DNA of 64,000 nt from Microbacterium sp. SLBN-154. Lineage in GTDB: Bacteria; Actinomycetota; Actinomycetes; Actinomycetales; Microbacteriaceae. The stretch lies in contig NZ_VFNL01000001.1 in the NCBI RefSeq assembly GCF_006715565.1, forward strand, positions 2,232,001 through 2,296,000, written 5' to 3'. The notes under the pieces are model-generated. The model saw only the letters and a program-made list of their open reading frames with translations, ran no database searches and was not told the origin of the DNA. The position numbers were made by a program, and so were the translations under genes. Shown in pieces: positions 1 through 64,000 of the stretch. The stretch's first letter is position 1, and each line of letters opens with the position of its first letter.

Positions 1-1308
1 GTCCAGGCTCCCGGAATGGATCATCCGCCCCTCACCGGTGAGCGCGATGCCCGTTTGTGCGGGGTCGATGTCGGCCAGGCTCGGCCCCGTCTCCTCCGGC
101 ATGATCGGCTCGCCGTCATCATCGAGTTCGATGACCGGGATCGCCCCCGTGATGGGCGCGGTCGTGTCGACGACGACCTTGATCGGCAGGTCGAACGCGC
201 GGGCGAAGTCGAGGTCGCGCTGGTCGTGGGCGGGAACAGCCATCACCGCGCCGTGCCCGTAGTCGGCCAGCACGTAGTCGGCGGCCCAGATCGGCAGCCG
301 CTCGCCGTTGATGGGGTTGACCGCATACCGCTCCAGGAAGACCCCTGTCTTCGGGCGCTCGGTGTTCTGACGATCGATCTCGCTCTCGCGAGCGACGGAG
401 TCGACATAGTCCTGGAAGCGCATCCGCACCTCGGCGGATGCGCCTGCGGCGAGTTCGGCGGCGAGGTCACTGTCGGGCGCCACGACCATGAAGGTCGCCC
501 CGTGCAGCGTGTCAGGACGCGTCGAGAAGACGGTGACCTTCTCTGCGCGACCCTCGATCTCGAAGTCGATGTCGGCTCCGACCGACCGGCCGATCCAGTT
601 CCGCTGCATGCGGATGACCTTCTGCGGCCAGAATCCTTCGAGCTGATTCAGGTCATCGAGGAGGCGATCTGCGTAGGCGGTGATCTTGAAGTACCACTGC
701 GTCAGCTTCTTCTTGATGACCTCTGCGCCGCAGCGCTCGCAGTGCCCGTCGACGACCTGCTCGTTGGCGAGCACGGTCTGATCGTTGGGGCACCAGTTGA
801 CCGGGCTCTCCTTGCGATAGGCAAGGTCGCGCTCGTACAGCCGTTGGAACAGCCACTGGTTCCAGTGGTAGTACTCCGGATCGCTGGTGTGGAGGATGCG
901 ACTCCAGTCATAGGACGAGCCGTACTCGCGGAAGCTCTTCTTGTGCTGCGCGATGTTGGCGTACGTCCACTCCCGCGGGTCGGCGCCCCGCTGGATGGCG
1001 GCGTTCTCTGCGGGCAGGCCGAAGGAGTCCCAGCCGATCGGGTTGAGCACGTTGTATCCGCGGTGCCGCCAGAAGCGCGCCACGATGTCGACGTAGGCGT
1101 AGCTCTCGGCATGCCCCATGTGCAGGTCGCCCGAGGGGTAGGGGAACATGCCGAGCACGTACTTCCGGGGCCGGGTGTCGCTCTCGTCGCCGGCGCGGAA
1201 CGGATCTGCCGACTCCCATCGCTGCTGCCACTTCTGCTGGATGGCGTAGGGGTCGTAGCCGCTGCCGTCGGAGGGCGCGGTGGTGTCGCTGGGGGAAGTC
1301 TGACTCAC
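1..1308 (-). CDS. leuS: Leucyl-tRNA synthetase, N-terminal part (cut by window edge)
   Basis: Charges tRNA-Leu with leucine in the cytoplasm (class I synthetase). The visible 436 residues carry the HIGH-type signature as HMGH in the N-terminal Rossmann fold, a CP1 editing insertion and a C-x-x-C pair (CPND...CERCG) typical of bacterial LeuRS. The frame runs off the left edge, so the KMSKS loop and anticodon-binding domain lie outside the window. The chosen start is GTG at 1308 (MSQTSPSD), the first in-frame start after the pabB end; no strong Shine-Dalgarno is visible. It reads in the same direction as pabB, 100 bp downstream of it. Identity is secure; only the start is uncertain. Confidence 0.96.
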
Positions 1309-1408
1309 GGAGAGATGCCAATCGTGGTGCTCGAACGGGACATCGAGCGCGCGGAGCGCGAGATTCCCAGGGTAGCCGAGCCGCGGGGTCAGACGGGGAC
1401 GGGCGTCG

Positions 1409-2722
1409 TCACCAGCCCTCGGGCAGAGACGCGCCGAGCGCCGCCAGGGGGCCGCGGGCTTTGAGCGCCACCTCGGCGACCTCCGCCGAGGGCACCGACC
1501 TCCATGTGATGCCGCCGCCGGCGCCGACGTACGCGCCACCGGGGTGCGTCACGATCGACCGGATGATCATCGCGAGGTCGAGTCCGCCGTCCTCGCCGAT
1601 CCACCCGAGGCATCCGGAGAAGATCCCGCGCGGCGCACCCTCCAGCCGATGCAGGATCGTCATCGCCGACAGCTTCGGCGCACCCGTCATGCTTCCGGCC
1701 GGAAACGTCGCCGCAAGGAGGTCGGAGACCCGGATGCCGGGGCGAAGCGTCCCCGACACTGTGCTGACCAGCTGGTGGACCTGCCGATAGGAATGGACGG
1801 CGAACAACTCGTCGACGGCGATGGATCCCGGCTCGCACACCCGCGAGAGATCGTTGCGCATGAGATCGACGATCATCAGGTTCTCCGCGCGCTCCTTCTC
1901 GTCACCGACGAGCTCGGCGGCCAGGGCGGCGTCCTCCGCCGGGTCGGGCGATCGACGCCTCGTGCCCTTGATGGGGCTCGTCCGCACGCGCTCCCCCTCG
2001 ACGTCGAGGAAGCGTTCGGGACTGGCGCTGAGGAGGGCGACGTCTCCCGAGCGGATGAGCGCACCGAACGGGGCCGGCGACCCGGCGCGCAGCCGCAGGT
2101 AGACCGCGAGCGGATCGACGGGCGGGCCGGCGACGGTGAATCGCGTCGTGAGACAGAGCTGGTAGGCGTCCCCTTCGCGGATGTGCGCGCGGCACCGCTC
2201 GATGAGCTCGGCGTACTGATCCGCCCCGTGGCGTGCCACGGCGGCCGCGGGCGCTGCGATGTCTTCCGGGCGGACTTCCCCCTCGGGGAGGAGTGCGTCG
2301 GGGACGACTCCGCGTTCGGCCGTGTCTTCGTGATCCACGAAGAACACCCGCTGCCGCGCGTGATCGAAGGCGTACCACTGCGACGCGCGGAGCCACAGCG
2401 AAGACGGCGCGTCGGCGGCATCCGGGTGCACCGGCGCTCCCGCGGCGGCAGCACCGACCTCGTAGCCGAACCACCCGACCCAGCCGCCCCGGAACCGCCC
2501 GGCGGGCCACCGCTGCGCAGACGCCGTGGCCGCGCCGATCGGCGCTGCAGTGACGACCTCGGAAACAGCGGGGGTTCCGATCCCCACCCAGCTCCAGCCG
2601 CCGGACTCGGTGGCCTCGCCGTCGAGCCAGAAGCAGTGATCGTGGCGTCCCGCCCACTGGGCGAATGCCTGGCTCGGGTCGATCCACGCCTCGAGCTCGA
2701 CGGCCACGGGGTGCACCGACAT
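1409..2722 (-). CDS. pabB: Chorismate-binding enzyme, aminodeoxychorismate synthase component I
   Basis: Predicted to convert chorismate plus ammonia to 4-amino-4-deoxychorismate for folate synthesis. The 437-aa protein has an N-terminal TrpE-like region, then the chorismate-binding domain with the GSMTGAPK motif and a later GAGGGITW motif, both hallmarks of the PabB/TrpE/MenF superfamily. No glutaminase subunit (PabA) is next to it. The length and lack of trp neighbours favour PabB over TrpE, but this is inference. The start ATG at 2722 sits 6 nt after TAGCCT, a likely -10 box, suggesting a leaderless message. It is divergent from the DedA gene. Confidence 0.85.
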
Positions 2723-2764
2723 GTTCTCAGGCTAGAGGACACGCCGGACCCGTAGGCTCGAGGG

Positions 2765-3448
2765 GTGAACGAGATCCTCTCCGGGATCCTCGACGCCGTC
2801 CAGAGCGTGGACCCCGTCGTGCGGACGGTGCTGGCGGGGATCGCCATCATGCTCGAGACGAGTGTCCTCGTGGGTCTGGTCGTTCCGGGCGACACCATCG
2901 TCATCGTCGCGGCCACCGCCGTCTCCTCCCCCTGGGAGGGCGTGATCCTCGCGATCGTCGTCGTCCTCGGCGCCCTCGCCGGTGAGACGGTCGGGTTCTA
3001 CCTCGGGCGCTTCCTCGGTCCCTGGATCCGGCGCTCCCGGCTGGGTCGGTGGATCGGTGAGGACAAGTGGGCGCGATCCGAGCGCTACCTGCAGCGACGC
3101 GGCGGGCCGGCGATCTTCCTCTCCCGCTTCCTCCCCGTCCTGCACTCCCTGGTCCCGCTCACGGTGGGGATGAGCGGGTTCGCCTACCGACGGTTCCTCG
3201 CCTGGACGGCCCCCGCCTGCATCGTGTGGGCTGCCCTCTACGTCAGTGTCGCGTCTGCGGCGGCGGGCACCTATCGCGAGCTGGCCGATCGGCTGCACTT
3301 CGCGGGATACCTGTTCGTCGGGGCCATCGTCGTCTTCCTTCTGCTCATCTTCGCCGCGAAGAAGATCATCGAACGTCTCGAGCGCCGCCACTTCGACCCC
3401 GATCCGGTTGCGGAGTCGACGGGTGAGGTCGACACCGTGAAAGACTGA
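2765..3448 (+). CDS. DedA family membrane protein
   Basis: Polytopic membrane protein of the DedA/SNARE-associated (VTT) family. Members act in membrane homeostasis, some as lipid flippases for undecaprenyl-phosphate or phosphatidylethanolamine; which substrate applies here cannot be told. The 227 residues show hydrophobic segments near 15-50, 60-85, 130-160 and 185-205, the conserved VPGDT stretch near residue 40, and the FLSRFLP re-entrant-loop motif near residue 120. Start is GTG at 2765, exactly 6 nt after TAGGCT (likely -10), so translation is probably leaderless. Its stop lies 4 nt before the ATG of the next gene, so the two are probably co-transcribed. Confidence 0.85.
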   Translation: MNEILSGILDAVQSVDPVVRTVLAGIAIMLETSVLVGLVVPGDTIVIVAATAVSSPWEGVILAIVVVLGALAGETVGFYLGRFLGPWIRRSRLGRWIGEDKWARSERYLQRRGGPAIFLSRFLPVLHSLVPLTVGMSGFAYRRFLAWTAPACIVWAALYVSVASAAAGTYRELADRLHFAGYLFVGAIVVFLLLIFAAKKIIERLERRHFDPDPVAESTGEVDTVKD

Positions 3449-3452
3449 GGTG

Positions 3453-4487
3453 ATGTCTGAGACCACTCCGTCGCCCGGTGCGAAGGTGTTGTGGCTCGCT
3501 CGCCTGGAGTACCGCTTCCACGCGTGGCGGGAACGACGCGCCCGTCGCCGTGGTCAGCGACCCACCGTGGCGCCGTTCCCCGGCTACGGGGGTGTCGACT
3601 GGGTGCGTGTGCTCGGCCGCGTGCTGATCGTCCCTCCCGCTCGCACGACCGAATCCGGCGAGTACGCCGGCGTCCGGGGCTGGCGCAGCTTCGCCTCCGT
3701 TCCCGTGGGCTACGCCCAGGTGCGGGTGACGATCTCAGGCATCGAGCACGAGGTCGTCGCCGATCGCGGCGGCGTGATCGACACCGTCCTCCCGGCGGCT
3801 CTCGAACCCGGCTGGCAGACGGTGACCATGTCGGTCGAGGGCGGGGAGCCGGTCGAGACGCGCCTGTTCGTCGTCGCCCCCGAGGTGCGTTTCGGCGTGA
3901 TCTCCGATGTCGACGACACCGTCATGGTCACGGCGCTCCCCCGGCCGCTGCTGGCGGCGTGGAACTCCTTCGTGTTGGATGAACACGCCCGTCAGCCCGT
4001 CCCCGGTATGGCGGTGCTCGCCGAGCGACTGGTGCGCGACAACCCCGGTTCACCGTTCGTCTATCTGTCCACCGGCGCATGGAATATCGCCCCGACCCTC
4101 ATGCGCTTCCTCCGCCGGCATGTCTACCCCGCGGGCGCGATCCTCCTGACCGACTGGGGCCCCACGCACGATCGCTGGTTCCGAAGCGGCAAGGACCACA
4201 AGCTCGAGAACCTCCGTCGCCTGGGCCGCGAGTTCCCCGACGTCAGGTGGCTCCTCATCGGCGATGACGGTCAGCACGACGACGAGATCTACACGACCTT
4301 CACCAGTGAGAACCCCGACAACGTGATCGCCGTCGCCATTCGACGTCTCTCCCCCGCTGAAGCAGTCCTGGCCGGTGGGCGCACCGCGGTGAACGACCAC
4401 TCCGCGGCTGCGGTGCCCTGGGTCACCGGTCGAGACGGCGCGGAGCTGCTGGACAGGCTGCAAGCGGTCGGCGTGGTCGTCTCCTGA
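3453..4487 (+). CDS. App1-type phosphatidate phosphatase domain protein (DUF2183)
   Basis: The 344-aa protein carries the App1 phosphatase-like domain. The signature SDVDDTV near residue 150 is the HAD-like DxDxT nucleophile motif, followed by the STGAWN and LLIGDDGQHD stretches seen in this family. Fungal App1 dephosphorylates phosphatidic acid; the bacterial substrate is not established. No signal peptide is visible and the N-terminus is rich in arginine. A GTG at 3450 directly precedes the ATG; ATG at 3453 is preferred, and GAGG upstream could serve as ribosome binding site. It follows the DedA gene by 4 nt, so a shared role in membrane lipid handling is plausible but inferred. Confidence 0.8.
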   Translation: MSETTPSPGAKVLWLARLEYRFHAWRERRARRRGQRPTVAPFPGYGGVDWVRVLGRVLIVPPARTTESGEYAGVRGWRSFASVPVGYAQVRVTISGIEHEVVADRGGVIDTVLPAALEPGWQTVTMSVEGGEPVETRLFVVAPEVRFGVISDVDDTVMVTALPRPLLAAWNSFVLDEHARQPVPGMAVLAERLVRDNPGSPFVYLSTGAWNIAPTLMRFLRRHVYPAGAILLTDWGPTHDRWFRSGKDHKLENLRRLGREFPDVRWLLIGDDGQHDDEIYTTFTSENPDNVIAVAIRRLSPAEAVLAGGRTAVNDHSAAAVPWVTGRDGAELLDRLQAVGVVVS

Positions 4488-4532
4488 CGGCGGCATACCC
4501 CGCGGGTCGAAGGCCGGTCGTAGGCTGATCGC

Positions 4533-5270
4533 ATGTGCGGACGGTTCGTGGTGGCAAACGTCGGCTCCGAGCTCGTCGGAGTGCTGCGTGTGGACGTCGA
4601 AAGCGACGATCTGCCTGCGCCCTCGTACAACATCGCGCCCACCTCGACCGTGGCGATCGTCCTGGACTCCGCGAAGACCGAGCCTCCCACCCGTCGTCTC
4701 GAACCGGCGCGCTGGGGTCTCGTGCCGGGGTGGGCGAAGGACGTCAAGGTCGGCGCGCGCGCGTTCAACGCCCGTGCCGAGGAACTCGAGGACAAGCCCA
4801 TGTTCCGCGCGGCGCTCGCCAAGCGCCGCGCCATCATCCCCGCGACCGGCTACTACGAGTGGAAACAGGTGGACGGCGCGAAGATCCCGCATTACATCCA
4901 TCCCGCCGGCGGCGAGCCGCTCTTCTTCGGCGGGCTCTACGAGTGGTGGAAGGATCCGTCGAAGCAGGACGACGACCCGGCGCGCTGGTTGCTGAGCTTC
5001 ACGATTCTGACGAGGGATTCGATCGGGAAACTCGGATCGATCCACGACCGTATGCCCCTCTTCATGGATCCCGACCACGCCGACGCGTGGCTGGACCCGA
5101 CGACCGAGAACGTCCGCGACGTGCTGGATGCAGCGATCGATGCCGCCCCCGTGGTCGCCGAGACGCTCGACGACCACGTCGTCGACCGGGCGGTGGGCAA
5201 CGTCCGGAACAACGGTCCGCATCTCATCGAGCCCGCCGACGGCGGGGCTCCGACCGACGATGCGGCTTGA
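4533..5270 (+). CDS. SOS response-associated peptidase, SRAP/YedK (HMCES homologue)
   Basis: SRAP proteins protect abasic sites in single-stranded DNA by covalent thiazolidine linkage through Cys2. The 245-aa protein begins MCGRF, giving the catalytic Cys2 after Met removal. It retains the conserved Asn (YNIAPT), the PATGYYEWK motif with its catalytic Glu, and HDRMPLF with the active-site His. Start ATG at 4533 is exactly 6 nt after TAGGCT, a likely leaderless arrangement. Its last 11 bases overlap the start of a gene for a putative DNA glycosylase, so the two are translationally coupled. Function is known for the family (E. coli YedK, human HMCES). Confidence 0.95.
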   Translation: MCGRFVVANVGSELVGVLRVDVESDDLPAPSYNIAPTSTVAIVLDSAKTEPPTRRLEPARWGLVPGWAKDVKVGARAFNARAEELEDKPMFRAALAKRRAIIPATGYYEWKQVDGAKIPHYIHPAGGEPLFFGGLYEWWKDPSKQDDDPARWLLSFTILTRDSIGKLGSIHDRMPLFMDPDHADAWLDPTTENVRDVLDAAIDAAPVVAETLDDHVVDRAVGNVRNNGPHLIEPADGGAPTDDAA

Positions 5271-6228
5271 GCGCGCGGAGTGGACAGCGCGCGAGCGCAT
5301 CCACCGAGAGAGGGCGGACAGCCTGACGGCCGATCACCGGGCGCGGGCGCGGCGTGGGGAGAAGCATCCCGTCGAAGACTTCCTGTTCACCTACTACTCG
5401 TACAAGCCGGCGCTCCTGTCGCGGTGGCACCCCGGAGCGGGAGTCGATCTCGCCGATGCCGCCGGCGACGCGCGAGCGGGCTGGCGCTGGTACGAACCGG
5501 GGGCGCACGCGGGGACACTGCGGGTGGACGACGTCGGCTTCCGGCAGTCGCGATCCGGGCTGCTCCGCGGGATCGAGCGGCTCTTGCGCGCCACGCAGGG
5601 GCGTGCGCCGGTGTTCGGCTGCTTCGGCCTGCATGAGTGGGCGATGCTCTATCGCGCGCCTGAGCGGCGCCATGCGCTTCCGCTGCGTCTGGGATCGCGG
5701 GGAACTGACGAGGTGGTCGAGTCGCACGAGCTGCGCTGCACCCACTTCGACGCCTTCCGCTTCTTCACGCCGGACGCCGTCCCGCGAAACCGCAACCTGC
5801 TCGAACGCGCGAGTCAGGGCGAGTTCGAGCAGCCCGGATGCCTCCATGGGGGCATGGACCTCTACAAATGGGCGATGAAGGCCGGCCCGCTGGTGCCGGG
5901 CGAGCTGCTCCTCGATACCTTCGCGCTGGCCCGCGACATCCGGGCCCTGGACATGGCCGCCTCTCCCTACGACCTGCGCGACTGGGGATACGAGGCGGTC
6001 GAGGTGGAGACGCCGTCAGGCAAGGCGGAGTACGTCAGACGGCAGCGCGACTTCGGCGACAGGGCCCAGAAGCTGCGGATGCGGCTGCGAGGCGCCCTGC
6101 GGGCGGGAGATCAGAAGACCGGCTCGCAGGAAGGGCACGGAGACATGCCCCGGCCTTCCGCGGCGAGCAGCAGTCGCGCCTCGGCCACCCGTGTCGCCGC
6201 CTCGGTGAGACGCTCCTCGGAGAGCTGA
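5260..6228 (+). CDS. Conserved actinobacterial protein annotated as 3-methyladenine DNA glycosylase
   Basis: Homologues in actinobacteria are usually labelled 3-methyladenine DNA glycosylase; I recognise the conserved block from EKHPVEDFLFTYYSYKP (residues 34-50) onward and the FGCFGLHEWAM and HFDAFRFF stretches, but no classical HhH-GPD motif. ATG at 5260 lies inside the SRAP gene and overlaps it by 11 bp, implying translational coupling. The 322-aa reading is longer than needed: the conserved part ends near residue 285 and the last ~39 residues are read from DNA that also encodes, on the other strand, the C-terminus of the GH3 enzyme (118-bp convergent overlap). The activity is inherited annotation and should be treated as unproven. 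Confidence 0.65.
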   Translation: MRLERAEWTARERIHRERADSLTADHRARARRGEKHPVEDFLFTYYSYKPALLSRWHPGAGVDLADAAGDARAGWRWYEPGAHAGTLRVDDVGFRQSRSGLLRGIERLLRATQGRAPVFGCFGLHEWAMLYRAPERRHALPLRLGSRGTDEVVESHELRCTHFDAFRFFTPDAVPRNRNLLERASQGEFEQPGCLHGGMDLYKWAMKAGPLVPGELLLDTFALARDIRALDMAASPYDLRDWGYEAVEVETPSGKAEYVRRQRDFGDRAQKLRMRLRGALRAGDQKTGSQEGHGDMPRPSAASSSRASATRVAASVRRSSES

Positions 6229-7340
6229 CCGGACTCGATGGCGGCCACGATGCCGTTCACGACGGCGGGAGCGGTGCCCGCCGTGGAGGAGACCACCGTG
6301 AGGACTATGTCGTTACCCGCCGCCAGGGCGGTGACGGCGTTCGCGACGGGATCGAGGTAGGCGGGCTCCCCCGACGCCTGAAGCATGCCGAGATCATCGG
6401 TGATCGCGATGCCGTCGAAGCCCAGCTCCTCCCGGGCGATCCGGTGCCACTCCGCCGACAGGGACGCCGGCAGCGGGTCAACGGCGGCGTAGGACAGATG
6501 ACCGAACATGAGGAACTGTGCGCCCGCGTCGATCCCCGCAGCGAACGGGCGGGCGTCAGAGGCGGCCCATTCCGTTTTGGACGTATTCGTGACCGGGATG
6601 GTCGCGTGCGAATCGCCGGGCGCCGCCCCGTGTCCGGGAAAATGCTTGATGGTCGACAGGGCGGCCCCCGCCTCGCCGGCGACGGCCGCGCCGACGCGCT
6701 CCGCCGCACCGGCGGCATCCGTCCCGAGCGCGCGGCGAAAGATGAACTCACCCGGTGCCGGCGAGACGTCGGCGACGATGCCGAAGTTCACGCCGATCCC
6801 CACCCGCTGCAGAAGGGCAGCGCGAGCGGCGAAGGCCGCCGCGGTATCGGCGGCAGGGGCGTTCTTCAGCGTCAGTGCCGCGGGCAGACGGTCCCACGGC
6901 AGGCGCGACACATCCCCGCCCTCCTGATCAACGGCGATCAACGCCGGAAACGCGGGGTCTCCGGTCAGCGCGGCGGTCACCTGCGCGAGGGACGCCTCGT
7001 CGGCGGGGATGTTCGCCCCCATGAGGATGAACCCGCCGATGCCGGTCTGCTCCATGTACGTCCCCAGTGCACCCGGGTCGGTTCCCGGCACATGACCCAT
7101 GACGACGCTCGCCGCCTTCTCAGGGAGGGTCATCGCCTCGACGCGCGCCGCGGCGAGACGATCGAGGGTGTCGGAGGGCGCCGGCTCGATCGACACGCCG
7201 ACGGCGCCCACGGGTCCGACGGCGGAATCGTTCTCGGCGTCATCGGCGCCGGCCGGCGAGCCCGCAGCCACGGTCAGTCCCCACGCCAGCGCGAGTGCGG
7301 GCAGCGCACGTGCCCCCCGCACTCTCCACCGATCCGTCAC
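6111..7340 (-). CDS. Secreted glycoside hydrolase family 3, beta-N-acetylhexosaminidase (NagZ-like)
   Basis: Predicted to remove N-acetylglucosamine from cell-wall fragments or chitin oligomers outside the membrane. The 409-aa protein has a signal peptide (Arg-rich start, hydrophobic residues 11-26, Ala-rich cleavage zone to ~33), then a GH3 TIM barrel with VDQEGG near 138, the NagZ-type KHFPGHG at 232-238 and the Asp-His dyad element DSH at 243-245, and a nucleophile candidate in ITDDLGM. No second GH3 domain is present, as in single-domain NagZ. GTG at 7340 follows TAGGCT by 7 nt, suggesting a leaderless message. Its 3' end overlaps the convergent glycosylase gene. Confidence 0.88.
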   Translation of the reverse strand: MTDRWRVRGARALPALALAWGLTVAAGSPAGADDAENDSAVGPVGAVGVSIEPAPSDTLDRLAAARVEAMTLPEKAASVVMGHVPGTDPGALGTYMEQTGIGGFILMGANIPADEASLAQVTAALTGDPAFPALIAVDQEGGDVSRLPWDRLPAALTLKNAPAADTAAAFAARAALLQRVGIGVNFGIVADVSPAPGEFIFRRALGTDAAGAAERVGAAVAGEAGAALSTIKHFPGHGAAPGDSHATIPVTNTSKTEWAASDARPFAAGIDAGAQFLMFGHLSYAAVDPLPASLSAEWHRIAREELGFDGIAITDDLGMLQASGEPAYLDPVANAVTALAAGNDIVLTVVSSTAGTAPAVVNGIVAAIESGQLSEERLTEAATRVAEARLLLAAEGRGMSPCPSCEPVF

Positions 7341-7374
7341 GCGGTCCAGCCTACGGCGCGGTGTCCCGGCTCGG

Positions 7375-8574
7375 TCAGTCCACCGGTCCCAGCGGCACCC
7401 GCAGCAGCACGTCGTCCCCCTCCCGGGGATCGCCTCGCCCGTCTGTGTTGTTCGTCAGCACCCACAGGCCCCCGTCTCCGGTCGCGACCGCGTCCCGCAG
7501 GCGTCCGTATCCGTCGAGCACCACGATGGGCTCCCCCTCGGCATCGGCACCCGACACGTCGATCGCCCAGAGACGTTCGCCGCGGAGTCCGGTCATGAAG
7601 ACCGTCTCGCCGACCGCCGCGATTCCGCTCGGGCTCGCCTCCGCCGTCGCCCACACCGCAACCGGATCGAGGAACCTCTCATCGCCGGTCCGCCCCTCGG
7701 CCTCCGGCCACCCGTAGTTGCCGCCAGCCTCGATGCGATTCAGCTCGTCCCACGTGTTCTGGCCGAATTCGCTCGCCCACATCGCACCGTCGGCCGTCCA
7801 CGTGATCCCCTGCACGTTCCGGTGCCCCAGCGAGTACACCGCTGTGCCGAAGGGGTTGCCCGCAGCCGGTTCCCCGTCGGCCGTCAGACGGAGGATCTTG
7901 CCGCCCAGCTGCGCCGGATCCTGAGCGGCCTGGACGTTCTGTGCGTCACCGGTGGTGACATACAGCAGCCCGTCGGGTCCGAAGGCGATGCGCCCGCCGT
8001 TGTGCGTGTTCGCTCTCGGAATGCCGGCGAAGACCGTCTCCACCGGGCCGAGCCGCCAGCCTTCGGCGCTGGGGGTCAGCGGTGCCCGCACGACCCGGTT
8101 GTCATCTGCGGCGCCGTGATAGGCGTACAGCCAGTGTCGCTCGCCGTCGACGAGCACGGCCAGGCCGTGCAGGCCCGACTCGCCGCCGGACACCACGCCC
8201 TCGATCCGTCCGAGCTCACCCACCTGGCCGTCGGGGCTGACGACGCGGATGACACCGCTGTCGCGCTCGGATACCGCCACCGCCCCGTCAGGCAACGCGG
8301 CCACCGCCCACGGCGCGCTCAGCCCGCTCGCGACCGTGACGGCCCCATCCGCGACCCGCCAGTGGCCGGTGACGTCGCGCGGCGACGACGACGGCTCGGT
8401 GCGCGGCGCGACAGGCTCCACGGTGCCCGGATCGCTCGTGGGGGCGCTCGCCGGGGTCTGCGCGCACCCCGCAAGGCCGAGGATCAGAGCGATGACGCCG
8501 ACAGCCCACACCTGCGACCATCGACGGGAGGTGCGCGTAGCCCTCAGCGGAGGGCACCGGTCACTCGACGACAT
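7375..8574 (-). CDS. PQQ-dependent sugar dehydrogenase, soluble GDH-type lipoprotein
   Basis: Belongs to the six-bladed beta-propeller soluble glucose/sorbosone dehydrogenase family that oxidises sugars with PQQ outside the cell. The 399-aa protein has a lipoprotein signal with lipobox LAGC (Cys37), then propeller repeats. Family motifs visible are LPDG in the first blade, GLHGLAV, HNGGRIAFGPDGLLY with its conserved catalytic-type His, GHRNVQGI, and SEFGQNTWDELN near the PQQ and calcium site. No PQQ biosynthesis genes are in the window. It lies 34 bp upstream of the GH3 gene in the same direction, so both exported enzymes may share a transcript. The sugar oxidised is unknown. Confidence 0.85.
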   Translation of the reverse strand: MSSSDRCPPLRATRTSRRWSQVWAVGVIALILGLAGCAQTPASAPTSDPGTVEPVAPRTEPSSSPRDVTGHWRVADGAVTVASGLSAPWAVAALPDGAVAVSERDSGVIRVVSPDGQVGELGRIEGVVSGGESGLHGLAVLVDGERHWLYAYHGAADDNRVVRAPLTPSAEGWRLGPVETVFAGIPRANTHNGGRIAFGPDGLLYVTTGDAQNVQAAQDPAQLGGKILRLTADGEPAAGNPFGTAVYSLGHRNVQGITWTADGAMWASEFGQNTWDELNRIEAGGNYGWPEAEGRTGDERFLDPVAVWATAEASPSGIAAVGETVFMTGLRGERLWAIDVSGADAEGEPIVVLDGYGRLRDAVATGDGGLWVLTNNTDGRGDPREGDDVLLRVPLGPVD

Positions 8575-8589
8575 CCGGCAGTCTCAGTC

Positions 8590-8763
8590 CTAGCCGCCGC
8601 CGATGCCGCCGGACCCTCCGTCGCGGCGCTGGTCGATCGGAGATGCGTTGATGACATCCGGGTCGGCGCCTCCCGGTCGTGCACGACGGGTTTCGTAGGT
8701 CTCCGGCTCCGGCCGGAACGTGCGCACCAGTCGCTGCCAGAGAGATCGCTTCGCTGCCGTCAT
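8590..8763 (-). CDS. Small hypothetical protein, 57 aa
   Basis: I do not recognise a characterised family. ATG at 8763 has GGAG five bases upstream, better spaced than the in-frame ATG at 8766, giving 57 residues. The protein has a basic, tryptophan-containing amphipathic N-terminus (AAKRSLWQRLVRTF), an acidic and arginine-rich middle, and a glycine-rich tail ending GGSGGIGGG. There is no membrane segment or signal peptide. It sits 15 bp upstream of the sugar dehydrogenase gene, in the same direction. High-GC DNA makes spurious small frames common; the good ribosome binding site and position support it being real. Confidence 0.55.
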   Translation of the reverse strand: MTAAKRSLWQRLVRTFRPEPETYETRRARPGGADPDVINASPIDQRRDGGSGGIGGG

Positions 8764-8885
8764 CATCACTCCGTCCGTCGTGACCGGGAACTCCACCCAC
8801 CTCGGAGTCTAAGCGGGTCCTGCGCGTCGTGGCCGGACCGGCGCAGAAGGTCACGGTACCGTCGAAGGGGCGAGAGGGGGCCGCA

Positions 8886-9098
8886 ATGGGCGATCGGAGA
8901 CAGCGCACGAAGCCGACGGTGCGGGTGCCGCGGCATGGGTACGCGTTCGTGACGATCACGGCGCGCGATGCCAACGGGTTCGTCCACCACTTCGACGAGA
9001 TCGAGACGCCGTTGGCCTCGCTCCGCGAGGCAGTCGCGGTCATGCAACTGCAATCGACCGCGACCGAGGCCGCTCACGACGCCGTACGCGGCGCCTGA
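8886..9098 (+). CDS. Small hypothetical protein, 70 aa
   Basis: The family is not recognised. ATG at 8886 follows a purine-rich GAGAGGGGG stretch that can act as ribosome binding site. The product is basic at the N-terminus, then shows alternating hydrophobic residues (YAFVTITARD, FVHHFDEIE) suggesting beta strands, then a helix (PLASLREAVAVMQL): a compact beta-beta-alpha protein. It converges on and overlaps the TIGR01777 gene by 25 bp. Two other small proteins in this window (at 60516 and 63180) have a comparable strand-strand-helix layout, though no clear sequence identity. Confidence 0.6.
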   Translation: MGDRRQRTKPTVRVPRHGYAFVTITARDANGFVHHFDEIETPLASLREAVAVMQLQSTATEAAHDAVRGA

Positions 9099-10078
9099 TC
9101 GTTCACCGCTCTCCCGGCGACGACCGCGTCCACGGCGTCGACGAGGTCGGGATGTGAGAACTCGTATCCCGCGTCGGTGAGAACACCAGGCAGCACCCAC
9201 CGGCTCTTCAGGATGAGCTCCGGCTCGGTCCGCAACAGCCACATGGCGGGCTCCAGCATCCATCTCCACGACGCGAGCCCCAGCGGCATGCCGACGGCGC
9301 GACGAAGAGTGCGCATGAGTTCGGCGTTGTCACTCGGGTGCGGACTGGACAGATTCACGGGACCCTCGAGGTCGTCGTGATCGATGAGGAATCGGATGGC
9401 GCCGATGACGTCGTCGAGGTGGATCCAGCTGAACTTCTGGCGACCTCGCGTGCGGTACACCGGCGGCCCGACGTCAGGCCCGGACGGGTCGGGGCCGATG
9501 CCGCGATATCGTCGGTGCGCAAACCAGGGCCCGTCGTGCTGCGGACCGCCGAGGCCGAGGCGAGCGAGGGCGAGCAGGAGTCTCGTGGCGGGTCCGTCGC
9601 CGAGCACGATGGCCATCCGAAGCGCGATACGCCGGGTCTCGGGGAGATCGCCCGCGAAGAATTCCCGTTCCCAGTTCCGGGCGACGTCCACGGAGAACCC
9701 GTCGCCGATCCGGCCGTCTTCTTCGGTGTGGGGCCGATCCATCGTATGGGCGTAGATCGTCGCGGTCGACGAGTTGAGCCATACCTTCGGCGGGCGTGAG
9801 GCCGCGGCGATCGCGTCGCGCAGCACCGCGGTCGTCCGTACGCGAGACCGGAGGATCTCGTCGCGATTTGCATCGGTGTACCGGCAGTTGACGCTCTTCC
9901 CCGCCATGTTCACGACGACGTCGGCCCCGTCCACCGCGGCGGCGATAGCGACCGGATCGTGCCAGGACACCGCCTCACGTCGGCCGATCCGGACCACGTC
10001 GTAGCCGTCTGCTGCGAGAGCCTCGGCGAGAGCACCACCGATGAAGCCGCTCGCGCCGGCCACGACTGCCCGGGGCAT
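9074..10078 (-). CDS. TIGR01777 family NAD-dependent epimerase/dehydratase-like protein
   Basis: Short-chain dehydrogenase-like protein of the TIGR01777/YfcH group, with an N-terminal NAD(P) Rossmann fold (VVAGASGFIGG within the first 15 residues) and a C-terminal DUF1731-type region ending with the LLRTEPELILKSRWVLPG block. ATG at 10078 (MPRAVVAG) is chosen because AGGGGAG lies 5 nt upstream; a TTG at 10099 is in frame but lacks one. The product has 334 aa. The usual YxxxK catalytic pair is not obvious, as in much of this group, and the substrate is unknown. Its end overlaps the small convergent gene. Confidence 0.85.
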   Translation of the reverse strand: MPRAVVAGASGFIGGALAEALAADGYDVVRIGRREAVSWHDPVAIAAAVDGADVVVNMAGKSVNCRYTDANRDEILRSRVRTTAVLRDAIAAASRPPKVWLNSSTATIYAHTMDRPHTEEDGRIGDGFSVDVARNWEREFFAGDLPETRRIALRMAIVLGDGPATRLLLALARLGLGGPQHDGPWFAHRRYRGIGPDPSGPDVGPPVYRTRGRQKFSWIHLDDVIGAIRFLIDHDDLEGPVNLSSPHPSDNAELMRTLRRAVGMPLGLASWRWMLEPAMWLLRTEPELILKSRWVLPGVLTDAGYEFSHPDLVDAVDAVVAGRAVNDQAPRTAS

Positions 10079-10121
10079 CCGATCTCCCCTCGCAGTCAAG
10101 GTGACGCCGTTCTACGACGAA

Positions 10122-10141
10122 GCCCCCGATCGCTCGGGGGC
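10122..10141. terminator. Bidirectional hairpin terminator
   Basis: An 8-bp perfect stem (GCCCCCGA with TCGGGGGC) and a 4-nt loop lie between the tRNA-Ala gene and the TIGR01777 start. TTCTTC follows on the plus strand and TTCGTCGT on the minus strand. It most likely ends the minus-strand rsfS/tRNA-Ala transcript. Confidence 0.7.
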
Positions 10142-10149
10142 TTCTTCGG

Positions 10150-10222
10150 TGGACCTGAGGGGACTCGAACCCCTGACCCCCTGCATGCCATGCAGGTGCG
10201 CTACCAGCTGCGCCACAGGCCC
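10150..10222 (-). tRNA. tRNA-Ala (anticodon GGC)
   Basis: A full cloverleaf of 73 nt is visible on the minus strand. It has a 7-bp acceptor stem (GGGCCTG with CAGGTCC, one G-T pair), a D-arm with the GCGCAG...GGTAGCGC block, an anticodon stem CCTGC/GCAGG with loop ATGGCAT giving anticodon GGC, and a T-arm AGGGG-TTCGAGT-CCCCT. The discriminator is A and CCA is not encoded. It lies 42 bp after rsfS and is followed by a terminator, so it may be part of the same transcript. Confidence 0.97.
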
Positions 10223-10264
10223 GGATGTCGCCTCACGAGGCAACCCCACAAGATTACTACATCG

Positions 10265-10669
10265 TCAGGCGTGCCTCGAACCACTCCCGGCGTCGGTCTC
10301 ACCGGCGTGTGCAGGGAGCTCGATCGGAACGACCGGGCAGTCCTTCCACAGCCGCTCGAGCCCGTAGAAGATCCGCTCCTCTTCGTGGAAGACGTGGACC
10401 ACCAGGTCCCCGAAGTCCAGGAGCACCCAGCGCGCCTCCTGCCGCCCTTCGCGGCGGAGCCGCTTGTGCCCCGCCTCGAGCAGCTTCTGCTCAACCTCGT
10501 CGGCGATGGCCGCGACATTGCGCTCGCTGCGTCCCGTCGCGAGGAGGAAGATGTCGACGAGAGGCAGCGGCTCCGACACGTCGAGGGCGACGAGATCCTC
10601 GGCCCCCTTCGCGTCCGCCGCGGCGGCGGCGATCTGCAGCATCTCCCGGGACGATTCCGTGGCCGTCAT
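10265..10669 (-). CDS. rsfS: Ribosome silencing factor RsfS (YbeB/Iojap)
   Basis: Binds ribosomal protein L14 on the large subunit and blocks subunit joining when nutrients are low. The 134-aa product matches the usual size and shows the family core DVSEPLPLVDIFLLATGRSERNV near residues 30-55, then the ARWVLLDFGDLVVHVF stretch with the conserved W-x-x-x-D pattern, and the LERLWKD end. ATG at 10669 overlaps the stop of the upstream membrane-protein gene by 4 nt (ATGA), so the two are translationally coupled. The order nadD, membrane protein, rsfS matches the common bacterial nadD-rsfS pairing. Confidence 0.95.
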   Translation of the reverse strand: MTATESSREMLQIAAAAADAKGAEDLVALDVSEPLPLVDIFLLATGRSERNVAAIADEVEQKLLEAGHKRLRREGRQEARWVLLDFGDLVVHVFHEEERIFYGLERLWKDCPVVPIELPAHAGETDAGSGSRHA

Positions 10670-11616
10670 GCGAACACCCCGCTGACGAAGGCGAGGATGA
10701 GAACCGCCGCCAGCGCAAGCGCGAGGGCACCGGCGGTGATGGCCAGGGCGATCATGAGTCGACTGCCCTTCTCGGGCGCCGGCGGCTGGATGATCTCGCC
10801 CGGAAGCTTCACCTGGCTGATCGCCGCACTGGCGGCGATCGGAGTCGGGGACGAATGCGCGGGGAGCTCGCCGTCGACGAGCACGGCGTCGACCTCCTTG
10901 CCGTCGGCGGCGCCCGGCGCATGACCGGTGGAGCCGAGTCCGTCGGGCAGGTTCAGCATGCCCGTGATGATGACCTCACCGGTGGCGTTCACCGGCGCCA
11001 TGATCTGCGGAGACGGCGTCTGCGAGACGATGAGGGCGTGCGGTGTGCTCGACGTGGACGCCGGGGCCCGGGTGAGGAGCTGATCGAAGGACGGCGGGAG
11101 ATCCACCTGCACCGCTTCGGCTTCGAGGAGCTCGGCGCCGAGCTTCGGGCTGACCGTGGCGCGCTCGGCTGCGGCGTCGCCGGTGCCGGAGTCCAGGGCG
11201 GAGGTGGAGGGGTCTTCGTGCGACACCGGTTCGGACACGTGGTCTTCGTCCGACGCGGTCGCCTCGGACGTCGCAGCCGGGCGCGGCGCCGCCTCGAGCA
11301 GGTCGGGTGTGATCACGGGCACCGATGCCGTGCGGATCCGCTCCTGCTGCCGCGCCTGTCGACGCGTGAGGGGTGAGACGCCGAGATCGACGGCGGAGTC
11401 GGCGACGGGCCGGGCGCCGATCACAGCCGGTTCCGCGGCTCGCGCCAGGGGCGCGGCGGCGACGTCGGCCTTGTCAGGCACTGTGTCGGCGGGCGCCGCG
11501 GTCTCTTGACGTGCCGCCTCGATCGCTTCCCGGCTGACGACCGGAGTCGCACCGGTGTTGCGGATCTCACGCAGTTGCTTGCGGGTCAGCGGGGGGTTCG
11601 CTGGGTTATCCGTCAT
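10666..11616 (-). CDS. Hypothetical single-pass membrane protein between nadD and rsfS
   Basis: Function not recognised. The 316-aa product has a cytoplasmic-looking Ala/Pro/Ser/Thr/Asp-rich low-complexity body containing two similar short blocks, [14 protein letters not shown] near the N-terminus and [16 protein letters not shown] near residue 80. A single strongly hydrophobic helix occupies about 290-315 at the very C-terminus, a tail-anchor-like topology. ATG at 11616 overlaps the nadD stop by 4 nt (11613-11616), with GGAG a few bases upstream; longer in-frame starts would lie inside nadD and were rejected. It is coupled at its own end to rsfS. The two repeated basic blocks may bind a partner; that is inference. 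Confidence 0.75.
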
Positions 11617-12209
11617 TCCTTGCTCCGGTAGAGGTGATGCTTGGCAATGTATTGCACGACGCCGTCCGGCACGAGGTACCACACCGGGTGGCCTCGGCGA
11701 ACGCGTTCTCGGCAATCGGTCGACGAGATGGCGAGCGCGGGGATCTGCAGCTGACTCACATCTTCGGTCGGCAAGCCCGCGGTGTCGAGGACGTGACCGG
11801 GACGAGAGACGGCGACGAAGTGGGCGAGATCCCACAGTTCATCATGGTCCCTCCAACTGAGAATTTGCGCTATGGCGTCGGCTCCGGTGATGAAGAACAG
11901 CTCGGCGTCGGGTCGCTGGTGCTTGAGATCGCGGAGAGTGTCGATCGTGTACGTCGGACCCAAGCGGTTGATGTCCACCCGACTGACGGTGAACCGGGGA
12001 TTGGAGGCGGTGGCGATCACCGTCATGAGGTAGCGGTGCTCGCTGTCGCTGACGCGGGTCTTCTGCCACGGGTTCCCCGTGGGGACGAAGACGACCTCAT
12101 CGAGATCGAACGACTGCGCCACTTCGCTGGCCGCGACGAGGTGGCCGTGGTGGATGGGATCGAACGTCCCACCCATCACCCCGATCCTCGGGGGACGCGC
12201 CGAACTCAT
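11613..12209 (-). CDS. nadD: Nicotinate-nucleotide adenylyltransferase
   Basis: Makes nicotinate adenine dinucleotide from nicotinate mononucleotide and ATP in NAD synthesis. The 198-aa protein has the nucleotidyltransferase HxGH-type signature in [12 protein letters not shown] (near residues 14-25) and the C-terminal ISSTDCR motif, the SSTxxR ATP-binding element. Size is typical. ATG at 12209 lies 9 bp after the small membrane-protein gene, and the gene overlaps the next one by 4 nt. It belongs to the minus-strand run from 12446 to tRNA-Ala. Confidence 0.96.
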
Positions 12210-12218
12210 GCGCTCGGC

Positions 12219-12446
12219 CTAGTGGCCGTGCCCCGCCTTCACGATGTCGTTCGCGTGGGCCTGCGAGTAGGCCTCCGCCTTGTGCGCATGACGGTTGGCC
12301 ACGTTGCGATACGAGGCGGTGACGAGGGCGAGAGCTGCGAAGACGATGATGGCGACGATGCCGTACCACACGGTCTCCAGCGCCACGTTCCCGTGGGACT
12401 CGGCCTCTTCGGCGGCGAGGCTGACAAGCGTCGCGAAGGTCGTCAT
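12219..12446 (-). CDS. Small conserved membrane protein, 75 aa
   Basis: Not assigned to a characterised family. It has a short acidic N-terminus, one transmembrane helix (about residues 27-47, WYGIVAIIVFAALALVTASY) and a histidine-rich basic tail (NRHAHKAEAY...GHGH) that would face the cytoplasm or bind metal. CGGAG upstream of ATG 12446 is a suitable ribosome binding site. TAGACT about 40 nt upstream, just after the proA stop, is a candidate -10 box, so this gene may begin a new transcript running nadD to rsfS. Confidence 0.75.
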   Translation of the reverse strand: MTTFATLVSLAAEEAESHGNVALETVWYGIVAIIVFAALALVTASYRNVANRHAHKAEAYSQAHANDIVKAGHGH

Positions 12447-12494
12447 TCGGGCTCCGTTCGTTTTCCCGGGTGCAGGCGTTCCCAGTCTAGGCGG

Positions 12495-13796
12495 TCAGCC
12501 GCGCACCTGCCCGGCACCCCGCGCGATCCACTTCGCGCTGGTGAGCTCGGCCAGACCCATCGGACCGCGGGCGTGAAGCTTCTGCGTGGAGATGCCGACT
12601 TCCGCTCCGAAGCCGAACTCGCCGCCGTCGGTGAACCGTGTCGAGGCATTCACCATCACCACCGCCGAGTCGACCTCCGCGATGAATCGCTCGGCGCTGG
12701 CGTCGTCCATCGTGATGATCGATTCGGTGTGCTGCGTGGAGTAGCGACGGATGTGATCCAGCGCGTCGTCCAGGTCGTCGACGACGCGCATCGCGACATC
12801 CAGGCTGAGGTACTCCGCTGCCCAATCCTCGTCGGTCGCGGGAACACCCCGACCCGCCAATGCCAGGACGGTCTCGTCCCCGTGGACGGTCACGCCCCGG
12901 GTGACGAGAGCATCGACCACCGCGGGCACCAGCCGTTCCGCGGCGGCGCGATGGACCAGCACCGTCTCGACGGCGTTGCAGACACTCGGTCGCTGCACCT
13001 TGGCGTTGACGACGATGTCGCGCGCCCATTCGAGCGGGGCCGTCTCATCCAGGACGATGTGGACGACTCCGGCTCCGGTCTCGATCACCGGGACGGTGGA
13101 CTCGGTCACGACGGTGTGGATGAGATCTGCGCTCCCCCGCGGTACGAGGACGTCGATCATCCCCCGCGCCGTCATGAGCGCGCGAGCGCCGTCACGCCCG
13201 AAGGGGTCCACCGTCTGGATCGCCTCGGGATCGACGCCCACGGAAGCCAGAGCACGCCGCATCGCCGAGACGATCGCGGCGTTGCTCGAGAGCGCTGCAC
13301 TCCCGCCGCGGAGGACCACGGCGTTCCCCGAACGCAACGCCAAGGCGGTGATGTCGACGGTGACGTTCGGCCGGGCCTCGTAGATGGCTCCCACCACACC
13401 GAAGGGCACCGCCACCTTGGTCAACGCCACGCCATTGGGCAGTGTCCGTCGGTCGATGATGCGCCCGACGGGGTCGGGGAGGGCGCTGATCTCCCGCACT
13501 GCTTCGGCGAGAGCGGCCACACGCGCCTCATCCAGCGCGAGTCGATCCTGCAGCGCCTCGGAGAGACCGGACTCGCGTCCCCGTTCGAGATCGTCCGCGT
13601 TCGCCGCGATGATCCGGTCGGCGGCGCCGACGATCTCATCGGCGATCGCCTGGAGCGCCTGCCGCTTCTGCGCGTCGGTGAGCAGACCGATCGAGCGGGC
13701 GGCATCCTTGGCCTTCGACATGCGGGATGCGGCGCTGTCGTCGAAGACGGCGTCCTCGGCTGCGTCGGAGGCCGGTGAGGCGGAGAGCGTCGACAT
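12495..13796 (-). CDS. proA: Gamma-glutamyl phosphate reductase
   Basis: NADPH-dependent reduction of gamma-glutamyl phosphate to glutamate semialdehyde, the second step of proline synthesis. The 433-aa product shows the aldehyde-dehydrogenase-like fold with PFGVVGAIYEARPNV, the catalytic Cys in QRPSVCNAVE, and the FGFGAEVGISTQ block near the end. ATG at 13796 is preferred because CTGGAGG precedes it; a GTG at 13835 overlapping the proB stop by 4 nt is possible but has no ribosome binding site. It directly follows proB. Confidence 0.96.
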   Translation of the reverse strand: MSTLSASPASDAAEDAVFDDSAASRMSKAKDAARSIGLLTDAQKRQALQAIADEIVGAADRIIAANADDLERGRESGLSEALQDRLALDEARVAALAEAVREISALPDPVGRIIDRRTLPNGVALTKVAVPFGVVGAIYEARPNVTVDITALALRSGNAVVLRGGSAALSSNAAIVSAMRRALASVGVDPEAIQTVDPFGRDGARALMTARGMIDVLVPRGSADLIHTVVTESTVPVIETGAGVVHIVLDETAPLEWARDIVVNAKVQRPSVCNAVETVLVHRAAAERLVPAVVDALVTRGVTVHGDETVLALAGRGVPATDEDWAAEYLSLDVAMRVVDDLDDALDHIRRYSTQHTESIITMDDASAERFIAEVDSAVVMVNASTRFTDGGEFGFGAEVGISTQKLHARGPMGLAELTSAKWIARGAGQVRG

Positions 13797-13831
13797 GCCT
13801 CCAGGGTATCGAGCCGGCGCGTGCCCGTCGG

Positions 13832-16507
<2,676 letters not shown>

Positions 16508-16525
16508 CTCTACGTCTCCCTGGGC

Positions 16526-16834
16526 TTACTTGATGCCGGTGATCTTGACGCGCGTGAGGTCCTGACGGTGCCCCTGGCGCTTCTTGTAACCGGTCTTGTT
16601 CTTGAACTTCTGGATCACGATCTTGGGGCCGCGCTCCTCGCCGAGGACCTCGGCGGTCACGGTGACCTTCGCGAGCTTGTCGGCATCGGTCGTCACGGCG
16701 TCGCCGTCGACGAGCAGAACCGCGGGGAGCTCGAGCTTGTCGCCCACCTTCGCCTGCTGGCGGTCGAGGACGACGATGGTGCCGACCTCCACCTTCTCCT
16801 GCCGGCCGCCGGCGCGCACAACTGCGTAAACCAC
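16526..16834 (-). CDS. rplU: Ribosomal protein L21
   Basis: Large-subunit protein that binds 23S rRNA. GTG at 16834 ([15 protein letters not shown]) gives 102 residues, the usual length; longer reading would extend into the leader. AGGTG lies upstream as ribosome binding site. It is the first gene of the rplU-rpmA-obg-proBA group, with a clear promoter at 16920-16948 and an untranslated leader of about 80 nt. Confidence 0.98.
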
Positions 16835-16919
16835 TTCACACCTGTTTTTCTTCTGGGAGCGCACGCGCTCGGGATGTCACACAAGACGTGGTGCGGATTT
16901 CTCGACGCACCAAAGAAAT

Positions 16920-16948
16920 ACTTTACCGGATGCCGGGACCACAGGCAA
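16920..16948 (-). promoter_or_regulatory. Promoter of rplU operon
   Basis: On the minus strand TTGCCT (16948-16943) and TAAAGT (16925-16920) are separated by 17 bp, a good housekeeping-sigma match. Transcription would begin near 16913, about 80 nt before the rplU start. It faces away from the DUF4031 promoter. Confidence 0.7.
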
Positions 16949-16991
16949 AAGCCCGTGCCCGCGTGTCCGGAGCGGGCCCTAGGATCAGCGG

Positions 16992-17273
16992 ATGGCGATC
17001 CTGATCGATGAGCCCCGCTGGCCCGCCCACGGACGGTTGTGGTCGCACCTGATCAGCGACAGCGACCTCGATGAACTCCACGCTTTCGCTGCGGCGACGG
17101 GCATCCCCCGCCGGGGATTCGATCTGGACCACTACGACGTCCCTGAGGAGTCGTACGACCGCCTGGTAAGCGCCGGCGCACGCCCGGTCGACGGCCACGA
17201 ACTCGTCCGGGCGCTGCTGGCGTCAGGGCTGCGCGTCACCGCGCGCGAGCGTCGGAACCGCATCTCTCACTGA
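16992..17273 (+). CDS. DUF4031 domain-containing protein
   Basis: Small actinobacterial protein of unknown function, 93 aa. It matches the DUF4031 pattern: MAILIDEPRWPAHGRLWSHL at the start, then ELHAFAAATGIPRRGFDLDHYDVP, and a C-terminal RPVDGHELVRALLASGLRV. The DEP..W..HGR and FD.DHYD stretches carry many polar conserved residues that suggest an enzyme or nucleotide-binding site, but no activity is known. ATG at 16992 is 6 nt after TAGGAT, suggesting leaderless translation. The end overlaps the convergent RNase E gene by 7 bp. Confidence 0.85.
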   Translation: MAILIDEPRWPAHGRLWSHLISDSDLDELHAFAAATGIPRRGFDLDHYDVPEESYDRLVSAGARPVDGHELVRALLASGLRVTARERRNRISH

Positions 17274-19666
17274 GGCGGGTCGACCGGCGCGTGGCTGACC
17301 GGCGTCCCCGTCAGTGCGGCGGTGGTGACGCGCCGGCGCGCGCGACCCTGGCCGGGGGCCTTCGGTTCGGGGAGGGCATCCAGCACGGAGTCGAGCAGGA
17401 GCTCCGCTTCGGACTTCGGTCCCTTCCCGGCATCCGGACGCTTCTTGCGAGGCTTCTTGGGACGCTCCCGGTCTGTCGCGCGTTCGACGCCGTCCTCGAC
17501 GATGGCCTCGGCGACCGCTTCGACCACCGCGGGCGGGATCTCCGAGCGCTCGTCCTCTGCGTGCGGCTGGATCGTCGACGCGGCGATCTGAGCGAGCGCC
17601 GACTTGACGCCCTCGGTGATCACATGCGTGCCCTGCGAACCGCCGTTGGAGGACGATCCGTTGCGTGGTCGACGACCGCTCGAGCTCGTGCCTGCCGCGC
17701 GGTGCTTGGAGACGGGATCGTGGTGGACGATGATCCCGCGACCCGCGCAGACCTCGCACGCCTCGCTGAAGGTCTCCAGCAGGCCGAGTCCGAGCTTCTT
17801 CCGTGTCATCTGGACGAGGCCGAGCGACGTGACCTCCGCCACCTGATGCTTCGTGCGGTCGCGGCTGAGGCACTCGACCATGCGTCGGAGGACGAGGTCG
17901 CGGTTGGATTCCAGCACCATGTCGATGAAGTCGACCACGATGATGCCGCCGATGTCACGCAGGCGGAGCTGGCGGACGATCTCCTCGGCCGCTTCGAGGT
18001 TGTTCTTCGTGACGGTCTCTTCGAGGTTGCCCCCAGAGCCGACGAACTTCCCGGTGTTGACGTCGATGACGGTCATCGCCTCGGTGCGGTCGATCACGAG
18101 CGATCCGCCGGAGGGCAGCCACACCTTGCGGTCGAGGGCCTTCTCGATCTGCTCGGTGATGCGGAACTCGTCGAACGGGTCGGCGTCGCCCTCGAAACGG
18201 GTGACCCGCTCGAGCAGGTCGGGCGCGACGCTCTGCAGGTACGACGTGATCGTCTGGAAGGCGTCGTCGCCCTGGATCAGCATCTTGGAGAAGTCCTCGT
18301 TGAAGACGTCGCGGACGATCTTCACGAGCAGGTCGGGCTCTGCGTGCAGCAGCGCCGGAGCCGGCATCGATTCGACCTGCCGGCTGATGTGCTCCCACTG
18401 GGTGGTGAGGCGCTGGACGTCGTGCGTCAACTGGTCCTCGGTGGCGCCTTCGGCCGCGGTGCGGACGATCACACCCGACGACTCGGGAAGCACTTCCTTG
18501 AGGATGCGCTTGAGCCGGGCGCGCTCGGTGTCGGGGAGCTTCCTGGAGATCCCGTTCATCGCGCCACCGGGGACGTACACCAGGTAGCGACCGGGGAGGG
18601 AGATCTGGCTGGTGAGACGAGCCCCCTTGTGCCCGACCGGATCCTTCGTGACCTGCACGAGCACCTTGTCGCCGGACTTCAGCGCCAGCTCGATCCGGCG
18701 CGGCTGGTTGCCGGTCTCGACGGCATCCCAGTCGACCTCGCCCGAGTAGAGCACGGCATTGCGACCGCGGCCGATGTCGACGAAGGCCGCTTCCATGCTG
18801 GGGAGGACGTTCTGCACGCGGCCGAGGTAGACGTTTCCGATGAGGGAGGCGTCCTGGTGCCGGGCCACGTAGTGCTCGACGAGGACGTTGTCCTCGAGAA
18901 CGGCGATCTGGATGCGTCCGGCCTTGGATCGGACGATCATGACCCGGTCGACGGCCTCACGGCGCGCGAGGAATTCCGCCTCGGTCACGACGGCGCGGCG
19001 CCGTCCGGCCTCGCGGCCGTCGCGGCGACGCTGTTTCTTCGCCTCCAGCCGGGTCGACCCCTTGATGCGCTGAGGCTCGGTCACGAGCTCGACGGCACGC
19101 TGACGCGGCTGCTCGTCGCGGTCTCGACCCTGGTCGCCGTCATCGTCGCGACCTTCCGATCCGCCGCGGCGCCGACGACGCTTCGACGACGTCGCCGTCG
19201 GCGTGCTCTGCTCGGAGCGAGGAGGGCGGGAGGGAAGCGCGGGAAGGGGAGGGAGATCCGGGGCGTAGAAGTGCAGCGTGGTCGACACCGACGAAACGAA
19301 CACCTCCGGCAGGAGTCCGAGACTCACGGCGGTGGGCGGCCCCTGGGGTGTCTCCTCGCCCTGAGGGGCAGAGGACGACGACTCGACGGTCTCCTCGGCT
19401 GCGGGGACATCCTCGCCGTTGCCGGGCTCGGCGGCCTGCTCATCGACGGACGCCGCATCGGTGGACTCCGTCGGCGACGGCTCGACCGGTGCATCGCTCT
19501 GGGGCGCCCTCTCGGCGGAGTCGGTCTCGGGTGCCGGTGCGCCGTCCTCGTAGACCGCGATCGACTCGATCAGGGCCGCGGTCTCGTCCTCGGCCGCATC
19601 CGGCGTCGGGGCGGTAGGGCCCTCTGTGGAAGGTTCGACATGCTGTTCGTTCTCATCGGCCATCAC
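17267..19666 (-). CDS. rne: Ribonuclease E/G family endoribonuclease
   Basis: Endonuclease for mRNA decay and rRNA/tRNA processing. The 799-aa protein has an acidic, disordered N-terminal extension (1-155), a basic patch (160-225, runs of Arg), the S1 domain (about 275-350), then the catalytic region with metal ligands in TVIDVNTGKF and VVDFIDM, and the zinc-link cysteines CEVCAGRG. The C-terminal tail is short and basic. This layout, with the catalytic core in the middle, matches actinobacterial RNase E rather than E. coli. GTG at 19666 has AAGGAG 7 nt upstream; ATG at 19663 is the alternative. It has a long structured leader. Confidence 0.95.
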   Translation of the reverse strand: MMADENEQHVEPSTEGPTAPTPDAAEDETAALIESIAVYEDGAPAPETDSAERAPQSDAPVEPSPTESTDAASVDEQAAEPGNGEDVPAAEETVESSSSAPQGEETPQGPPTAVSLGLLPEVFVSSVSTTLHFYAPDLPPLPALPSRPPRSEQSTPTATSSKRRRRRGGSEGRDDDGDQGRDRDEQPRQRAVELVTEPQRIKGSTRLEAKKQRRRDGREAGRRRAVVTEAEFLARREAVDRVMIVRSKAGRIQIAVLEDNVLVEHYVARHQDASLIGNVYLGRVQNVLPSMEAAFVDIGRGRNAVLYSGEVDWDAVETGNQPRRIELALKSGDKVLVQVTKDPVGHKGARLTSQISLPGRYLVYVPGGAMNGISRKLPDTERARLKRILKEVLPESSGVIVRTAAEGATEDQLTHDVQRLTTQWEHISRQVESMPAPALLHAEPDLLVKIVRDVFNEDFSKMLIQGDDAFQTITSYLQSVAPDLLERVTRFEGDADPFDEFRITEQIEKALDRKVWLPSGGSLVIDRTEAMTVIDVNTGKFVGSGGNLEETVTKNNLEAAEEIVRQLRLRDIGGIIVVDFIDMVLESNRDLVLRRMVECLSRDRTKHQVAEVTSLGLVQMTRKKLGLGLLETFSEACEVCAGRGIIVHHDPVSKHRAAGTSSSGRRPRNGSSSNGGSQGTHVITEGVKSALAQIAASTIQPHAEDERSEIPPAVVEAVAEAIVEDGVERATDRERPKKPRKKRPDAGKGPKSEAELLLDSVLDALPEPKAPGQGRARRRVTTAALTGTPVSHAPVDPPQ

Positions 19667-19854
19667 TGGCTTACTCCTTGCGGGGCGACACCGCGCGTCG
19701 TCCGGCGAAATCTCTGGCGGCGCCGCACCTGCGGTGCCGCGAACTCACTGCGGTCTGCAGCCGGCCCGAGGCTCGGGCTGCGCGGGCGGTCATCGCCCGA
19801 AGTCTTCGCGATGCGGTGAGGCGGCGCGGCCGCCACGCATCAACGCTTATTATC
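19667..19854 (-). promoter_or_regulatory. Promoter and long structured leader of the RNase E gene
   Basis: GATAAT on the minus strand (19854-19849) is a good -10 box; no clear -35 is visible. Transcription would begin near 19842, leaving about 175 nt of leader. Two adjacent hairpins lie within it: GCCCGA/TCGGGC with a 3-nt loop (19764-19778), and CGGGCG/CGCCCG with a 5-nt loop (19783-19799). Long leaders mediate autoregulation of E. coli rne; the same here is inference. The rest of the gap to 19957 holds the VKOR promoter. Confidence 0.5.
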
Positions 19855-19957
19855 GCACACGGCGCAGATCGGGCACGGGTGCCTCGCCTTAGGGATTCGA
19901 CGAACGGCTCGCGGCACCTGCGGCACGCACTCAGGCTGCCGGTGTCAGAATCGAGCA

Positions 19958-20560
19958 ATGCCCGCTGCGTCTTCGCGTTCCCAGCCCCGTGCTCTGGCGA
20001 TCTGGCTCATCGTCGCCGGCGTCATCGGGTGGTGGGCGGCTTTCTCCCTGACGATGGAGCGGTTCCATCTGCTCGAGAACCCGGGATCCAGCGCCTCCTG
20101 CGATTTCAGTCCGCTGGTGCAGTGCGGCAAGAATCTCGAATCCGCCCAGGGTGCGGTGTTCGGATTCCCCAACCCGATCCTGGGTCTCGCGGGGTGGATC
20201 GCGCCGGTCGTCGTGGGGGCGGCGATCCTCTCGGGCGCTCGCTTCGCCCGTTGGTTCTGGCTTCTGTTCGAGCTCGGGATGACCCTGGCGTTCGCTTTCG
20301 TGGTGTGGCTGATCGCCCAGAGCATCTTCGTGCTCGGCACTCTGTGCCCGTGGTGCATGGTGACGTGGGTCGTGGCGATCCCGTCGTTCTATGCCGTCAC
20401 CCTGCACGTGATGCGAACCGGCATCCTTCCGGCTCCGAAGGCGATGCGTCGTGCAGCCGACCGACTCATGGGCTGGATTCCTCTTCTGGCGGTCCTCAGC
20501 TACGCGGTGGTGGCGATCCTCGCCCAGGTGCGACTGGACGTCCTCGGCTCGCTCTTCTGA
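19958..20560 (+). CDS. Vitamin K epoxide reductase (VKOR) family protein
   Basis: Membrane quinone reductase that reoxidises DsbA-type partners for disulfide formation in exported proteins; this is the actinobacterial counterpart of DsbB. The 200-aa protein has the loop pair Cys48 and Cys56 (SCDFSPLVQC), the conserved Asn-Pro region FPNPILGLAGW, and the active-site CPWC at 130-133, with hydrophobic helices near 13-33, 75-92, 100-128, 130-148 and 170-190. ATG at 19958 is 6 nt after CAGAAT, a possible -10 box. Its stop is adjacent to the end of ndk on the other strand. No thioredoxin-like domain is fused. Confidence 0.92.
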   Translation: MPAASSRSQPRALAIWLIVAGVIGWWAAFSLTMERFHLLENPGSSASCDFSPLVQCGKNLESAQGAVFGFPNPILGLAGWIAPVVVGAAILSGARFARWFWLLFELGMTLAFAFVVWLIAQSIFVLGTLCPWCMVTWVVAIPSFYAVTLHVMRTGILPAPKAMRRAADRLMGWIPLLAVLSYAVVAILAQVRLDVLGSLF

Positions 20561-20974
20561 TCAGAACCAGATGGACAGTTCACGCGCGGCGGACTCGGGG
20601 CTGTCCGAGCCGTGCACGAGGTTCTGCTGAACCTTCAGTCCCCAGTCGCGTCCGAAATCGCCACGGATGGTCCCGGGCGCGGCACCTGTCGGATCGGTCG
20701 CCCCGGCCAGGGAGCGGAAGCCCTCGATGACGCGGTTTCCGGCCACGCGGATCGCGACCGACGGACCCGACATCATGAACTCCAGAAGCGGTTCGTAGAA
20801 CGGCTTGCCCTCGTGCTCGGCGTAGTGCGCTTCGAGGCGCTCGCGGTCGGGCTCCACCAGACGGATGTCGACCAGGGCGTAGCCCTTCGCCTCGATGCGG
20901 GCGAGGATCGTCCCCGTCAGGCCGCGCGCGACGCCATCGGGTTTCACCAGGACGAGGGTCTCTTGCGTAGCCAT
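20561..20974 (-). CDS. ndk: Nucleoside diphosphate kinase
   Basis: Transfers the gamma-phosphate between nucleoside triphosphates and diphosphates. The 137-aa product begins MATQETLVLVKPDGVARGL and contains the catalytic histidine in NLVHGSDSPESA; both are invariant family features. GGAG lies 10 nt before ATG 20974. The start is next to the stop of the DUF4233 gene (20976), and ndk is the last gene of the ileS-folC-DUF4233-ndk operon, an order common in Actinobacteria. Confidence 0.97.
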   Translation of the reverse strand: MATQETLVLVKPDGVARGLTGTILARIEAKGYALVDIRLVEPDRERLEAHYAEHEGKPFYEPLLEFMMSGPSVAIRVAGNRVIEGFRSLAGATDPTGAAPGTIRGDFGRDWGLKVQQNLVHGSDSPESAARELSIWF

Positions 20975-20975
20975 G

Positions 20976-21404
20976 TCAGTCAGTCTCCGTTTCGTTCCCG
21001 AGTTCGGCCGCCCGTCGCGCATTGCGCGCATCGAGGGAGGCACCCTTGATGGTGGCATACCCCCACATCCCACCGAAAATGAGCGCGACGAACAGCAGCG
21101 CCGGCACGAGGATGGCCCCGAGCGCGACGACGACCTGCAGCGCCCAGCCGACGATGATCGCCCACCGATGTCGCAGCAGTCCCGCGGTGACGACCATGAG
21201 GAGCGCGACGACCGTGCCCGCGACGATCCCCCACCATGCCGGGATCGGCTCGGGGAGGGCCCGCAGTCCGTACACGACCAGCCCGCCCAGGAAGGCGATC
21301 AGCGACTCGAACCCGAGCACGATCGACCCGAGCGCCTCCTCGGCGCCCCGCTGCCGGCGGGGACGACGAGGACGGTCCGAGGGGCCGGCGGCGGCCGCGG
21401 TCAT
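20976..21404 (-). CDS. DUF4233 domain-containing membrane protein
   Basis: Small actinobacterial membrane protein of unknown role, always found near folC and ndk. The 142-aa product has a short Arg/Pro-rich cytoplasmic N-terminus, the conserved LGSIVLGFESLIAFLGGLVVYGL first helix (27-50), and further helices near 58-75, 80-95 and 98-117, then a charged tail. ATG at 21404 overlaps the folC stop as ATGA. Function cannot be inferred beyond this neighbourhood. Confidence 0.88.
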   Translation of the reverse strand: MTAAAAGPSDRPRRPRRQRGAEEALGSIVLGFESLIAFLGGLVVYGLRALPEPIPAWWGIVAGTVVALLMVVTAGLLRHRWAIIVGWALQVVVALGAILVPALLFVALIFGGMWGYATIKGASLDARNARRAAELGNETETD

Positions 21405-22756
21405 GCCCGCCACCCGCCGCGCCAATCCTCGTCCTCGGCGAGGAGGATCGCCTCGCCGGCGAGGACGACGGAGCCGGTGACGACGACCGCACGGCGCGGG
21501 GCTGACGCGGCCCACTCCCTGGCGGCGTCGGCGGCGTCCTGCAAATCGCGGTGAACGGTGACACGTCGCCCGGCGGCTTCGACGAGGTCGGCGAGCCCGT
21601 CGGCGTCGCGGGCGCGTTCGGAGTCGGGGACGGTGGCGAACACCGGTCCCTCCACCGTCGTGAGGGCCTCGAGGATGCCCGCGGCATCCTTGTCGTCGAG
21701 AACGCCGAGCACCACACCCCATTCATCGAAGTCGAAGGATGCTGCGAGGGCGGCGACCAGCGCGCGGGCGCCGTGCGGGTTGTGGGCCGCGTCGACGACG
21801 ACGGTGGGGTCCGCGCCGATCACCTGCACCCGGCCCGGTGACGTCGCCGACCCCAGCCCCTCGGCGACGACGTCGGGATCGAGCCCGCGGTCTCCGGGCG
21901 CGAGGAGCGACTCGACCGCGGCGACCGCCAGAGTGGCGTTCTCGGCCTGATGCGCGCCGTACAGCCGCAGATAGACGTCGGCGTACCGGGCGCGCAGCCC
22001 CCGGATGGTCACCAGCTGTCCGCCGACCGCGAGCCGGGAGTCTTCCAGCGCGAAGTCCTCCTGCTCGACGGCGAGCGTCGCATTCTGCCGTGCGGCGGCC
22101 TCCCGCAGCACGCTCGCGGCCGATGGTTGCTGTCGCGCGGAGACCGCGGCGGCGCCCGGCTTGATGATGCCCGACTTCACCGCCGCGATCTCAGCGATGG
22201 TCTCGCCGAGGCGGTCAGCATGATCGAGGTCGATGGGAGCGAAGACGGCGACGTCGCCGTCGGCGGTGTTCGTGGCATCCCACGACCCGCCCATCCCGAC
22301 CTCGAGCACCAGCACATCGATCGGCGCGTCGGCGAAGGCGACGAAGGCGAGTACCGTCAGCAGCTCGAAGAATGTCAGCGCCGCGTCGCCCGCCGACTCG
22401 AGCTCGGCGTCGACGAGGTCCACGATCGGCGCGATCTCGTCCCAGGCGTCGGCCACCGCGGCGTCGGCGACGGGTTCACCGTCGATCATGATCCGTTCGG
22501 TGAATCGCGTCAGGTGCGGACTGGTGAACAGCCCGGTGCGCAGACCGTGCGCACGCACGAGACTCTCGATGATCCGGCTGGTGGAGGTCTTGCCGTTGGT
22601 GCCGGTGACGTGGATCACGCGATAGGTGCGCTGCGGATCGTCCAGCAGCTCGAGCACGCGTCTCGTGCGCTCGACCCGCGGCTGGACCCACCGCTCCCCC
22701 TGTCTGGCCAGGAGGGCGTCATACACCCGGTCAGCGCGTTCGCGGTGGCCCATCAT
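21401..22756 (-). CDS. folC: Dihydrofolate synthase / folylpolyglutamate synthase
   Basis: Adds glutamate to dihydropteroate and extends folate polyglutamate tails. The 451-aa Mur-ligase-like protein has the ATP-binding VTGTNGKTS near residues 50-58, the HLTRFTERI substrate loop, [14 protein letters not shown] region read as [11 protein letters not shown], and the C-terminal [10 protein letters not shown] motif. ATG at 22756 overlaps the ileS stop (ATGA); ATG at 22753 is in frame and has GGGAGG at better spacing. It is tightly coupled to ileS upstream and DUF4233 downstream. Confidence 0.95.
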
Positions 22757-25700
22757 GCCTCCCGGCGTGACACGGCGACCTCGAAGGCGCCGCGATTGGC
22801 GAAGGTTCCCGCGTCGAATCGCGCGGTGTGCTCAGGCGCGGAATCCGCGGGCCTCGAGCCGCGTGGACCGTACAGGCCGTGCGCGATCGCGAGGGTCTCC
22901 GTCGCCACCCCCGCGGTGTCGAAGGCCGATTCGACGGCGACGCGGTCGTCGGCCTCGTCGAAGCTCAGCCAGAGTTCGATGCGGTCGCTGACCTCGAACC
23001 CGGCCGCCTTGCGCGTGTCCTGCACCGCACGGATGACGTCGCGTGCCAGGCCCTCGGCCTCCAGCTCGGGTGTCGTGGCGGTGTCCAGCAGCACGAAGCC
23101 GCCGCCGGTCAGCAGCGCGATCGCGGTGCCCTCGGCTGCTCCCCCCGCCTCCAGTGCCAGGTCGTATTCGCCGGGCTCGAGAGCGATGCCGTCGACGACC
23201 ACGACGCCGTCTCGCTCCTCCCAGACGCCGGCCTTGGCCCCGGCGATGACGTGCTGCACCTGCTTGCCCAGGCGCGGCCCGGCGGCCCGCGCGTTCACGG
23301 TGAGTCGCTTGCTGATGCCGTAGCGCTCGGCCACGGAGTCGTCCAGCTCCGCCGTGGCCACCGACTTCACGTTCAGCTCGTCGCGCACGATGCCCTCGAA
23401 CCGATGCAGGCCCGCCGCGTCGCGCGTGACGACCGTCAGGCTCGGCAGCGGCAGACGCACCCGCAGTCCGTGCTTCTTGCGGAGGGCGTTGGCCACCGAC
23501 GAGACCTCCCGGACGGCGTCCATGGCATCCCGGATGTCGTCGGCGGCGGGGAACGCATCGACGTCCGGCCAGTCCTCGAGGTGCACGCTCCGCCCCCCGG
23601 TGAGACCCTGCCACACTCGCTCGGCGATCAGCGGGATGAGCGGCGCCGCAACCCGGGTGAGAGTCTCGAGCACCGTGTACAGCGTGTCGAACGCCTCGGT
23701 CGTGCGCGGATCGTCCGCCGACACCCCTGCCCAGAAACGGTCGCGTGAGCGCCGGATGTACCAGTTGGTGAGCACCTCGGCGAAGTCGCGCAGCTTCGCC
23801 GCCGCGGAGGTCGAATCCAAGCCTTCCAGGTCGGCGGTCACCCCGCGGACGAGGTCGCCGGTGCGTGCGAGGATGTAGCGGTCGAGCACGTCCTGCGAAT
23901 CGGTGCGCCAGCTCGCCTCGTAGCCGTCCGAGGCGTTGGCGTAGGTGGCGAAGAAGTACCAGGCGTTCCACAGCGGCAGGAGGAACTCGCGCACTCCGGC
24001 TCGGATCCCCTCCTCGGTCACGACGAGGTTCCCACCGCGCAGCACCGGGCTCGCCATCAGGAACCAGCGCATCGCGTCGGACCCGTCCCGGTCGAAGACC
24101 TCGCGCACGTCGGGGTAGTTGCGCAGCGACTTCGACATCTTCTGGCCGTCGTTGCCGAGGACGATCCCGTGCGCCGAGACGGCCTTGAAAGCCGGTCGAC
24201 CGAACAGTGCCGAGGAGAGCACGTGCATGACGTAGAACCAGCCGCGGGTCTGCCCGATGTACTCCACGATGAAGTCGGCCGGCGCGTGGGCGTCGAACCA
24301 CTCCTGGTTCTCGAACGGATAGTGCACCTGCGCGAATGGCATGGAACCGGAGTCGAACCAGACGTCCAGAACGTCCTCGATACGACGCATGGTGCTGCGC
24401 CCGGTGGGATCATCCGGGTTCGGACGGGTCAGTTCGTCGATGTACGGCCGGTGGAGGTCGACCTCCCCCTCGGGGTTGCGCGGCAGCCGACCGAAGTCGC
24501 GCTCGAGGTCGGCGAGCGACCCGTACACGTCGACGCGCGGGTGGTCGGGGTCGTCGCTCTTCCATACCGGGATGGGCGAACCCCAGAACCGGTTGCGGCT
24601 GATCGACCAGTCGCGCGCGCCCTCGAGCCACTTGCCGAACTGACCGTGCTTGACGTTGTCGGGAACCCACGTGATCTGCTCGTTCCCGTCGAGCAGCTGC
24701 TCCTTGATCGCGGTCACGCGCACGAACCAGCTCGACACGGCCTTGTAGATCAGAGGGTTCCGGCATCGCCAGCAGTGGGGATACGAGTGCTCGTAGCTCG
24801 CCTCGCGGAGGAGCCGTCCCGCGTCGCGCAGGAGGCGGATGAGCGGACGGTTGGCCTCCATCCACAGCTGCCCGGCGACATCCGTCACGTGCGGCAGGAA
24901 GCGACCGCCTTCGTCGAGGGACAGGATCGTGGGGATGCCGACGGCATCGGCGACCCGCTGGTCATCCTCACCGTACGCAGGGGCTTGGTGCACGATGCCG
25001 GTGCCGTCGCTGGTCGTGACGTAGTCGTCGACGAGGATCTGCCAGGCGTTGTGGGTCCCCCAGGTCTCCGCATCGGCGTAGTAGTCGAAGAGTCGGTCGT
25101 AGGCCACTCCCTCGAGCTCCGCTCCCGTGACCCGCGCATCGATCGCGGCGCGGGCCTCATCGGCCGACTCGTATCCCAGATCCTTGGCGTATCCGGCGAG
25201 CAGATCCTCGGCGAGGAGGTAGCGGTGGGCGCTCGATTCGATCGCGTCGTCGGGCGTGCCGTCAGGAGAGGTGTGCACGTCGGCGGCGCCCTTCGGCCCC
25301 GCCGGAAGAACCACGTAGCGGATCTCCGGGCCCACCGCCAATGCGAGGTTCGTCGGCAGAGTCCACGGCGTCGTGGTCCAGGCCAGGGCGCGGACGGCCG
25401 TCAGTCCGAGTGCTTCGGCCTTCGCCCCGACGAGGGGGAAGGTCACCGTGACGGAGGGATCCTGTCGCATCTGGTAGACGTCGTCGTCCATCCGCAGCTC
25501 GTGGCTCGACAGCGGTGTCTCGTCGCGCCAGCAGTACGGGAGCACCCGGTAGCCCTCGTACGCCAGTCCCTTGTGGTGGAGCGTGTGGAAGGCCCACAGC
25601 ACCGACTCCATATAGGTCGTGTCGAGGGTCTTGTATCCGCGTTCGAAGTCCACCCACCGGGCCTGCCGGGTGACGTAGTCCTGCCACTCCCGCGTGTAGG

Positions 25701-26115
25701 CGAGCACCGATTCGCGGGCGCGGTCGTTGAAGACATCGATGCCCATCGCCTCGATGTCGGTCTTCTCGGTGATGCCGAGCTGCTTCATCGCCTCGAGTTC
25801 CGCAGGCAGGCCGTGGGTGTCCCAGCCGAAGACGCGGTCGACCTTCTTGCCTCGCATGGTCTGGAAGCGCGGGAAGAGGTCTTTGGCGTATCCGGTCAGG
25901 AGGTGACCGTAGTGCGGCAGACCGTTGGCGAACGGCGGGCCGTCGTAGAACACCCATTCCTCGGCTCCGTCGCGGCGGGCGATGGAGGCCCGGAAGGTGT
26001 CGTCCTGGCCCCAGAACGCGAGCACCTCGTTCTCGATGTCGGGGAATCGCGGGCTCGGAACGACCGCCGCAGGGCCGAAGGAGGCGCCGGAGGAAGAGGG
26101 CTTCGGATAGGTCAT
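22753..26115 (-). CDS. ileS: Isoleucyl-tRNA synthetase
   Basis: Charges tRNA-Ile. The 1120-aa class I enzyme has the HIGH signature as HYGH ([16 protein letters not shown]), a large CP1 editing domain, and KMSKS in [10 protein letters not shown]. The protein is of the longer, eukaryote-like IleRS type that can be less sensitive to mupirocin; this is family knowledge, not tested here. ATG at 26115 (MTYPKPSS) follows a T-box leader whose sequestrator covers its weak ribosome binding site. It heads the ileS-folC-DUF4233-ndk operon. Confidence 0.97.
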
Positions 26116-26302
26116 GTCGTCTCGCAGTCGTCGGTCGTGCCGGACGCCGGGACGACTCGTCGCGAGCCGCGGTACCACCCTGCTTGCGGGTCTCCCCGCC
26201 CCTCTCACAGCGGCTGTGACGGGCCTGACCCGCTCGGTTCTACTGGTCCCGGTGGGGATGTTCTTCCGAGTGCTCCCCGGTGATGGCCGGATCGGTGCGT
26301 GT
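26116..26302 (-). promoter_or_regulatory. T-box riboswitch controlling ileS, actinobacterial translational type with ultrashort Stem I
   Basis: Read on the minus strand. An ultrashort Stem I, CCGG-CCAUCA-CCGG (26290-26277), presents the Ile codon AUC (26284-26282) in its loop. Stems follow at 26218-26204 (UCACAG/CUGUGA) and 26199-26186 (GCGGG/CCCGC). The T-box AGGGUGGUACCGCGG is at 26181-26167; its UGGU can pair with the ACCA end of uncharged tRNA-Ile. Next, CUCGC (26166-26162) and AGUCGUC (26157-26151) can pair with GACGACUGCGAG (26132-26121), a 12-bp sequestrator covering the region 5 nt before the ileS ATG. There is no U-run, so control is probably translational. TATGAT at 26314-26309 is a likely -10. 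Confidence 0.93.
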
Positions 26303-26375
26303 GCATCGATCATATCGTTCCCGCCCGATGCACGCGGCGGGGAATGCCCGGACGATCCGCCGGGTTTCTGGACTC

Positions 26376-27758
26376 GTGCCAGAATCGTCCCCCGTGCCTT
26401 CCGTCTCACCTCGGTCTTCCGTTCCCTCCGGGTCCTCTCCCGCCCTCGACCGCTCTCCCACCCGCCGCGTCGCGTGGGCGTCGATGGTCGGGACCTCGCT
26501 CGAGTCGTTCGACTTCTACCTCTTCGCCTACTTCTCGGCGTTCTTCGTCGGACCCCTCTTCTTCGAGCCCCTCGGCCCGGTCGGCGGCACCGCGCTGTCG
26601 TTCCTGACCATCGCGGTGGCCTTCGTCGTCCGCCCGGTCGGCGCGCTGATCTTCGGCTACCTCGGCGACCGCCTCGGGCGACGCACGACGCTGCTGTGGA
26701 CCGTCGGCATCATGGGCGTCGCGACCGGGCTCATCGGGCTCCTGCCCACATACGCCCAGGCCGGATGGCTCGGAGCGGTGCTGCTGGTCACGCTCCGGAT
26801 CGCACAGGGACTCTCGCTCGGCGGCGAGTGGGGCGGGTCGATCCTCATCGCCACCGAACACTCCTCGCCGGTCAAGCGCGCCTTCTACGCCGCGATCCCG
26901 CAGCTGGGCTCACCCGTGGGCTCCATCCTCTCGGCGACGGTGTTCATCGTGCTCACCTTCGTCCTTCCCGCAGAAGAGCTCGCGGCGTGGGGCTGGCGCA
27001 TCCCCTTCCTCCTCGCCCTGCCGCTGCTGCTCGTGTCGCTGTACCTGCGCTGGTCGATCTCCGAGACCCCGGTCTTCGAAGGCCTCGTCGCCGAAGGCCG
27101 CCGCGACCGCACGCCGGTGCTGTCGATGCTGCGGCAGCGCCCGGGGGCTCTGGTGATCGCCATCGGCGCCGCGCTCCTCGGCATCGGGTCCTACTCCCTC
27201 ATGAACACGTACACGATCAGTTACGGCACGTCCCAGCTGGGATTCAGCTACCAGGACCTCCTCGTTGCGACCACCGTGGGCGGGCTGCTTCAGCTGGTCA
27301 CCATCCCGCTCTTCGGCGTGTGGGCCGCCCGCGTCGGATCGGCGCGCGTCGTCGCCGCCGGAGCGCTCGGCACCCTGCTCATCACTTTCCCGATGTACTT
27401 CCTCCTGCAGTTCTCGACGTTCCCGATCCTCGTGGCGACGATGATCATCGGCGGCATCCTTCCGACCATGTCGTGGGCGGCCCTGGGCGGCCTCATGAAC
27501 GATCTGTTCCCCGATCGGTTCCGCTACTCGGCGCTGTCGTTCGCGTACGCCCTCGCCGCGACGGTCAGCGGCTTCATCCCCTCCATCACCTTCGAGGTCG
27601 GCTTGGCGACAGGGAACGCCTGGTGGCACCCCGGTGTCGTCCTCGCGGTCATGTCGGCCATCACCCTCGCCGCGGCGGTGGCGGCCGGAACGGCGACCGC
27701 CCGTCGACCCGCGGTCGAGAGCGAGACGACTCCCGAGCTCGCCTCGTCCGCGCCCTAG
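26376..27758 (+). CDS. MFS transporter, metabolite:H+ symporter (MHS) type
   Basis: Twelve-helix secondary transporter of the MHS subfamily, which includes shikimate, proline/betaine and alpha-ketoglutarate permeases. Visible features are the first-helix block [22 protein letters not shown], the loop [14 protein letters not shown] between helices 2 and 3, and [23 protein letters not shown] in helices 4-5, all MHS hallmarks. The substrate is unknown. The start is uncertain: the frame is open into the ileS leader, where it would read T-box DNA; GTG at 26376 or GTG at 26394 are more sensible. It is divergent from ileS. The mature transporter begins near the [10 protein letters not shown] stretch. 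Confidence 0.82.
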
Positions 27759-27853
27759 CGTCGCCGGGAGGCGGGGGGTGGGCCCGATAGAATCGGGCGG
27801 ACCCACACTCAGGCACGCTCACACAGTGCCGCACATAGCGCCGAGGAGACACC

Positions 27854-30424
27854 ATGGCCACCATTCCCGACAAGCCCGCACTCGAGGGGCTGGAGCAGAT
27901 CTGGGACGAACGGTGGACCGCGGCGGGCACGTACGCCTTCGACCGGCTCCGCGCCGCCGAGGTGGGGCGCGAGGGCATCTACAGCGTCGACACCCCTCCT
28001 CCGACCGCCTCGGGGAGTCTGCACATCGGCCACGTCTTCAGCTACACCCACACCGATGTGAAGGTCCGCTTCGAGCGGATGCGCGGCAAGGTCGTCTTCT
28101 ACCCGATGGGGTGGGACGACAACGGCCTCCCCACGGAGCGACGGGTGCAGAACTACTACGGGGTGCGCTGCGATCCGAGTCTGGCCTACGACCCCGACTT
28201 CTCGCCGCCGTACGAGGGCGGCGACAACAAGTCCTCTCGGGCCGCCGATCAGATCCCGATCAGCCGGCGCAACTTCATCGAGCTCTGCGAGAAGCTCACC
28301 GTCGAAGATGAGAAGCACTTCGAGGCCCTGTGGCGGAACCTCGGCCTGAGCGTCGACTGGACGCAGACCTACCGCACGATCTCCGACGAGACGATGCGCA
28401 CCAGTCAGCTCGCGTTCCTCCGCAACATCGAGCGCGGTGAGGCCTACCAGGCCCTCGCCCCGACCCTGTGGGACATCGACTTCCGCTCGGCGATCGCGCA
28501 GGCCGAGCTCGAGGATCGGGAGCAGCCGGCGGCCTACCACCGGGTCGCCTTCCACCGCACAGACGGCAGCGGCGACATCCACATCGAGACCACCCGCCCC
28601 GAGCTCCTCCCCGCCTGCGTCGCGCTCGTGGCGCACCCCGACGACGAGCGCTACCGCGACGTCTTCGGCACGACCGTGCGGACACCCCTGTTCGACGTCG
28701 AGGTGCCGGTGCTCGCGCACCCGCTCGCCCAGCCCGACAAGGGGTCGGGTATCGCGATGATCTGCACGTTCGGCGATGTGACCGACATCATCTGGTGGCG
28801 CGAGCTCGACCTCCCCAACCGCACGATCCTCGGTCAGGACGGCCGGGTGATCGCCGACGCGCCCGATGCGATCACGTCGGACGCCGGTGTCTCGGCGTAC
28901 GCCGAGCTCGCCGGGAAGACCGTCTTCAGCGCCAAGAAGCGCATCGTCGAGCTCCTTCAGGACTCCGGTGAGCTCATCGGCGAACCGCGGCCGTTCACGC
29001 ACCCGGTGAAGTTCTACGAGAAGGGCGACCGCCCGCTCGAGATCGTCTCGACGCGCCAGTGGTACATCCGCAACGGCGCCCGCGACGCGGCGCTTCGAGA
29101 CCGGCTGATCTCGCTCGGACGGGAGCTGAGCTGGCACCCCGACTTCATGCGCGTGCGGTACGAGAACTGGACCAACGGGCTGACAGGAGACTGGCTCGTC
29201 TCACGTCAGCGATTCTTCGGCGTTCCGATCCCGGTCTGGTACGGGCTCGATGCCGACGGCAACCGCGACTACGACCGGGTCATCGTTCCCGGAGTCGCCC
29301 AGCTGCCGGTGGACCCCACGATCGACGTCCCCGGGGGATTCTCCGCCGACCAGCGCGGCGTACCCGGCGGCTTCGAGGGCGAGCAGGACATCTTCGACAC
29401 CTGGGCCACCTCCTCCCTCACCCCTCAGCTTGCGGGCGGCTGGGAGCGGGACCCCGAGCTGTGGGATCTCGTCACGCCGTTCGACCTGCGCCCGCAGGGT
29501 CAGGACATCATCCGCACCTGGCTGTTCTCCACCATGCTTCGCAGCGCCTTGGAAGACGGTCGGTCGCCCTGGCGGACGGCGGCGATCTCCGGCTTCATCG
29601 TCGACCCGGACCGCAAGAAGATGTCCAAGTCCAAGGGCAACGTCGTCACTCCCGCCGACATCCTCGCCCAGCACGGTTCCGACGCGGTCCGCTACTGGGC
29701 GGCATCCAGCCGGCTGGGAACGGATGCCGCGTTCGACCCGCAGAACCCCACGCAGATCAAGATCGGCAGGCGACTGGCGATCAAGATCCTGAACGCGGCG
29801 AAGTTCGTGCTCTCGTTCCCCGTGCCCGAGGCTGCCGAGATCACCCACCCCCTCGACGCCAGCATGCTGGCGACCCTCGACCGGGTGGTCGACGAGGCGA
29901 CGGCGGCGTGGGAGGCGTACGACCACGCGCGGGCCCTGGAGCTCACCGAGTCGTTCTTCTGGACGTTCTGCGACGACTATCTGGAGTTGGTCAAGGAACG
30001 TGCGTACGACCGGTCGACCGAGGGTGGTGGGTCTGCGGCGCTGGCCCTGCGCCAGGCACTGAGCGCCCTGCTGCGACTCTTCGCGCCGGTGCTCTCCTTC
30101 GCCACGGAGGAGGCATGGTCGTGGTTCAACGACGGTTCGGTCCACGTGGCCGAGTGGCCGCGATCGCAGGCGGTCGACGGCGATCCGCGTGTGCTGACGG
30201 CGGTGGGAAGCGCCCTCATCGGCATCCGTCGCGCCAAGACCGAAGCGAAGGTCTCGCAGAAGACGCCCGTGGCCGAGCTGACGATCCAGGCGCCGCCGGA
30301 GATCGTCGAGCACCTCCGCCTCGCCGAGGACGACCTGAAGGCGGTCGGTCGGGTCGCCCAGATCCGCTACACCGACGGTGCCGAGACGGTCGTCACCGAC
30401 ATCCGCTTCGCCGAGGAGGCCTGA
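27854..30424 (+). CDS. valS: Valyl-tRNA synthetase
   Basis: Charges tRNA-Val. The 856-aa class I enzyme shows PPTASGSLHIGH (HIGH motif near residue 57), the WDDNGLPTERR block, a CP1 editing domain, and KKMSKSKGN as the KMSKS loop, then the anticodon-binding domain with EEAWSWF. The shorter C-terminus without a long coiled-coil arm matches the form common in Microbacteriaceae. GAGGAG lies upstream of ATG 27854. TAGAAT near 27788 is a candidate -10 box giving a leader of about 60 nt. A 79-aa protein gene follows by 1 nt. Confidence 0.97.
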   Translation: MATIPDKPALEGLEQIWDERWTAAGTYAFDRLRAAEVGREGIYSVDTPPPTASGSLHIGHVFSYTHTDVKVRFERMRGKVVFYPMGWDDNGLPTERRVQNYYGVRCDPSLAYDPDFSPPYEGGDNKSSRAADQIPISRRNFIELCEKLTVEDEKHFEALWRNLGLSVDWTQTYRTISDETMRTSQLAFLRNIERGEAYQALAPTLWDIDFRSAIAQAELEDREQPAAYHRVAFHRTDGSGDIHIETTRPELLPACVALVAHPDDERYRDVFGTTVRTPLFDVEVPVLAHPLAQPDKGSGIAMICTFGDVTDIIWWRELDLPNRTILGQDGRVIADAPDAITSDAGVSAYAELAGKTVFSAKKRIVELLQDSGELIGEPRPFTHPVKFYEKGDRPLEIVSTRQWYIRNGARDAALRDRLISLGRELSWHPDFMRVRYENWTNGLTGDWLVSRQRFFGVPIPVWYGLDADGNRDYDRVIVPGVAQLPVDPTIDVPGGFSADQRGVPGGFEGEQDIFDTWATSSLTPQLAGGWERDPELWDLVTPFDLRPQGQDIIRTWLFSTMLRSALEDGRSPWRTAAISGFIVDPDRKKMSKSKGNVVTPADILAQHGSDAVRYWAASSRLGTDAAFDPQNPTQIKIGRRLAIKILNAAKFVLSFPVPEAAEITHPLDASMLATLDRVVDEATAAWEAYDHARALELTESFFWTFCDDYLELVKERAYDRSTEGGGSAALALRQALSALLRLFAPVLSFATEEAWSWFNDGSVHVAEWPRSQAVDGDPRVLTAVGSALIGIRRAKTEAKVSQKTPVAELTIQAPPEIVEHLRLAEDDLKAVGRVAQIRYTDGAETVVTDIRFAEEA

Positions 30425-30425
30425 C

Positions 30426-30665
30426 ATGCAGCTGGGAACGCGATGGACGTCGGGGGACGAACCGCCGGCGTCGGTGCCGCCCGCGGTCGCCGCGGCCGTC
30501 CGTTCCGTCGACGCCGCTTTCGGCTCAGCCGGTCCGCGCCCGCGGTGGACGCTGACGTGGCTGGAGGGCCGGCCGATCGCCGAACTCGACAACGGCGTGA
30601 TCGTCGAGCTCGACGCGGACGGGACCGCGGTAGTGCGTCATGACGACGAGGACGAGTTCGGCTGA
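30426..30665 (+). CDS. Small conserved hypothetical protein after valS, 79 aa
   Basis: Family not recognised. ATG at 30426 is 1 nt after the valS stop, so it is almost certainly translated from the same message by re-initiation. The product begins [19 protein letters not shown], has a helix ([12 protein letters not shown]), then a W-rich strand region ([33 protein letters not shown]) and an acidic tail. It is soluble and acidic. The end overlaps the convergent MFS gene by 28 bp. Confidence 0.75.
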
Positions 30666-31960
30666 GTCGCCTTCGGGCCTGACGACGTGGTCAGCGGGAG
30701 AGGGCCGGTCTGCCGACTGGCTGCGAGGATGAGACGGGTCGCCACCGCGGTCGCGGCCAGTGTCACTCCCGCGGCGATGATGTAGGGCAACCGCAGGTCG
30801 ACGCGAGCGGCGAGTCCGCCGGCGAGGGTCGCGATCGGGAACAGTCCCCATGTGAGGCTGCGGATGACGCCGAGGACGCGTCCGAAGACGTCGCCGGGCA
30901 CGATCAGCTGTCGGAGGGCGCCCCACGGAACGTTCCAGGTGGACACGGCGAAGGCCATGAGAGCGTAGAACACCACCGCGAGAACGACCCCGGGGGCCAC
31001 CGCGACGAGCGCCAGGCTCACCGCGGCGAGCAGGTTGGCGCCGAGCATCACCGCGCCGCGGCCGAACCGGTCCACCAGCAGTGGCGCGACGAGGGAACCC
31101 GCCAGAGCGCCGATTCCGATGCCGGCGGTCACGAAGCCGATCGCCGCCGGAGGCACGCCCTGGGTGTCGAGGAAATACAGGATGGTCGCCGCCTGTGCGA
31201 AGGAGAAGGCCGAACCCACCACGGAGGTGAAGATCACCAGGGCGCGGAGGTAGCGATGCCGCCACAGGTAGGCCAGGGCCGTGCGCGTGGAGATCGGCGA
31301 GGCCGGTCGGGTGCTGTCCTGGTCTCGGCGAGGTCGCGCGGCGGCGGCGGGCAGCAGCAGGGCGAGGACGATCGGCACCAGGTAGCCGACGGCGCCGAGC
31401 CAGAGCGGCAGAGCCAAGGAGACGGCGAAGAGCAGGCCCGCCACCGGTTGCGCCAGGAAGCTGTCGATCGTGATCTGCGCGGCCTGGATCCTGCCGTTCG
31501 CGCGATCCAGGCCGTTGGGCGCCACGAGCGCGGGGACGACCGCGTTCGTGGCGTTGTCGAACAGGGTCTCCCCCAGTCCGAACACCAGCACTCCCGCGAA
31601 CAGCGCCCAGATGGTCAGCTCATCGGTGACGGTGAGGATCGCCAGAGCGACCGCGGCACCTCCGCGGAGGATGTTCGCGCCTGCCATGATGATCCGCCGG
31701 TCGAAGCGGTCCACCAGCATCCCCGCCGGGAGGCCGAACACCAGCCAGGGCAGGAACGCCAGGGCGCCGACGGCGGCGATCGCGAGCGGATCGGTCGTCA
31801 GTGTCGTCGCGATGAGCGGAACCGCTGTGCGGCCCAGTCCATCGGCCAGGTTACTGAAGGCCGCCGCGGTCCACAGTCGGCCGAAGTCTCGGCCGAGGGG
31901 CGAGCGCCGCGGGGGGATCGGTCCGAGGTCGGGAATGATCTCGGACGTCGTATCGGTCAC
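30638..31960 (-). CDS. MFS transporter (drug-efflux-like) of the ArsR operon
   Basis: The 440-aa protein has about 12 hydrophobic helices with the MFS loop-2/3 motif [15 protein letters not shown] and a second-half counterpart [16 protein letters not shown], matching the enterobactin/macrolide-type exporter group (MFS_3). Substrate unknown. GTG at 31960 follows the stop of a 69-aa gene by 4 nt; that gene overlaps the ArsR-type regulator, so the three form one operon. A transporter under an ArsR-like repressor suggests induction by a small toxic ligand; that is inference. The 3' end overlaps the 79-aa gene by 28 bp. Confidence 0.85.
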
Positions 31961-31964
31961 CGTT

Positions 31965-32174
31965 TCAGCCCGGGAAGAGGCCGATCACGCCGCGCGCGAC
32001 CGCCCGATGACGGCGCTCGACGAAGGTGGCGAGCACGGCGGCGCTTCTTCGACCGACCGGACCGGTACGACGTTCGACACGGCGCGCCACCGCGCCCCGG
32101 GCGGCATCGGCAGCGACCAGGATCAGGCGTTCGATACCCGTGGTCGCGGTTACTGGGGTGGTGAGAGTGGTCAT
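31965..32174 (-). CDS. Small basic hypothetical protein of the ArsR-MFS operon, 69 aa
   Basis: No family recognised. ATG at 32174 overlaps the regulator stop as ATGA, with GGAGGT 5 nt upstream, an excellent ribosome binding site. The product begins with a Thr-rich stretch, then an amphipathic helix ([20 protein letters not shown]), and is strongly basic with many arginines ([21 protein letters not shown]). No transmembrane helix or cysteine is present. Another frame across this DNA is open (from GTG 32181) but has a worse start and a composition typical of a shadow frame. Its position between regulator and transporter suggests an accessory role, not determined. Confidence 0.65.
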
Positions 32175-32806
32175 GAGACACCTCCGATGTCGGGAAGCGG
32201 AAAGACGTCGGCGCGGATCGTGACGGGTCGCACGTCCTCGCCCTCCTGGTTGCGGTAGCGGTCGACGGTCTCGTCGATGATCGCCATGATGCGGTGGGTG
32301 AGCTCCGCGCTCTGAACGGGAGTCAGACGCGCGGTCGCTGTCGAGATGAGGCTCGCGTCCTTCCACTCGTCCTCCTCCAGCCCGATCGCGTGGTCGTGGA
32401 AGTCCAGGAGGGCCTGCTGACGCAGACGGAAGAACTCGCCGGTGACCAGCTGAGTGACCGCTCGCGCAGCCGGCGTCTTCGCCGCGCCCGCGGCACTCAT
32501 CGTCACTCCCCCGACCGGACGCTCCCACCAGCGTTCTCGGCCCGTCCCCTGACCGGGGCGCTCGCGGATGAGATCCTGCTTCGCCAGCGCGCGCAGGTGA
32601 TAGCTCGTCGAGCCCGTCGACTCCCCCAATCGCTCTGCGAGCGAACTGGCCGTCTGCGGACCGTACTGACTCAAGATGTCGTAGATCCTCACCCGGAGCG
32701 GGTGCGCCAGAGCGCGAAGGGCCTGCGGGTCCAAAACCCGATCGTTCGCGTGGCGGGATTCGACCCGCTCGGCCGCATCCGATTCATGCTCGTCCGGAGT
32801 GCTCAT
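32171..32806 (-). CDS. ArsR-like winged-helix transcriptional regulator
   Basis: Predicted autorepressor. The 211-aa protein has an N-terminal winged helix (about residues 24-95): RALAHPLRVRIYDILSQYGPQTASSLAERLGESTGSTSYHLRALAKQDLI, with GESTGSTSYHLRAL as recognition helix. The C-terminal 110 residues are helical and probably form a dimerisation or ligand domain. There is no obvious cysteine metal site, so a metal sensor is unlikely. ATG at 32806 follows a GATACT -10 box by 8 nt (near-leaderless). The promoter is covered by four TTGCAA repeats. It heads the regulator-69aa-MFS operon and is divergent from the M3 peptidase gene. Confidence 0.9.
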   Translation of the reverse strand: MSTPDEHESDAAERVESRHANDRVLDPQALRALAHPLRVRIYDILSQYGPQTASSLAERLGESTGSTSYHLRALAKQDLIRERPGQGTGRERWWERPVGGVTMSAAGAAKTPAARAVTQLVTGEFFRLRQQALLDFHDHAIGLEEDEWKDASLISTATARLTPVQSAELTHRIMAIIDETVDRYRNQEGEDVRPVTIRADVFPLPDIGGVS

Positions 32807-32807
32807 G

Positions 32808-32855
32808 TTGCAAGAGTATCTTTGCAAAGACTGCTTTGCAAGCATTAGTTTGCAA
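32808..32855. promoter_or_regulatory. Operator array: four TTGCAA palindromes with exact 14-bp period
   Basis: TTGCAA occurs at 32808, 32822, 32836 and 32850, every 14 bp. Copy 2 extends to a perfect 12-bp palindrome TCTTTGCAAAGA (32819-32830) and copy 4 to the 10-bp GTTTGCAAAC (32849-32858). On the minus strand, copy 3 coincides with the -35 region, copy 2 lies in the spacer, GATACT (32820-32815) is the -10, and copy 1 covers the expected transcription start just before the ArsR ATG. On the plus strand the array ends 8 bp before TTGGAC (32864-32869), the -35 of the M3 peptidase gene, whose -10 is TAGAGT (32886-32891). Confidence 0.85.
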
Positions 32856-32897
32856 ACACTCGGTTGGACCCCGCTCCCCCTCACCTAGAGTGAAGGG

Positions 32898-34949
32898 ATG
32901 ACCGACGACAACCCGCTGCTCACGTCCTCGTCCCTGCCCTACGGATTGCCGGAGTATCGCCGGATCGCGGCGGCCGACTACCTCCCGGCGTTCCGCGCCG
33001 CGTTCGCAGCGCATCGAGACGAGGTCGCGCGCATCGCTGCGGATCCCTCCGAGGCGACATTCGCGAACACCGTCGTCGCACTGGAGGAGTCGGGTCATCT
33101 TCTCGGCGACATCGCCCGCACGTTCTACACCGTCTCTTCCGCCGACGCCACCGAAGACATTCAGGCGGTCGAGGAGGAGCTCGCTCCCCTCATGGCGGCG
33201 CATCAGGACGCCATCCAGCTCGACCCCGCCCTCTATGCCCGCGTGCGCCACGTTTACGACGGCCGTCAGAACGAAGACCTGACACCCGAAGACCTGTATC
33301 TGGTCGAACGGCGCTATCGCGAGATGACCCACGCAGGTGCGGCGCTGGGAGACGACGCGAAGGAGCGACTGACCCAGCTCAATCAGCGACTGTCGACTCT
33401 CACGACGACCTTCGAGAAGAACCTGCTGGCTGACACGAACGACCTCGCGGTGGTGTTCGACGACGAGTCGGAGCTCGCCGGCCTCACGGAGGGGGAACTC
33501 TCCGCGGCCGCTCGGGCCGCTGCGGACCGGGGTATGGAGGGGAAGTACGTCGTGACCCTCACCCTGTTCACGGGCCACCCCTACCTCTCGAGCCTGACCG
33601 ATCGCGAGAGTCGGCGTCGCATCATGGCCGCGTCGCAGGCACGAGGCTCCCGCGGAAATGCCAACGACAATCGGGAGGTGCTGCGCGAGATCGTGCGCCT
33701 GCGCGCTGAGCGCGCCCAGCTCCTCGGGTACGACTCCCACGCAGCGTACGTCACAGCGGACGAGACCGCCGGGTCTCCCGAGGCCGTGCGCGAGCTGCTG
33801 TTCCGGTTGGCCGGACCGGCCGCCCGCAACGCTCGACAGGAGCAGGACGCCCTCCAGAAGATCATCGACGCGTCCGGCGAATCGTTCCCGCTGGCCGCGC
33901 ATGATTGGGCGTTCTACACCGAACGCGTGCGCGAAGCGGAATACGACCTCGACCGGGCGGCGCTTCGACCCTGGTTCGAGGCCGAGCGGGTTCTGCAGGA
34001 CGGCGTGTTCCGGGCCGCCACCGACCTCTACGGCGTGAGTTTCACCGAGCGACCCGACCTGCCCGCCTACCACCCCGAGGCGCGGGTGTTCGAGGTCCAC
34101 GATGCCGACGGCACCCCCGTCGGGCTCTACATCCTCGATCTCTACACCCGCGACACCAAGCGAGGCGGCGCGTGGATGAACTCGATCGTGGTGCAGTCGC
34201 GCCTGCGAGGCACGGCGGCCGTGGTGGTGAACAATCTCAACGTCCCCCAGCCCTCCCCTGGGCAGCCGACTCTCCTCACCCTCGACGAGGTCACCACGCT
34301 CTTCCACGAGTTCGGCCACGCTCTGCACGGCCTTTTCGCAAGGGTGACCTACCCGTCCTTCGGAGGCACGAACGTCTTCCGCGACTTCGTGGAGTTCCCG
34401 AGCCAGGTCAACGAGATGTGGATCTACTGGCCCGAGATCCTCAGCTCGTACGCCCGTCACGTCGACACCGACGAGCCGCTGCCCGCAGACGTCGTCGAGA
34501 GACTGCACGCATCAGAGGCGTTCAATCAGGGCTTCTCCACCAGCGAGTACCTGGCCGCGTCCTGGATCGATCAGGCCTGGCATCGCCTCGGAGCCGAAGA
34601 CGCGGCGGCGGGCCTCGATGTCGCGACCTTCGAAGCCCGCGCCCTGGCCGAGATCGGGCTCGACAACCCCGCCGTGCCGACCCGCTACTCCTCCGCCTAT
34701 TTCGCCCACGTGTTCTCCGGCGGCTACAGCGCCGGGTACTACTCCTACATCTGGAGCGAGGTGCTCGACGCCGACGCGGTCGAATGGTTTCGCGAGAACG
34801 GGGGGCTCACCCGACAGAACGGGGATCGGTTCCGTCAGCGGCTGCTCGGAGTCGGTGGGTCGAAGGATCCGCTCGAGGCGTACCGCGACTTCCGGGGCCG
34901 GGATGCCGAAATCGCTCCGCTGCTGCGCCGACGCGGCCTCGCCGCGTGA
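32898..34949 (+). CDS. M3 family metallopeptidase, peptidyl-dipeptidase Dcp-like
   Basis: Zinc oligopeptidase of the thimet/Dcp family that degrades short peptides in the cytoplasm. The 683-aa protein lacks a signal peptide. The zinc motif HEFGH is at 470-474 (TLFHEFGHALHGLF), with the downstream ligand region EFPSQVNEMW, and the C-terminal FAHVFSGGYSAGYYSYIWSEVLDADA block typical of the Dcp group. ATG at 32898 is 6 nt after TAGAGT, likely leaderless. It is divergent from the ArsR regulator, and the TTGCAA array lies between them, so it may share the control. Dcp itself is E. coli; the exact cleavage specificity here is not known. Confidence 0.93.
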   Translation: MTDDNPLLTSSSLPYGLPEYRRIAAADYLPAFRAAFAAHRDEVARIAADPSEATFANTVVALEESGHLLGDIARTFYTVSSADATEDIQAVEEELAPLMAAHQDAIQLDPALYARVRHVYDGRQNEDLTPEDLYLVERRYREMTHAGAALGDDAKERLTQLNQRLSTLTTTFEKNLLADTNDLAVVFDDESELAGLTEGELSAAARAAADRGMEGKYVVTLTLFTGHPYLSSLTDRESRRRIMAASQARGSRGNANDNREVLREIVRLRAERAQLLGYDSHAAYVTADETAGSPEAVRELLFRLAGPAARNARQEQDALQKIIDASGESFPLAAHDWAFYTERVREAEYDLDRAALRPWFEAERVLQDGVFRAATDLYGVSFTERPDLPAYHPEARVFEVHDADGTPVGLYILDLYTRDTKRGGAWMNSIVVQSRLRGTAAVVVNNLNVPQPSPGQPTLLTLDEVTTLFHEFGHALHGLFARVTYPSFGGTNVFRDFVEFPSQVNEMWIYWPEILSSYARHVDTDEPLPADVVERLHASEAFNQGFSTSEYLAASWIDQAWHRLGAEDAAAGLDVATFEARALAEIGLDNPAVPTRYSSAYFAHVFSGGYSAGYYSYIWSEVLDADAVEWFRENGGLTRQNGDRFRQRLLGVGGSKDPLEAYRDFRGRDAEIAPLLRRRGLAA

Positions 34950-34972
34950 GTTCAGCGCACGTGTGAGCTGGG

Positions 34973-35007
34973 GGCGGTGTCCGCGGGGTCAGCCCGCCGA
35001 TACCGCC
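34973..35007. terminator. Probable bidirectional hairpin between M3 peptidase and serine hydrolase genes
   Basis: GGCGGT (34973-34978) pairs with ACCGCC (35002-35007), and inside it GCGGG (34983-34987) pairs with CCCGC (34993-34997), forming a long interrupted stem in the 58-bp convergent gap. There is no U-run. Confidence 0.45.
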
Positions 35008-35994
35008 TCAGCCCGCGGCGGCCGCCGGCCGTCCGAGCACCTGGTCCATGAGGTCACGGGTGCGCGCGAAGGTGCGGACGGCGACATTCGCGAGGCCGGT
35101 GACCGTGGTGCCGGATGCGACGTGGCGTCTGCTCACCGCCGTGACGCCGTGGTCGCCTCCGGCCATGACGAGATCCTCGCCGTCGATCCACAGGCCACGA
35201 CCGTAGCCGAGCCCGTCGCCGGTGTCGGCGGTCGTCGGCGTGATGAGAAGATCCACACCCGCCCGGCTCAGGATGCGTCCGGCGAAAAGCGCCTCCCAGA
35301 AGCGGTGGAGGTCGGCGACCGTGGAAAACGCGCCACCGTCTCCCGATCCCACGACGGGGAGCGCGAACACGTTCGTCCGTCCGTCGTCTCGGTACCCGGT
35401 CGCCGTGCCCGGCGGCAGGTGATCGGACCGAGGGAACCCTGAGTCCGTCATGCCCGCAGCCTGGAAGACACGAGTCTCGACGAGCTCGGCGAACGAGCTG
35501 CCGGAGACGCGTTCGGCGAGGACGGCAAGCAGGACGTAGCCGCTGTTGCAGTAGGAGAACCGCTCCCCCGCGGGGAACTTGGCGGGGTGCCCGTCGAGGA
35601 GGGGAAGGTAGGCCGGCGTCGAGTCCAGCTGCTGGACGGGAATCGGGAGCGGCGCCAGGGCGTCGACCTCTTCGTCGAGGTAGTCGCCTATCCCGGACGT
35701 GTGGGTCAAGAGGTGATCGACCGTGACGTCGGGCCCGACCAGCGGGAGGTCGCCTCCGAGGATGTCGCGTGCCCGCGTCTCCCGGGACAGCGAACCATCG
35801 TCGACCAACGCCAGGACGGTGGCCGCGGTGAACATCTTCGTGCCGCTTGCCAGCCCGAATCGGGTGGCGACGGTGTTCGGCGTCTGCGAGGTGCGGTCGG
35901 CGAGTCCCCCTGCCCACTCACCGAGTACCGCATCTCCACGTCGGAGACTGAGGACACCGCTGAAGTCGGCCAGCGACGGGGCGGGAAGACTCAT
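35008..35994 (-). CDS. Serine hydrolase, beta-lactamase/penicillin-binding-like (class C fold)
   Basis: The 328-aa protein has the SxxK motif S50-G-T-K53 (LASGTKMF), the YxN motif Y148-C-N150, and an HxG-type segment GGDHGVTAVS near 290. This is the layout of the beta-lactamase-related esterase/D-aminopeptidase group; a true beta-lactamase is not implied. No signal peptide is seen, so it is likely cytoplasmic. ATG at 35994 (MSLPAPSL) is 13 nt after the clpX stop and has no strong ribosome binding site, so it may be translated by re-initiation on the clp message. Confidence 0.82.
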   Translation of the reverse strand: MSLPAPSLADFSGVLSLRRGDAVLGEWAGGLADRTSQTPNTVATRFGLASGTKMFTAATVLALVDDGSLSRETRARDILGGDLPLVGPDVTVDHLLTHTSGIGDYLDEEVDALAPLPIPVQQLDSTPAYLPLLDGHPAKFPAGERFSYCNSGYVLLAVLAERVSGSSFAELVETRVFQAAGMTDSGFPRSDHLPPGTATGYRDDGRTNVFALPVVGSGDGGAFSTVADLHRFWEALFAGRILSRAGVDLLITPTTADTGDGLGYGRGLWIDGEDLVMAGGDHGVTAVSRRHVASGTTVTGLANVAVRTFARTRDLMDQVLGRPAAAAG

Positions 35995-36007
35995 CGCACG
36001 CGGCGGG

Positions 36008-37276
36008 TCAGGCGCTCTTCCGCTTCTCCCGGAGGACGAACGTCGGCGCGGCACGGTCCTCGACGGCGGCCCGCGTCACGATGACCTTGTCGACATCTTC
36101 GCTCGACGGGATCTCGAACATGATCGGTCCGAGGACGTCTTCGAGAATGGCGCGGAGCCCGCGGGCACCGGTCTTCCGCTCGACCGCGAGGTCGGCGATC
36201 GCCTCGAGGGCCTCGGTGTCGAACTCCAACGACACTCCGTCCAGCTCGAACATGCGCTGATACTGCTTGACGAGGGCGTTCTTCGGCTCGGTGAGGATCT
36301 CCATCAGCGCCGCCTGATCGAGCGGGTTGACCGACGCCACGACGGGGAGGCGGCCGATGAACTCGGGGATCAGTCCGAACTTGTGAAGGTCTTCGGGTCG
36401 AACCTCGCTGAACAGGTTCAGATCCTGGCCCTTGCTGTGCAGCGGCGCCCCGAACCCGACACCGTGCTTGCCGACCCGGGAGGAGATGATGTCCTCGAGA
36501 CCGGCGAATGCCCCGGCGACGATGAAGAGCACGTTCGTCGTGTCGATCTGGATGAACTCCTGGTGGGGGTGCTTGCGGCCCCCCTGCGGAGGTACGGAGG
36601 CCACGGTGCCCTCGAGGATCTTCAGCAGCGCCTGCTGCACTCCCTCGCCGGAGACGTCGCGAGTGATCGAGGGGTTCTCCGCCTTGCGGGCGATCTTGTC
36701 GACCTCGTCGATGTAGATGATGCCGGTCTCTGCCCGCTTGGTGTCGAAGTCGGCCGCCTGCAGGAGCTTCAGCAGGATGTTCTCGACGTCTTCGCCGACG
36801 TAACCGGCCTCGGTGAGTGCCGTGGCGTCGGCCACCGCGAAGGGCACGTTGAGGCGCTTGGCCAGGGTCTGGGCGAGGTAGGTCTTCCCGCAGCCGGTCG
36901 GACCGAGCAGAAGGATGTTGCTCTTGGCGATCTCGACCTCGTCAGCGCGTTGCTCGGCGGGCTGAAGAGTGCCCTGGGCGCGCACGCGCTTGTAGTGGTT
37001 GTACACCGCGACCGACAGCGCGCGCTTGGCATCTTCCTGACCGACGACGTACTCCTCGAGGAAGGAGAAGATCTCCCGCGGCTTGGGGAGGTCGAACTCG
37101 GAGACGACACCGGTCGAGGACTCGGCCATCCGCTCTTCGATGATCTCGTTGCACAGCTCGACGCACTCGTCGCAGATGTACACACCGGGGCCGGCGATCA
37201 GCTGTTGCACCTGCTTCTGGCTCTTTCCGCAGAAAGAGCACTTGAACAGGTCGGCGCTTTCACCGATGCGTGCCAT
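36008..37276 (-). CDS. clpX: ATP-dependent Clp protease ATP-binding subunit ClpX
   Basis: AAA+ unfoldase that feeds substrates to ClpP1P2. The 422-aa protein begins with the zinc-binding domain, CSFCGKS...CDEC (C-x2-C-x18-C-x2-C), has Walker [13 protein letters not shown], Walker [12 protein letters not shown], and the [11 protein letters not shown] sensor-2 region. ATG at 37276 ([12 protein letters not shown]) has GAGGAG upstream; longer starts were rejected. A strong terminator separates it from the clpP pair, so it is probably transcribed on its own. Confidence 0.98.
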
Positions 37277-37376
37277 TGCGGCTCCTCTTCGTCGCCCCGG
37301 GGATGCCTCCCCCGTCGTCACCGTCGAGCCTAACCTCTGCCGGGGACATGCGCGGGGATTGAGTCGGCGTGAACGC

Positions 37377-37413
37377 GATGACGCCCCCGTCGCCGGAGCG
37401 CGGGGGCGTCATC
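37377..37413 (-). terminator. Strong terminator after the clpP1-clpP2 operon
   Basis: A perfect 13-bp stem (GATGACGCCCCCG with CGGGGGCGTCATC) with an 11-nt loop lies 18 bp after the clpP2 stop, in the minus-strand reading. It is GC-rich and without a long U-run, as usual in actinobacteria. It separates the clpP pair from clpX. Confidence 0.8.
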
Positions 37414-37431
37414 GTCGGGTTCGTCAGCGCG

Positions 37432-38115
37432 TCAGCGGGTCAGCGCCGGCGTGCCGGCCGTCCGCTTGCGGGTGGTCAGGACCTGATCCACGAGGCCGTA
37501 CGCCACCGCATCCTCGGCCGAGAGGATCTTGTCGCGGTCGATGTCCTTGTTCACCTCGTCGATGGTCTTGTTCGAGTGCGCTGCGAGGGTCTGCTCGAGC
37601 CAGGTGCGCATCCGCATGATCTCCGCCGCCTGGATCTCGATGTCCGACGCCTGGCCGTGGCCGGCCTCGCCCATCGCGGGCTGGTGGATCAGGATGCGGG
37701 CGTTGGGCAGGGCCAGACGCTTGCCCGGTGCACCCGCTGCGAGCAGGACGGCCGCGGCAGAGGCCGCCTGGCCCAGCACGACGGTCTGGATCTGCGGCGA
37801 GACGTACTGCATCGTGTCGTAGATGGCGGTCATGGCCGTGAACGAGCCGCCGGGCGAGTTGATGTACATCACGATGTCACGGTCGGGATCCTGACTCTCC
37901 AGCACGAGGAGCTGGGCCATGACGTCATCGGCGGACGCGTCGTCGACCTGGACGCCGAGGAAGATCACTCGATCCTCGAAGAGCTTGTTGTACGGGTCCT
38001 GTCGCTTGTAGCCGTACGCCGTGCGCTCCTCGAACTGGGGCAGAACGTAGCGGCTGCCGGGCATCTGAAGGCCCTGCGGCGCCGACGGGGCGCCTCCGAA
38101 GGTGGGGGTCTGCAT
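37432..38115 (-). CDS. clpP2: ATP-dependent Clp protease proteolytic subunit ClpP2
   Basis: One of two ClpP subunits that form a mixed double ring. The 227-aa protein has a longer N-terminus than its partner, the catalytic Ser119 in GQAASAAA, His144 in LIHQPA, and the ClpX-docking surface region. The N-terminal 25 residues (QTPTFGGAPSAPQGLQ) may be a propeptide. Strong ribosome binding site before ATG 38115. It follows clpP1 in the same direction with a 29-bp gap. Confidence 0.97.
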   Translation of the reverse strand: MQTPTFGGAPSAPQGLQMPGSRYVLPQFEERTAYGYKRQDPYNKLFEDRVIFLGVQVDDASADDVMAQLLVLESQDPDRDIVMYINSPGGSFTAMTAIYDTMQYVSPQIQTVVLGQAASAAAVLLAAGAPGKRLALPNARILIHQPAMGEAGHGQASDIEIQAAEIMRMRTWLEQTLAAHSNKTIDEVNKDIDRDKILSAEDAVAYGLVDQVLTTRKRTAGTPALTR

Positions 38116-38144
38116 TCCTACTTCTCTCTCTTTCGCCGTCGAGC

Positions 38145-38735
38145 TCAGCTGTCGGTGGCGGTTCCGCCGCCGCCGATGACGTCGGTGGCGGACTCGCGGA
38201 TGTGGTCGACGAAGCCGTACTCGAGCGCCTCTTCAGCGCCGAACCATCGATCCCGGTCTCCGTCGGCATTGATCTGCTCGACGGTCTTGCCCGTCTGCTT
38301 GGCCGTGATCTCGGCGAGGCGCTTCTTCATGTCGAGGATGAGCTGCGCCTGCGTCTGGATGTCGCTCGCGGTGCCGCCGAACCCGCCGTGCGGCTGGTGG
38401 AGCAGAACACGGGCATTGGGCGTGATGTAGCGCTTGCCCTTCGTGCCCGCCGTGAGCAGCAGCTGCCCCATCGAGGCGGCCATCCCGATGCCGACGGTGA
38501 CGATGTCGTTCGGCACGAACTGCATGGTGTCGTAGATCGCCATCCCGGCCGTGATCGAGCCGCCGGGTGAGTTGATGTAGAGGTAGATGTCCTTCTCGGA
38601 GTCCTCCGCGGCGAGAAGCAGGATCTTGGCGCAGATCTCGTTGGCGTTCTCGTCACGCACCTCCGACCCCAGCCAGATGATGCGGTCCTTGAGCAGCCTG
38701 TCGAAGACGCTCGTCGCGACAAGTGGTTCGGCCAT
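38145..38735 (-). CDS. clpP1: ATP-dependent Clp protease proteolytic subunit ClpP1
   Basis: Partner of ClpP2. The 196-aa protein starts [23 protein letters not shown]; catalytic Ser88 in GMAASMGQ and His113 in LLHQPHG. AGGAG before ATG 38735. TAGATT at 38772-38767 on the minus strand is a likely -10 box about 30 nt upstream, so the clpP1-clpP2 pair has its own promoter, separate from tig. Paired ClpP1/P2 is usual and essential in Mycobacterium and Streptomyces relatives. Confidence 0.97.
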
Positions 38736-38859
38736 GTGTACTCCTGTTTCCGTGGTCGTGTCCTCGAATCTACCGGCGCGTGAATCGCGCCCCGCCCGTG
38801 TTCGCCGTCGGCAGATCGAGCGCGTCGCGCCTGCGTCGAGCCGGCGCCGTCGGACAGAA

Positions 38860-38897
38860 GAGCGAGGGACGGATGCCGCGGCATCCGTCCCTCGCTC
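38860..38897 (-). terminator. 38-bp perfect palindrome, terminator of tig
   Basis: Every base of 38860-38897 pairs with its partner: a 19-bp perfect inverted repeat with no spacer, centred on GCCG/CGGC. The minus-strand reading continues into CTTCTGTCC. It lies 16 bp after the tig stop. It also holds one GGATGCC and one GGCATCC copy, a heptamer frequent across this window. Confidence 0.7.
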
Positions 38898-38913
38898 CTG
38901 TCGGCGTGTGCGC

Positions 38914-40347
38914 TTACTCGGCGGCGTCCGCCTTCTTCGCGCGGCTCTTGCGAGCGGGCTTCTTGGCGGCCTCGGCCTCCTCGGCGGCGACGACCTCATC
39001 GGCCTCGGCGGCGGCGTCCGCGATCTCCTCGGCCTCCTCGACAACCTCGTCCTCGGCGGTCTCCTCGTCCTCGAGCGCGACGAAGCCGGTCAGGTCGACC
39101 GTCTTGCCGTTGGTGTCGACGACGGTGACCTTGCCGAGTGCGACCGCGAGGGCCTTGTTGCGGGCGACCTCGCCGACCATGGCCGGGAGCTGGTTGCCCT
39201 GCTGCAGTGCATTGATGAAGTCCTGCGGGGACATGCCGTACTGCGCCGAGGACTGGATGAGGTACTGGGTGAGCTCGTCCTGCGAGACCTGCACCTCGTA
39301 CTTCTCCACGACGGCGTCCAGCAGCATCTGGGTGCGGAACTGCTTCTCGCTGGCCTCGGTGACCTCGGCACGGTGGACGTCGTCCTCGAGGCGGCCCTCG
39401 CCCTCGAGGTGGTTGTGCACCTCGTCCTCGATGAGCTGCTGCGGCACGGGGATCTCGGCGCCGGCCAGGAGCGTCTCGATGAGCTTGTCGCGGGCCGCAG
39501 ACCCCTGGGTGAAGACCGACTGCTCGCCGGCACGCTCGCGAAGGCTGTCGCGCAGTTCGGCGATCGTGTCGAACTCCGACGCCATCTGTGCGAAGTCGTC
39601 ATCGGCCTCGGGAAGCTCGCGCTCCTTGACCGCCTTGACGGTGACGGCGACCTCGGCCTCCTGGCCGGCATTGTCGCCGCCGATCAGCGTGGAGCGGAAG
39701 GTCGTCTCCTCGCCTGCGGTCAGCGAGTCCACGGCCTCATCGATGCCTTCGAGCAGCTCGCCCGAACCGACCTCGTACGACACGCCGTCTGCACGATCGA
39801 CCTCGTTGCCGTCGATCGTGGCGACGAGGTCGAGCTCGACGAAGTCACCCGTGGCGGCCGGACGGTCGACGGTCACCAGGGTGCCGAAGCGCGAGCGCAG
39901 TTTGTCGAGTTCGGCGTCCACCGCCGACTCGTCGACCTCGACGGCGTCGACCTCGATGGTCGTGCCCTCGAAGTCGGGAAGGTCGAACTCGGGCCGGACG
40001 TCGACCTCGACGTCGACCAGCAGGTCGCCGCTGAAGTCCTTGGCGTCGGGCCACTCCACGACGTCGGCGCTCGGGCGGCCCATGACCCGGATCTCGCTGG
40101 CCGTGACAGCCTCGCGATAGAACGTGTCGAGCCCTTCGCTGACGGCGTGCTCGAGCACCGCGGTACGACCGACGCGCTGGTCGATGATGGGTGCGGGCAC
40201 CTTCCCCTTGCGGAAGCCGGGGATCTGCACGTCCTGGGCGATGTGCTCGTAGGCGTGGGTGATGCTGGGCTTCAGCTCTTCCGGGCTGACCGCGATACGG
40301 AGCTTCACGCGAGTCGGGCTCAGCTTCTCGACGGTGGTGGTGACCAT
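38914..40347 (-). CDS. tig: Trigger factor
   Basis: Ribosome-associated chaperone and prolyl isomerase. The 477-aa protein has the N-terminal ribosome-binding domain with the signature GFRKGKVP (G-F-R-x-G-x-x-P near residue 45), a central FKBP-type domain ([15 protein letters not shown]), a long helical C-terminal domain, and an acidic, Lys/Ala-rich tail ([16 protein letters not shown]...[11 protein letters not shown]). AAGG precedes ATG 40347. It is downstream of tRNA-Pro and upstream of the clpP1-clpP2 pair, the usual tig-clpP-clpX order. Confidence 0.97.
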
Positions 40348-40417
40348 GCCTTGTGTCTCTCCTCGTCTGCCACCGCACGCGGACGCGTGGGCGTAGGTCT
40401 TCGTGATGGGGGGCCGA

Positions 40418-40494
40418 TGGTCGGGGCGACAGGATTTGAACCTGCGGCCTCCCGCTCCCAAAGCGGGCGCTCTACCAAGCTGAGCTACGCCCCG
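40418..40494 (-). tRNA. tRNA-Pro (anticodon TGG), CCA encoded
   Basis: A 77-nt cloverleaf on the minus strand including encoded CCA: acceptor CGGGGCG/CGCCCCG, D-arm GCTCAGCTTGGTAGAGC, anticodon stem CCCGC/GCGGG with loop TTTGGGA giving TGG, and T-arm GCAGG-TTCAAAT-CCTGT. Discriminator A. It lies 70 bp upstream of tig, on the same strand. Confidence 0.97.
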
Positions 40495-40622
40495 GGCGGG
40501 TGCGCACGCACGCGTGCGCCGATCGGGCCTGTTGCAGTCTAGCCGACACTCCCGGAAGCCTGATCGACAGGCGGCACCTCGCGCGTCCCTTAGACTGGAC
40601 GGACCGCGGATGTTTCCGCCGC

Positions 40623-40696
40623 GGGGATGTAGCTCAATGGTAGAGCCTCAGTCTTCCAAACTGATGGTGCGGGTTCGATTCCCGTCATCCCCTCCA
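40623..40696 (+). tRNA. tRNA-Gly (anticodon TCC), CCA encoded
   Basis: A 74-nt cloverleaf: acceptor GGGGATG with CATCCCC, D-arm GCTCAATGGTAGAGC, anticodon stem TCAGT/ACTGA with loop CTTCCAA giving TCC, T-arm GCGGG-TTCGATT-CCCGT, discriminator T, and encoded CCA. TAGACT about 30 nt upstream is a probable -10 box. Confidence 0.97.
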
Positions 40697-40702
40697 TGGC
40701 CC

Positions 40703-41254
40703 TCACGGGCCGCTCTCCCCGATCGATTCGGCAGCCCGGTGTGTCTCCAGGTGCTGCAGGTAGATCGCCGCGTTCCGCCGGATGGCGTCGCGCTCGTCCT
40801 CGCTGAGGGGCCTGCGCACCTGGGCGGGTACGCCCGCCACGAGCGACCCGGGCGGCACGACCGTGCCCTGCAGCACGACGGCCCCGGCCGCGACGAGGCA
40901 TTCTCCCCCGATCTCCGCGCCCGAGAGCACCACGCTTCCCATCCCGATGAGCGAGCCGTCGCCGATCGAGCATCCGTGCACGACCGCATTATGACCGACC
41001 GACACGTTCGCACCCAGCACGACCGGGTGGTCGGCATCGACGTGCACCGAGACGTTGTCCTGCAGATTGCTGCCCGGGCCGATGGTGATGGGGGCACTGT
41101 CCCCGCGCACAACGGCGTTGTACCAGACGCTGGCACCCTCCCCCAGCGTCACATCGCCGATCACCCGCGCGCCCGCGGCGATGAAAGCCGAATCGGGGAG
41201 CGACGGGCGCCGGTCGCCGAGGGAGAGGACGGATGCCGTGGGGTCGATGCTCAT
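40703..41254 (-). CDS. Gamma-carbonic anhydrase family protein (left-handed beta helix)
   Basis: Hexapeptide-repeat protein, 183 aa, with repeats such as VIGDVTLGEGASVWYNAVVRGD, SNLQDNVSVHVDADHP, and VSVGHNAVVHGCSIGDGSLIGMGSVVL. Three histidines (one in VSVHVD, two in GHNAVVHG) match the zinc or iron ligands of the gamma-class carbonic anhydrases; many members (YrdA, PaaY type) have weak or no such activity. ATG at 41254 lies 7 nt after TAGGCT, likely leaderless. It is convergent on tRNA-Gly and co-directional with the acyltransferase upstream. Confidence 0.88.
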   Translation of the reverse strand: MSIDPTASVLSLGDRRPSLPDSAFIAAGARVIGDVTLGEGASVWYNAVVRGDSAPITIGPGSNLQDNVSVHVDADHPVVLGANVSVGHNAVVHGCSIGDGSLIGMGSVVLSGAEIGGECLVAAGAVVLQGTVVPPGSLVAGVPAQVRRPLSEDERDAIRRNAAIYLQHLETHRAAESIGESGP

Positions 41255-41286
41255 GCCAGGGAGCCTAGACGTCCCACCGCCCGCGA

Positions 41287-43422
41287 TCACCGAGAGGCGA
41301 GGGCGTCGCGGATGGCCGCTTCGTACCAGGGTTCGAGGCTGTCGGCGAAGGTGACCGTCAGGTGGTCCTGGTCGCGGTAGACGTTGGCTCCGCCGATCAC
41401 CGGGCGACACACCTCGTCATCGCAGAAGACATCGGTGAAGTCCAGCAGGGTCACCCCCGCCATCCCCTCCGCCGCCTCGCGGAGCGGATCGTCCGCCACG
41501 AGCACGTCGGCGCGCGGCCCGTCGCACTCGGCGGCGTCACGCGTGCGCAGGCACTTGTTCGGATCGGTCTCCCACACCGGGTTGTCCACCACCGTCACCA
41601 CCGGTGTGCCGCGATCGATCATCTCGCTCCACGCCTCGCGGTAGCCCGCGACCGCGGCGTCGCGGGACGAGTCGAACCCCTCCGAGGCGTACGGCGTCGT
41701 GGCGAGGGCGGAGGTGAAGACGACATCGATCTCCCGGTCGGCGAGGGCCGAGGCGACGCCCTCCCGCCAGTCGGTGCACGCCGCGCCGAAGGCGCCCGGC
41801 GTCGAGAGGGGTGTGGTGTTCCAGGGGCACGCCCCCTTGAAGAACGTCGTCAGGTGCCAGCCGTTGCGCTGCGCCATCCGCTCGAAGGTGGGCAGGAGCT
41901 GGAAGGCGTGACTGTCGCCGATGAGTGCCACGCGCGGGGCGTCGGCGGCGTCGGAGCCGAACTCGCACGACACCGGGCGGGAGTCGTTCAGCTGCACGAA
42001 GCATTGATCGTCGGATGGTCGGTCCGCGCCCGCGAAGCCCGGCGCGGGCAGGATCGTGTCGGGGGTCGCGGCGTCATCGCAGGCCGGATCGAGAACCGAT
42101 GCCGCGCCGAAGCATTCCGGCGGATTCTCGCGCAGCTCCGCGAGGGCCCGCACACCGGCGTTGTACGCGGGGGCGTTCACCGCCCAGGCGGCGCCCGCGG
42201 TGCTCGCCACCAGGAGCATCGCCACCAGCGACGCCCACAGGGTGACCCGCGGCGGACGAGAGGTCAGCACCTTCCAGCTGCGGAAGGGATCCTCGACGAA
42301 GGTCTTCGTCAGCCAGGCGAGCAGGAAGCAGAGGGCGAGCAGGGCGACGCGATGGTAGATCGTCAGTCCCCAGAACGGCACCGACGGCGCGATGATGATC
42401 AGCGGCCAGTGCCAGAGGTACAGCGAGTAGGAGATCCCCCCGATGAACTGCGCGGGCCGGACGGACAGCACGCGGGTCGGGTACCACCAGCGCTCGGTGT
42501 TCGATGCCGCGATGATCAGGCCCGCGCCGAGCGTCGGCACGAGGGCGGCGTACCCGGGGAACGGGGTCTGCCCGTCGTAGGCGAAGGTCGCCCAGAGGAG
42601 CGCGGCGATCCCGGCCCAGCCCGCCACGAAGCTCGCACCCGCGGAGCGCAGCCGCAGCATCGGCACGAGCGCGATGAGGGCACCGACGCCGAACTGCCAC
42701 ATCCGACCGAAGGTCACGAAGTAGGCCGGCGCGGGATCGGTGATGGTGAAGACGACGCAGAAGACGAAGGATGCCGCCGAGACGACCGCCAGCACCGCGA
42801 TGACGCTCCGGCGCACCGCGCCGCGCGCCCATTTCACCGCGGCCCAGGCGGCGAGGAGCATCAGCAGCGGCCAGATGACGTAGAACTGCTCCTCGAGCGA
42901 GAGCGACCAGTAGTGCTGGACGGTGGTGGGGTCGCCGCCGTTGTTGAGATAGTCCGCGGACGTGATCGCGAGGTACCAGTTCTCGACATAGAAGGTCGAC
43001 GCGAGGATCTCGCGCACCTCGTTCGGCAGTGCGGAGGTCGGGGTGAGGTACGGGGTCATCGCGACCAGCGCGCAGAAGAGCAGCACGAGCAGGGATGCGG
43101 GAAGCAACCGGCGTGCACGTCTGGCCCAGAACTGGCCGAGACGCACGGTGCCGGTGGCGGTGAGCTCCCGCATCAGGTGCGAGGTGATGAGGAATCCCGA
43201 GATGACGAAGAAGATGTCCACGCCGATGTAGCCGCCGGGGAACCGCCCCGGCCAGAAGTGGTAGAGCACCACGCACAGCACGGCGATGGCGCGCAGGCCC
43301 TGCACGTGCGGAAGGAATCGCGCGGGTTCGGCATGCTCGGGTGAGCCCTGTGCGCGACGGCTGCGCCGCCCTTCGGCGTCGCCGGGCAGGCGCGGCTCGA
43401 GGGCGGGATCAGCGGATGGCAC
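41287..43422 (-). CDS. OafA/YrhL-type acyltransferase with C-terminal SGNH domain
   Basis: Membrane O-acetyltransferase that modifies cell-surface polysaccharide or peptidoglycan. The 711-aa protein has an N-terminal acyltransferase-3 domain with about ten helices (start: HVQGLRAIAVLCVVLYHFWPG, with the active-site His; then IGVDIFFVISGFL), a linker, and an extracellular SGNH hydrolase-like domain with GDSHAFQL (catalytic Ser) and the DQDHLT motif holding the Asp-His pair near the end. GTG at 43422 is 6 nt after TAGCGT, a likely leaderless start. The acceptor molecule is unknown. Confidence 0.92.
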   Translation of the reverse strand: MPSADPALEPRLPGDAEGRRSRRAQGSPEHAEPARFLPHVQGLRAIAVLCVVLYHFWPGRFPGGYIGVDIFFVISGFLITSHLMRELTATGTVRLGQFWARRARRLLPASLLVLLFCALVAMTPYLTPTSALPNEVREILASTFYVENWYLAITSADYLNNGGDPTTVQHYWSLSLEEQFYVIWPLLMLLAAWAAVKWARGAVRRSVIAVLAVVSAASFVFCVVFTITDPAPAYFVTFGRMWQFGVGALIALVPMLRLRSAGASFVAGWAGIAALLWATFAYDGQTPFPGYAALVPTLGAGLIIAASNTERWWYPTRVLSVRPAQFIGGISYSLYLWHWPLIIIAPSVPFWGLTIYHRVALLALCFLLAWLTKTFVEDPFRSWKVLTSRPPRVTLWASLVAMLLVASTAGAAWAVNAPAYNAGVRALAELRENPPECFGAASVLDPACDDAATPDTILPAPGFAGADRPSDDQCFVQLNDSRPVSCEFGSDAADAPRVALIGDSHAFQLLPTFERMAQRNGWHLTTFFKGACPWNTTPLSTPGAFGAACTDWREGVASALADREIDVVFTSALATTPYASEGFDSSRDAAVAGYREAWSEMIDRGTPVVTVVDNPVWETDPNKCLRTRDAAECDGPRADVLVADDPLREAAEGMAGVTLLDFTDVFCDDEVCRPVIGGANVYRDQDHLTVTFADSLEPWYEAAIRDALASR

Positions 43423-43501
43423 GGTAAGACGCTAACCCCTGACGGCAGCCGTCTTGCTCAGCGACCTGCCAGTGTGACGGGTTAGCGGAGCCTTCTCTTG
43501 C

Positions 43502-43557
43502 TTGCGGAATAGGGGGCGCGCACTAGCGTTGGGTTCACTGGACCGCCGCGTGGCGGT
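43502..43557 (+). promoter_or_regulatory. Promoter and leader hairpin of dps
   Basis: TTGCGG (43502-43507) and TAGCGT (43524-43529) are spaced 16 bp. In the short leader a perfect hairpin ACCGCC-gcgt-GGCGGT (43542-43557) ends shortly before AAGGGAG, the ribosome binding site of dps, and could affect translation or act as a binding palindrome. Confidence 0.6.
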
Positions 43558-43575
43558 TCGAAGGGAGCCGACAGA

Positions 43576-44061
43576 ATGACCGACATTCAGACCACCCCCG
43601 CCACCGCCGCCGATCCCACGGTCGCCGCCGGCTCGGCGCAGTTCCTCACCCCGGTCGTGCTGGGACTGCAGGCTCTGGCCGTGAACGGCAAGCAGGCGCA
43701 CTGGAACGTGCGGGGCGCGAATTTCATCGCCATCCACGAACTCCTCGATCAGATCGTCGACCACGCCCGGCAGGCAGCCGACGACGCTGCGGAGCGGATC
43801 GTCGCGCTCGGACTCCCGATCGACGCCCGCACGTCGACCATCGCTCAGAAGGTCGCGCCCACCGCGGTTCCCGCCGGGTTCACCCCGTGGCAGGAGATCG
43901 TCCGCGACATGATCGCCGACATGGACGCCGTGATCGTCGATGTCAAGACCGCCATCGAGGGACTCGACGAGGTCGACCTCACCAGTCAGGACGTGGCGCT
44001 GGCCATCATGCAGACGCTCGAGAAGGACCGCTGGTTCCTCTTCGCCCACCTCGCCGAGTGA
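43576..44061 (+). CDS. dps: Dps family DNA-protection/ferritin-like protein
   Basis: Mini-ferritin of 161 aa that forms a 12-subunit shell, oxidises Fe(II) and can cover DNA. The inter-subunit ferroxidase residues are present in AVNGKQAHWNVRGANFIAIHELLDQIVDHARQAADDAAERI (the H-W, then H-E-x-x-D and D-x-x-A-E-R pattern). The rest is the four-helix bundle. The N-terminus is Thr/Ala-rich, without the Lys-rich DNA-binding tail of E. coli Dps. AAGGGAG precedes ATG 43576. It stands alone, with its own promoter and a strong terminator. Confidence 0.95.
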   Translation: MTDIQTTPATAADPTVAAGSAQFLTPVVLGLQALAVNGKQAHWNVRGANFIAIHELLDQIVDHARQAADDAAERIVALGLPIDARTSTIAQKVAPTAVPAGFTPWQEIVRDMIADMDAVIVDVKTAIEGLDEVDLTSQDVALAIMQTLEKDRWFLFAHLAE

Positions 44062-44082
44062 CCTCGCCGACGTGACGCCTCA

Positions 44083-44115
44083 GGGCCCCGAATCCTCTCC
44101 GGAGGATCGGGGCCC
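44083..44115. terminator. Bidirectional terminator between dps and the amidohydrolase gene
   Basis: GGGCCCCGA pairs with TCGGGGCCC (9 bp), with an inner CCTC/GAGG stem, followed by TTCGTCG on the plus strand. It lies between two converging genes. Confidence 0.8.
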
Positions 44116-44149
44116 TTCGTCGAGGCCGGCGGTGCGCCCGCGTGTGCGC

Positions 44150-45655
44150 TCAGGCCAGATGCGTCAGCCGACCCGCGAGAAGCGTCGCTGACACCGTCAT
44201 CTCGCGCAGCTCGCTGTCGGTCGCGGACAGCGGGTCGCCGTCGCACAGCACCAGATCACCCGGGGAGCCGGGGCGGATCGCCGCCGGATCGGTCGAACCA
44301 CCCCTCGTCGACGCCGCCAACGCCGTCTGCGGGTCCAGGGCCTGTTCGGGGCGCCATGCCGGGCGACCCCCTCGGGTGCGGTGCACTGCGGCAGCCAGCG
44401 CGGCCCACGGATCCAGAGGTGAGACCGGGGCGTCCGACCCGAACAGCAGAGTGGCGCCGGCGTCGGCGAGGGCGCGAAGCGGATAGGCAGTGGCGGTCTG
44501 CGCCGCCCAGATCTCGTCGGTGAGGTCGCGGTCGTCGACGGCGTGCTCGGGTTGTACGCTCGCGCCGACGCCGAGCCGAGCGAATCGCGGGATGTCCGAC
44601 GCGCCCACGAGCTGCGCGTGCTCGACGGTGCCGGTCGCTCCGCTGAGCGCGAAGGCGTCCAGGGCGTGGGAGTTGGCGACATCCCCGATGGCATGGATGG
44701 CGCACGACAGGCCCGCCGCGGTCGCCCGGGTCATCATCTCGACCAGCGCGGCCGGCGCGACGGTGAGCATGCCACGGTCGTCGGGAGAGCCGGCGTACGG
44801 GTGCGAGCACGCGGCGGTGCGAGTCCCGAGCGAGCCGTCGGTGATGACCTTGAGTGGTCCGACGTGGACGAGATCCGATCCCCCGCGGAGGGGATCACCC
44901 GTGCGAAGGCCCGCGGCGATCGCGCGATCGAGGTGCTCGGGGTAGATGCCGAACGACACCCGCATCGTGTCGAACCCGCCCGCCACGCGCCGGACCCACG
45001 CGTCCTCGTTCCAGGCCATGTCGAGATCCACCAGGCCCACGACACCCCGTCCGGCTGCGCGCCGTGCCATCGCCGCGACGAGGGCATCGGCGTGCGCGGC
45101 GGGGACGGCGTTCAGCCGGCGCGACACCTCGAACGCGGGCGCCTCCCGCAGGATGCCGCTGTCGTCGGCCGACAACGACTCTCGGCGCAGCGCGGCGGAG
45201 TTGAGCCACACGCTGTGGACGTCGGCGTTGATCAGGTAGGTGGGGATGTCTCCGGTGTGCTCGTCCAGCAGGGCCACACTCGGCGAGTCCGCCCACAGCG
45301 CGTCGCGGAAGCCGACCCCGACCCGTCGGCCGTCGGCGAGGACCGGCGACGCCGCCACGCGGCGTGCGGCCTCCACAGCGGTGGTCGCATCGACGACCGA
45401 GACACGTTCCGAGGCGAGAGCCCACTGTGTGACGTGCACGTGATGATCCCAGAGCCCCGGGACGAGGAAGCGTCCGTCGGCCTCGAGCACCGACCCTGTC
45501 GGACGGATGACGCCTGCCGGTGCGATGTCGACGATCGCGCCGTCCGAGAGGAAGACATCGACGCGGTCGTCAGCATCGGCGACCGGCAGAAGCTCGCGGC
45601 CAGGACCTCTGACCCGGGCGCCTCGGATGACGGCGACCTGCTCGCCGACGTTCAC
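44150..45655 (-). CDS. Amidohydrolase family protein, YtcJ-like
   Basis: Metal-dependent hydrolase of the amidohydrolase superfamily, 501 aa. The metal motif HxH is at 72-74 (LWDHHVHV); further family elements are GPLKVITDGSLGTRTA, the His of AIHAIGDVANSHALDA, VEHAQLVG, and the Asp in FGSDAPVSPLDPW. YtcJ-type enzymes hydrolyse N-substituted amides or formamides; substrate unknown. GTG at 45655 overlaps the upstream stop (GTGA), so it is translationally coupled to the PaiB-like gene. No signal peptide. Confidence 0.9.
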   Translation of the reverse strand: MNVGEQVAVIRGARVRGPGRELLPVADADDRVDVFLSDGAIVDIAPAGVIRPTGSVLEADGRFLVPGLWDHHVHVTQWALASERVSVVDATTAVEAARRVAASPVLADGRRVGVGFRDALWADSPSVALLDEHTGDIPTYLINADVHSVWLNSAALRRESLSADDSGILREAPAFEVSRRLNAVPAAHADALVAAMARRAAGRGVVGLVDLDMAWNEDAWVRRVAGGFDTMRVSFGIYPEHLDRAIAAGLRTGDPLRGGSDLVHVGPLKVITDGSLGTRTAACSHPYAGSPDDRGMLTVAPAALVEMMTRATAAGLSCAIHAIGDVANSHALDAFALSGATGTVEHAQLVGASDIPRFARLGVGASVQPEHAVDDRDLTDEIWAAQTATAYPLRALADAGATLLFGSDAPVSPLDPWAALAAAVHRTRGGRPAWRPEQALDPQTALAASTRGGSTDPAAIRPGSPGDLVLCDGDPLSATDSELREMTVSATLLAGRLTHLA

Positions 45656-46299
45656 GCGATCCCTCCGGCGTCGGCTCGCGCCTGCAGCGCGCGCTCCATC
45701 TCTGCGGCGAGGGCGGGATTCTGGTGCGGGCCCTCGTGAGCGAGGCCGTCGATCACGGCGCGGACGACCTCGGCCGGCTTGTTCTGGCTGAGCTTGCGCT
45801 TCGCCACGATGCGGGTCGGGTTCAGCCGGAACCCGACGGTGCCGCGCTCCAGACGTTCGACGAAGGCGGCGTCGTTGGGCCGCTCCCACAGAAGTCGGGG
45901 CGCGGGCATGCCGGCCTCGAAGCGGGCCACGAGCCGGTCGAGGACCCGGAGGTTCTGTTCGGCATCGAGGATCTCGGGGACACCGGTGAGGTGGACCGAG
46001 GAGAAGTTCCACGTGGGAACCGAGGGCGTGTCGCCGTACCACCCTGGCGAGACGTACCCGTGCGGCCCCTGGATCACGACGAGCAGCTCGCGCGTGCCCA
46101 GACCGTGGATGAGGTCGTCCGGCTTGCCCACATGACCGACGATGGTGAGGTCGTCGCGGTCGTCGTCGAGCAGCACGACGTAGTGGGAGGCGACCAGCCC
46201 TTCGTCGCCGGCGCTCACGATCGTCGCCCACGGGTTGAGGTCGACCAGGCGGCGCAGCTCCGCGACATCCGTCATCGCGAAGCTCGGATTCTGACGCAT
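45652..46299 (-). CDS. PaiB-like FMN-binding protein (FMN-binding split barrel)
   Basis: Belongs to the FMN-binding split-barrel family of Bacillus PaiB, often called a negative transcriptional regulator though some members are probably oxidoreductases. The 215-aa protein shows the usual MRQNPSFAMTDVAELRRLVDLNPWATIVS start, HGYVSPGWYGDTPSVPTWNFSSVHLTG (the conserved W-Y...PTWN-Y/F motif), and KLSQNKPAEVVRAVIDGL. ATG at 46299 is 6 nt after TAGGCT, likely leaderless. It forms a two-gene unit with the amidohydrolase. Confidence 0.9.
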   Translation of the reverse strand: MRQNPSFAMTDVAELRRLVDLNPWATIVSAGDEGLVASHYVVLLDDDRDDLTIVGHVGKPDDLIHGLGTRELLVVIQGPHGYVSPGWYGDTPSVPTWNFSSVHLTGVPEILDAEQNLRVLDRLVARFEAGMPAPRLLWERPNDAAFVERLERGTVGFRLNPTRIVAKRKLSQNKPAEVVRAVIDGLAHEGPHQNPALAAEMERALQARADAGGIA

Positions 46300-46364
46300 G
46301 CTCCCAGCCTAGGACGAGCGCGCGGATCGCCTCGTCGCGCCCGATCGCCGGGCGGCGATGCCGT

Positions 46365-47363
46365 TCACGCCTGACAGGACGGGCACCAGTAGAGCTTGCG
46401 CGAGGCCGCCTCCTCCACCACAACGGAGGTGCCGCAGACTCGACACGGCAGTCCCGCTCGCCCGTAGACCCAGTGCCGGTGCTCACGGCGGGCCATCGCA
46501 CTGCGCCGCTCCTTCGCGGTGAGTCCGTCGCGCGTCATCATCTGGCCCGTCTCGACGCCGATGACCAGGAGCCGCGACCAGTCGCGCCAGATCTCGCGCA
46601 CCGTCTCCTCGGGGACCTCGCGGCCCGGGGTGTGGGGGTTGAGACTCGCCCGGAACAGCAGCTCCGCACGATAGACGTTGCCGATTCCGCTGACCACGCT
46701 CTGATCCATCAGCAGCAGTCCGATGGGCGTCACGGTGCGCCGCACACGCGCGACGAACCGTTCCTCCCCCTCGCGGGCGTCGTCGACGAGCGGATCGGGC
46801 CCGAGCTTCGCCAGGGACTCCTCCACCTCATCGGGAGTCTGGATCACGCACGCGGTCGGTCCGCGCAGATCCGCGCAGGTGAGATCCGTGAGCAATCGCA
46901 ACCGCACCTGGCCGCGCACCGGGGGCGGCCACTCCTCGGAATCGGCCTCCCCTGGCAGACCCGTGGTCTGCTCCGACATCCGCACGCGGCCGCGCGCGCG
47001 ACGAGGTGCGCCGATCGAGGTCAGAGAGTTCTCCCCGGCCGCATCCAGGATCGCCTCCGGCGTCCCGCGCTGATCGGTCTGACCCATCCGCCCGTTCGAC
47101 GCGGCGATCGTCGGATCGGAGACGATCTCGCCGGCGAAGTCCCACGCGCCGTACAGACCGAGGTGCACGCGCAACCAGAGGTCGCCGTCGAACGCGACGA
47201 ACATCTGCTTTCCGACCGCCCGGGATTCACGCGCTTCGCGCCCGTCGATGAGTGACGCGCCCTCGGCGAAGCGTCCCTGAGGGCTGGATGCCGCAACCGT
47301 TCGCCCGACGAAGTTCTGCGCGATCTGTCGGGCGATGCGGTGGACGGAATGGCCCTCGGGCAC
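46365..47363 (-). CDS. Fpg/Nei family DNA glycosylase, endonuclease VIII-like (Nei2 type)
   Basis: Base-excision repair enzyme with N-glycosylase and lyase activity. The 332-aa protein begins MPEGHSVHR: Pro2 (nucleophile after Met removal) and Glu3 are catalytic. It has the helix-two-turn-helix region with MDQSVVSGIGNVYRAELLF and a zinc finger with Cys307, 310, 327 and 330 (C-x2-C-x16-C-x2-C). An unusual, low-complexity insertion occupies about 83-150. GTG at 47363 is the start; it is 5 nt after the rpiB stop. PEGHS rather than PELPE places it with actinobacterial Nei. Confidence 0.93.
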   Translation of the reverse strand: MPEGHSVHRIARQIAQNFVGRTVAASSPQGRFAEGASLIDGREARESRAVGKQMFVAFDGDLWLRVHLGLYGAWDFAGEIVSDPTIAASNGRMGQTDQRGTPEAILDAAGENSLTSIGAPRRARGRVRMSEQTTGLPGEADSEEWPPPVRGQVRLRLLTDLTCADLRGPTACVIQTPDEVEESLAKLGPDPLVDDAREGEERFVARVRRTVTPIGLLLMDQSVVSGIGNVYRAELLFRASLNPHTPGREVPEETVREIWRDWSRLLVIGVETGQMMTRDGLTAKERRSAMARREHRHWVYGRAGLPCRVCGTSVVVEEAASRKLYWCPSCQA

Positions 47364-47368
47364 CGGTG

Positions 47369-47929
47369 TCAGCCGGCCTCGGGATCGAAAGAGCTCGTCT
47401 CGTCGGCCAGGACATCGGCCCGCGCGGCACCCGTCCCCGCTCCGGTCGCTCGCGGATCGGGGGCGAGGCTCCCGTCTCGCTCGAATGCGGCGATCTGCGC
47501 GATACGGCGTTCGTGCCGCTCCTCACGGGAGAACGGCGTCGCGATGAAGCGGTCGATGAACGCCGACGCCTCGTCGAAGGTGTGCTGGCGGGCACCGATC
47601 GCGATCACGTTGGCGTCGTTGTGCTCGCGCGCGAGTTCTGCTGTCGCGATGCTCCACACCAGCGCAGCGCGGATGCCCGCGACCTTGTTCGCGGCGATCT
47701 GCTCGCCGTTGCCCGATCCTCCGAACACCACGCCGAGCGACTCCAGACCCGCGGCCTGGTCTCGCACGACGGCCTGCGCCGCCCGGATGCAGAAGGCCGG
47801 ATAGTCATCGAGCGCGTCGTACTCGATCGGGCCGTGATCGATGACCTGATGCCCCTGCGCGGCGAGGTGATGCTGCAGCTGCGTGGAGAACTCGAGACCG
47901 GCGTGATCGGTGGCGATGTGGATGCGCAT
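47369..47929 (-). CDS. rpiB: Ribose-5-phosphate isomerase B
   Basis: Interconverts ribose-5-phosphate and ribulose-5-phosphate in the pentose phosphate pathway. The 186-aa protein begins MRIHIATDHAGLEF, has the VVFGGSGNGEQIAANKVAGIRAAL core (the catalytic region, with Ser replacing the Cys of E. coli RpiB, as in mycobacteria), then AREHNDANVIAIGARQH. The last ~30 residues are an extra Gly/Ala-rich tail. ATG at 47929 is 7 nt after TAGGAT, likely leaderless; ATG at 47938 is an alternative. It precedes the Nei gene. Confidence 0.95.
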   Translation of the reverse strand: MRIHIATDHAGLEFSTQLQHHLAAQGHQVIDHGPIEYDALDDYPAFCIRAAQAVVRDQAAGLESLGVVFGGSGNGEQIAANKVAGIRAALVWSIATAELAREHNDANVIAIGARQHTFDEASAFIDRFIATPFSREERHERRIAQIAAFERDGSLAPDPRATGAGTGAARADVLADETSSFDPEAG

Positions 47930-47991
47930 GGCCTTCATCCTAGGGAGGCGGAAACGGACGGAACGGCGCCGGTCCTCGCGGCGCCGGCGGC

Positions 47992-49197
47992 TTACGGAGC
48001 GATGCCCGACGCCGCCGGCTTGAAGCCCGCCCGGACGTTCTCGCAGCAACCCGGTCGGCACACATCGAACCACGGCCCCAGATCGGTGCGATGCGGCCGG
48101 TCCGCTGCGGGAGTGCCCTTCAGCCTTTCCTCGATGAGGTCGACGAGCCCACGCACGTAGGCCGGGTCGATCCCCGGGGTCTGCGTCCGCACGGCACGCA
48201 GACCGGCCTGTTCGGCAGCCTCCATCGCCTCGGTGTCGAGGTCCCACATGACCTCCATGTGGTCGCTGACGAACCCGAGCGGAACGATCACCACCGCCTG
48301 CGCTCCGACCTCGGGAAGCCCTTCGATGACGTCGACGACGTCCGGTTCCAGCCAGGGCTGAGACGGCGGGCCCGATCGGGACTGGTAGACGAGCTGCCAC
48401 GGTACGTCGGCTGCCGCCGGGATCTCCGCCGCGATGTCGGCCATCACCACCTCGGCGACCGCGAGGTGCTGGGCTTCGTAGGCACCCCCCGGACCGAAGT
48501 CGCGGTCTCGGGGGCCCGAACGCTCGGCATCGGCGGTGGGGATGCTGTGCGTGGAGAACAGCACGCGGATCCGCGACGGGTCGATTCCGTCGTCGAGCAG
48601 GCCCGAGATCGCGCCGTGCACTCCGTCGACGAACGGCCGGACGAAACCGGGGTGGTCGAAGAACTGACGCACCTTGTCGATGGTCACGGTGTCACCCAGA
48701 CCCGTTTCGTTCAGAGCACGGGCGAAATCCTCGCGGTACTGCCGGCAGCTCGAGAAGGAGCTGTACGCGCTGGTGGCAAGTCCCAGGAGCGTCGTGTGTC
48801 CGGCGTCGGCGGCCTGGCGGACGGCCTCGTCGAGGTAGGGCGCCCAGTTCCGGTTGCCCCAGTACACGGGCAGATCGATCCCGCGGGAGGCGAGCTCCGT
48901 TTCGAGAGCGGCCTTCAAGGCTCGATTCTGCGCATTGATGGGGCTGACGCCTCCGAAATGGCGGTAGTGGTGCGCGACCTCTTCGAGGCGCTCGTCGGGG
49001 ATCCCCCGTCCGCGGGTGACGTTGCGGAGGAAGGGGATGACATCGTCCTGACCTTCCGGGCCGCCGAAGCCGGCGAGGAGCACGGCGTCGTAGGCGACGG
49101 GTGTCTCGACGTGCGGCGCTCCCGAGGCGGCGGCCGGGGAGGCGAACAGAACCGTGGGGGTGTCGGAGCTGGTGTCCTGGGGGGCGAGATCGGTCAC
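47992..49197 (-). CDS. cpfC: Coproporphyrin ferrochelatase with C-terminal [2Fe-2S] cysteines
   Basis: Inserts iron into coproporphyrin III in the Gram-positive heme pathway. The 401-aa protein has LLAGFGGPEGQDDVIPFL near residue 40, the HHYRHFGGVSPIN block, the catalytic His in VLFSTHSIP, and SDHMEVMWDLD. One internal Cys (Cys151, SSCRQY) and three C-terminal ones (Cys380, 384, 385; CRPGCC) match the [2Fe-2S] ligand set of actinobacterial ferrochelatases. The N-terminus has a ~30-residue disordered extension. GTG at 49197 is the likely start. No other heme gene is adjacent. Confidence 0.93.
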   Translation of the reverse strand: MTDLAPQDTSSDTPTVLFASPAAASGAPHVETPVAYDAVLLAGFGGPEGQDDVIPFLRNVTRGRGIPDERLEEVAHHYRHFGGVSPINAQNRALKAALETELASRGIDLPVYWGNRNWAPYLDEAVRQAADAGHTTLLGLATSAYSSFSSCRQYREDFARALNETGLGDTVTIDKVRQFFDHPGFVRPFVDGVHGAISGLLDDGIDPSRIRVLFSTHSIPTADAERSGPRDRDFGPGGAYEAQHLAVAEVVMADIAAEIPAAADVPWQLVYQSRSGPPSQPWLEPDVVDVIEGLPEVGAQAVVIVPLGFVSDHMEVMWDLDTEAMEAAEQAGLRAVRTQTPGIDPAYVRGLVDLIEERLKGTPAADRPHRTDLGPWFDVCRPGCCENVRAGFKPAASGIAP

Positions 49198-49319
49198 CCT
49201 GCCATCCTCGCACCGCGCGACGGCACTGGCGCCGGGCGTAGGCTGGTGCAGTTGTCAGCGGTGCCGGTGCCACAGGGCCGGGCCGCTCCGTCTACCCCCA
49301 CGACCCCGGGAGAACAGCC

Positions 49320-51866
49320 GTGCCAGGAGAGAACCTCACCCGCCTCGAGGCCCAGGAGCGTCGAGCCGTCGTCGACACCGACTCCTACCAGGTCGATCTC
49401 GACCTCACGCGGGGTGCGGAGATCTTCGGTTCGCGGACGGTCGTCCGATTCCGCGCGCAGCCGGGGAGCTCGACCTTCATCGACCTGATCGCCCGCGACG
49501 TCCGGGAGATCACGCTGAACGGCCGTTCGATCGACCCTGCCACGGCCTTCGCCGATTCCCGCATCGCGCTGGACGATCTGGCCGAGGACAACGAGCTGGT
49601 CATCGACGCTGACTGCGCCTACACCAACACCGGTGAGGGGCTTCACCGCTTCGTCGATCCCGTCGACGGCGAGGTCTACCTCTACTCGCAGTTCGAGGTT
49701 CCCGACTCCCGGCGCATGTTCGCCGTCTTCGAGCAGCCCGACCTGAAAGCGACCTTCCGCTTCACCGTGACGGCTCCGGAGGCGTGGGAGGTCGTCTCCA
49801 ACTCCCCCACGCCCGAGCCGGCCCGTCACGGGAACGGCACGGCGACCTGGGATTTCGAGCCGACGCCCCGCATCTCCTCGTACATCACCGCCCTCATCGC
49901 CGGGCCCTACGAGAAGACCTTCTCCGAGCTGACCAGCGCCTCGGGTCGGGTCATCCCGCTCGGTGTCTACGCTCGCAAGAGCCTGTGGAACCACCTCGAC
50001 GCCGACTACGTCTTCGACAAGACGCGCCAGGGCTTCGCCTACTTCGAGGAGAAGTTCGACTACCCCTACCCGTTCGCCAAGTACGACCAGCTGTTCGTTC
50101 CGGAGTTCAACGCCGGCGCGATGGAGAACGCGGGAGCGGTGACCTTCACCGAGACCTACGTGTTCCGCAGCAAGGTGACCGACGCCGTCCGGGAGCGCCG
50201 CGTGGTCACCATCCTGCACGAGCTCGCCCACATGTGGTTCGGCGATCTCGTCACGATGAAGTGGTGGAACGACCTCTGGCTGAACGAGTCGTTCGCCGAG
50301 TGGGCGTCCACCATCGCCACCGCCGAGGCGACCGAATGGACCGAGGCGTGGACGACCTTCAACGCGATGGAGAAGACCTGGGCCTACCGCCAGGATCAGC
50401 TCCCGTCCACCCACCCGGTCGTCGCCGAGATCAACGACCTCGAGGACGTCCAGGTCAACTTCGACGGCATCACATACGCCAAGGGGGGCTCGGTCCTCAA
50501 GCAGCTCGCTGCCTGGGTCGGGATCGAGGCCTTCTTCGCCGGGGTGGCGGCCTACTTCAAGAAGCACGAGTGGTCCAACACCGAGCTGTCGGATCTGCTG
50601 ACCGAGCTCGAGGCGACGAGTGGTCGCGAGCTGACCACCTGGTCGAAGAAGTGGCTCGAGACCGCCGGGGTGAACACCCTCTCCCCCGTCATCGACGAAT
50701 CTCCCGACGGGACGATCCGGCGATTCGCGATCATCCAGACGGCGCCGGCGGACTACCCCACGATCCGCCCCCACCGCCTCGGCGTCGGCTTCTACACCCT
50801 CCAGGACGGCGCCCTGGTGCGCACCCACGGGGTGGAGCTGGACGTCGACGGCGACCGCACCGAGGTGCCGGAACTGGCGGGCCTGGTGCGCCCCGACCTG
50901 GTGCTGCTCAACGACGGAGACCTGGCTTACGCCAAGATCCGCCTGGACGAGCGTTCCCTCCAGACCGCCATCGACCACCTCGCGGGGATCGCCCACCCTC
51001 TCGCGCGTTCGCTGGTGTGGGGCGCCGCATGGGACCAGACGCGCGATGCCGAGGCATCGGCCACCGATTACGTCGATCTCGTGCTGCGCAACATCGCCTC
51101 CGAGACCGAATCGACCACGGTGCGCACGACGCTGGCACAGCTGCTCCTGGCCGCCACCTCGTACGTCGCCCCCGAGAAGCGGGATGACACCCGTCGTCGC
51201 GTGGCCGGGCACCTGTGGGCTCTCGCGCAGAACGCCACGGCCGGCAGCGACAGCCAGCTGCAGTTCGTCACCGCCTTCGCGGCGGCGGCCTGCACCCCCG
51301 AGCAGTGGGCGGCGGTGAAGAGCCTCCGAGACGGGGACATGGTTCTCGACGGTCTGCAGATCGACACCGACCTCTCGTGGCAGCTGCTGGTCTCCCTCGC
51401 CGCCGGTGGGGTCGCCTCGATCGGCGACATCGAAACCGCCCTGGCCGCGGACAACACCGCCAAGGGCGGCGAGTTCGCCGCCCAGGCCCGCGCCGCGTTG
51501 CCCTTCCCCGAGGCCAAGCGCGCCGCGTGGGCGTCGCTGGTCGACCGTGACGACCTTCCCAACACCGTGGTCCGATCCGCATCCCTCGGATTCGTCAACC
51601 CCGCCGGCCGCGACCTGCTCGCCGACTACGTGCAGCCCTACTTCGACATGCTGCTGCCGGTCTGGGAGTCGCGCACCTACAAGATCGCGGAGTACCTGAT
51701 CGCGGGGCTCTATCCCTCCCCGCTGGCGAACACGGCGCTCCGCGACGCCACCCGCGCGTGGCTCGCTGACCATGCGGACGCACCGGCCGCCCTGCGCCGA
51801 CTCGTGCAGGAGAACCTCGCCGGCGTCGAGCGGGCGCTGGCTGTGCAGGAGCGCGACGCGCAGTAA
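49320..51866 (+). CDS. pepN: Aminopeptidase N (M1 family)
   Basis: Zinc aminopeptidase removing N-terminal residues from peptides in the cytoplasm. The 848-aa protein has the exopeptidase motif GAMEN at 266-270 and HELAH at 300-304 (HELAHMWFGDLVTMKWW), with the third ligand Glu in NESFAEW, and a large C-terminal helical ERAP1-like domain. This is the usual actinobacterial PepN size. GTG at 49320 has GGGAG 7 nt upstream. TAGGCT near 49239 is a candidate -10 box, giving a leader of about 70 nt. A strong terminator follows. Confidence 0.97.
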   Translation: MPGENLTRLEAQERRAVVDTDSYQVDLDLTRGAEIFGSRTVVRFRAQPGSSTFIDLIARDVREITLNGRSIDPATAFADSRIALDDLAEDNELVIDADCAYTNTGEGLHRFVDPVDGEVYLYSQFEVPDSRRMFAVFEQPDLKATFRFTVTAPEAWEVVSNSPTPEPARHGNGTATWDFEPTPRISSYITALIAGPYEKTFSELTSASGRVIPLGVYARKSLWNHLDADYVFDKTRQGFAYFEEKFDYPYPFAKYDQLFVPEFNAGAMENAGAVTFTETYVFRSKVTDAVRERRVVTILHELAHMWFGDLVTMKWWNDLWLNESFAEWASTIATAEATEWTEAWTTFNAMEKTWAYRQDQLPSTHPVVAEINDLEDVQVNFDGITYAKGGSVLKQLAAWVGIEAFFAGVAAYFKKHEWSNTELSDLLTELEATSGRELTTWSKKWLETAGVNTLSPVIDESPDGTIRRFAIIQTAPADYPTIRPHRLGVGFYTLQDGALVRTHGVELDVDGDRTEVPELAGLVRPDLVLLNDGDLAYAKIRLDERSLQTAIDHLAGIAHPLARSLVWGAAWDQTRDAEASATDYVDLVLRNIASETESTTVRTTLAQLLLAATSYVAPEKRDDTRRRVAGHLWALAQNATAGSDSQLQFVTAFAAAACTPEQWAAVKSLRDGDMVLDGLQIDTDLSWQLLVSLAAGGVASIGDIETALAADNTAKGGEFAAQARAALPFPEAKRAAWASLVDRDDLPNTVVRSASLGFVNPAGRDLLADYVQPYFDMLLPVWESRTYKIAEYLIAGLYPSPLANTALRDATRAWLADHADAPAALRRLVQENLAGVERALAVQERDAQ

Positions 51867-51884
51867 GCAGCATCCCTTCCGATC

Positions 51885-51914
51885 CGCGGCCCTCAGGAGA
51901 TCCTGGGGGCCGCG
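51885..51914 (+). terminator. Terminator after pepN
   Basis: A 14-bp stem with one G-T pair (start CGCGGCC, end GGCCGCG) and a 2-nt gap at the tip, followed by TCGTTAGG, lies 18 bp after the pepN stop. Confidence 0.8.
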
Positions 51915-51933
51915 TCGTTAGGATCTGAGACCG

Positions 51934-53043
51934 ATGACTGCCATCCCTGTCTCCGCGTCCGCAGCGCCCGCACTCCCCGCACCCTGGGATGTCGTCCTGC
52001 CCGTCCTTCAAGAGGTCGGGTGGCGGGCGCTCCAGGTCGCGATCATCGTCGTGGCCGCCCTGCTCATCGCCATCATCCTTCGCGCCGTCATCCGCAGGGT
52101 CGTCGATCGCATCGTCTCGGGTGCGAAGAACCGCGCCCGCGTCGACGACACCCAGGCTCTGGAGCGCTCCCCCGTCGCACAGGTGCGCGTCGTCCAGCGC
52201 ACCCGCACGCTCGGCTCGATCCTGCAGAACATCGTCGGGGTCACGATCATCGTCGTGGCACTGCTGCTCATCGTCTCGGTGATCAACCCGAACATCCTCG
52301 GGTCGCTCACCCTCCTCACCGCGGCCATCGGCGCCGGCCTCGGCTTCGGCGCCCAGAACATCGTGAAGGACGTTCTCAACGGCATCTTCATCGTCGCTGA
52401 GGACCAGGTGGGGATCGGCGACGTCGTCGATCTGGGACTCGCCACGGGCATCGTGGAATACGTCAGCGTCCGGGTCACCCACGTCCGTGACGTCAACGGC
52501 ACGCTCTGGTACGTCCGCAACGGCGAGATCACCCGCATCGGCAACCTGTCGCAGGGATGGTCTCGGGTCATCGTCGACGTCGGGGTACCCGTCGACTCCG
52601 ACATCGACGAGGTCGAACACGCGCTGCAGGATGCCGCGGCGGGCCTGGCGAAGGATCCCAAGTGGCGCTCCCGGATCGTCGACCGCCCCGAGGTCTGGGG
52701 ATTGGAGGCGGTCACCGGCGAGACCCTGGTGCTCCGGGTGGTGATCCGCACCCGCGCCCACTCGAAGGACGATGTCGCCCGGGAGCTGCGTGTCCGCGTG
52801 AAGCGGGCGACCGATGACCTGGGGCTGAGCGCCACCATCTCCTCGGTGCGGCTCGAGGGCCATGACGGCGCCCACCGGGTGCGCGGCGCGAACCCGCCCA
52901 AGACGAAGCCGACCCCCGTGCCCATCGCCACCGAGCGACCGGTCTGGCGGCCGAAGCTTCGCCCCCGGCGGCCGCGCGAGACCCCGCCGCCGGGCACGAC
53001 ACCGCCCCCCGGGAGCACCACCTCGCCCGACGCGGACGCGTAG
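51934..53043 (+). CDS. Mechanosensitive channel MscS family protein
   Basis: Small-conductance channel that opens when membrane tension rises during osmotic downshift. The 369-aa protein has three N-terminal helices (about 30-52, 95-115, 118-140). The third continues into the pore block LLTAAIGAGLGFGAQNIVKDVLNGIFIVAEDQVGIGDVV, the MscS signature, followed by the beta domain (VSVRVTHVRDVNGTLWYVRNGEI) and an alpha-beta cytosolic part. The tail from ~310 is Pro/Arg-rich and ends in PPPGTTPPPGS-type low complexity. ATG at 51934 lies 9 nt after TAGGAT. Downstream, trHbO begins after 47 bp. Confidence 0.93.
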   Translation: MTAIPVSASAAPALPAPWDVVLPVLQEVGWRALQVAIIVVAALLIAIILRAVIRRVVDRIVSGAKNRARVDDTQALERSPVAQVRVVQRTRTLGSILQNIVGVTIIVVALLLIVSVINPNILGSLTLLTAAIGAGLGFGAQNIVKDVLNGIFIVAEDQVGIGDVVDLGLATGIVEYVSVRVTHVRDVNGTLWYVRNGEITRIGNLSQGWSRVIVDVGVPVDSDIDEVEHALQDAAAGLAKDPKWRSRIVDRPEVWGLEAVTGETLVLRVVIRTRAHSKDDVARELRVRVKRATDDLGLSATISSVRLEGHDGAHRVRGANPPKTKPTPVPIATERPVWRPKLRPRRPRETPPPGTTPPPGSTTSPDADA

Positions 53044-53090
53044 ATTGGAGGCTGGCGCCGCGGCGGCGCCTGCGGAAGGAGCCCCGAGCG

Positions 53091-53501
53091 GTGAGTGACG
53101 CCGAGACATCGCCACGGTCGTTCTACGACGAGGTGGGCGGCCACGACACCTTCGTCCGCCTCGTGGACGTGTTCTATCGGGAGGTGGCCGCCGATGAGGT
53201 CCTGCGCCCGATGTACCCCGAGGAGGACCTCGGACCGGCCAAGGATCGCCTGACGCTGTTCCTCGAGCAGTACTGGGGCGGCCCGGCGACCTACAGTCTC
53301 CAGCGGGGCCACCCGCGGCTGAGGATGCGCCACGCCCCGTTCCACGTCAATCCCGACGCGCGGGACCGGTGGCTGCGCCATATGCGGACCGCCGTCGACG
53401 AGCTACGACTGCCTCCCCTGCAGGAGGAGACCCTCTGGGATTACCTGCACCGCGCGGCCTTCGCGATGGTGAACACCTTCGAGCCGACCAAGAGGTCGTG
53501 A
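53091..53501 (+). CDS. glbO: Truncated haemoglobin, group II (trHbO)
   Basis: Small heme protein, 136 aa, linked in mycobacteria to oxygen binding, respiration and NO or peroxide resistance. The proximal (F8) histidine is His81 in RMRHAPFHVN; the 2-on-2 globin features are present (FYDEVGGHDTFVRLVDVFYREVAADEVLRPMYP, then EQYWGGPATYS). GTG at 53091 follows AAGGAG at good spacing. The stop codon overlaps the ATG of the next gene by 1 nt (TGATG), so the FAD dehydrogenase is translationally coupled. Confidence 0.95.
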   Translation: MSDAETSPRSFYDEVGGHDTFVRLVDVFYREVAADEVLRPMYPEEDLGPAKDRLTLFLEQYWGGPATYSLQRGHPRLRMRHAPFHVNPDARDRWLRHMRTAVDELRLPPLQEETLWDYLHRAAFAMVNTFEPTKRS

Positions 53502-55168
53502 TGGCGTCGAGGGAGGTCCTGCAGGCCGATGTCCTCGTGATCGGGTGGGGCCTGGCGGGTCTTGTCGCGACCACCGAGGCGGTGAGCGCGGGAAAGCGCG
53601 TGGTTCTGCTCGATCAGGAGCCGCGCAGCAACCTCGGCGGTCAGGCCTGGTGGTCTTTCGGCGGCCTCTTCCTGGTGGACTCCCCCGAGCAGCGACGGAT
53701 GGGAGTGCGGGATTCCCTGGCCCTCGCCGAGCAGGACTGGTGGGGCACGGCCGGCTTCGACAGACCCGAGGACCTCTGGCCCCGCCGGTGGGCCGAGGCC
53801 TACCTCGACTTCGCCGCGGGCGAGAAGCGGGCGTGGTTGCGCGGCAAAGGAATGTCGTTCTTCCCGGTCGTCGGCTGGGCCGAACGCGGAGGCTACGGCG
53901 CGACCGGACCCGGCAACTCCGTCCCGCGATTTCACATCACCTGGGGGACGGGCCCCGGCGTCGTGGCGCCCTTCCTCCGAGACGTCGAACGCGCGGAGGC
54001 GGAGGGGCGCGTGACGATCCTGCCCCGCCACCGGGTCACAGGGCTCCTCTCCCGTGACGGAGCGATCGGCGGTGCCCAGGGCCAGATCCTCGCGCCCTCC
54101 GGTGCCGCTCGCGGGCGTCCGAGTTCTCGCGAGGTGGTGGCCGACTTCCAGATCACGGCTGGGGCCACCATCGTCGCGTCGGGAGGAATCGGCGGCAACC
54201 ACGAGCTCGTTCGCCGGGCGTGGCCGGATCGACTGGGCACACCGCCGGAGCGGATGCTCGCGGGGGTCCCCGCCTACGTCGACGGGTCGATGATGCAGAC
54301 CGCGGCGGCCTCGGGAGCGCGCGTGATCAACGGCGATCGGATGTGGCACTACGTCGAAGGGCTGCACAACGTCGACCCGGTCTGGCCCGGCCACGGGATC
54401 CGTATCCTGCCCGGCCCCTCATCGCTGTGGCTGGACGCCCGAGGAACCCGCCTCCCCGTACCGCTGTACCCCGGTTTCGACACCCTGGGGACGCTCGCCC
54501 ACCTGCGCCGGACCGGATTCGATCACTCGTGGTTCGTGCTCTCCTCCCGCATCGTGGAGAAGGAGTTCACGCTGTCGGGAAGCGAGCAGAATCCCGACCT
54601 GACCGGCAAAGACCTGCCGCTGCTGATCCGTTCCCGTCTCGGAAAGGGGGCCGCCGGGCCCGTGCAGGCGTTCCTCGACCACGGTGAGGACGTCGTGGTG
54701 CGCGACACCCTCGACGATCTGATCGCCGGCATGCGGGCCCTTCCGGGCGGCGACGTGCTGGACGGCGCGCAGGTACGACGCGAGGTGGAAGCCCGCGACC
54801 GCGAGGTGGAGAACCCCTTCACCAAGGATGCACAGATCGCGATGCTGCGTTCCGCGCGTGCATTCCGCGGTGACCGGCTGATCCGCACCGCCGCGCCGCA
54901 CCGACTGCTGGACCCCAAGGCGGGCCCGCTCATCGCTGTGCGTCTCGGCGTCGTCACCAGGAAGACCCTGGGCGGCATAGAGACCGATCTGGACGGCCGT
55001 GCCCTGGGCGAGGCGGGCTCCGCTGTGCCGGGGCTGTTCGCCGCGGGTGAGGCGAGCGGCTTCGGTGGGGGCGGTGTCCACGGATACCGGGCGCTGGAGG
55101 GGACGTTCCTGGGCGGATGCCTCTTCAGCGGCCGCGCAGCGGGACGGGGCGCCGCTGCAGCGGTGTGA
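53501..55168 (+). CDS. FAD-binding dehydrogenase (fumarate reductase/KsdD-like flavoprotein)
   Basis: Flavoprotein of the succinate dehydrogenase/fumarate reductase FAD-domain family, 555 aa. The dinucleotide motif is G15-W-G-L-A-G20 (VLVIGWGLAGLVATTEAVSAGKRVVLLDQE), followed by SNLGGQAWWSFGGLF, TIVASGGIGGN, and the C-terminal FAD contact GEASGFGGGGVHGYRALEGTFLGGCLFSGR. Homologues are usually called FAD-binding dehydrogenase; the substrate (steroid, fumarate or other) is unknown. ATG at 53501 overlaps the trHbO stop by 1 nt, so the gene pair is made together. No heme-binding fusion is present. Confidence 0.9.
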   Translation: MASREVLQADVLVIGWGLAGLVATTEAVSAGKRVVLLDQEPRSNLGGQAWWSFGGLFLVDSPEQRRMGVRDSLALAEQDWWGTAGFDRPEDLWPRRWAEAYLDFAAGEKRAWLRGKGMSFFPVVGWAERGGYGATGPGNSVPRFHITWGTGPGVVAPFLRDVERAEAEGRVTILPRHRVTGLLSRDGAIGGAQGQILAPSGAARGRPSSREVVADFQITAGATIVASGGIGGNHELVRRAWPDRLGTPPERMLAGVPAYVDGSMMQTAAASGARVINGDRMWHYVEGLHNVDPVWPGHGIRILPGPSSLWLDARGTRLPVPLYPGFDTLGTLAHLRRTGFDHSWFVLSSRIVEKEFTLSGSEQNPDLTGKDLPLLIRSRLGKGAAGPVQAFLDHGEDVVVRDTLDDLIAGMRALPGGDVLDGAQVRREVEARDREVENPFTKDAQIAMLRSARAFRGDRLIRTAAPHRLLDPKAGPLIAVRLGVVTRKTLGGIETDLDGRALGEAGSAVPGLFAAGEASGFGGGGVHGYRALEGTFLGGCLFSGRAAGRGAAAAV

Positions 55169-55192
55169 GCGGAGGCGGTCGACGCTGACCGT

Positions 55193-55870
55193 TCAGGCGT
55201 CCGTGCGACCGGTCGCACGGACCGCCGTGAGCCCCTCGCGGGGCGGGCGTCGGACCAGCACATGCCCGCGCCGAAGACTCAGCCGCGTCCACGACGGTGC
55301 GGTGAAGACGCGTACCGTCTCCTCGCCGCCGATGAAGCCCAGCCCGAATGCGGCGAAGGCGACGCCGAGCGGCAGATCGGCGAGCTCCTCCGCGGGTGCT
55401 CCCCAGACATCCGATCTGATCACGCGCACCACGTCCTCGCCGGCGTCGGCCGGGAGCTTGTTGGCCACGGCCGCCATCCCCCACTGCGCACGTGAGGCGA
55501 GATCGGATGCTGCGATCTCGCCGCCGGGCTCCCACCCACCCTGTGGCGGCGAGATACCCGCCCATGCGGGGGCGAGGGCCGTCGCGGGCAGAGCGAGGGC
55601 CCGGTCGTCGGCGGCGTCCACAGCGAGTGCCGCCGCGTCCACGACGAAGTCGCACTCCAGTTCGGGGTCGGCGCGGATCGCACGCATTCCGAGGATGGTG
55701 GGCGTGCTGTCGAACAGTCCTCGCGGCGCCAGCACAGCCGCCCACATCGTCAGGGTCCCCGCAGACGAGCGCAGCCGCACGGCACCGTCGCCGAGTCGGG
55801 CGGCGCGGCCGGCAAAGGTGAGGGCATCGGCGACAGCGTCGCGATCGGCGAGAAGGAGGCGCTCGGACAT
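55193..55870 (-). CDS. Conserved hypothetical protein, 225 aa
   Basis: No characterised family recognised. The product is soluble, Ala/Asp-rich and without membrane helices, with alternating strand/helix patterns ([48 protein letters not shown]). A middle block (SRAQWGMAAVANKL) and the C-terminal WTRLSLRRGHVLVRRPPREGL are candidate conserved stretches. ATG at 55870 follows TAGTTT by 7 nt. It is divergent from tesB across 54 bp and converges on the FAD dehydrogenase with a 24-bp gap. Confidence 0.75.
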   Translation of the reverse strand: MSERLLLADRDAVADALTFAGRAARLGDGAVRLRSSAGTLTMWAAVLAPRGLFDSTPTILGMRAIRADPELECDFVVDAAALAVDAADDRALALPATALAPAWAGISPPQGGWEPGGEIAASDLASRAQWGMAAVANKLPADAGEDVVRVIRSDVWGAPAEELADLPLGVAFAAFGLGFIGGEETVRVFTAPSWTRLSLRRGHVLVRRPPREGLTAVRATGRTDA

Positions 55871-55924
55871 CCGACCTAAACTACCAACGAACGGGCGCCG
55901 CGCCCGGACAGGAGGAACAGGCGC

Positions 55925-56866
55925 GTGAGCGAGCCCGACCACCCCGCGCACTCCGCCCAGCCGGCGCACCCGGATGCGGAACACCGTGGAACCGACGCCG
56001 ACCCGGTCGCGTCCATGCTGGCCGTCCTCGATCTGGAGGACTCCTCAGCCCGGACCACGGAAGACATCTTCACCGGGGTGTCACAGCGGATGCCGCTCGG
56101 CCGCGTCTACGGCGGTCAGGTGCTCGCGCAGTCGCTCGTCGCCGCCGAGCGCACCATCCCCGAGGGCCGGACGGTCCATTCGATGCACGGCTACTTCCTC
56201 CGTCCCGGCGACGCAGGTCAGGGGATCACCTTCTCGGTGGATCGCATCCACGACGGCAGATCCTTCTCCACGCGACGCACACAGGCGTTCCAGTCCGGCG
56301 TGCCGATCTTCTCTGCGATCGCCTCCTTTCAGGATGACGATCCCGGGCTCGAGCATCAGACAGCCTTCCCCGACGACCTTCCCGCTCCGGAGGATCTGCC
56401 CGACATCGAGGAGCAGCTGACCGGACTCCACCCGATGTCCAAGCGGCTGTTCACCGATCGCCCCGTCGACGTGCGCCACGTGCCGTCGTCGATCTACATG
56501 CGGGTCGAGGGCGATTGGGCCCCGCGGCAGGCGGTGTGGCTGCGCACCCGCCGCGCCCTGCCGGACGAACCCGGCCTGCACCGGGCCGTCCTCGCCTACC
56601 TCAGCGACCTGACCATTCAGGAATCGATCCTGCGAGCTCACGGGGTCGCCTGGGCGACACCGGGTCTGAAGGTGGCGAGCCTCGATCATGCGATGTGGTG
56701 GCATCGTCCGGCACGGGTCGACGAGTGGCTGGTGTACGTGCAGGAATCGCCGAGCGCCCGCGGCGGCCGCGGCCTCGCGCAGGGCAGGATCTTCACCCGC
56801 GACGGCGTGCTCGTCGCAAGCGTGGCTCAGGAGGTCATGGTTCGGGTTCCGGACACGGACGGCTGA
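55925..56866 (+). CDS. tesB: Acyl-CoA thioesterase II
   Basis: Hydrolyses medium- and long-chain acyl-CoA. The 313-aa double hotdog protein has the N-terminal RVYGGQVLAQSLVAAERTIP block, the HSMHGYFLRPGD stretch, and in the second half SLDHAMWWHRP, with the conserved Asp of the catalytic triad, then EWLVYVQESPSARGGRGLAQGRIFTRDG. About 30 residues of acidic, His-rich extension precede the domain. GTG at 55925 has AGGAGG upstream. It is convergent on another thioesterase gene. Confidence 0.93.
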   Translation: MSEPDHPAHSAQPAHPDAEHRGTDADPVASMLAVLDLEDSSARTTEDIFTGVSQRMPLGRVYGGQVLAQSLVAAERTIPEGRTVHSMHGYFLRPGDAGQGITFSVDRIHDGRSFSTRRTQAFQSGVPIFSAIASFQDDDPGLEHQTAFPDDLPAPEDLPDIEEQLTGLHPMSKRLFTDRPVDVRHVPSSIYMRVEGDWAPRQAVWLRTRRALPDEPGLHRAVLAYLSDLTIQESILRAHGVAWATPGLKVASLDHAMWWHRPARVDEWLVYVQESPSARGGRGLAQGRIFTRDGVLVASVAQEVMVRVPDTDG

Positions 56867-56883
56867 CGTGCCGTGGGGCGTGG

Positions 56884-57400
56884 CTATCGTCGGTGCGCGT
56901 AGATGAGCGGCGGGCCGACGTACGGCTCCCACGCCGCCCGCTCCTCGGCGCTCAGCCGGATCGGGGCGCCGGAGCGGGCGTCGACCTTGACCACGACCGT
57001 CGTCGCCCGCGCATAGACGGTCTGGGTTCCGTCGGGCGCGGCGGTCTCTCGCGGGCTGCACACTTCGTAGCAGACCTCGATGCTCGAGCCGCCCAGTCTC
57101 CCGAACCACATCTGCACGTCGAGGGGGTGGCGCTGGTACGGCACCGGCGCCAGGTACTCGATCTCCTGACGAGCGATGAGCGTGAGGACACCGGCGGAGA
57201 TGCCGGAGGACAGCACCGCAGTGTCGGGAGCCGTCTCGCCGGGATCGGGCAGCCAGAATGCTCGGACGCGCGCCTCTTCCAGGAGCTTCAGCATCGCTGT
57301 GTTGTTGACGTGGTTGAACGCGTCGAGATCGCCCCACCGCAGGGGGATCGGTATGTGCAGCCGGAGGCCGAGGGGTGTCGCCTCGGCGGCGACGACGGGA

Positions 57401-57408
<8 letters not shown>
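56884..57408 (-). CDS. Acyl-CoA thioesterase, hotdog fold (4-hydroxybenzoyl-CoA thioesterase-like)
   Basis: Single-hotdog protein of 174 aa. The conserved active-site region is IPLRWGDLDAFNHVNNTAMLKLLEEARVRAF, with the D-x-x-x-H-V-N motif, followed by the typical strands. It belongs to the YbgC/FcbC-like group; substrate not defined. GTG at 57408 lies inside ettA and overlaps it by 8 bp (GTGACTGA), so it is co-translated with EttA. It is convergent on tesB with a 17-bp gap. Confidence 0.9.
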
Positions 57409-59080
<1,672 letters not shown>

Positions 59081-59181
59081 ACCGTTCGCAGCTTCCCTTC
59101 GCGTCCCGACGTCAGCGTCCCAGCCTAGCCGGTCGGTCCTCCCGCCCCACGATCACTCGACCCCGGGGGTCGGTCTGCGAC

Positions 59182-59712
59182 TCACCAATCGATCGGGCGC
59201 GTCTCCCCCAGAAGGCACGCTCCGTCCGGGAGGGCCCCGAGCACGGTCGTGACCGGCTCGCCGGTCGCCTCACCCACCTGACCGATCAGGCACTGCTCTC
59301 CCCATCGGACCGACACCTGGATGCTCTCGGCGGGGTTGCCCACGGTGGAGGTGTCCGCGGTGACCTGCATCGCGCCCTTGTCGAATCCGCCGCCCACCAA
59401 CGCGTCGACGTACGCCCTGCCGGCGCCGCGGCCGTCGCTGTTCCACACCGATCGGATGATCTGGGAGAAGTACGGCAGATTGTCCTCCGCCGACCCCTCG
59501 GGGAGGAGGGCCGGGCCGGCCGGGGTGGGTTCGGCCGACGGCGTCGCTTCCGCGACCGGACCTGTCGGAGTCGGAGTGGGAACGGGAGTCGGCGTCGGGG
59601 TGCACGCTGTCAGCAGCAGCGCGACGGCGGCGCCGAGCGCGAGATCTTGAGGCCGAGGTCTCCGGCGCAGACGACGACGGCCGGCGTGGTGGTCCGGTTT
59701 CCGCAGAGGCAC
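59182..59712 (-). CDS. Lipoprotein, DUF6993 family
   Basis: Secreted lipoprotein of unknown function, 176 aa. It has an Arg-rich N-terminus, a hydrophobic stretch (LALGAAVALLLTAC) ending in lipobox LTAC, a Thr/Pro-rich linker of about 30 residues, then a globular domain with two Cys in QCLIG and ACLLG that could form a disulfide. The C-terminus fits DUF6993. GTG at 59712 follows TAGACT by exactly 6 nt, suggesting leaderless translation. It lies 46 bp after ssb. Confidence 0.82.
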   Translation of the reverse strand: MPLRKPDHHAGRRRLRRRPRPQDLALGAAVALLLTACTPTPTPVPTPTPTGPVAEATPSAEPTPAGPALLPEGSAEDNLPYFSQIIRSVWNSDGRGAGRAYVDALVGGGFDKGAMQVTADTSTVGNPAESIQVSVRWGEQCLIGQVGEATGEPVTTVLGALPDGACLLGETRPIDW

Positions 59713-59758
59713 GCGCCGAGTCTACGTCGTGGCTTCACCGGCTCCTGGCGCCCCGATC

Positions 59759-60313
59759 TCAGAAGGGCGTCTCCCCGGCGCCCGACAGAACCGGAGCGGC
59801 GGAACCGGTGTCGTCGGCGTCGCCCTCGGCGGAGCCCTCGCCGGAACCCGGGACACTCGTCGCCCATCCATCGGTCGAGACCGAAGGGGTCGCGTCGGCC
59901 GAAACCCCGGGGGCGGCCCATCCATCCGCCGGAGCAGCGTCGCCCGCAGGTCGCGACGCCGTGGAACGGGTGAAGCGCGACGTGCCGAATTTCAAGTCAT
60001 GCCCGATCGCATCGGCCTCGAGCTCGACCGTCGTCCCCCTGCGCGTTCCGTTGTCCCATTCGCGCACCTTCAGCCGGCCGGTCACGATGACGCGGTCGCC
60101 GCGGCTGAGAGAGAGCACGGCGTGTTCGGCCAGCTGCCGGAACAACTGGACGGTGTAGTAGCTGGTCTCGCCGTCCACCCACTGGCCTGTCGCCCTGTCC
60201 AGGCGCCGGTTCGAGGTCGCCACCCGGAACGAGGTCACCGCGACCCCGTCCAGGATCTTCTTGTGCTCGGGGATCGTGGCGATGTTGCCGGTGAGGGTGA
60301 TCGTGTCGGTCAT
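59759..60313 (-). CDS. ssb: Single-stranded DNA-binding protein
   Basis: OB-fold protein, 184 aa. It contains the conserved strands MTDTITLTGNIATIP, VTSFRVATSNRRLDRATGQWVDGETSYYTVQLFRQLAEHA, and GDRVIVTGRLKVREWDNGTRRGTTVELEADAIGHDLKFGTSRF. The tail is acidic, Gly/Ser-rich and ends GETPF; the usual DDDIPF tip is only partly kept (PF). It is probably the second SSB (SsbB-type) of the genome, not the rpsF-linked one. ATG at 60313 has AAGGAG upstream. A long hairpin lies in its leader. Confidence 0.92.
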   Translation of the reverse strand: MTDTITLTGNIATIPEHKKILDGVAVTSFRVATSNRRLDRATGQWVDGETSYYTVQLFRQLAEHAVLSLSRGDRVIVTGRLKVREWDNGTRRGTTVELEADAIGHDLKFGTSRFTRSTASRPAGDAAPADGWAAPGVSADATPSVSTDGWATSVPGSGEGSAEGDADDTGSAAPVLSGAGETPF

Positions 60314-60343
60314 GATGCTCCTTCGTCGTGTGGATGTTCGGCT

Positions 60344-60378
60344 GTGCCGGTGTCCGGGTGCCCGGCGGACACCGGCAC
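60344..60378 (-). promoter_or_regulatory. 13-bp perfect hairpin upstream of ssb
   Basis: GTGCCGGTGTCCG (60344-60356) pairs with CGGACACCGGCAC (60366-60378) across a 9-nt loop. It starts 31 bp upstream of the ssb ATG. Without a U-run, it may be a leader element controlling ssb, or a binding palindrome. The promoter itself could not be placed. Confidence 0.5.
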
Positions 60379-60515
60379 GGCTCCATGGTGACCACGATGA
60401 CGTCGGCAGGGCTGAACACGCGGTCGATCGGTGGAGAACCGCCGAACGGACGCGGTTGTGCAGGAGAGGAGTGCGATGTCGGATGCCGTAACTATCTTCG
60501 ATACAGGAGGTAGCC

Positions 60516-60776
60516 ATGACCACTCTCACCGACCGTACGGGGCCCCTGGCAGAACCGACGTCGCACCACGGGCTGCGGCTCGTCGACGCAGGCGGTCGGA
60601 TGTGGCGGGTCGTCGACCGTGGCGGACGCATCGTCGGGCACGTTCAGACCTTCCGCGATGCGGACGTTCTGCAATACCACGCCCTCCGCTACTCGACTCG
60701 GATCCGGCGCTTCTTCGAACTGGGGCGCTTCTGGACCTTGGACGAGGCGGTGTCGTGCCTCCACTACTCCCGGTGA
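60516..60776 (+). CDS. Small conserved hypothetical protein, 86 aa
   Basis: No family assigned. The product has a Thr-rich N-terminus, a stretch of strands (MWRVVDRGGRIVGHVQTF), and a helical end with aromatic residues (RRFFELGRFWTLDEAVSCLHYSR). GGAGG 5 nt upstream of ATG 60516 is a perfect ribosome binding site. A single Cys and no membrane segment. It is divergent from ssb across 202 bp and converges on the MocR gene (gap of 5 bp). Confidence 0.7.
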   Translation: MTTLTDRTGPLAEPTSHHGLRLVDAGGRMWRVVDRGGRIVGHVQTFRDADVLQYHALRYSTRIRRFFELGRFWTLDEAVSCLHYSR

Positions 60777-60781
60777 CGGAC

Positions 60782-62206
60782 TCAGACCATCGCTTCTTCG
60801 CGCAGCAGAGTCGGGGGCGCGGCGCGCGAGACGGTCGACCACGATTCGACGAGGATGTCCGCCGCACGGAGCAGCGTTTCCGGAGCGGCGGTGAAGGGCA
60901 TCCGGAGGTATCGATCGTGGCCGCCGTCGACCGAGAACCGAGGTCCCGACGTGAGCAGCAGGCCGCGATGACGCGCGTCCATGACCAGCGCCGCGCTGAG
61001 GGGGGCATCCATTTCGATCCAGAGGGAGACCCCGCCCTGGGGGCGGGGAACGGTGAAGCGCGGCAACCGCTCACGGAGAGCGGCGATGATCACGTCCCTT
61101 CCCTCCCGCAACATATGCCGGCGCTGGGTGACCACATCGCCGAAACGATCCAGGACAGCCGCAGCGATGACCTGCTCGAGCTCGGGCGTTCCGAGATCCT
61201 GTGCGCTGCGCAGCGCGACGAGACGGCGGATCAGCTCCGGTGCCGCACGAATCCACCCGACCCGGAGCCCGCCCCAGACGGTCTTCCCGAGCGAGCCGAT
61301 GCGGATCACCAGACTCGGATCGATCCGGTCGAAGCCGCGGGCGAGGGGCCCTCGGTCGATGTCGAGATCCGCCGTGGTCTCGTCGAGGATCAGCGTGGTC
61401 CCCGCGCGCTCGGCTGCGCGGGCGAGGGCGTCGCGTTCTGCCGCACTCATCGATCGACCGGTGGGATTGTGGAAGTCGGGCATCACGTAGGCCGCCACGG
61501 GGAGCGTCCGTTGCGAGACCTGCGCCGCGCGTTCGATGTCCCATCCCTCGCGGACGGTGACCGGAACCGCGGTCAGCCGCGCGCCCGCCTGGCGGAGCGC
61601 CTCCGCCGCGTGCGGATAGGTGGGAGTCTCGACGAGCACGCGGTCGCCGCGGGTGATCAGTGCACGGGCGAGAAGATGAATCGCACTCTGCGCACCGGTG
61701 GTGATGAGGATCTCATCCGGGGAGGTCGCAAGGCCCCTCGCGGCATACTGCTCGGCCACCCGCAGTCGGAGCTCGTGCCGTCCCACGATGTCGTAGCCGG
61801 TTCGGGCGACGATCGCGGGTGCGTCGGCCACCGTCTCGGCGATGAGACCGGCCAGCCCCGGCCACGCGGCCGGACTCGCCTGCTGGAGATCGATGTCATC
61901 GCGGTGGACGCCGGAGGTGACGCCTGGGTCCCTTCTGAGAAGGGGGAGTGTGATGCTCCCTGATCCGCGAACGCTGTGGATGTGACCGGTGTCGCGCAGG
62001 CTCCGGTAGGCCGCGGCGACCGTGCTGCGGCTCAGGCCCAGCGCCCCCGCCAGTTCCCGCTCAGCGGGCAGAGATGTCCGCGGCGCCAGTCGGTTGTCCA
62101 AGCACAGGAGTCGGATGCCGTCGGCCAACGCCTCATAGGTGGGCTCTCGAGTGCGCCACCCCCCGAGGGCGTGGGAGAGCGAGCGCGCGGAGATGCGAGA
62201 GTCCAT
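60782..62206 (-). CDS. MocR/PdxR-type regulator (GntR winged helix plus aminotransferase domain)
   Basis: Transcription regulator that combines a GntR-like DNA-binding domain (about 25-90: ASLPAERELAGALGLSRSTVAAAYRSLRDTG is the core as seen with TSLPAEREL) and a fold-type I PLP-binding aminotransferase-like domain. The PLP lysine is in SLGKTVWGGLRVGW; the Asp of YVMPDFHNPTG and the Tyr region match. The 474-aa size is standard. ATG at 62206 is 6 nt after TAAAGT, likely leaderless. It is divergent from a YczE-like membrane protein, a pairing known for MocR regulators. Confidence 0.94.
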   Translation of the reverse strand: MDSRISARSLSHALGGWRTREPTYEALADGIRLLCLDNRLAPRTSLPAERELAGALGLSRSTVAAAYRSLRDTGHIHSVRGSGSITLPLLRRDPGVTSGVHRDDIDLQQASPAAWPGLAGLIAETVADAPAIVARTGYDIVGRHELRLRVAEQYAARGLATSPDEILITTGAQSAIHLLARALITRGDRVLVETPTYPHAAEALRQAGARLTAVPVTVREGWDIERAAQVSQRTLPVAAYVMPDFHNPTGRSMSAAERDALARAAERAGTTLILDETTADLDIDRGPLARGFDRIDPSLVIRIGSLGKTVWGGLRVGWIRAAPELIRRLVALRSAQDLGTPELEQVIAAAVLDRFGDVVTQRRHMLREGRDVIIAALRERLPRFTVPRPQGGVSLWIEMDAPLSAALVMDARHRGLLLTSGPRFSVDGGHDRYLRMPFTAAPETLLRAADILVESWSTVSRAAPPTLLREEAMV

Positions 62207-62267
62207 CCGTCCACTTTAGGTGAATTGGCTTGTCTGCTGCAGTCCAATGTGATGCTGAAATATCAGG
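62207..62267. promoter_or_regulatory. Divergent promoter region of MocR/YczE pair
   Basis: ATTGG (62224-62228) and CCAAT (62244-62248) form an inverted repeat with 15 bp between the arms. On the plus strand TTGGCT (62225-62230) and TGTGAT (62248-62253), 17 bp apart, may be the YczE promoter; on the minus strand TAAAGT lies 6 nt before the MocR ATG. The repeat is a candidate operator for the MocR protein. Confidence 0.5.
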
Positions 62268-62924
62268 GTGATCAATCGCGTGCTGCGGCTCCTCATCGGC
62301 CTCGTCCTGTACGGCGCCGGATGTGCGCTCACTATCGAGGCGGGTCTCGGCGTCGACCCGTGGACCGTGTTCGCCGAAGGGCTCTCCCGCCAGTCCGGCC
62401 TCGGGATCGGGTGGGTGACCAATCTCGTCGGACTCGGCGTCCTTCTGCTGTGGATCCCGCTGCGCCAACGACCGGGAGTCGGGACCATCGCCAACATCCT
62501 GCTCGTCGGCACGAGTATGCAGGTCACCCTCGGACTCATCCCGCCCGCGCCGGACCACATCGTGGCGCAGGCCGCCCTGCTCGTCGGCGGCATCCTCGTC
62601 GTGGCGGTCGGGTGCGGCCTGTACATCGGCGCCCGCTTCGGGCCGGGCCCGCGCGACGGTCTCATGACCGGCATGCACGCACGCTTCGGCTGGCCCATCT
62701 GGGCGTGCCGGGGCGGCGTCGAACTCAGCGTGCTGCTCATCGGCTGGCTGCTCGGGGGGACGGTGGGGGTCGGCACCGTGGTGTTCGCCGTGGCGATCGG
62801 ACCGCTGGTCCACATCACGCTGCCGATGTTCGACACCGCCCGCGAAAGCCGTTCCGCGGCGCCGACCGCGGCCGCTGATCATGGCGCGCCGGTGACCCCC
62901 GTCGACCTCACGCGCGACGCGTGA
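62268..62924 (+). CDS. YczE-like integral membrane protein
   Basis: Polytopic membrane protein of the YczE/YitT-like group, 218 aa, with about five helices (near 5-25, 45-65, 72-92, 100-122, 143-185). The motif FGPGPRDGLMTGM near residue 127 and the N-terminal LYGAGCALTIEAGLGVDPWTVF are family features. Bacillus YczE influences surfactin production, but the molecular activity is unknown. GTG at 62268 (MINRVLRLL) has only AGG before it. It is divergent from the MocR gene, which likely controls it. Confidence 0.85.
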   Translation: MINRVLRLLIGLVLYGAGCALTIEAGLGVDPWTVFAEGLSRQSGLGIGWVTNLVGLGVLLLWIPLRQRPGVGTIANILLVGTSMQVTLGLIPPAPDHIVAQAALLVGGILVVAVGCGLYIGARFGPGPRDGLMTGMHARFGWPIWACRGGVELSVLLIGWLLGGTVGVGTVVFAVAIGPLVHITLPMFDTARESRSAAPTAAADHGAPVTPVDLTRDA

Positions 62925-62967
62925 ACAGCAGTCGACGCGCGCGACGACGTCCCGAGGCCGTCGAGAC

Positions 62968-63180
62968 TCAGTGCTCCTCGAAGGTCGGCCAGGCACTCCC
63001 CGGCCGCATCCGGGCGTGCAGGGCGTTCTTCGCGACATCCATGGTCGGATAGGTGCCGGCAGTCTCTTCGGCACCGGCCATCGTCACGGTGTAGCCGTCA
63101 CGCGACTTGCGGATGCTTCCCACCACCCCGCCCGTCCCGTATGCCACCCAGAGGGTCGAGTGCGTGTCGGTTGTGCTCAT
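62968..63180 (-). CDS. Small hypothetical protein, 70 aa
   Basis: No family assigned. AAGGAG lies 7 nt upstream of ATG 63180, a good ribosome binding site. The sequence predicts three short strands (LWVAYGTGGVVGSIRKS, GYTVTMAG, GTYPT) and a helix (MDVAKNALHARM), a beta-beta-beta-alpha fold like small DNA-binding or DUF2188-like domains; this is a shape comparison, not a match. It converges on the YczE gene with a 43-bp gap. Confidence 0.7.
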   Translation of the reverse strand: MSTTDTHSTLWVAYGTGGVVGSIRKSRDGYTVTMAGAEETAGTYPTMDVAKNALHARMRPGSAWPTFEEH

Positions 63181-63288
63181 CGTCGAACTCCTTCCGATGC
63201 TCCGACGCTACGCCACTGCCCGGTCCGCCGCCAGATGTCGGGAGCGATTCCCGCCCCTCTGTTCTCGGCCGCTACCCTTGTCTGGCGA

Positions 63289-63361
63289 CCCCCAGTAGCT
63301 CAGTGGATAGAGCAGCGGCCTTCTAATCCGCCGGTCGCACGTTCGAATCGTGCCTGGGGGA
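63289..63361 (+). tRNA. tRNA-Arg (anticodon TCT)
   Basis: A 73-nt cloverleaf: acceptor CCCCCAG with CTGGGGG, D-arm GCTCAGTGGATAGAGC, T-arm GCACG-TTCGAAT-CGTGC, discriminator A, no encoded CCA. The anticodon loop CTTCTAA gives TCT. The anticodon stem GCGGC/TCCGC has one C-T mismatch next to the loop; the other four pairs are sound. Confidence 0.93.
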
Positions 63362-63413
63362 CCGACTTTCCGCGAATCGGAGCGGCGTCTGCGCCCGTCA
63401 TTAGGATGGGCCC

Positions 63414-64000
63414 ATGGTGGGTGCTTCCGAGAACGACCGGCTCGTATGGATCGACTGCGAGATGACCGGCCTCGACCTCGCGGTCGACGAACTGGTCGAG
63501 ATCGCGATCGTGGTCACGGACTTCGAGCTGCGACCGTTGGACCCGGGATTCCAGGTCGTCATCAAGCCGGATGCCTCCGCGATGGAGAACATGAGCGATT
63601 TCGTGCGCACCATGCATGAGACCTCAGGCCTTCTGGAGGAGATCCCCGGCGGCGTGACGGTTGCCGACGCGGAGTTCCAGGCGTTGGAGTACATCCAGCG
63701 CTTCGCCCCCCAGGAGGGCAAAGCGCCGCTGGCCGGGAACACCATCGGAACGGACAGGATGTTCCTGGCGAAGTACATGCCGCGCGTCGATCGATGGCTG
63801 CACTACCGCAACGTCGACGTCTCCAGCATCAAAGAGCTCTCGCGTCGCTGGTATCCCCGCGCCTACATCCACGCGCCGGCGAAGAACGGCGGCCACCGCG
63901 CGCTCGCCGACATCCGCGAGTCCATCACCGAGTTGGCGTACTACCGGCAGGCGGTGTTCGTGCCCGAACCCGGACCCACCAGCGACGGAGCCCGCGCAGC
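63414..64000 (+). CDS. orn: Oligoribonuclease, cut by window edge
   Basis: 3'-5' exoribonuclease that degrades 2-5 nt RNA and pGpG. The DEDDh motifs are visible: D-x-E in WIDCEMTGLDL (residues 11-21), and H-x4-D in GGHRALADIRESI near 160-170; the middle Asp lies in NTIGTDRMFL. 195 residues are present, so the gene is almost complete, with the C-terminus beyond 64000. ATG at 63414 is 6 nt after TAGGAT, a likely leaderless arrangement. It is downstream of tRNA-Arg by 52 bp. Confidence 0.95.
   Translation, partial: MVGASENDRLVWIDCEMTGLDLAVDELVEIAIVVTDFELRPLDPGFQVVIKPDASAMENMSDFVRTMHETSGLLEEIPGGVTVADAEFQALEYIQRFAPQEGKAPLAGNTIGTDRMFLAKYMPRVDRWLHYRNVDVSSIKELSRRWYPRAYIHAPAKNGGHRALADIRESITELAYYRQAVFVPEPGPTSDGARA

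Follow-up and report, generated by a model that had tools for sequence, protein, structure and literature searches.

The ribbon-helix-helix protein MetJ recognizes 8-bp met boxes, palindromes laid end to end in variable number, on which dimers bind cooperatively side by side. For the SmtB/ArsR metalloregulators, the available text describes 12-2-12 operators, one or two of them near the promoter, and cooperative binding by AzuR (PMC8790569). For Rv2034 of Mycobacterium tuberculosis, an ArsR-like autorepressor, the accessible portion of the report describes a footprint close to its own start, on an inverted repeat whose halves are separated by a 4-bp spacer, and weaker binding of a half palindrome (PMC3338718).

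Here we analyzed a 64,000-nucleotide stretch of the genome of Microbacterium sp. SLBN-154 (the window), in which an array of TTGCAA repeats precedes a gene for an ArsR-like (HTH_20) regulator. On the sequence evidence, we put the probability that the array is the operator through which this adjacent regulator represses its own gene at roughly 0.8. We refer to the candidate dimer sites as tiles and to the TTGCAA words between them as seams; a seam appears as TTGCAA because abutting tiles share TGCA. Like met boxes, the palindromic units are contiguous (two to seven seams at 14 bp), with interior tiles that are lopsided. MetJ is a ribbon-helix-helix protein with 8-bp boxes, whereas here a winged helix goes with 14-bp tiles. 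By analogy, the array would work as met boxes do, with dimers side by side. Rv2034 is likewise an actinobacterial ArsR-like regulator with an inverted repeat and 4-bp spacer by its own start, and self-repression is predicted here as well (PMC3338718). However, the accessible portion of that report describes a single 20-bp site with arms CCGTAAGT and no tiled array, and its AAG and CTT are 6 bases apart rather than 4 (PMC3338718). With the SmtB/ArsR metalloregulators, as far as the available text describes them, the regulator has the winged-helix fold in common; unlike them, it has no cysteine, its arms are 7-4-7 and not 12-2-12, and up to seven seams stand in phase (PMC8790569). We found no described ArsR operator of TTGCAA words at 14 bp in the literature covered, which includes few subscription journals.

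The array and the ArsR-like regulator

TTGCAA starts at positions 32808, 32822, 32836 and 32850 of the window (array 32808..32855, minus strand), at the exact 14-bp period that an earlier sequence-only reading had reported, and the 64 kb hold no fifth copy. Across the whole 3.57-Mb genome, TTGCAA-N8-TTGCAA occurs in this array only, as three overlapping matches per strand, and a reversed-pattern control gave 0 matches. The same reading had judged the repeats very unlikely by chance. This holds for the fixed spacing but not for the number alone: four or more copies appeared in 11 of 100 shuffles (mean 1.74), whereas the shuffle rate, in a rough estimate that assumes independence, predicts about 3.5e-14 chains of four copies at a single fixed period per window. 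A chance origin of the array was rejected. The estimate of the sequence-only reading that three periods make about four helical turns agrees with our arithmetic, 14 bp being 1.33 turns or 120 degrees per unit. GC content is 39% at 32800-32860, against 69% in the window.

The regulator (211 aa; 32171..32806, minus strand) has its start codon just a single base away from the first TTGCAA. Domain models place it in the ArsR/HTH_20 winged-helix family, with Pfam scores above cut-off for HTH_20 (47.9 bits, cut-off 27), HTH_5/ArsR (33.1, cut-off 22), MarR (26.8, cut-off 24.6) and HTH_24 (24.1, cut-off 21.9). The NCBIfam metalloregulator model NF033788 scored 43.4 bits, under its cut-off of 55, and the 211 residues include zero cysteines, so the cysteine-containing metal site of ArsR/SmtB proteins is lacking. 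Because of these two results the protein is unlikely to be a metal-thiolate sensor, in a comparison restricted to metal sites with cysteine. Its predicted structure is a winged helix followed by a long helical C-terminal part (pLDDT 85.4, pTM 0.79). The most complete fold match is PDB 4g6q (Kfla_6221 of Kribbella flavida), at 16-19% identity; a sequence search of the PDB returned two weak matches.

Conservation upstream of regulator genes

We surveyed 149 genomes of the genus, including the window's own, of which 135 had a regulator-like match, and assembled 107 orthologous loci of the Microbacterium group (L004-L110; one per genome, E < 1e-35). Upstream of the regulator, every one of the 107 has two or more words that match TTGCAA with no more than one mismatch and follow a 14-bp grid: two copies in 5 loci, three in 29, four in 61 and five in 12. 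A single exact TTGCAA is all that 21 of the 107 have. Exact copies are spaced by 14 bp (133 steps) or 28 bp (3 steps), and control periods of 7-13 and 15-24 bp never gave more than two copies. The strict pattern TTGCAA-N8-TTGCAA-N8-TTGCA occurs in 73 of 148 genus genomes (reversed control 0), and all of its 173 matches on both strands, in 73 loci, precede the regulator by no more than 300 bp. A strict array away from the regulator was not seen in any of those 148 genomes.

The link extends beyond the genus. A relaxed pattern, TTGCA-N9-TTGCA-N9-TTGCA, is present in 96 of 349 family genomes and 37 of 85 genera (reversed control 4/349), and the regulator lies directly downstream in 30 of 30 sampled matches. 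Among loci chosen instead by regulator similarity (80 of 592 relatives), from genera including Arthrobacter, Psychromicrobium, Leifsonia, Homoserinimonas and Terrimesophilobacter, every one has at least two copies. At class level the relaxed pattern occurs in 31 of 325 genomes (reversed control 5/325), and the regulator adjoins the array in 23 of 26 sampled loci, or 16 of 19 without the seven genus members; the exceptions are L245, L246 and L247. The genomes compared are related, and all these counts overstate the independent events. The check that the sequence-only reading had proposed, for repeats upstream of orthologues, is thus strongly positive, and by sequence comparison the array is a conserved control region tied to the regulator gene.

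Some places matching the relaxed pattern in family genomes resemble exact minisatellites. For instance, the 14-bp repeat TTGCACTGGCTGTC at G337:C106:175856-175930 fits the pattern and looks like a different repeat. At L110, TCTGTGGCGGACAA-like words are repeated immediately ahead of the array.

Position of the predicted dimer site

Interior copies of TTGCAA are near-invariant palindromes (T at -3 in.93, A at +3 in.94), as would be expected if each palindrome were a dimer site and several dimers were arranged around the helix, which is what the sequence-only reading had proposed. The terminal copies are instead strongly one-sided. We located the array ends by the symmetric core TGCA alone in 99 distinct arrays of at least three copies. 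In the left-end copy, T-3 is found in.54 against.89 for A+3 (.37 against.98 at the next position); in the right-end copy the values are.95 against.28 (.85 against.22). Paired tests at -3/+3, uncorrected for kinship, gave p values of 6e-10 (left) and 1e-16 (right). When the set was thinned so that regulators shared less than 90, 75 or 65% identity, 77, 35 and 17 arrays remained, and the last 17 show.41 against.88 on the left and.94 against.41 on the right. At both ends, the conserved half is the inward-facing one. Part of the right-end asymmetry could stem from the start region.

Diverged paralogues bear on the same question, as those with one isolated site retain the arms flanking a 4-bp spacer. 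Because the conserved terminal halves point inward and the paralogues use an AAG-N4-CTT frame, the dimer site would lie between the seams: TGCAAAG-N4-CTTTGCA, tiled every 14 bp, is the likely dimer site and TTGCAA the seam. The Rv2034 footprint, as given in the accessible portion of that report, is a precedent for a dyad within a 4-bp spacer (PMC3338718). TTGCAA as the dimer centre was rejected on the terminal asymmetry, and we consider a dimer on each palindrome unlikely. Interior tiles are lopsided in that the left arm, CAAAG, is strong and the right arm is mostly TTG only. The tile centre showed no excess of self-complementarity over shuffled pairings, so the symmetry of the candidate tile rests on its arms.

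The window holds three predicted dimer sites, all read on the minus strand. Tile A (32809..32826; TGCAAAG-ATAC-TCTTGCA) is proximal to the promoter and contains the -10-like TACTCT, tile B (32823..32840) has the perfect consensus TGCAAAG-N4-CTTTGCA, and tile C (32837..32854; TGCAAAC-TAAT-GCTTGCA) lies upstream.

In a first set of 23 diverged paralogues, AAG-N4-CTT was found upstream of 13. It gave 21 hits, where shuffles averaged 0.52 (maximum 3) and any other spacer from 0 to 12 gave at most 6. Seven of the 13 paralogues have two tiles 14 bp apart and the others one tile. The exact motif is absent in 10 of the 23, and in 6 of 19 paralogues of a second set; some of these show 13-bp steps. The flanking letters largely go with the recognition helix, as judged from the sequences. 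The helix GE[STN][ST]G[SA]TSYHL pairs with TGCAAAG, PSN[CS]SYHL with CTGAAA, and TN[ST]GATSYHL with TGCACA and TGCAAAG in 13-bp steps. The helix [PA]ASCSFHL pairs with CTAAAG or CGAAAG in five paralogues, yet L251 and L252 combine the common PASCSFHL helix with ATGAAAG and GCGCAAG, a mismatch of helix and site. QVGSISHHL pairs with ATACAAG, with none in the stretch scanned for L255, whose start is probably misplaced.

These helix-site classes were stated before the 19 further paralogues of the second set were compared. Fourteen of the 19 could be assigned to one of these classes if L272 and L278, with V in place of I, are included. The QVGSxSHHL helix goes with ATACAAG-N4-CTTGT in 12 of 12 loci, which is weaker than the count suggests as these loci appear to be orthologous to one another and to loci of the first set. 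The TN[ST]GATSYHL helix goes with TGCACAG in 13-bp steps in 2 of 2. The remaining stated classes had no case in this set. In L282 the helix belongs to no stated class and one tile is present, and no tile was seen upstream of L270, L281, L283 and L287. Ahead of the QVGSxSHHL paralogues, ATACAAG-N4-CTTGT stands as a single site (L271 and 11 others, and also L264, L265 and L268); in L273 and L280, the arrays ahead of the TNTGATSYHL paralogues are of the TGCACA type and have a 13-bp step.

Promoter phase, neighbouring genes and predicted regulation

On the minus strand, the predicted promoter of the regulator runs from a -35-like TTGCAA (32836..32841), itself a seam, across 17 bp to the -10-like TACTCT (32813..32818), with the ATG at 32806. 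Copies of the repeat thus lie over the -35, spacer and start of the regulator, and in this the placement fits by sequence what had been proposed. The transcript would be leaderless. Both elements were read by the phase of relatives. Of the 107 loci, 102 arrays were aligned at their last seam, leaving out those with too little sequence (the window's own row included), a chain that was too short or a duplicate row. TANNNT lies at -6 relative to the last seam in 67 arrays and at +8 in 30, never at both, and other offsets have at most 2; it is at neither offset in L025, L028, L048, L049 and L052. An exact TTGCAA stands 17 bp upstream of TANNNT in 88 of these 97 arrays. A promoter-like motif is therefore locked to the array grid in 97 of 102, and by eye the window sequence matches the -6 group. 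Since a sigma-70 consensus scan of 30400-33000 found no promoter, the assignment rests on the conservation of grid phase in relatives and not on consensus quality. The -10-like positions of different loci (L004-L110) are exactly one tile apart, which suggests whole-tile shifts of either the promoter or the array. An RNA hairpin or terminator was also considered, given one terminator-like match at 32821-32842 (plus strand), but was rejected, as the array lies upstream of the predicted start.

Upstream, a divergent M3 peptidase gene (32898..34949, plus strand) was identified by domain models, its best NCBIfam model being peptidyl-dipeptidase Dcp, below cut-off. Downstream is an MFS transporter gene (MFS_1/MFS_3; 30638..31960, minus strand), an optional operon member across the genus. 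The array might be a bidirectional control region evolved to co-regulate exporter operon and peptidase, and the sequence-only reading had proposed such joint control. M3 is the divergent neighbour in 79 of the 107 loci, and in the window its -35-like TTGGAC (32864-32869) is near the array, although to say that the array abuts it, as had been done, is loose: it lies 8 bp past the end of the outermost copy at 32855. Against this, 28 loci keep the array without M3 (27 scanned over about 2.5 kb upstream, one over 870 bp) and 64 without an MFS gene in the downstream DNA examined, where 43 have one. Of those 64, 62 reach valS instead, and L038 and L104 show neither MFS gene nor valS. Moreover, array and regulator promoter motif stay in phase. 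As the array is present in every neighbour group, an exporter-peptidase pairing was rejected as the conserved function, and we regard co-regulation as the evolved role of the array as even less likely than dimers on each palindrome; M3 may be affected in this strain.

In the autorepressor mechanism that we propose, a regulator dimer would bind TGCAAAG-N4-CTTTGCA with its two-fold axis inside the four-base spacer. An array would consist of one to six of these sites, with two to seven seams, lying edge to edge every 14 bp with TGCA in common. Each next dimer would be rotated by 120 degrees, and four helical turns would pass over three tiles. The -35, spacer and -10 of the promoter from which the regulator itself is transcribed would be covered by tiles in the window. 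Their occupancy would silence the regulator and a small ORF, as well as the MFS gene in loci that have one, until a signal releases the dimers. That another factor reads the sites and the regulator is merely a frequent neighbour is the least probable of the alternatives: binding by the regulator is a prediction and 3 of 26 sampled class loci have the relaxed pattern without it, but the regulator accompanies every one of the 173 strict matches in the 148 genus genomes, and paralogue helices pair with other letters in the same AAG-N4-CTT frame.

More tentatively, and with somewhat less than even confidence, we suggest that a whole ArsR-like subfamily in Actinomycetia recognizes its operators by a modular code, in which the AAG-N4-CTT frame is fixed, the flanking letters are set by the helix and one to several tiles are added in 13- or 14-bp steps. 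On these, dimers would polymerise as a spiral around the promoter, the number of tiles setting the sharpness of the switch. The ancestral job would be to control the regulator jointly with a coupled small helical protein, with exporters as later additions. If true, this would provide a readable operator grammar for widespread, little-described actinobacterial regulators, with the site guessable from the recognition helix, and natural variation in tile number would be a ready test of promoter tuning by side-by-side dimers. It would also highlight the conserved small protein.

This protein, encoded in the window by a small basic ORF of 69 aa (31965..32174, minus strand) with a four-base overlap at the regulator stop, is the steadiest partner of the regulator, unlike the M3 or MFS gene. 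Judged by position and length, 103 of 107 loci have a coupled ORF of similar size (about 70 aa; 64-81 aa) after the regulator, 84 of them with the four-base overlap, and it is missing in L057, L058, L059 and L065. Pfam searches with seven of these ORFs gave nothing above cut-off. A sequence search with the one from L082 returned 102 proteins, the named ones nearly all Microbacterium hypothetical proteins, and the structure predicted for its group (P0121) is one long helix (pLDDT 80.6, pTM 0.46). Small ORFs occur at the same place in several other genera. In L236, L239 and L244, at roughly the same place downstream of the regulator, they end in a GWxLVxxGxRL-like sequence and possibly have the same role as the Microbacterium ORF.
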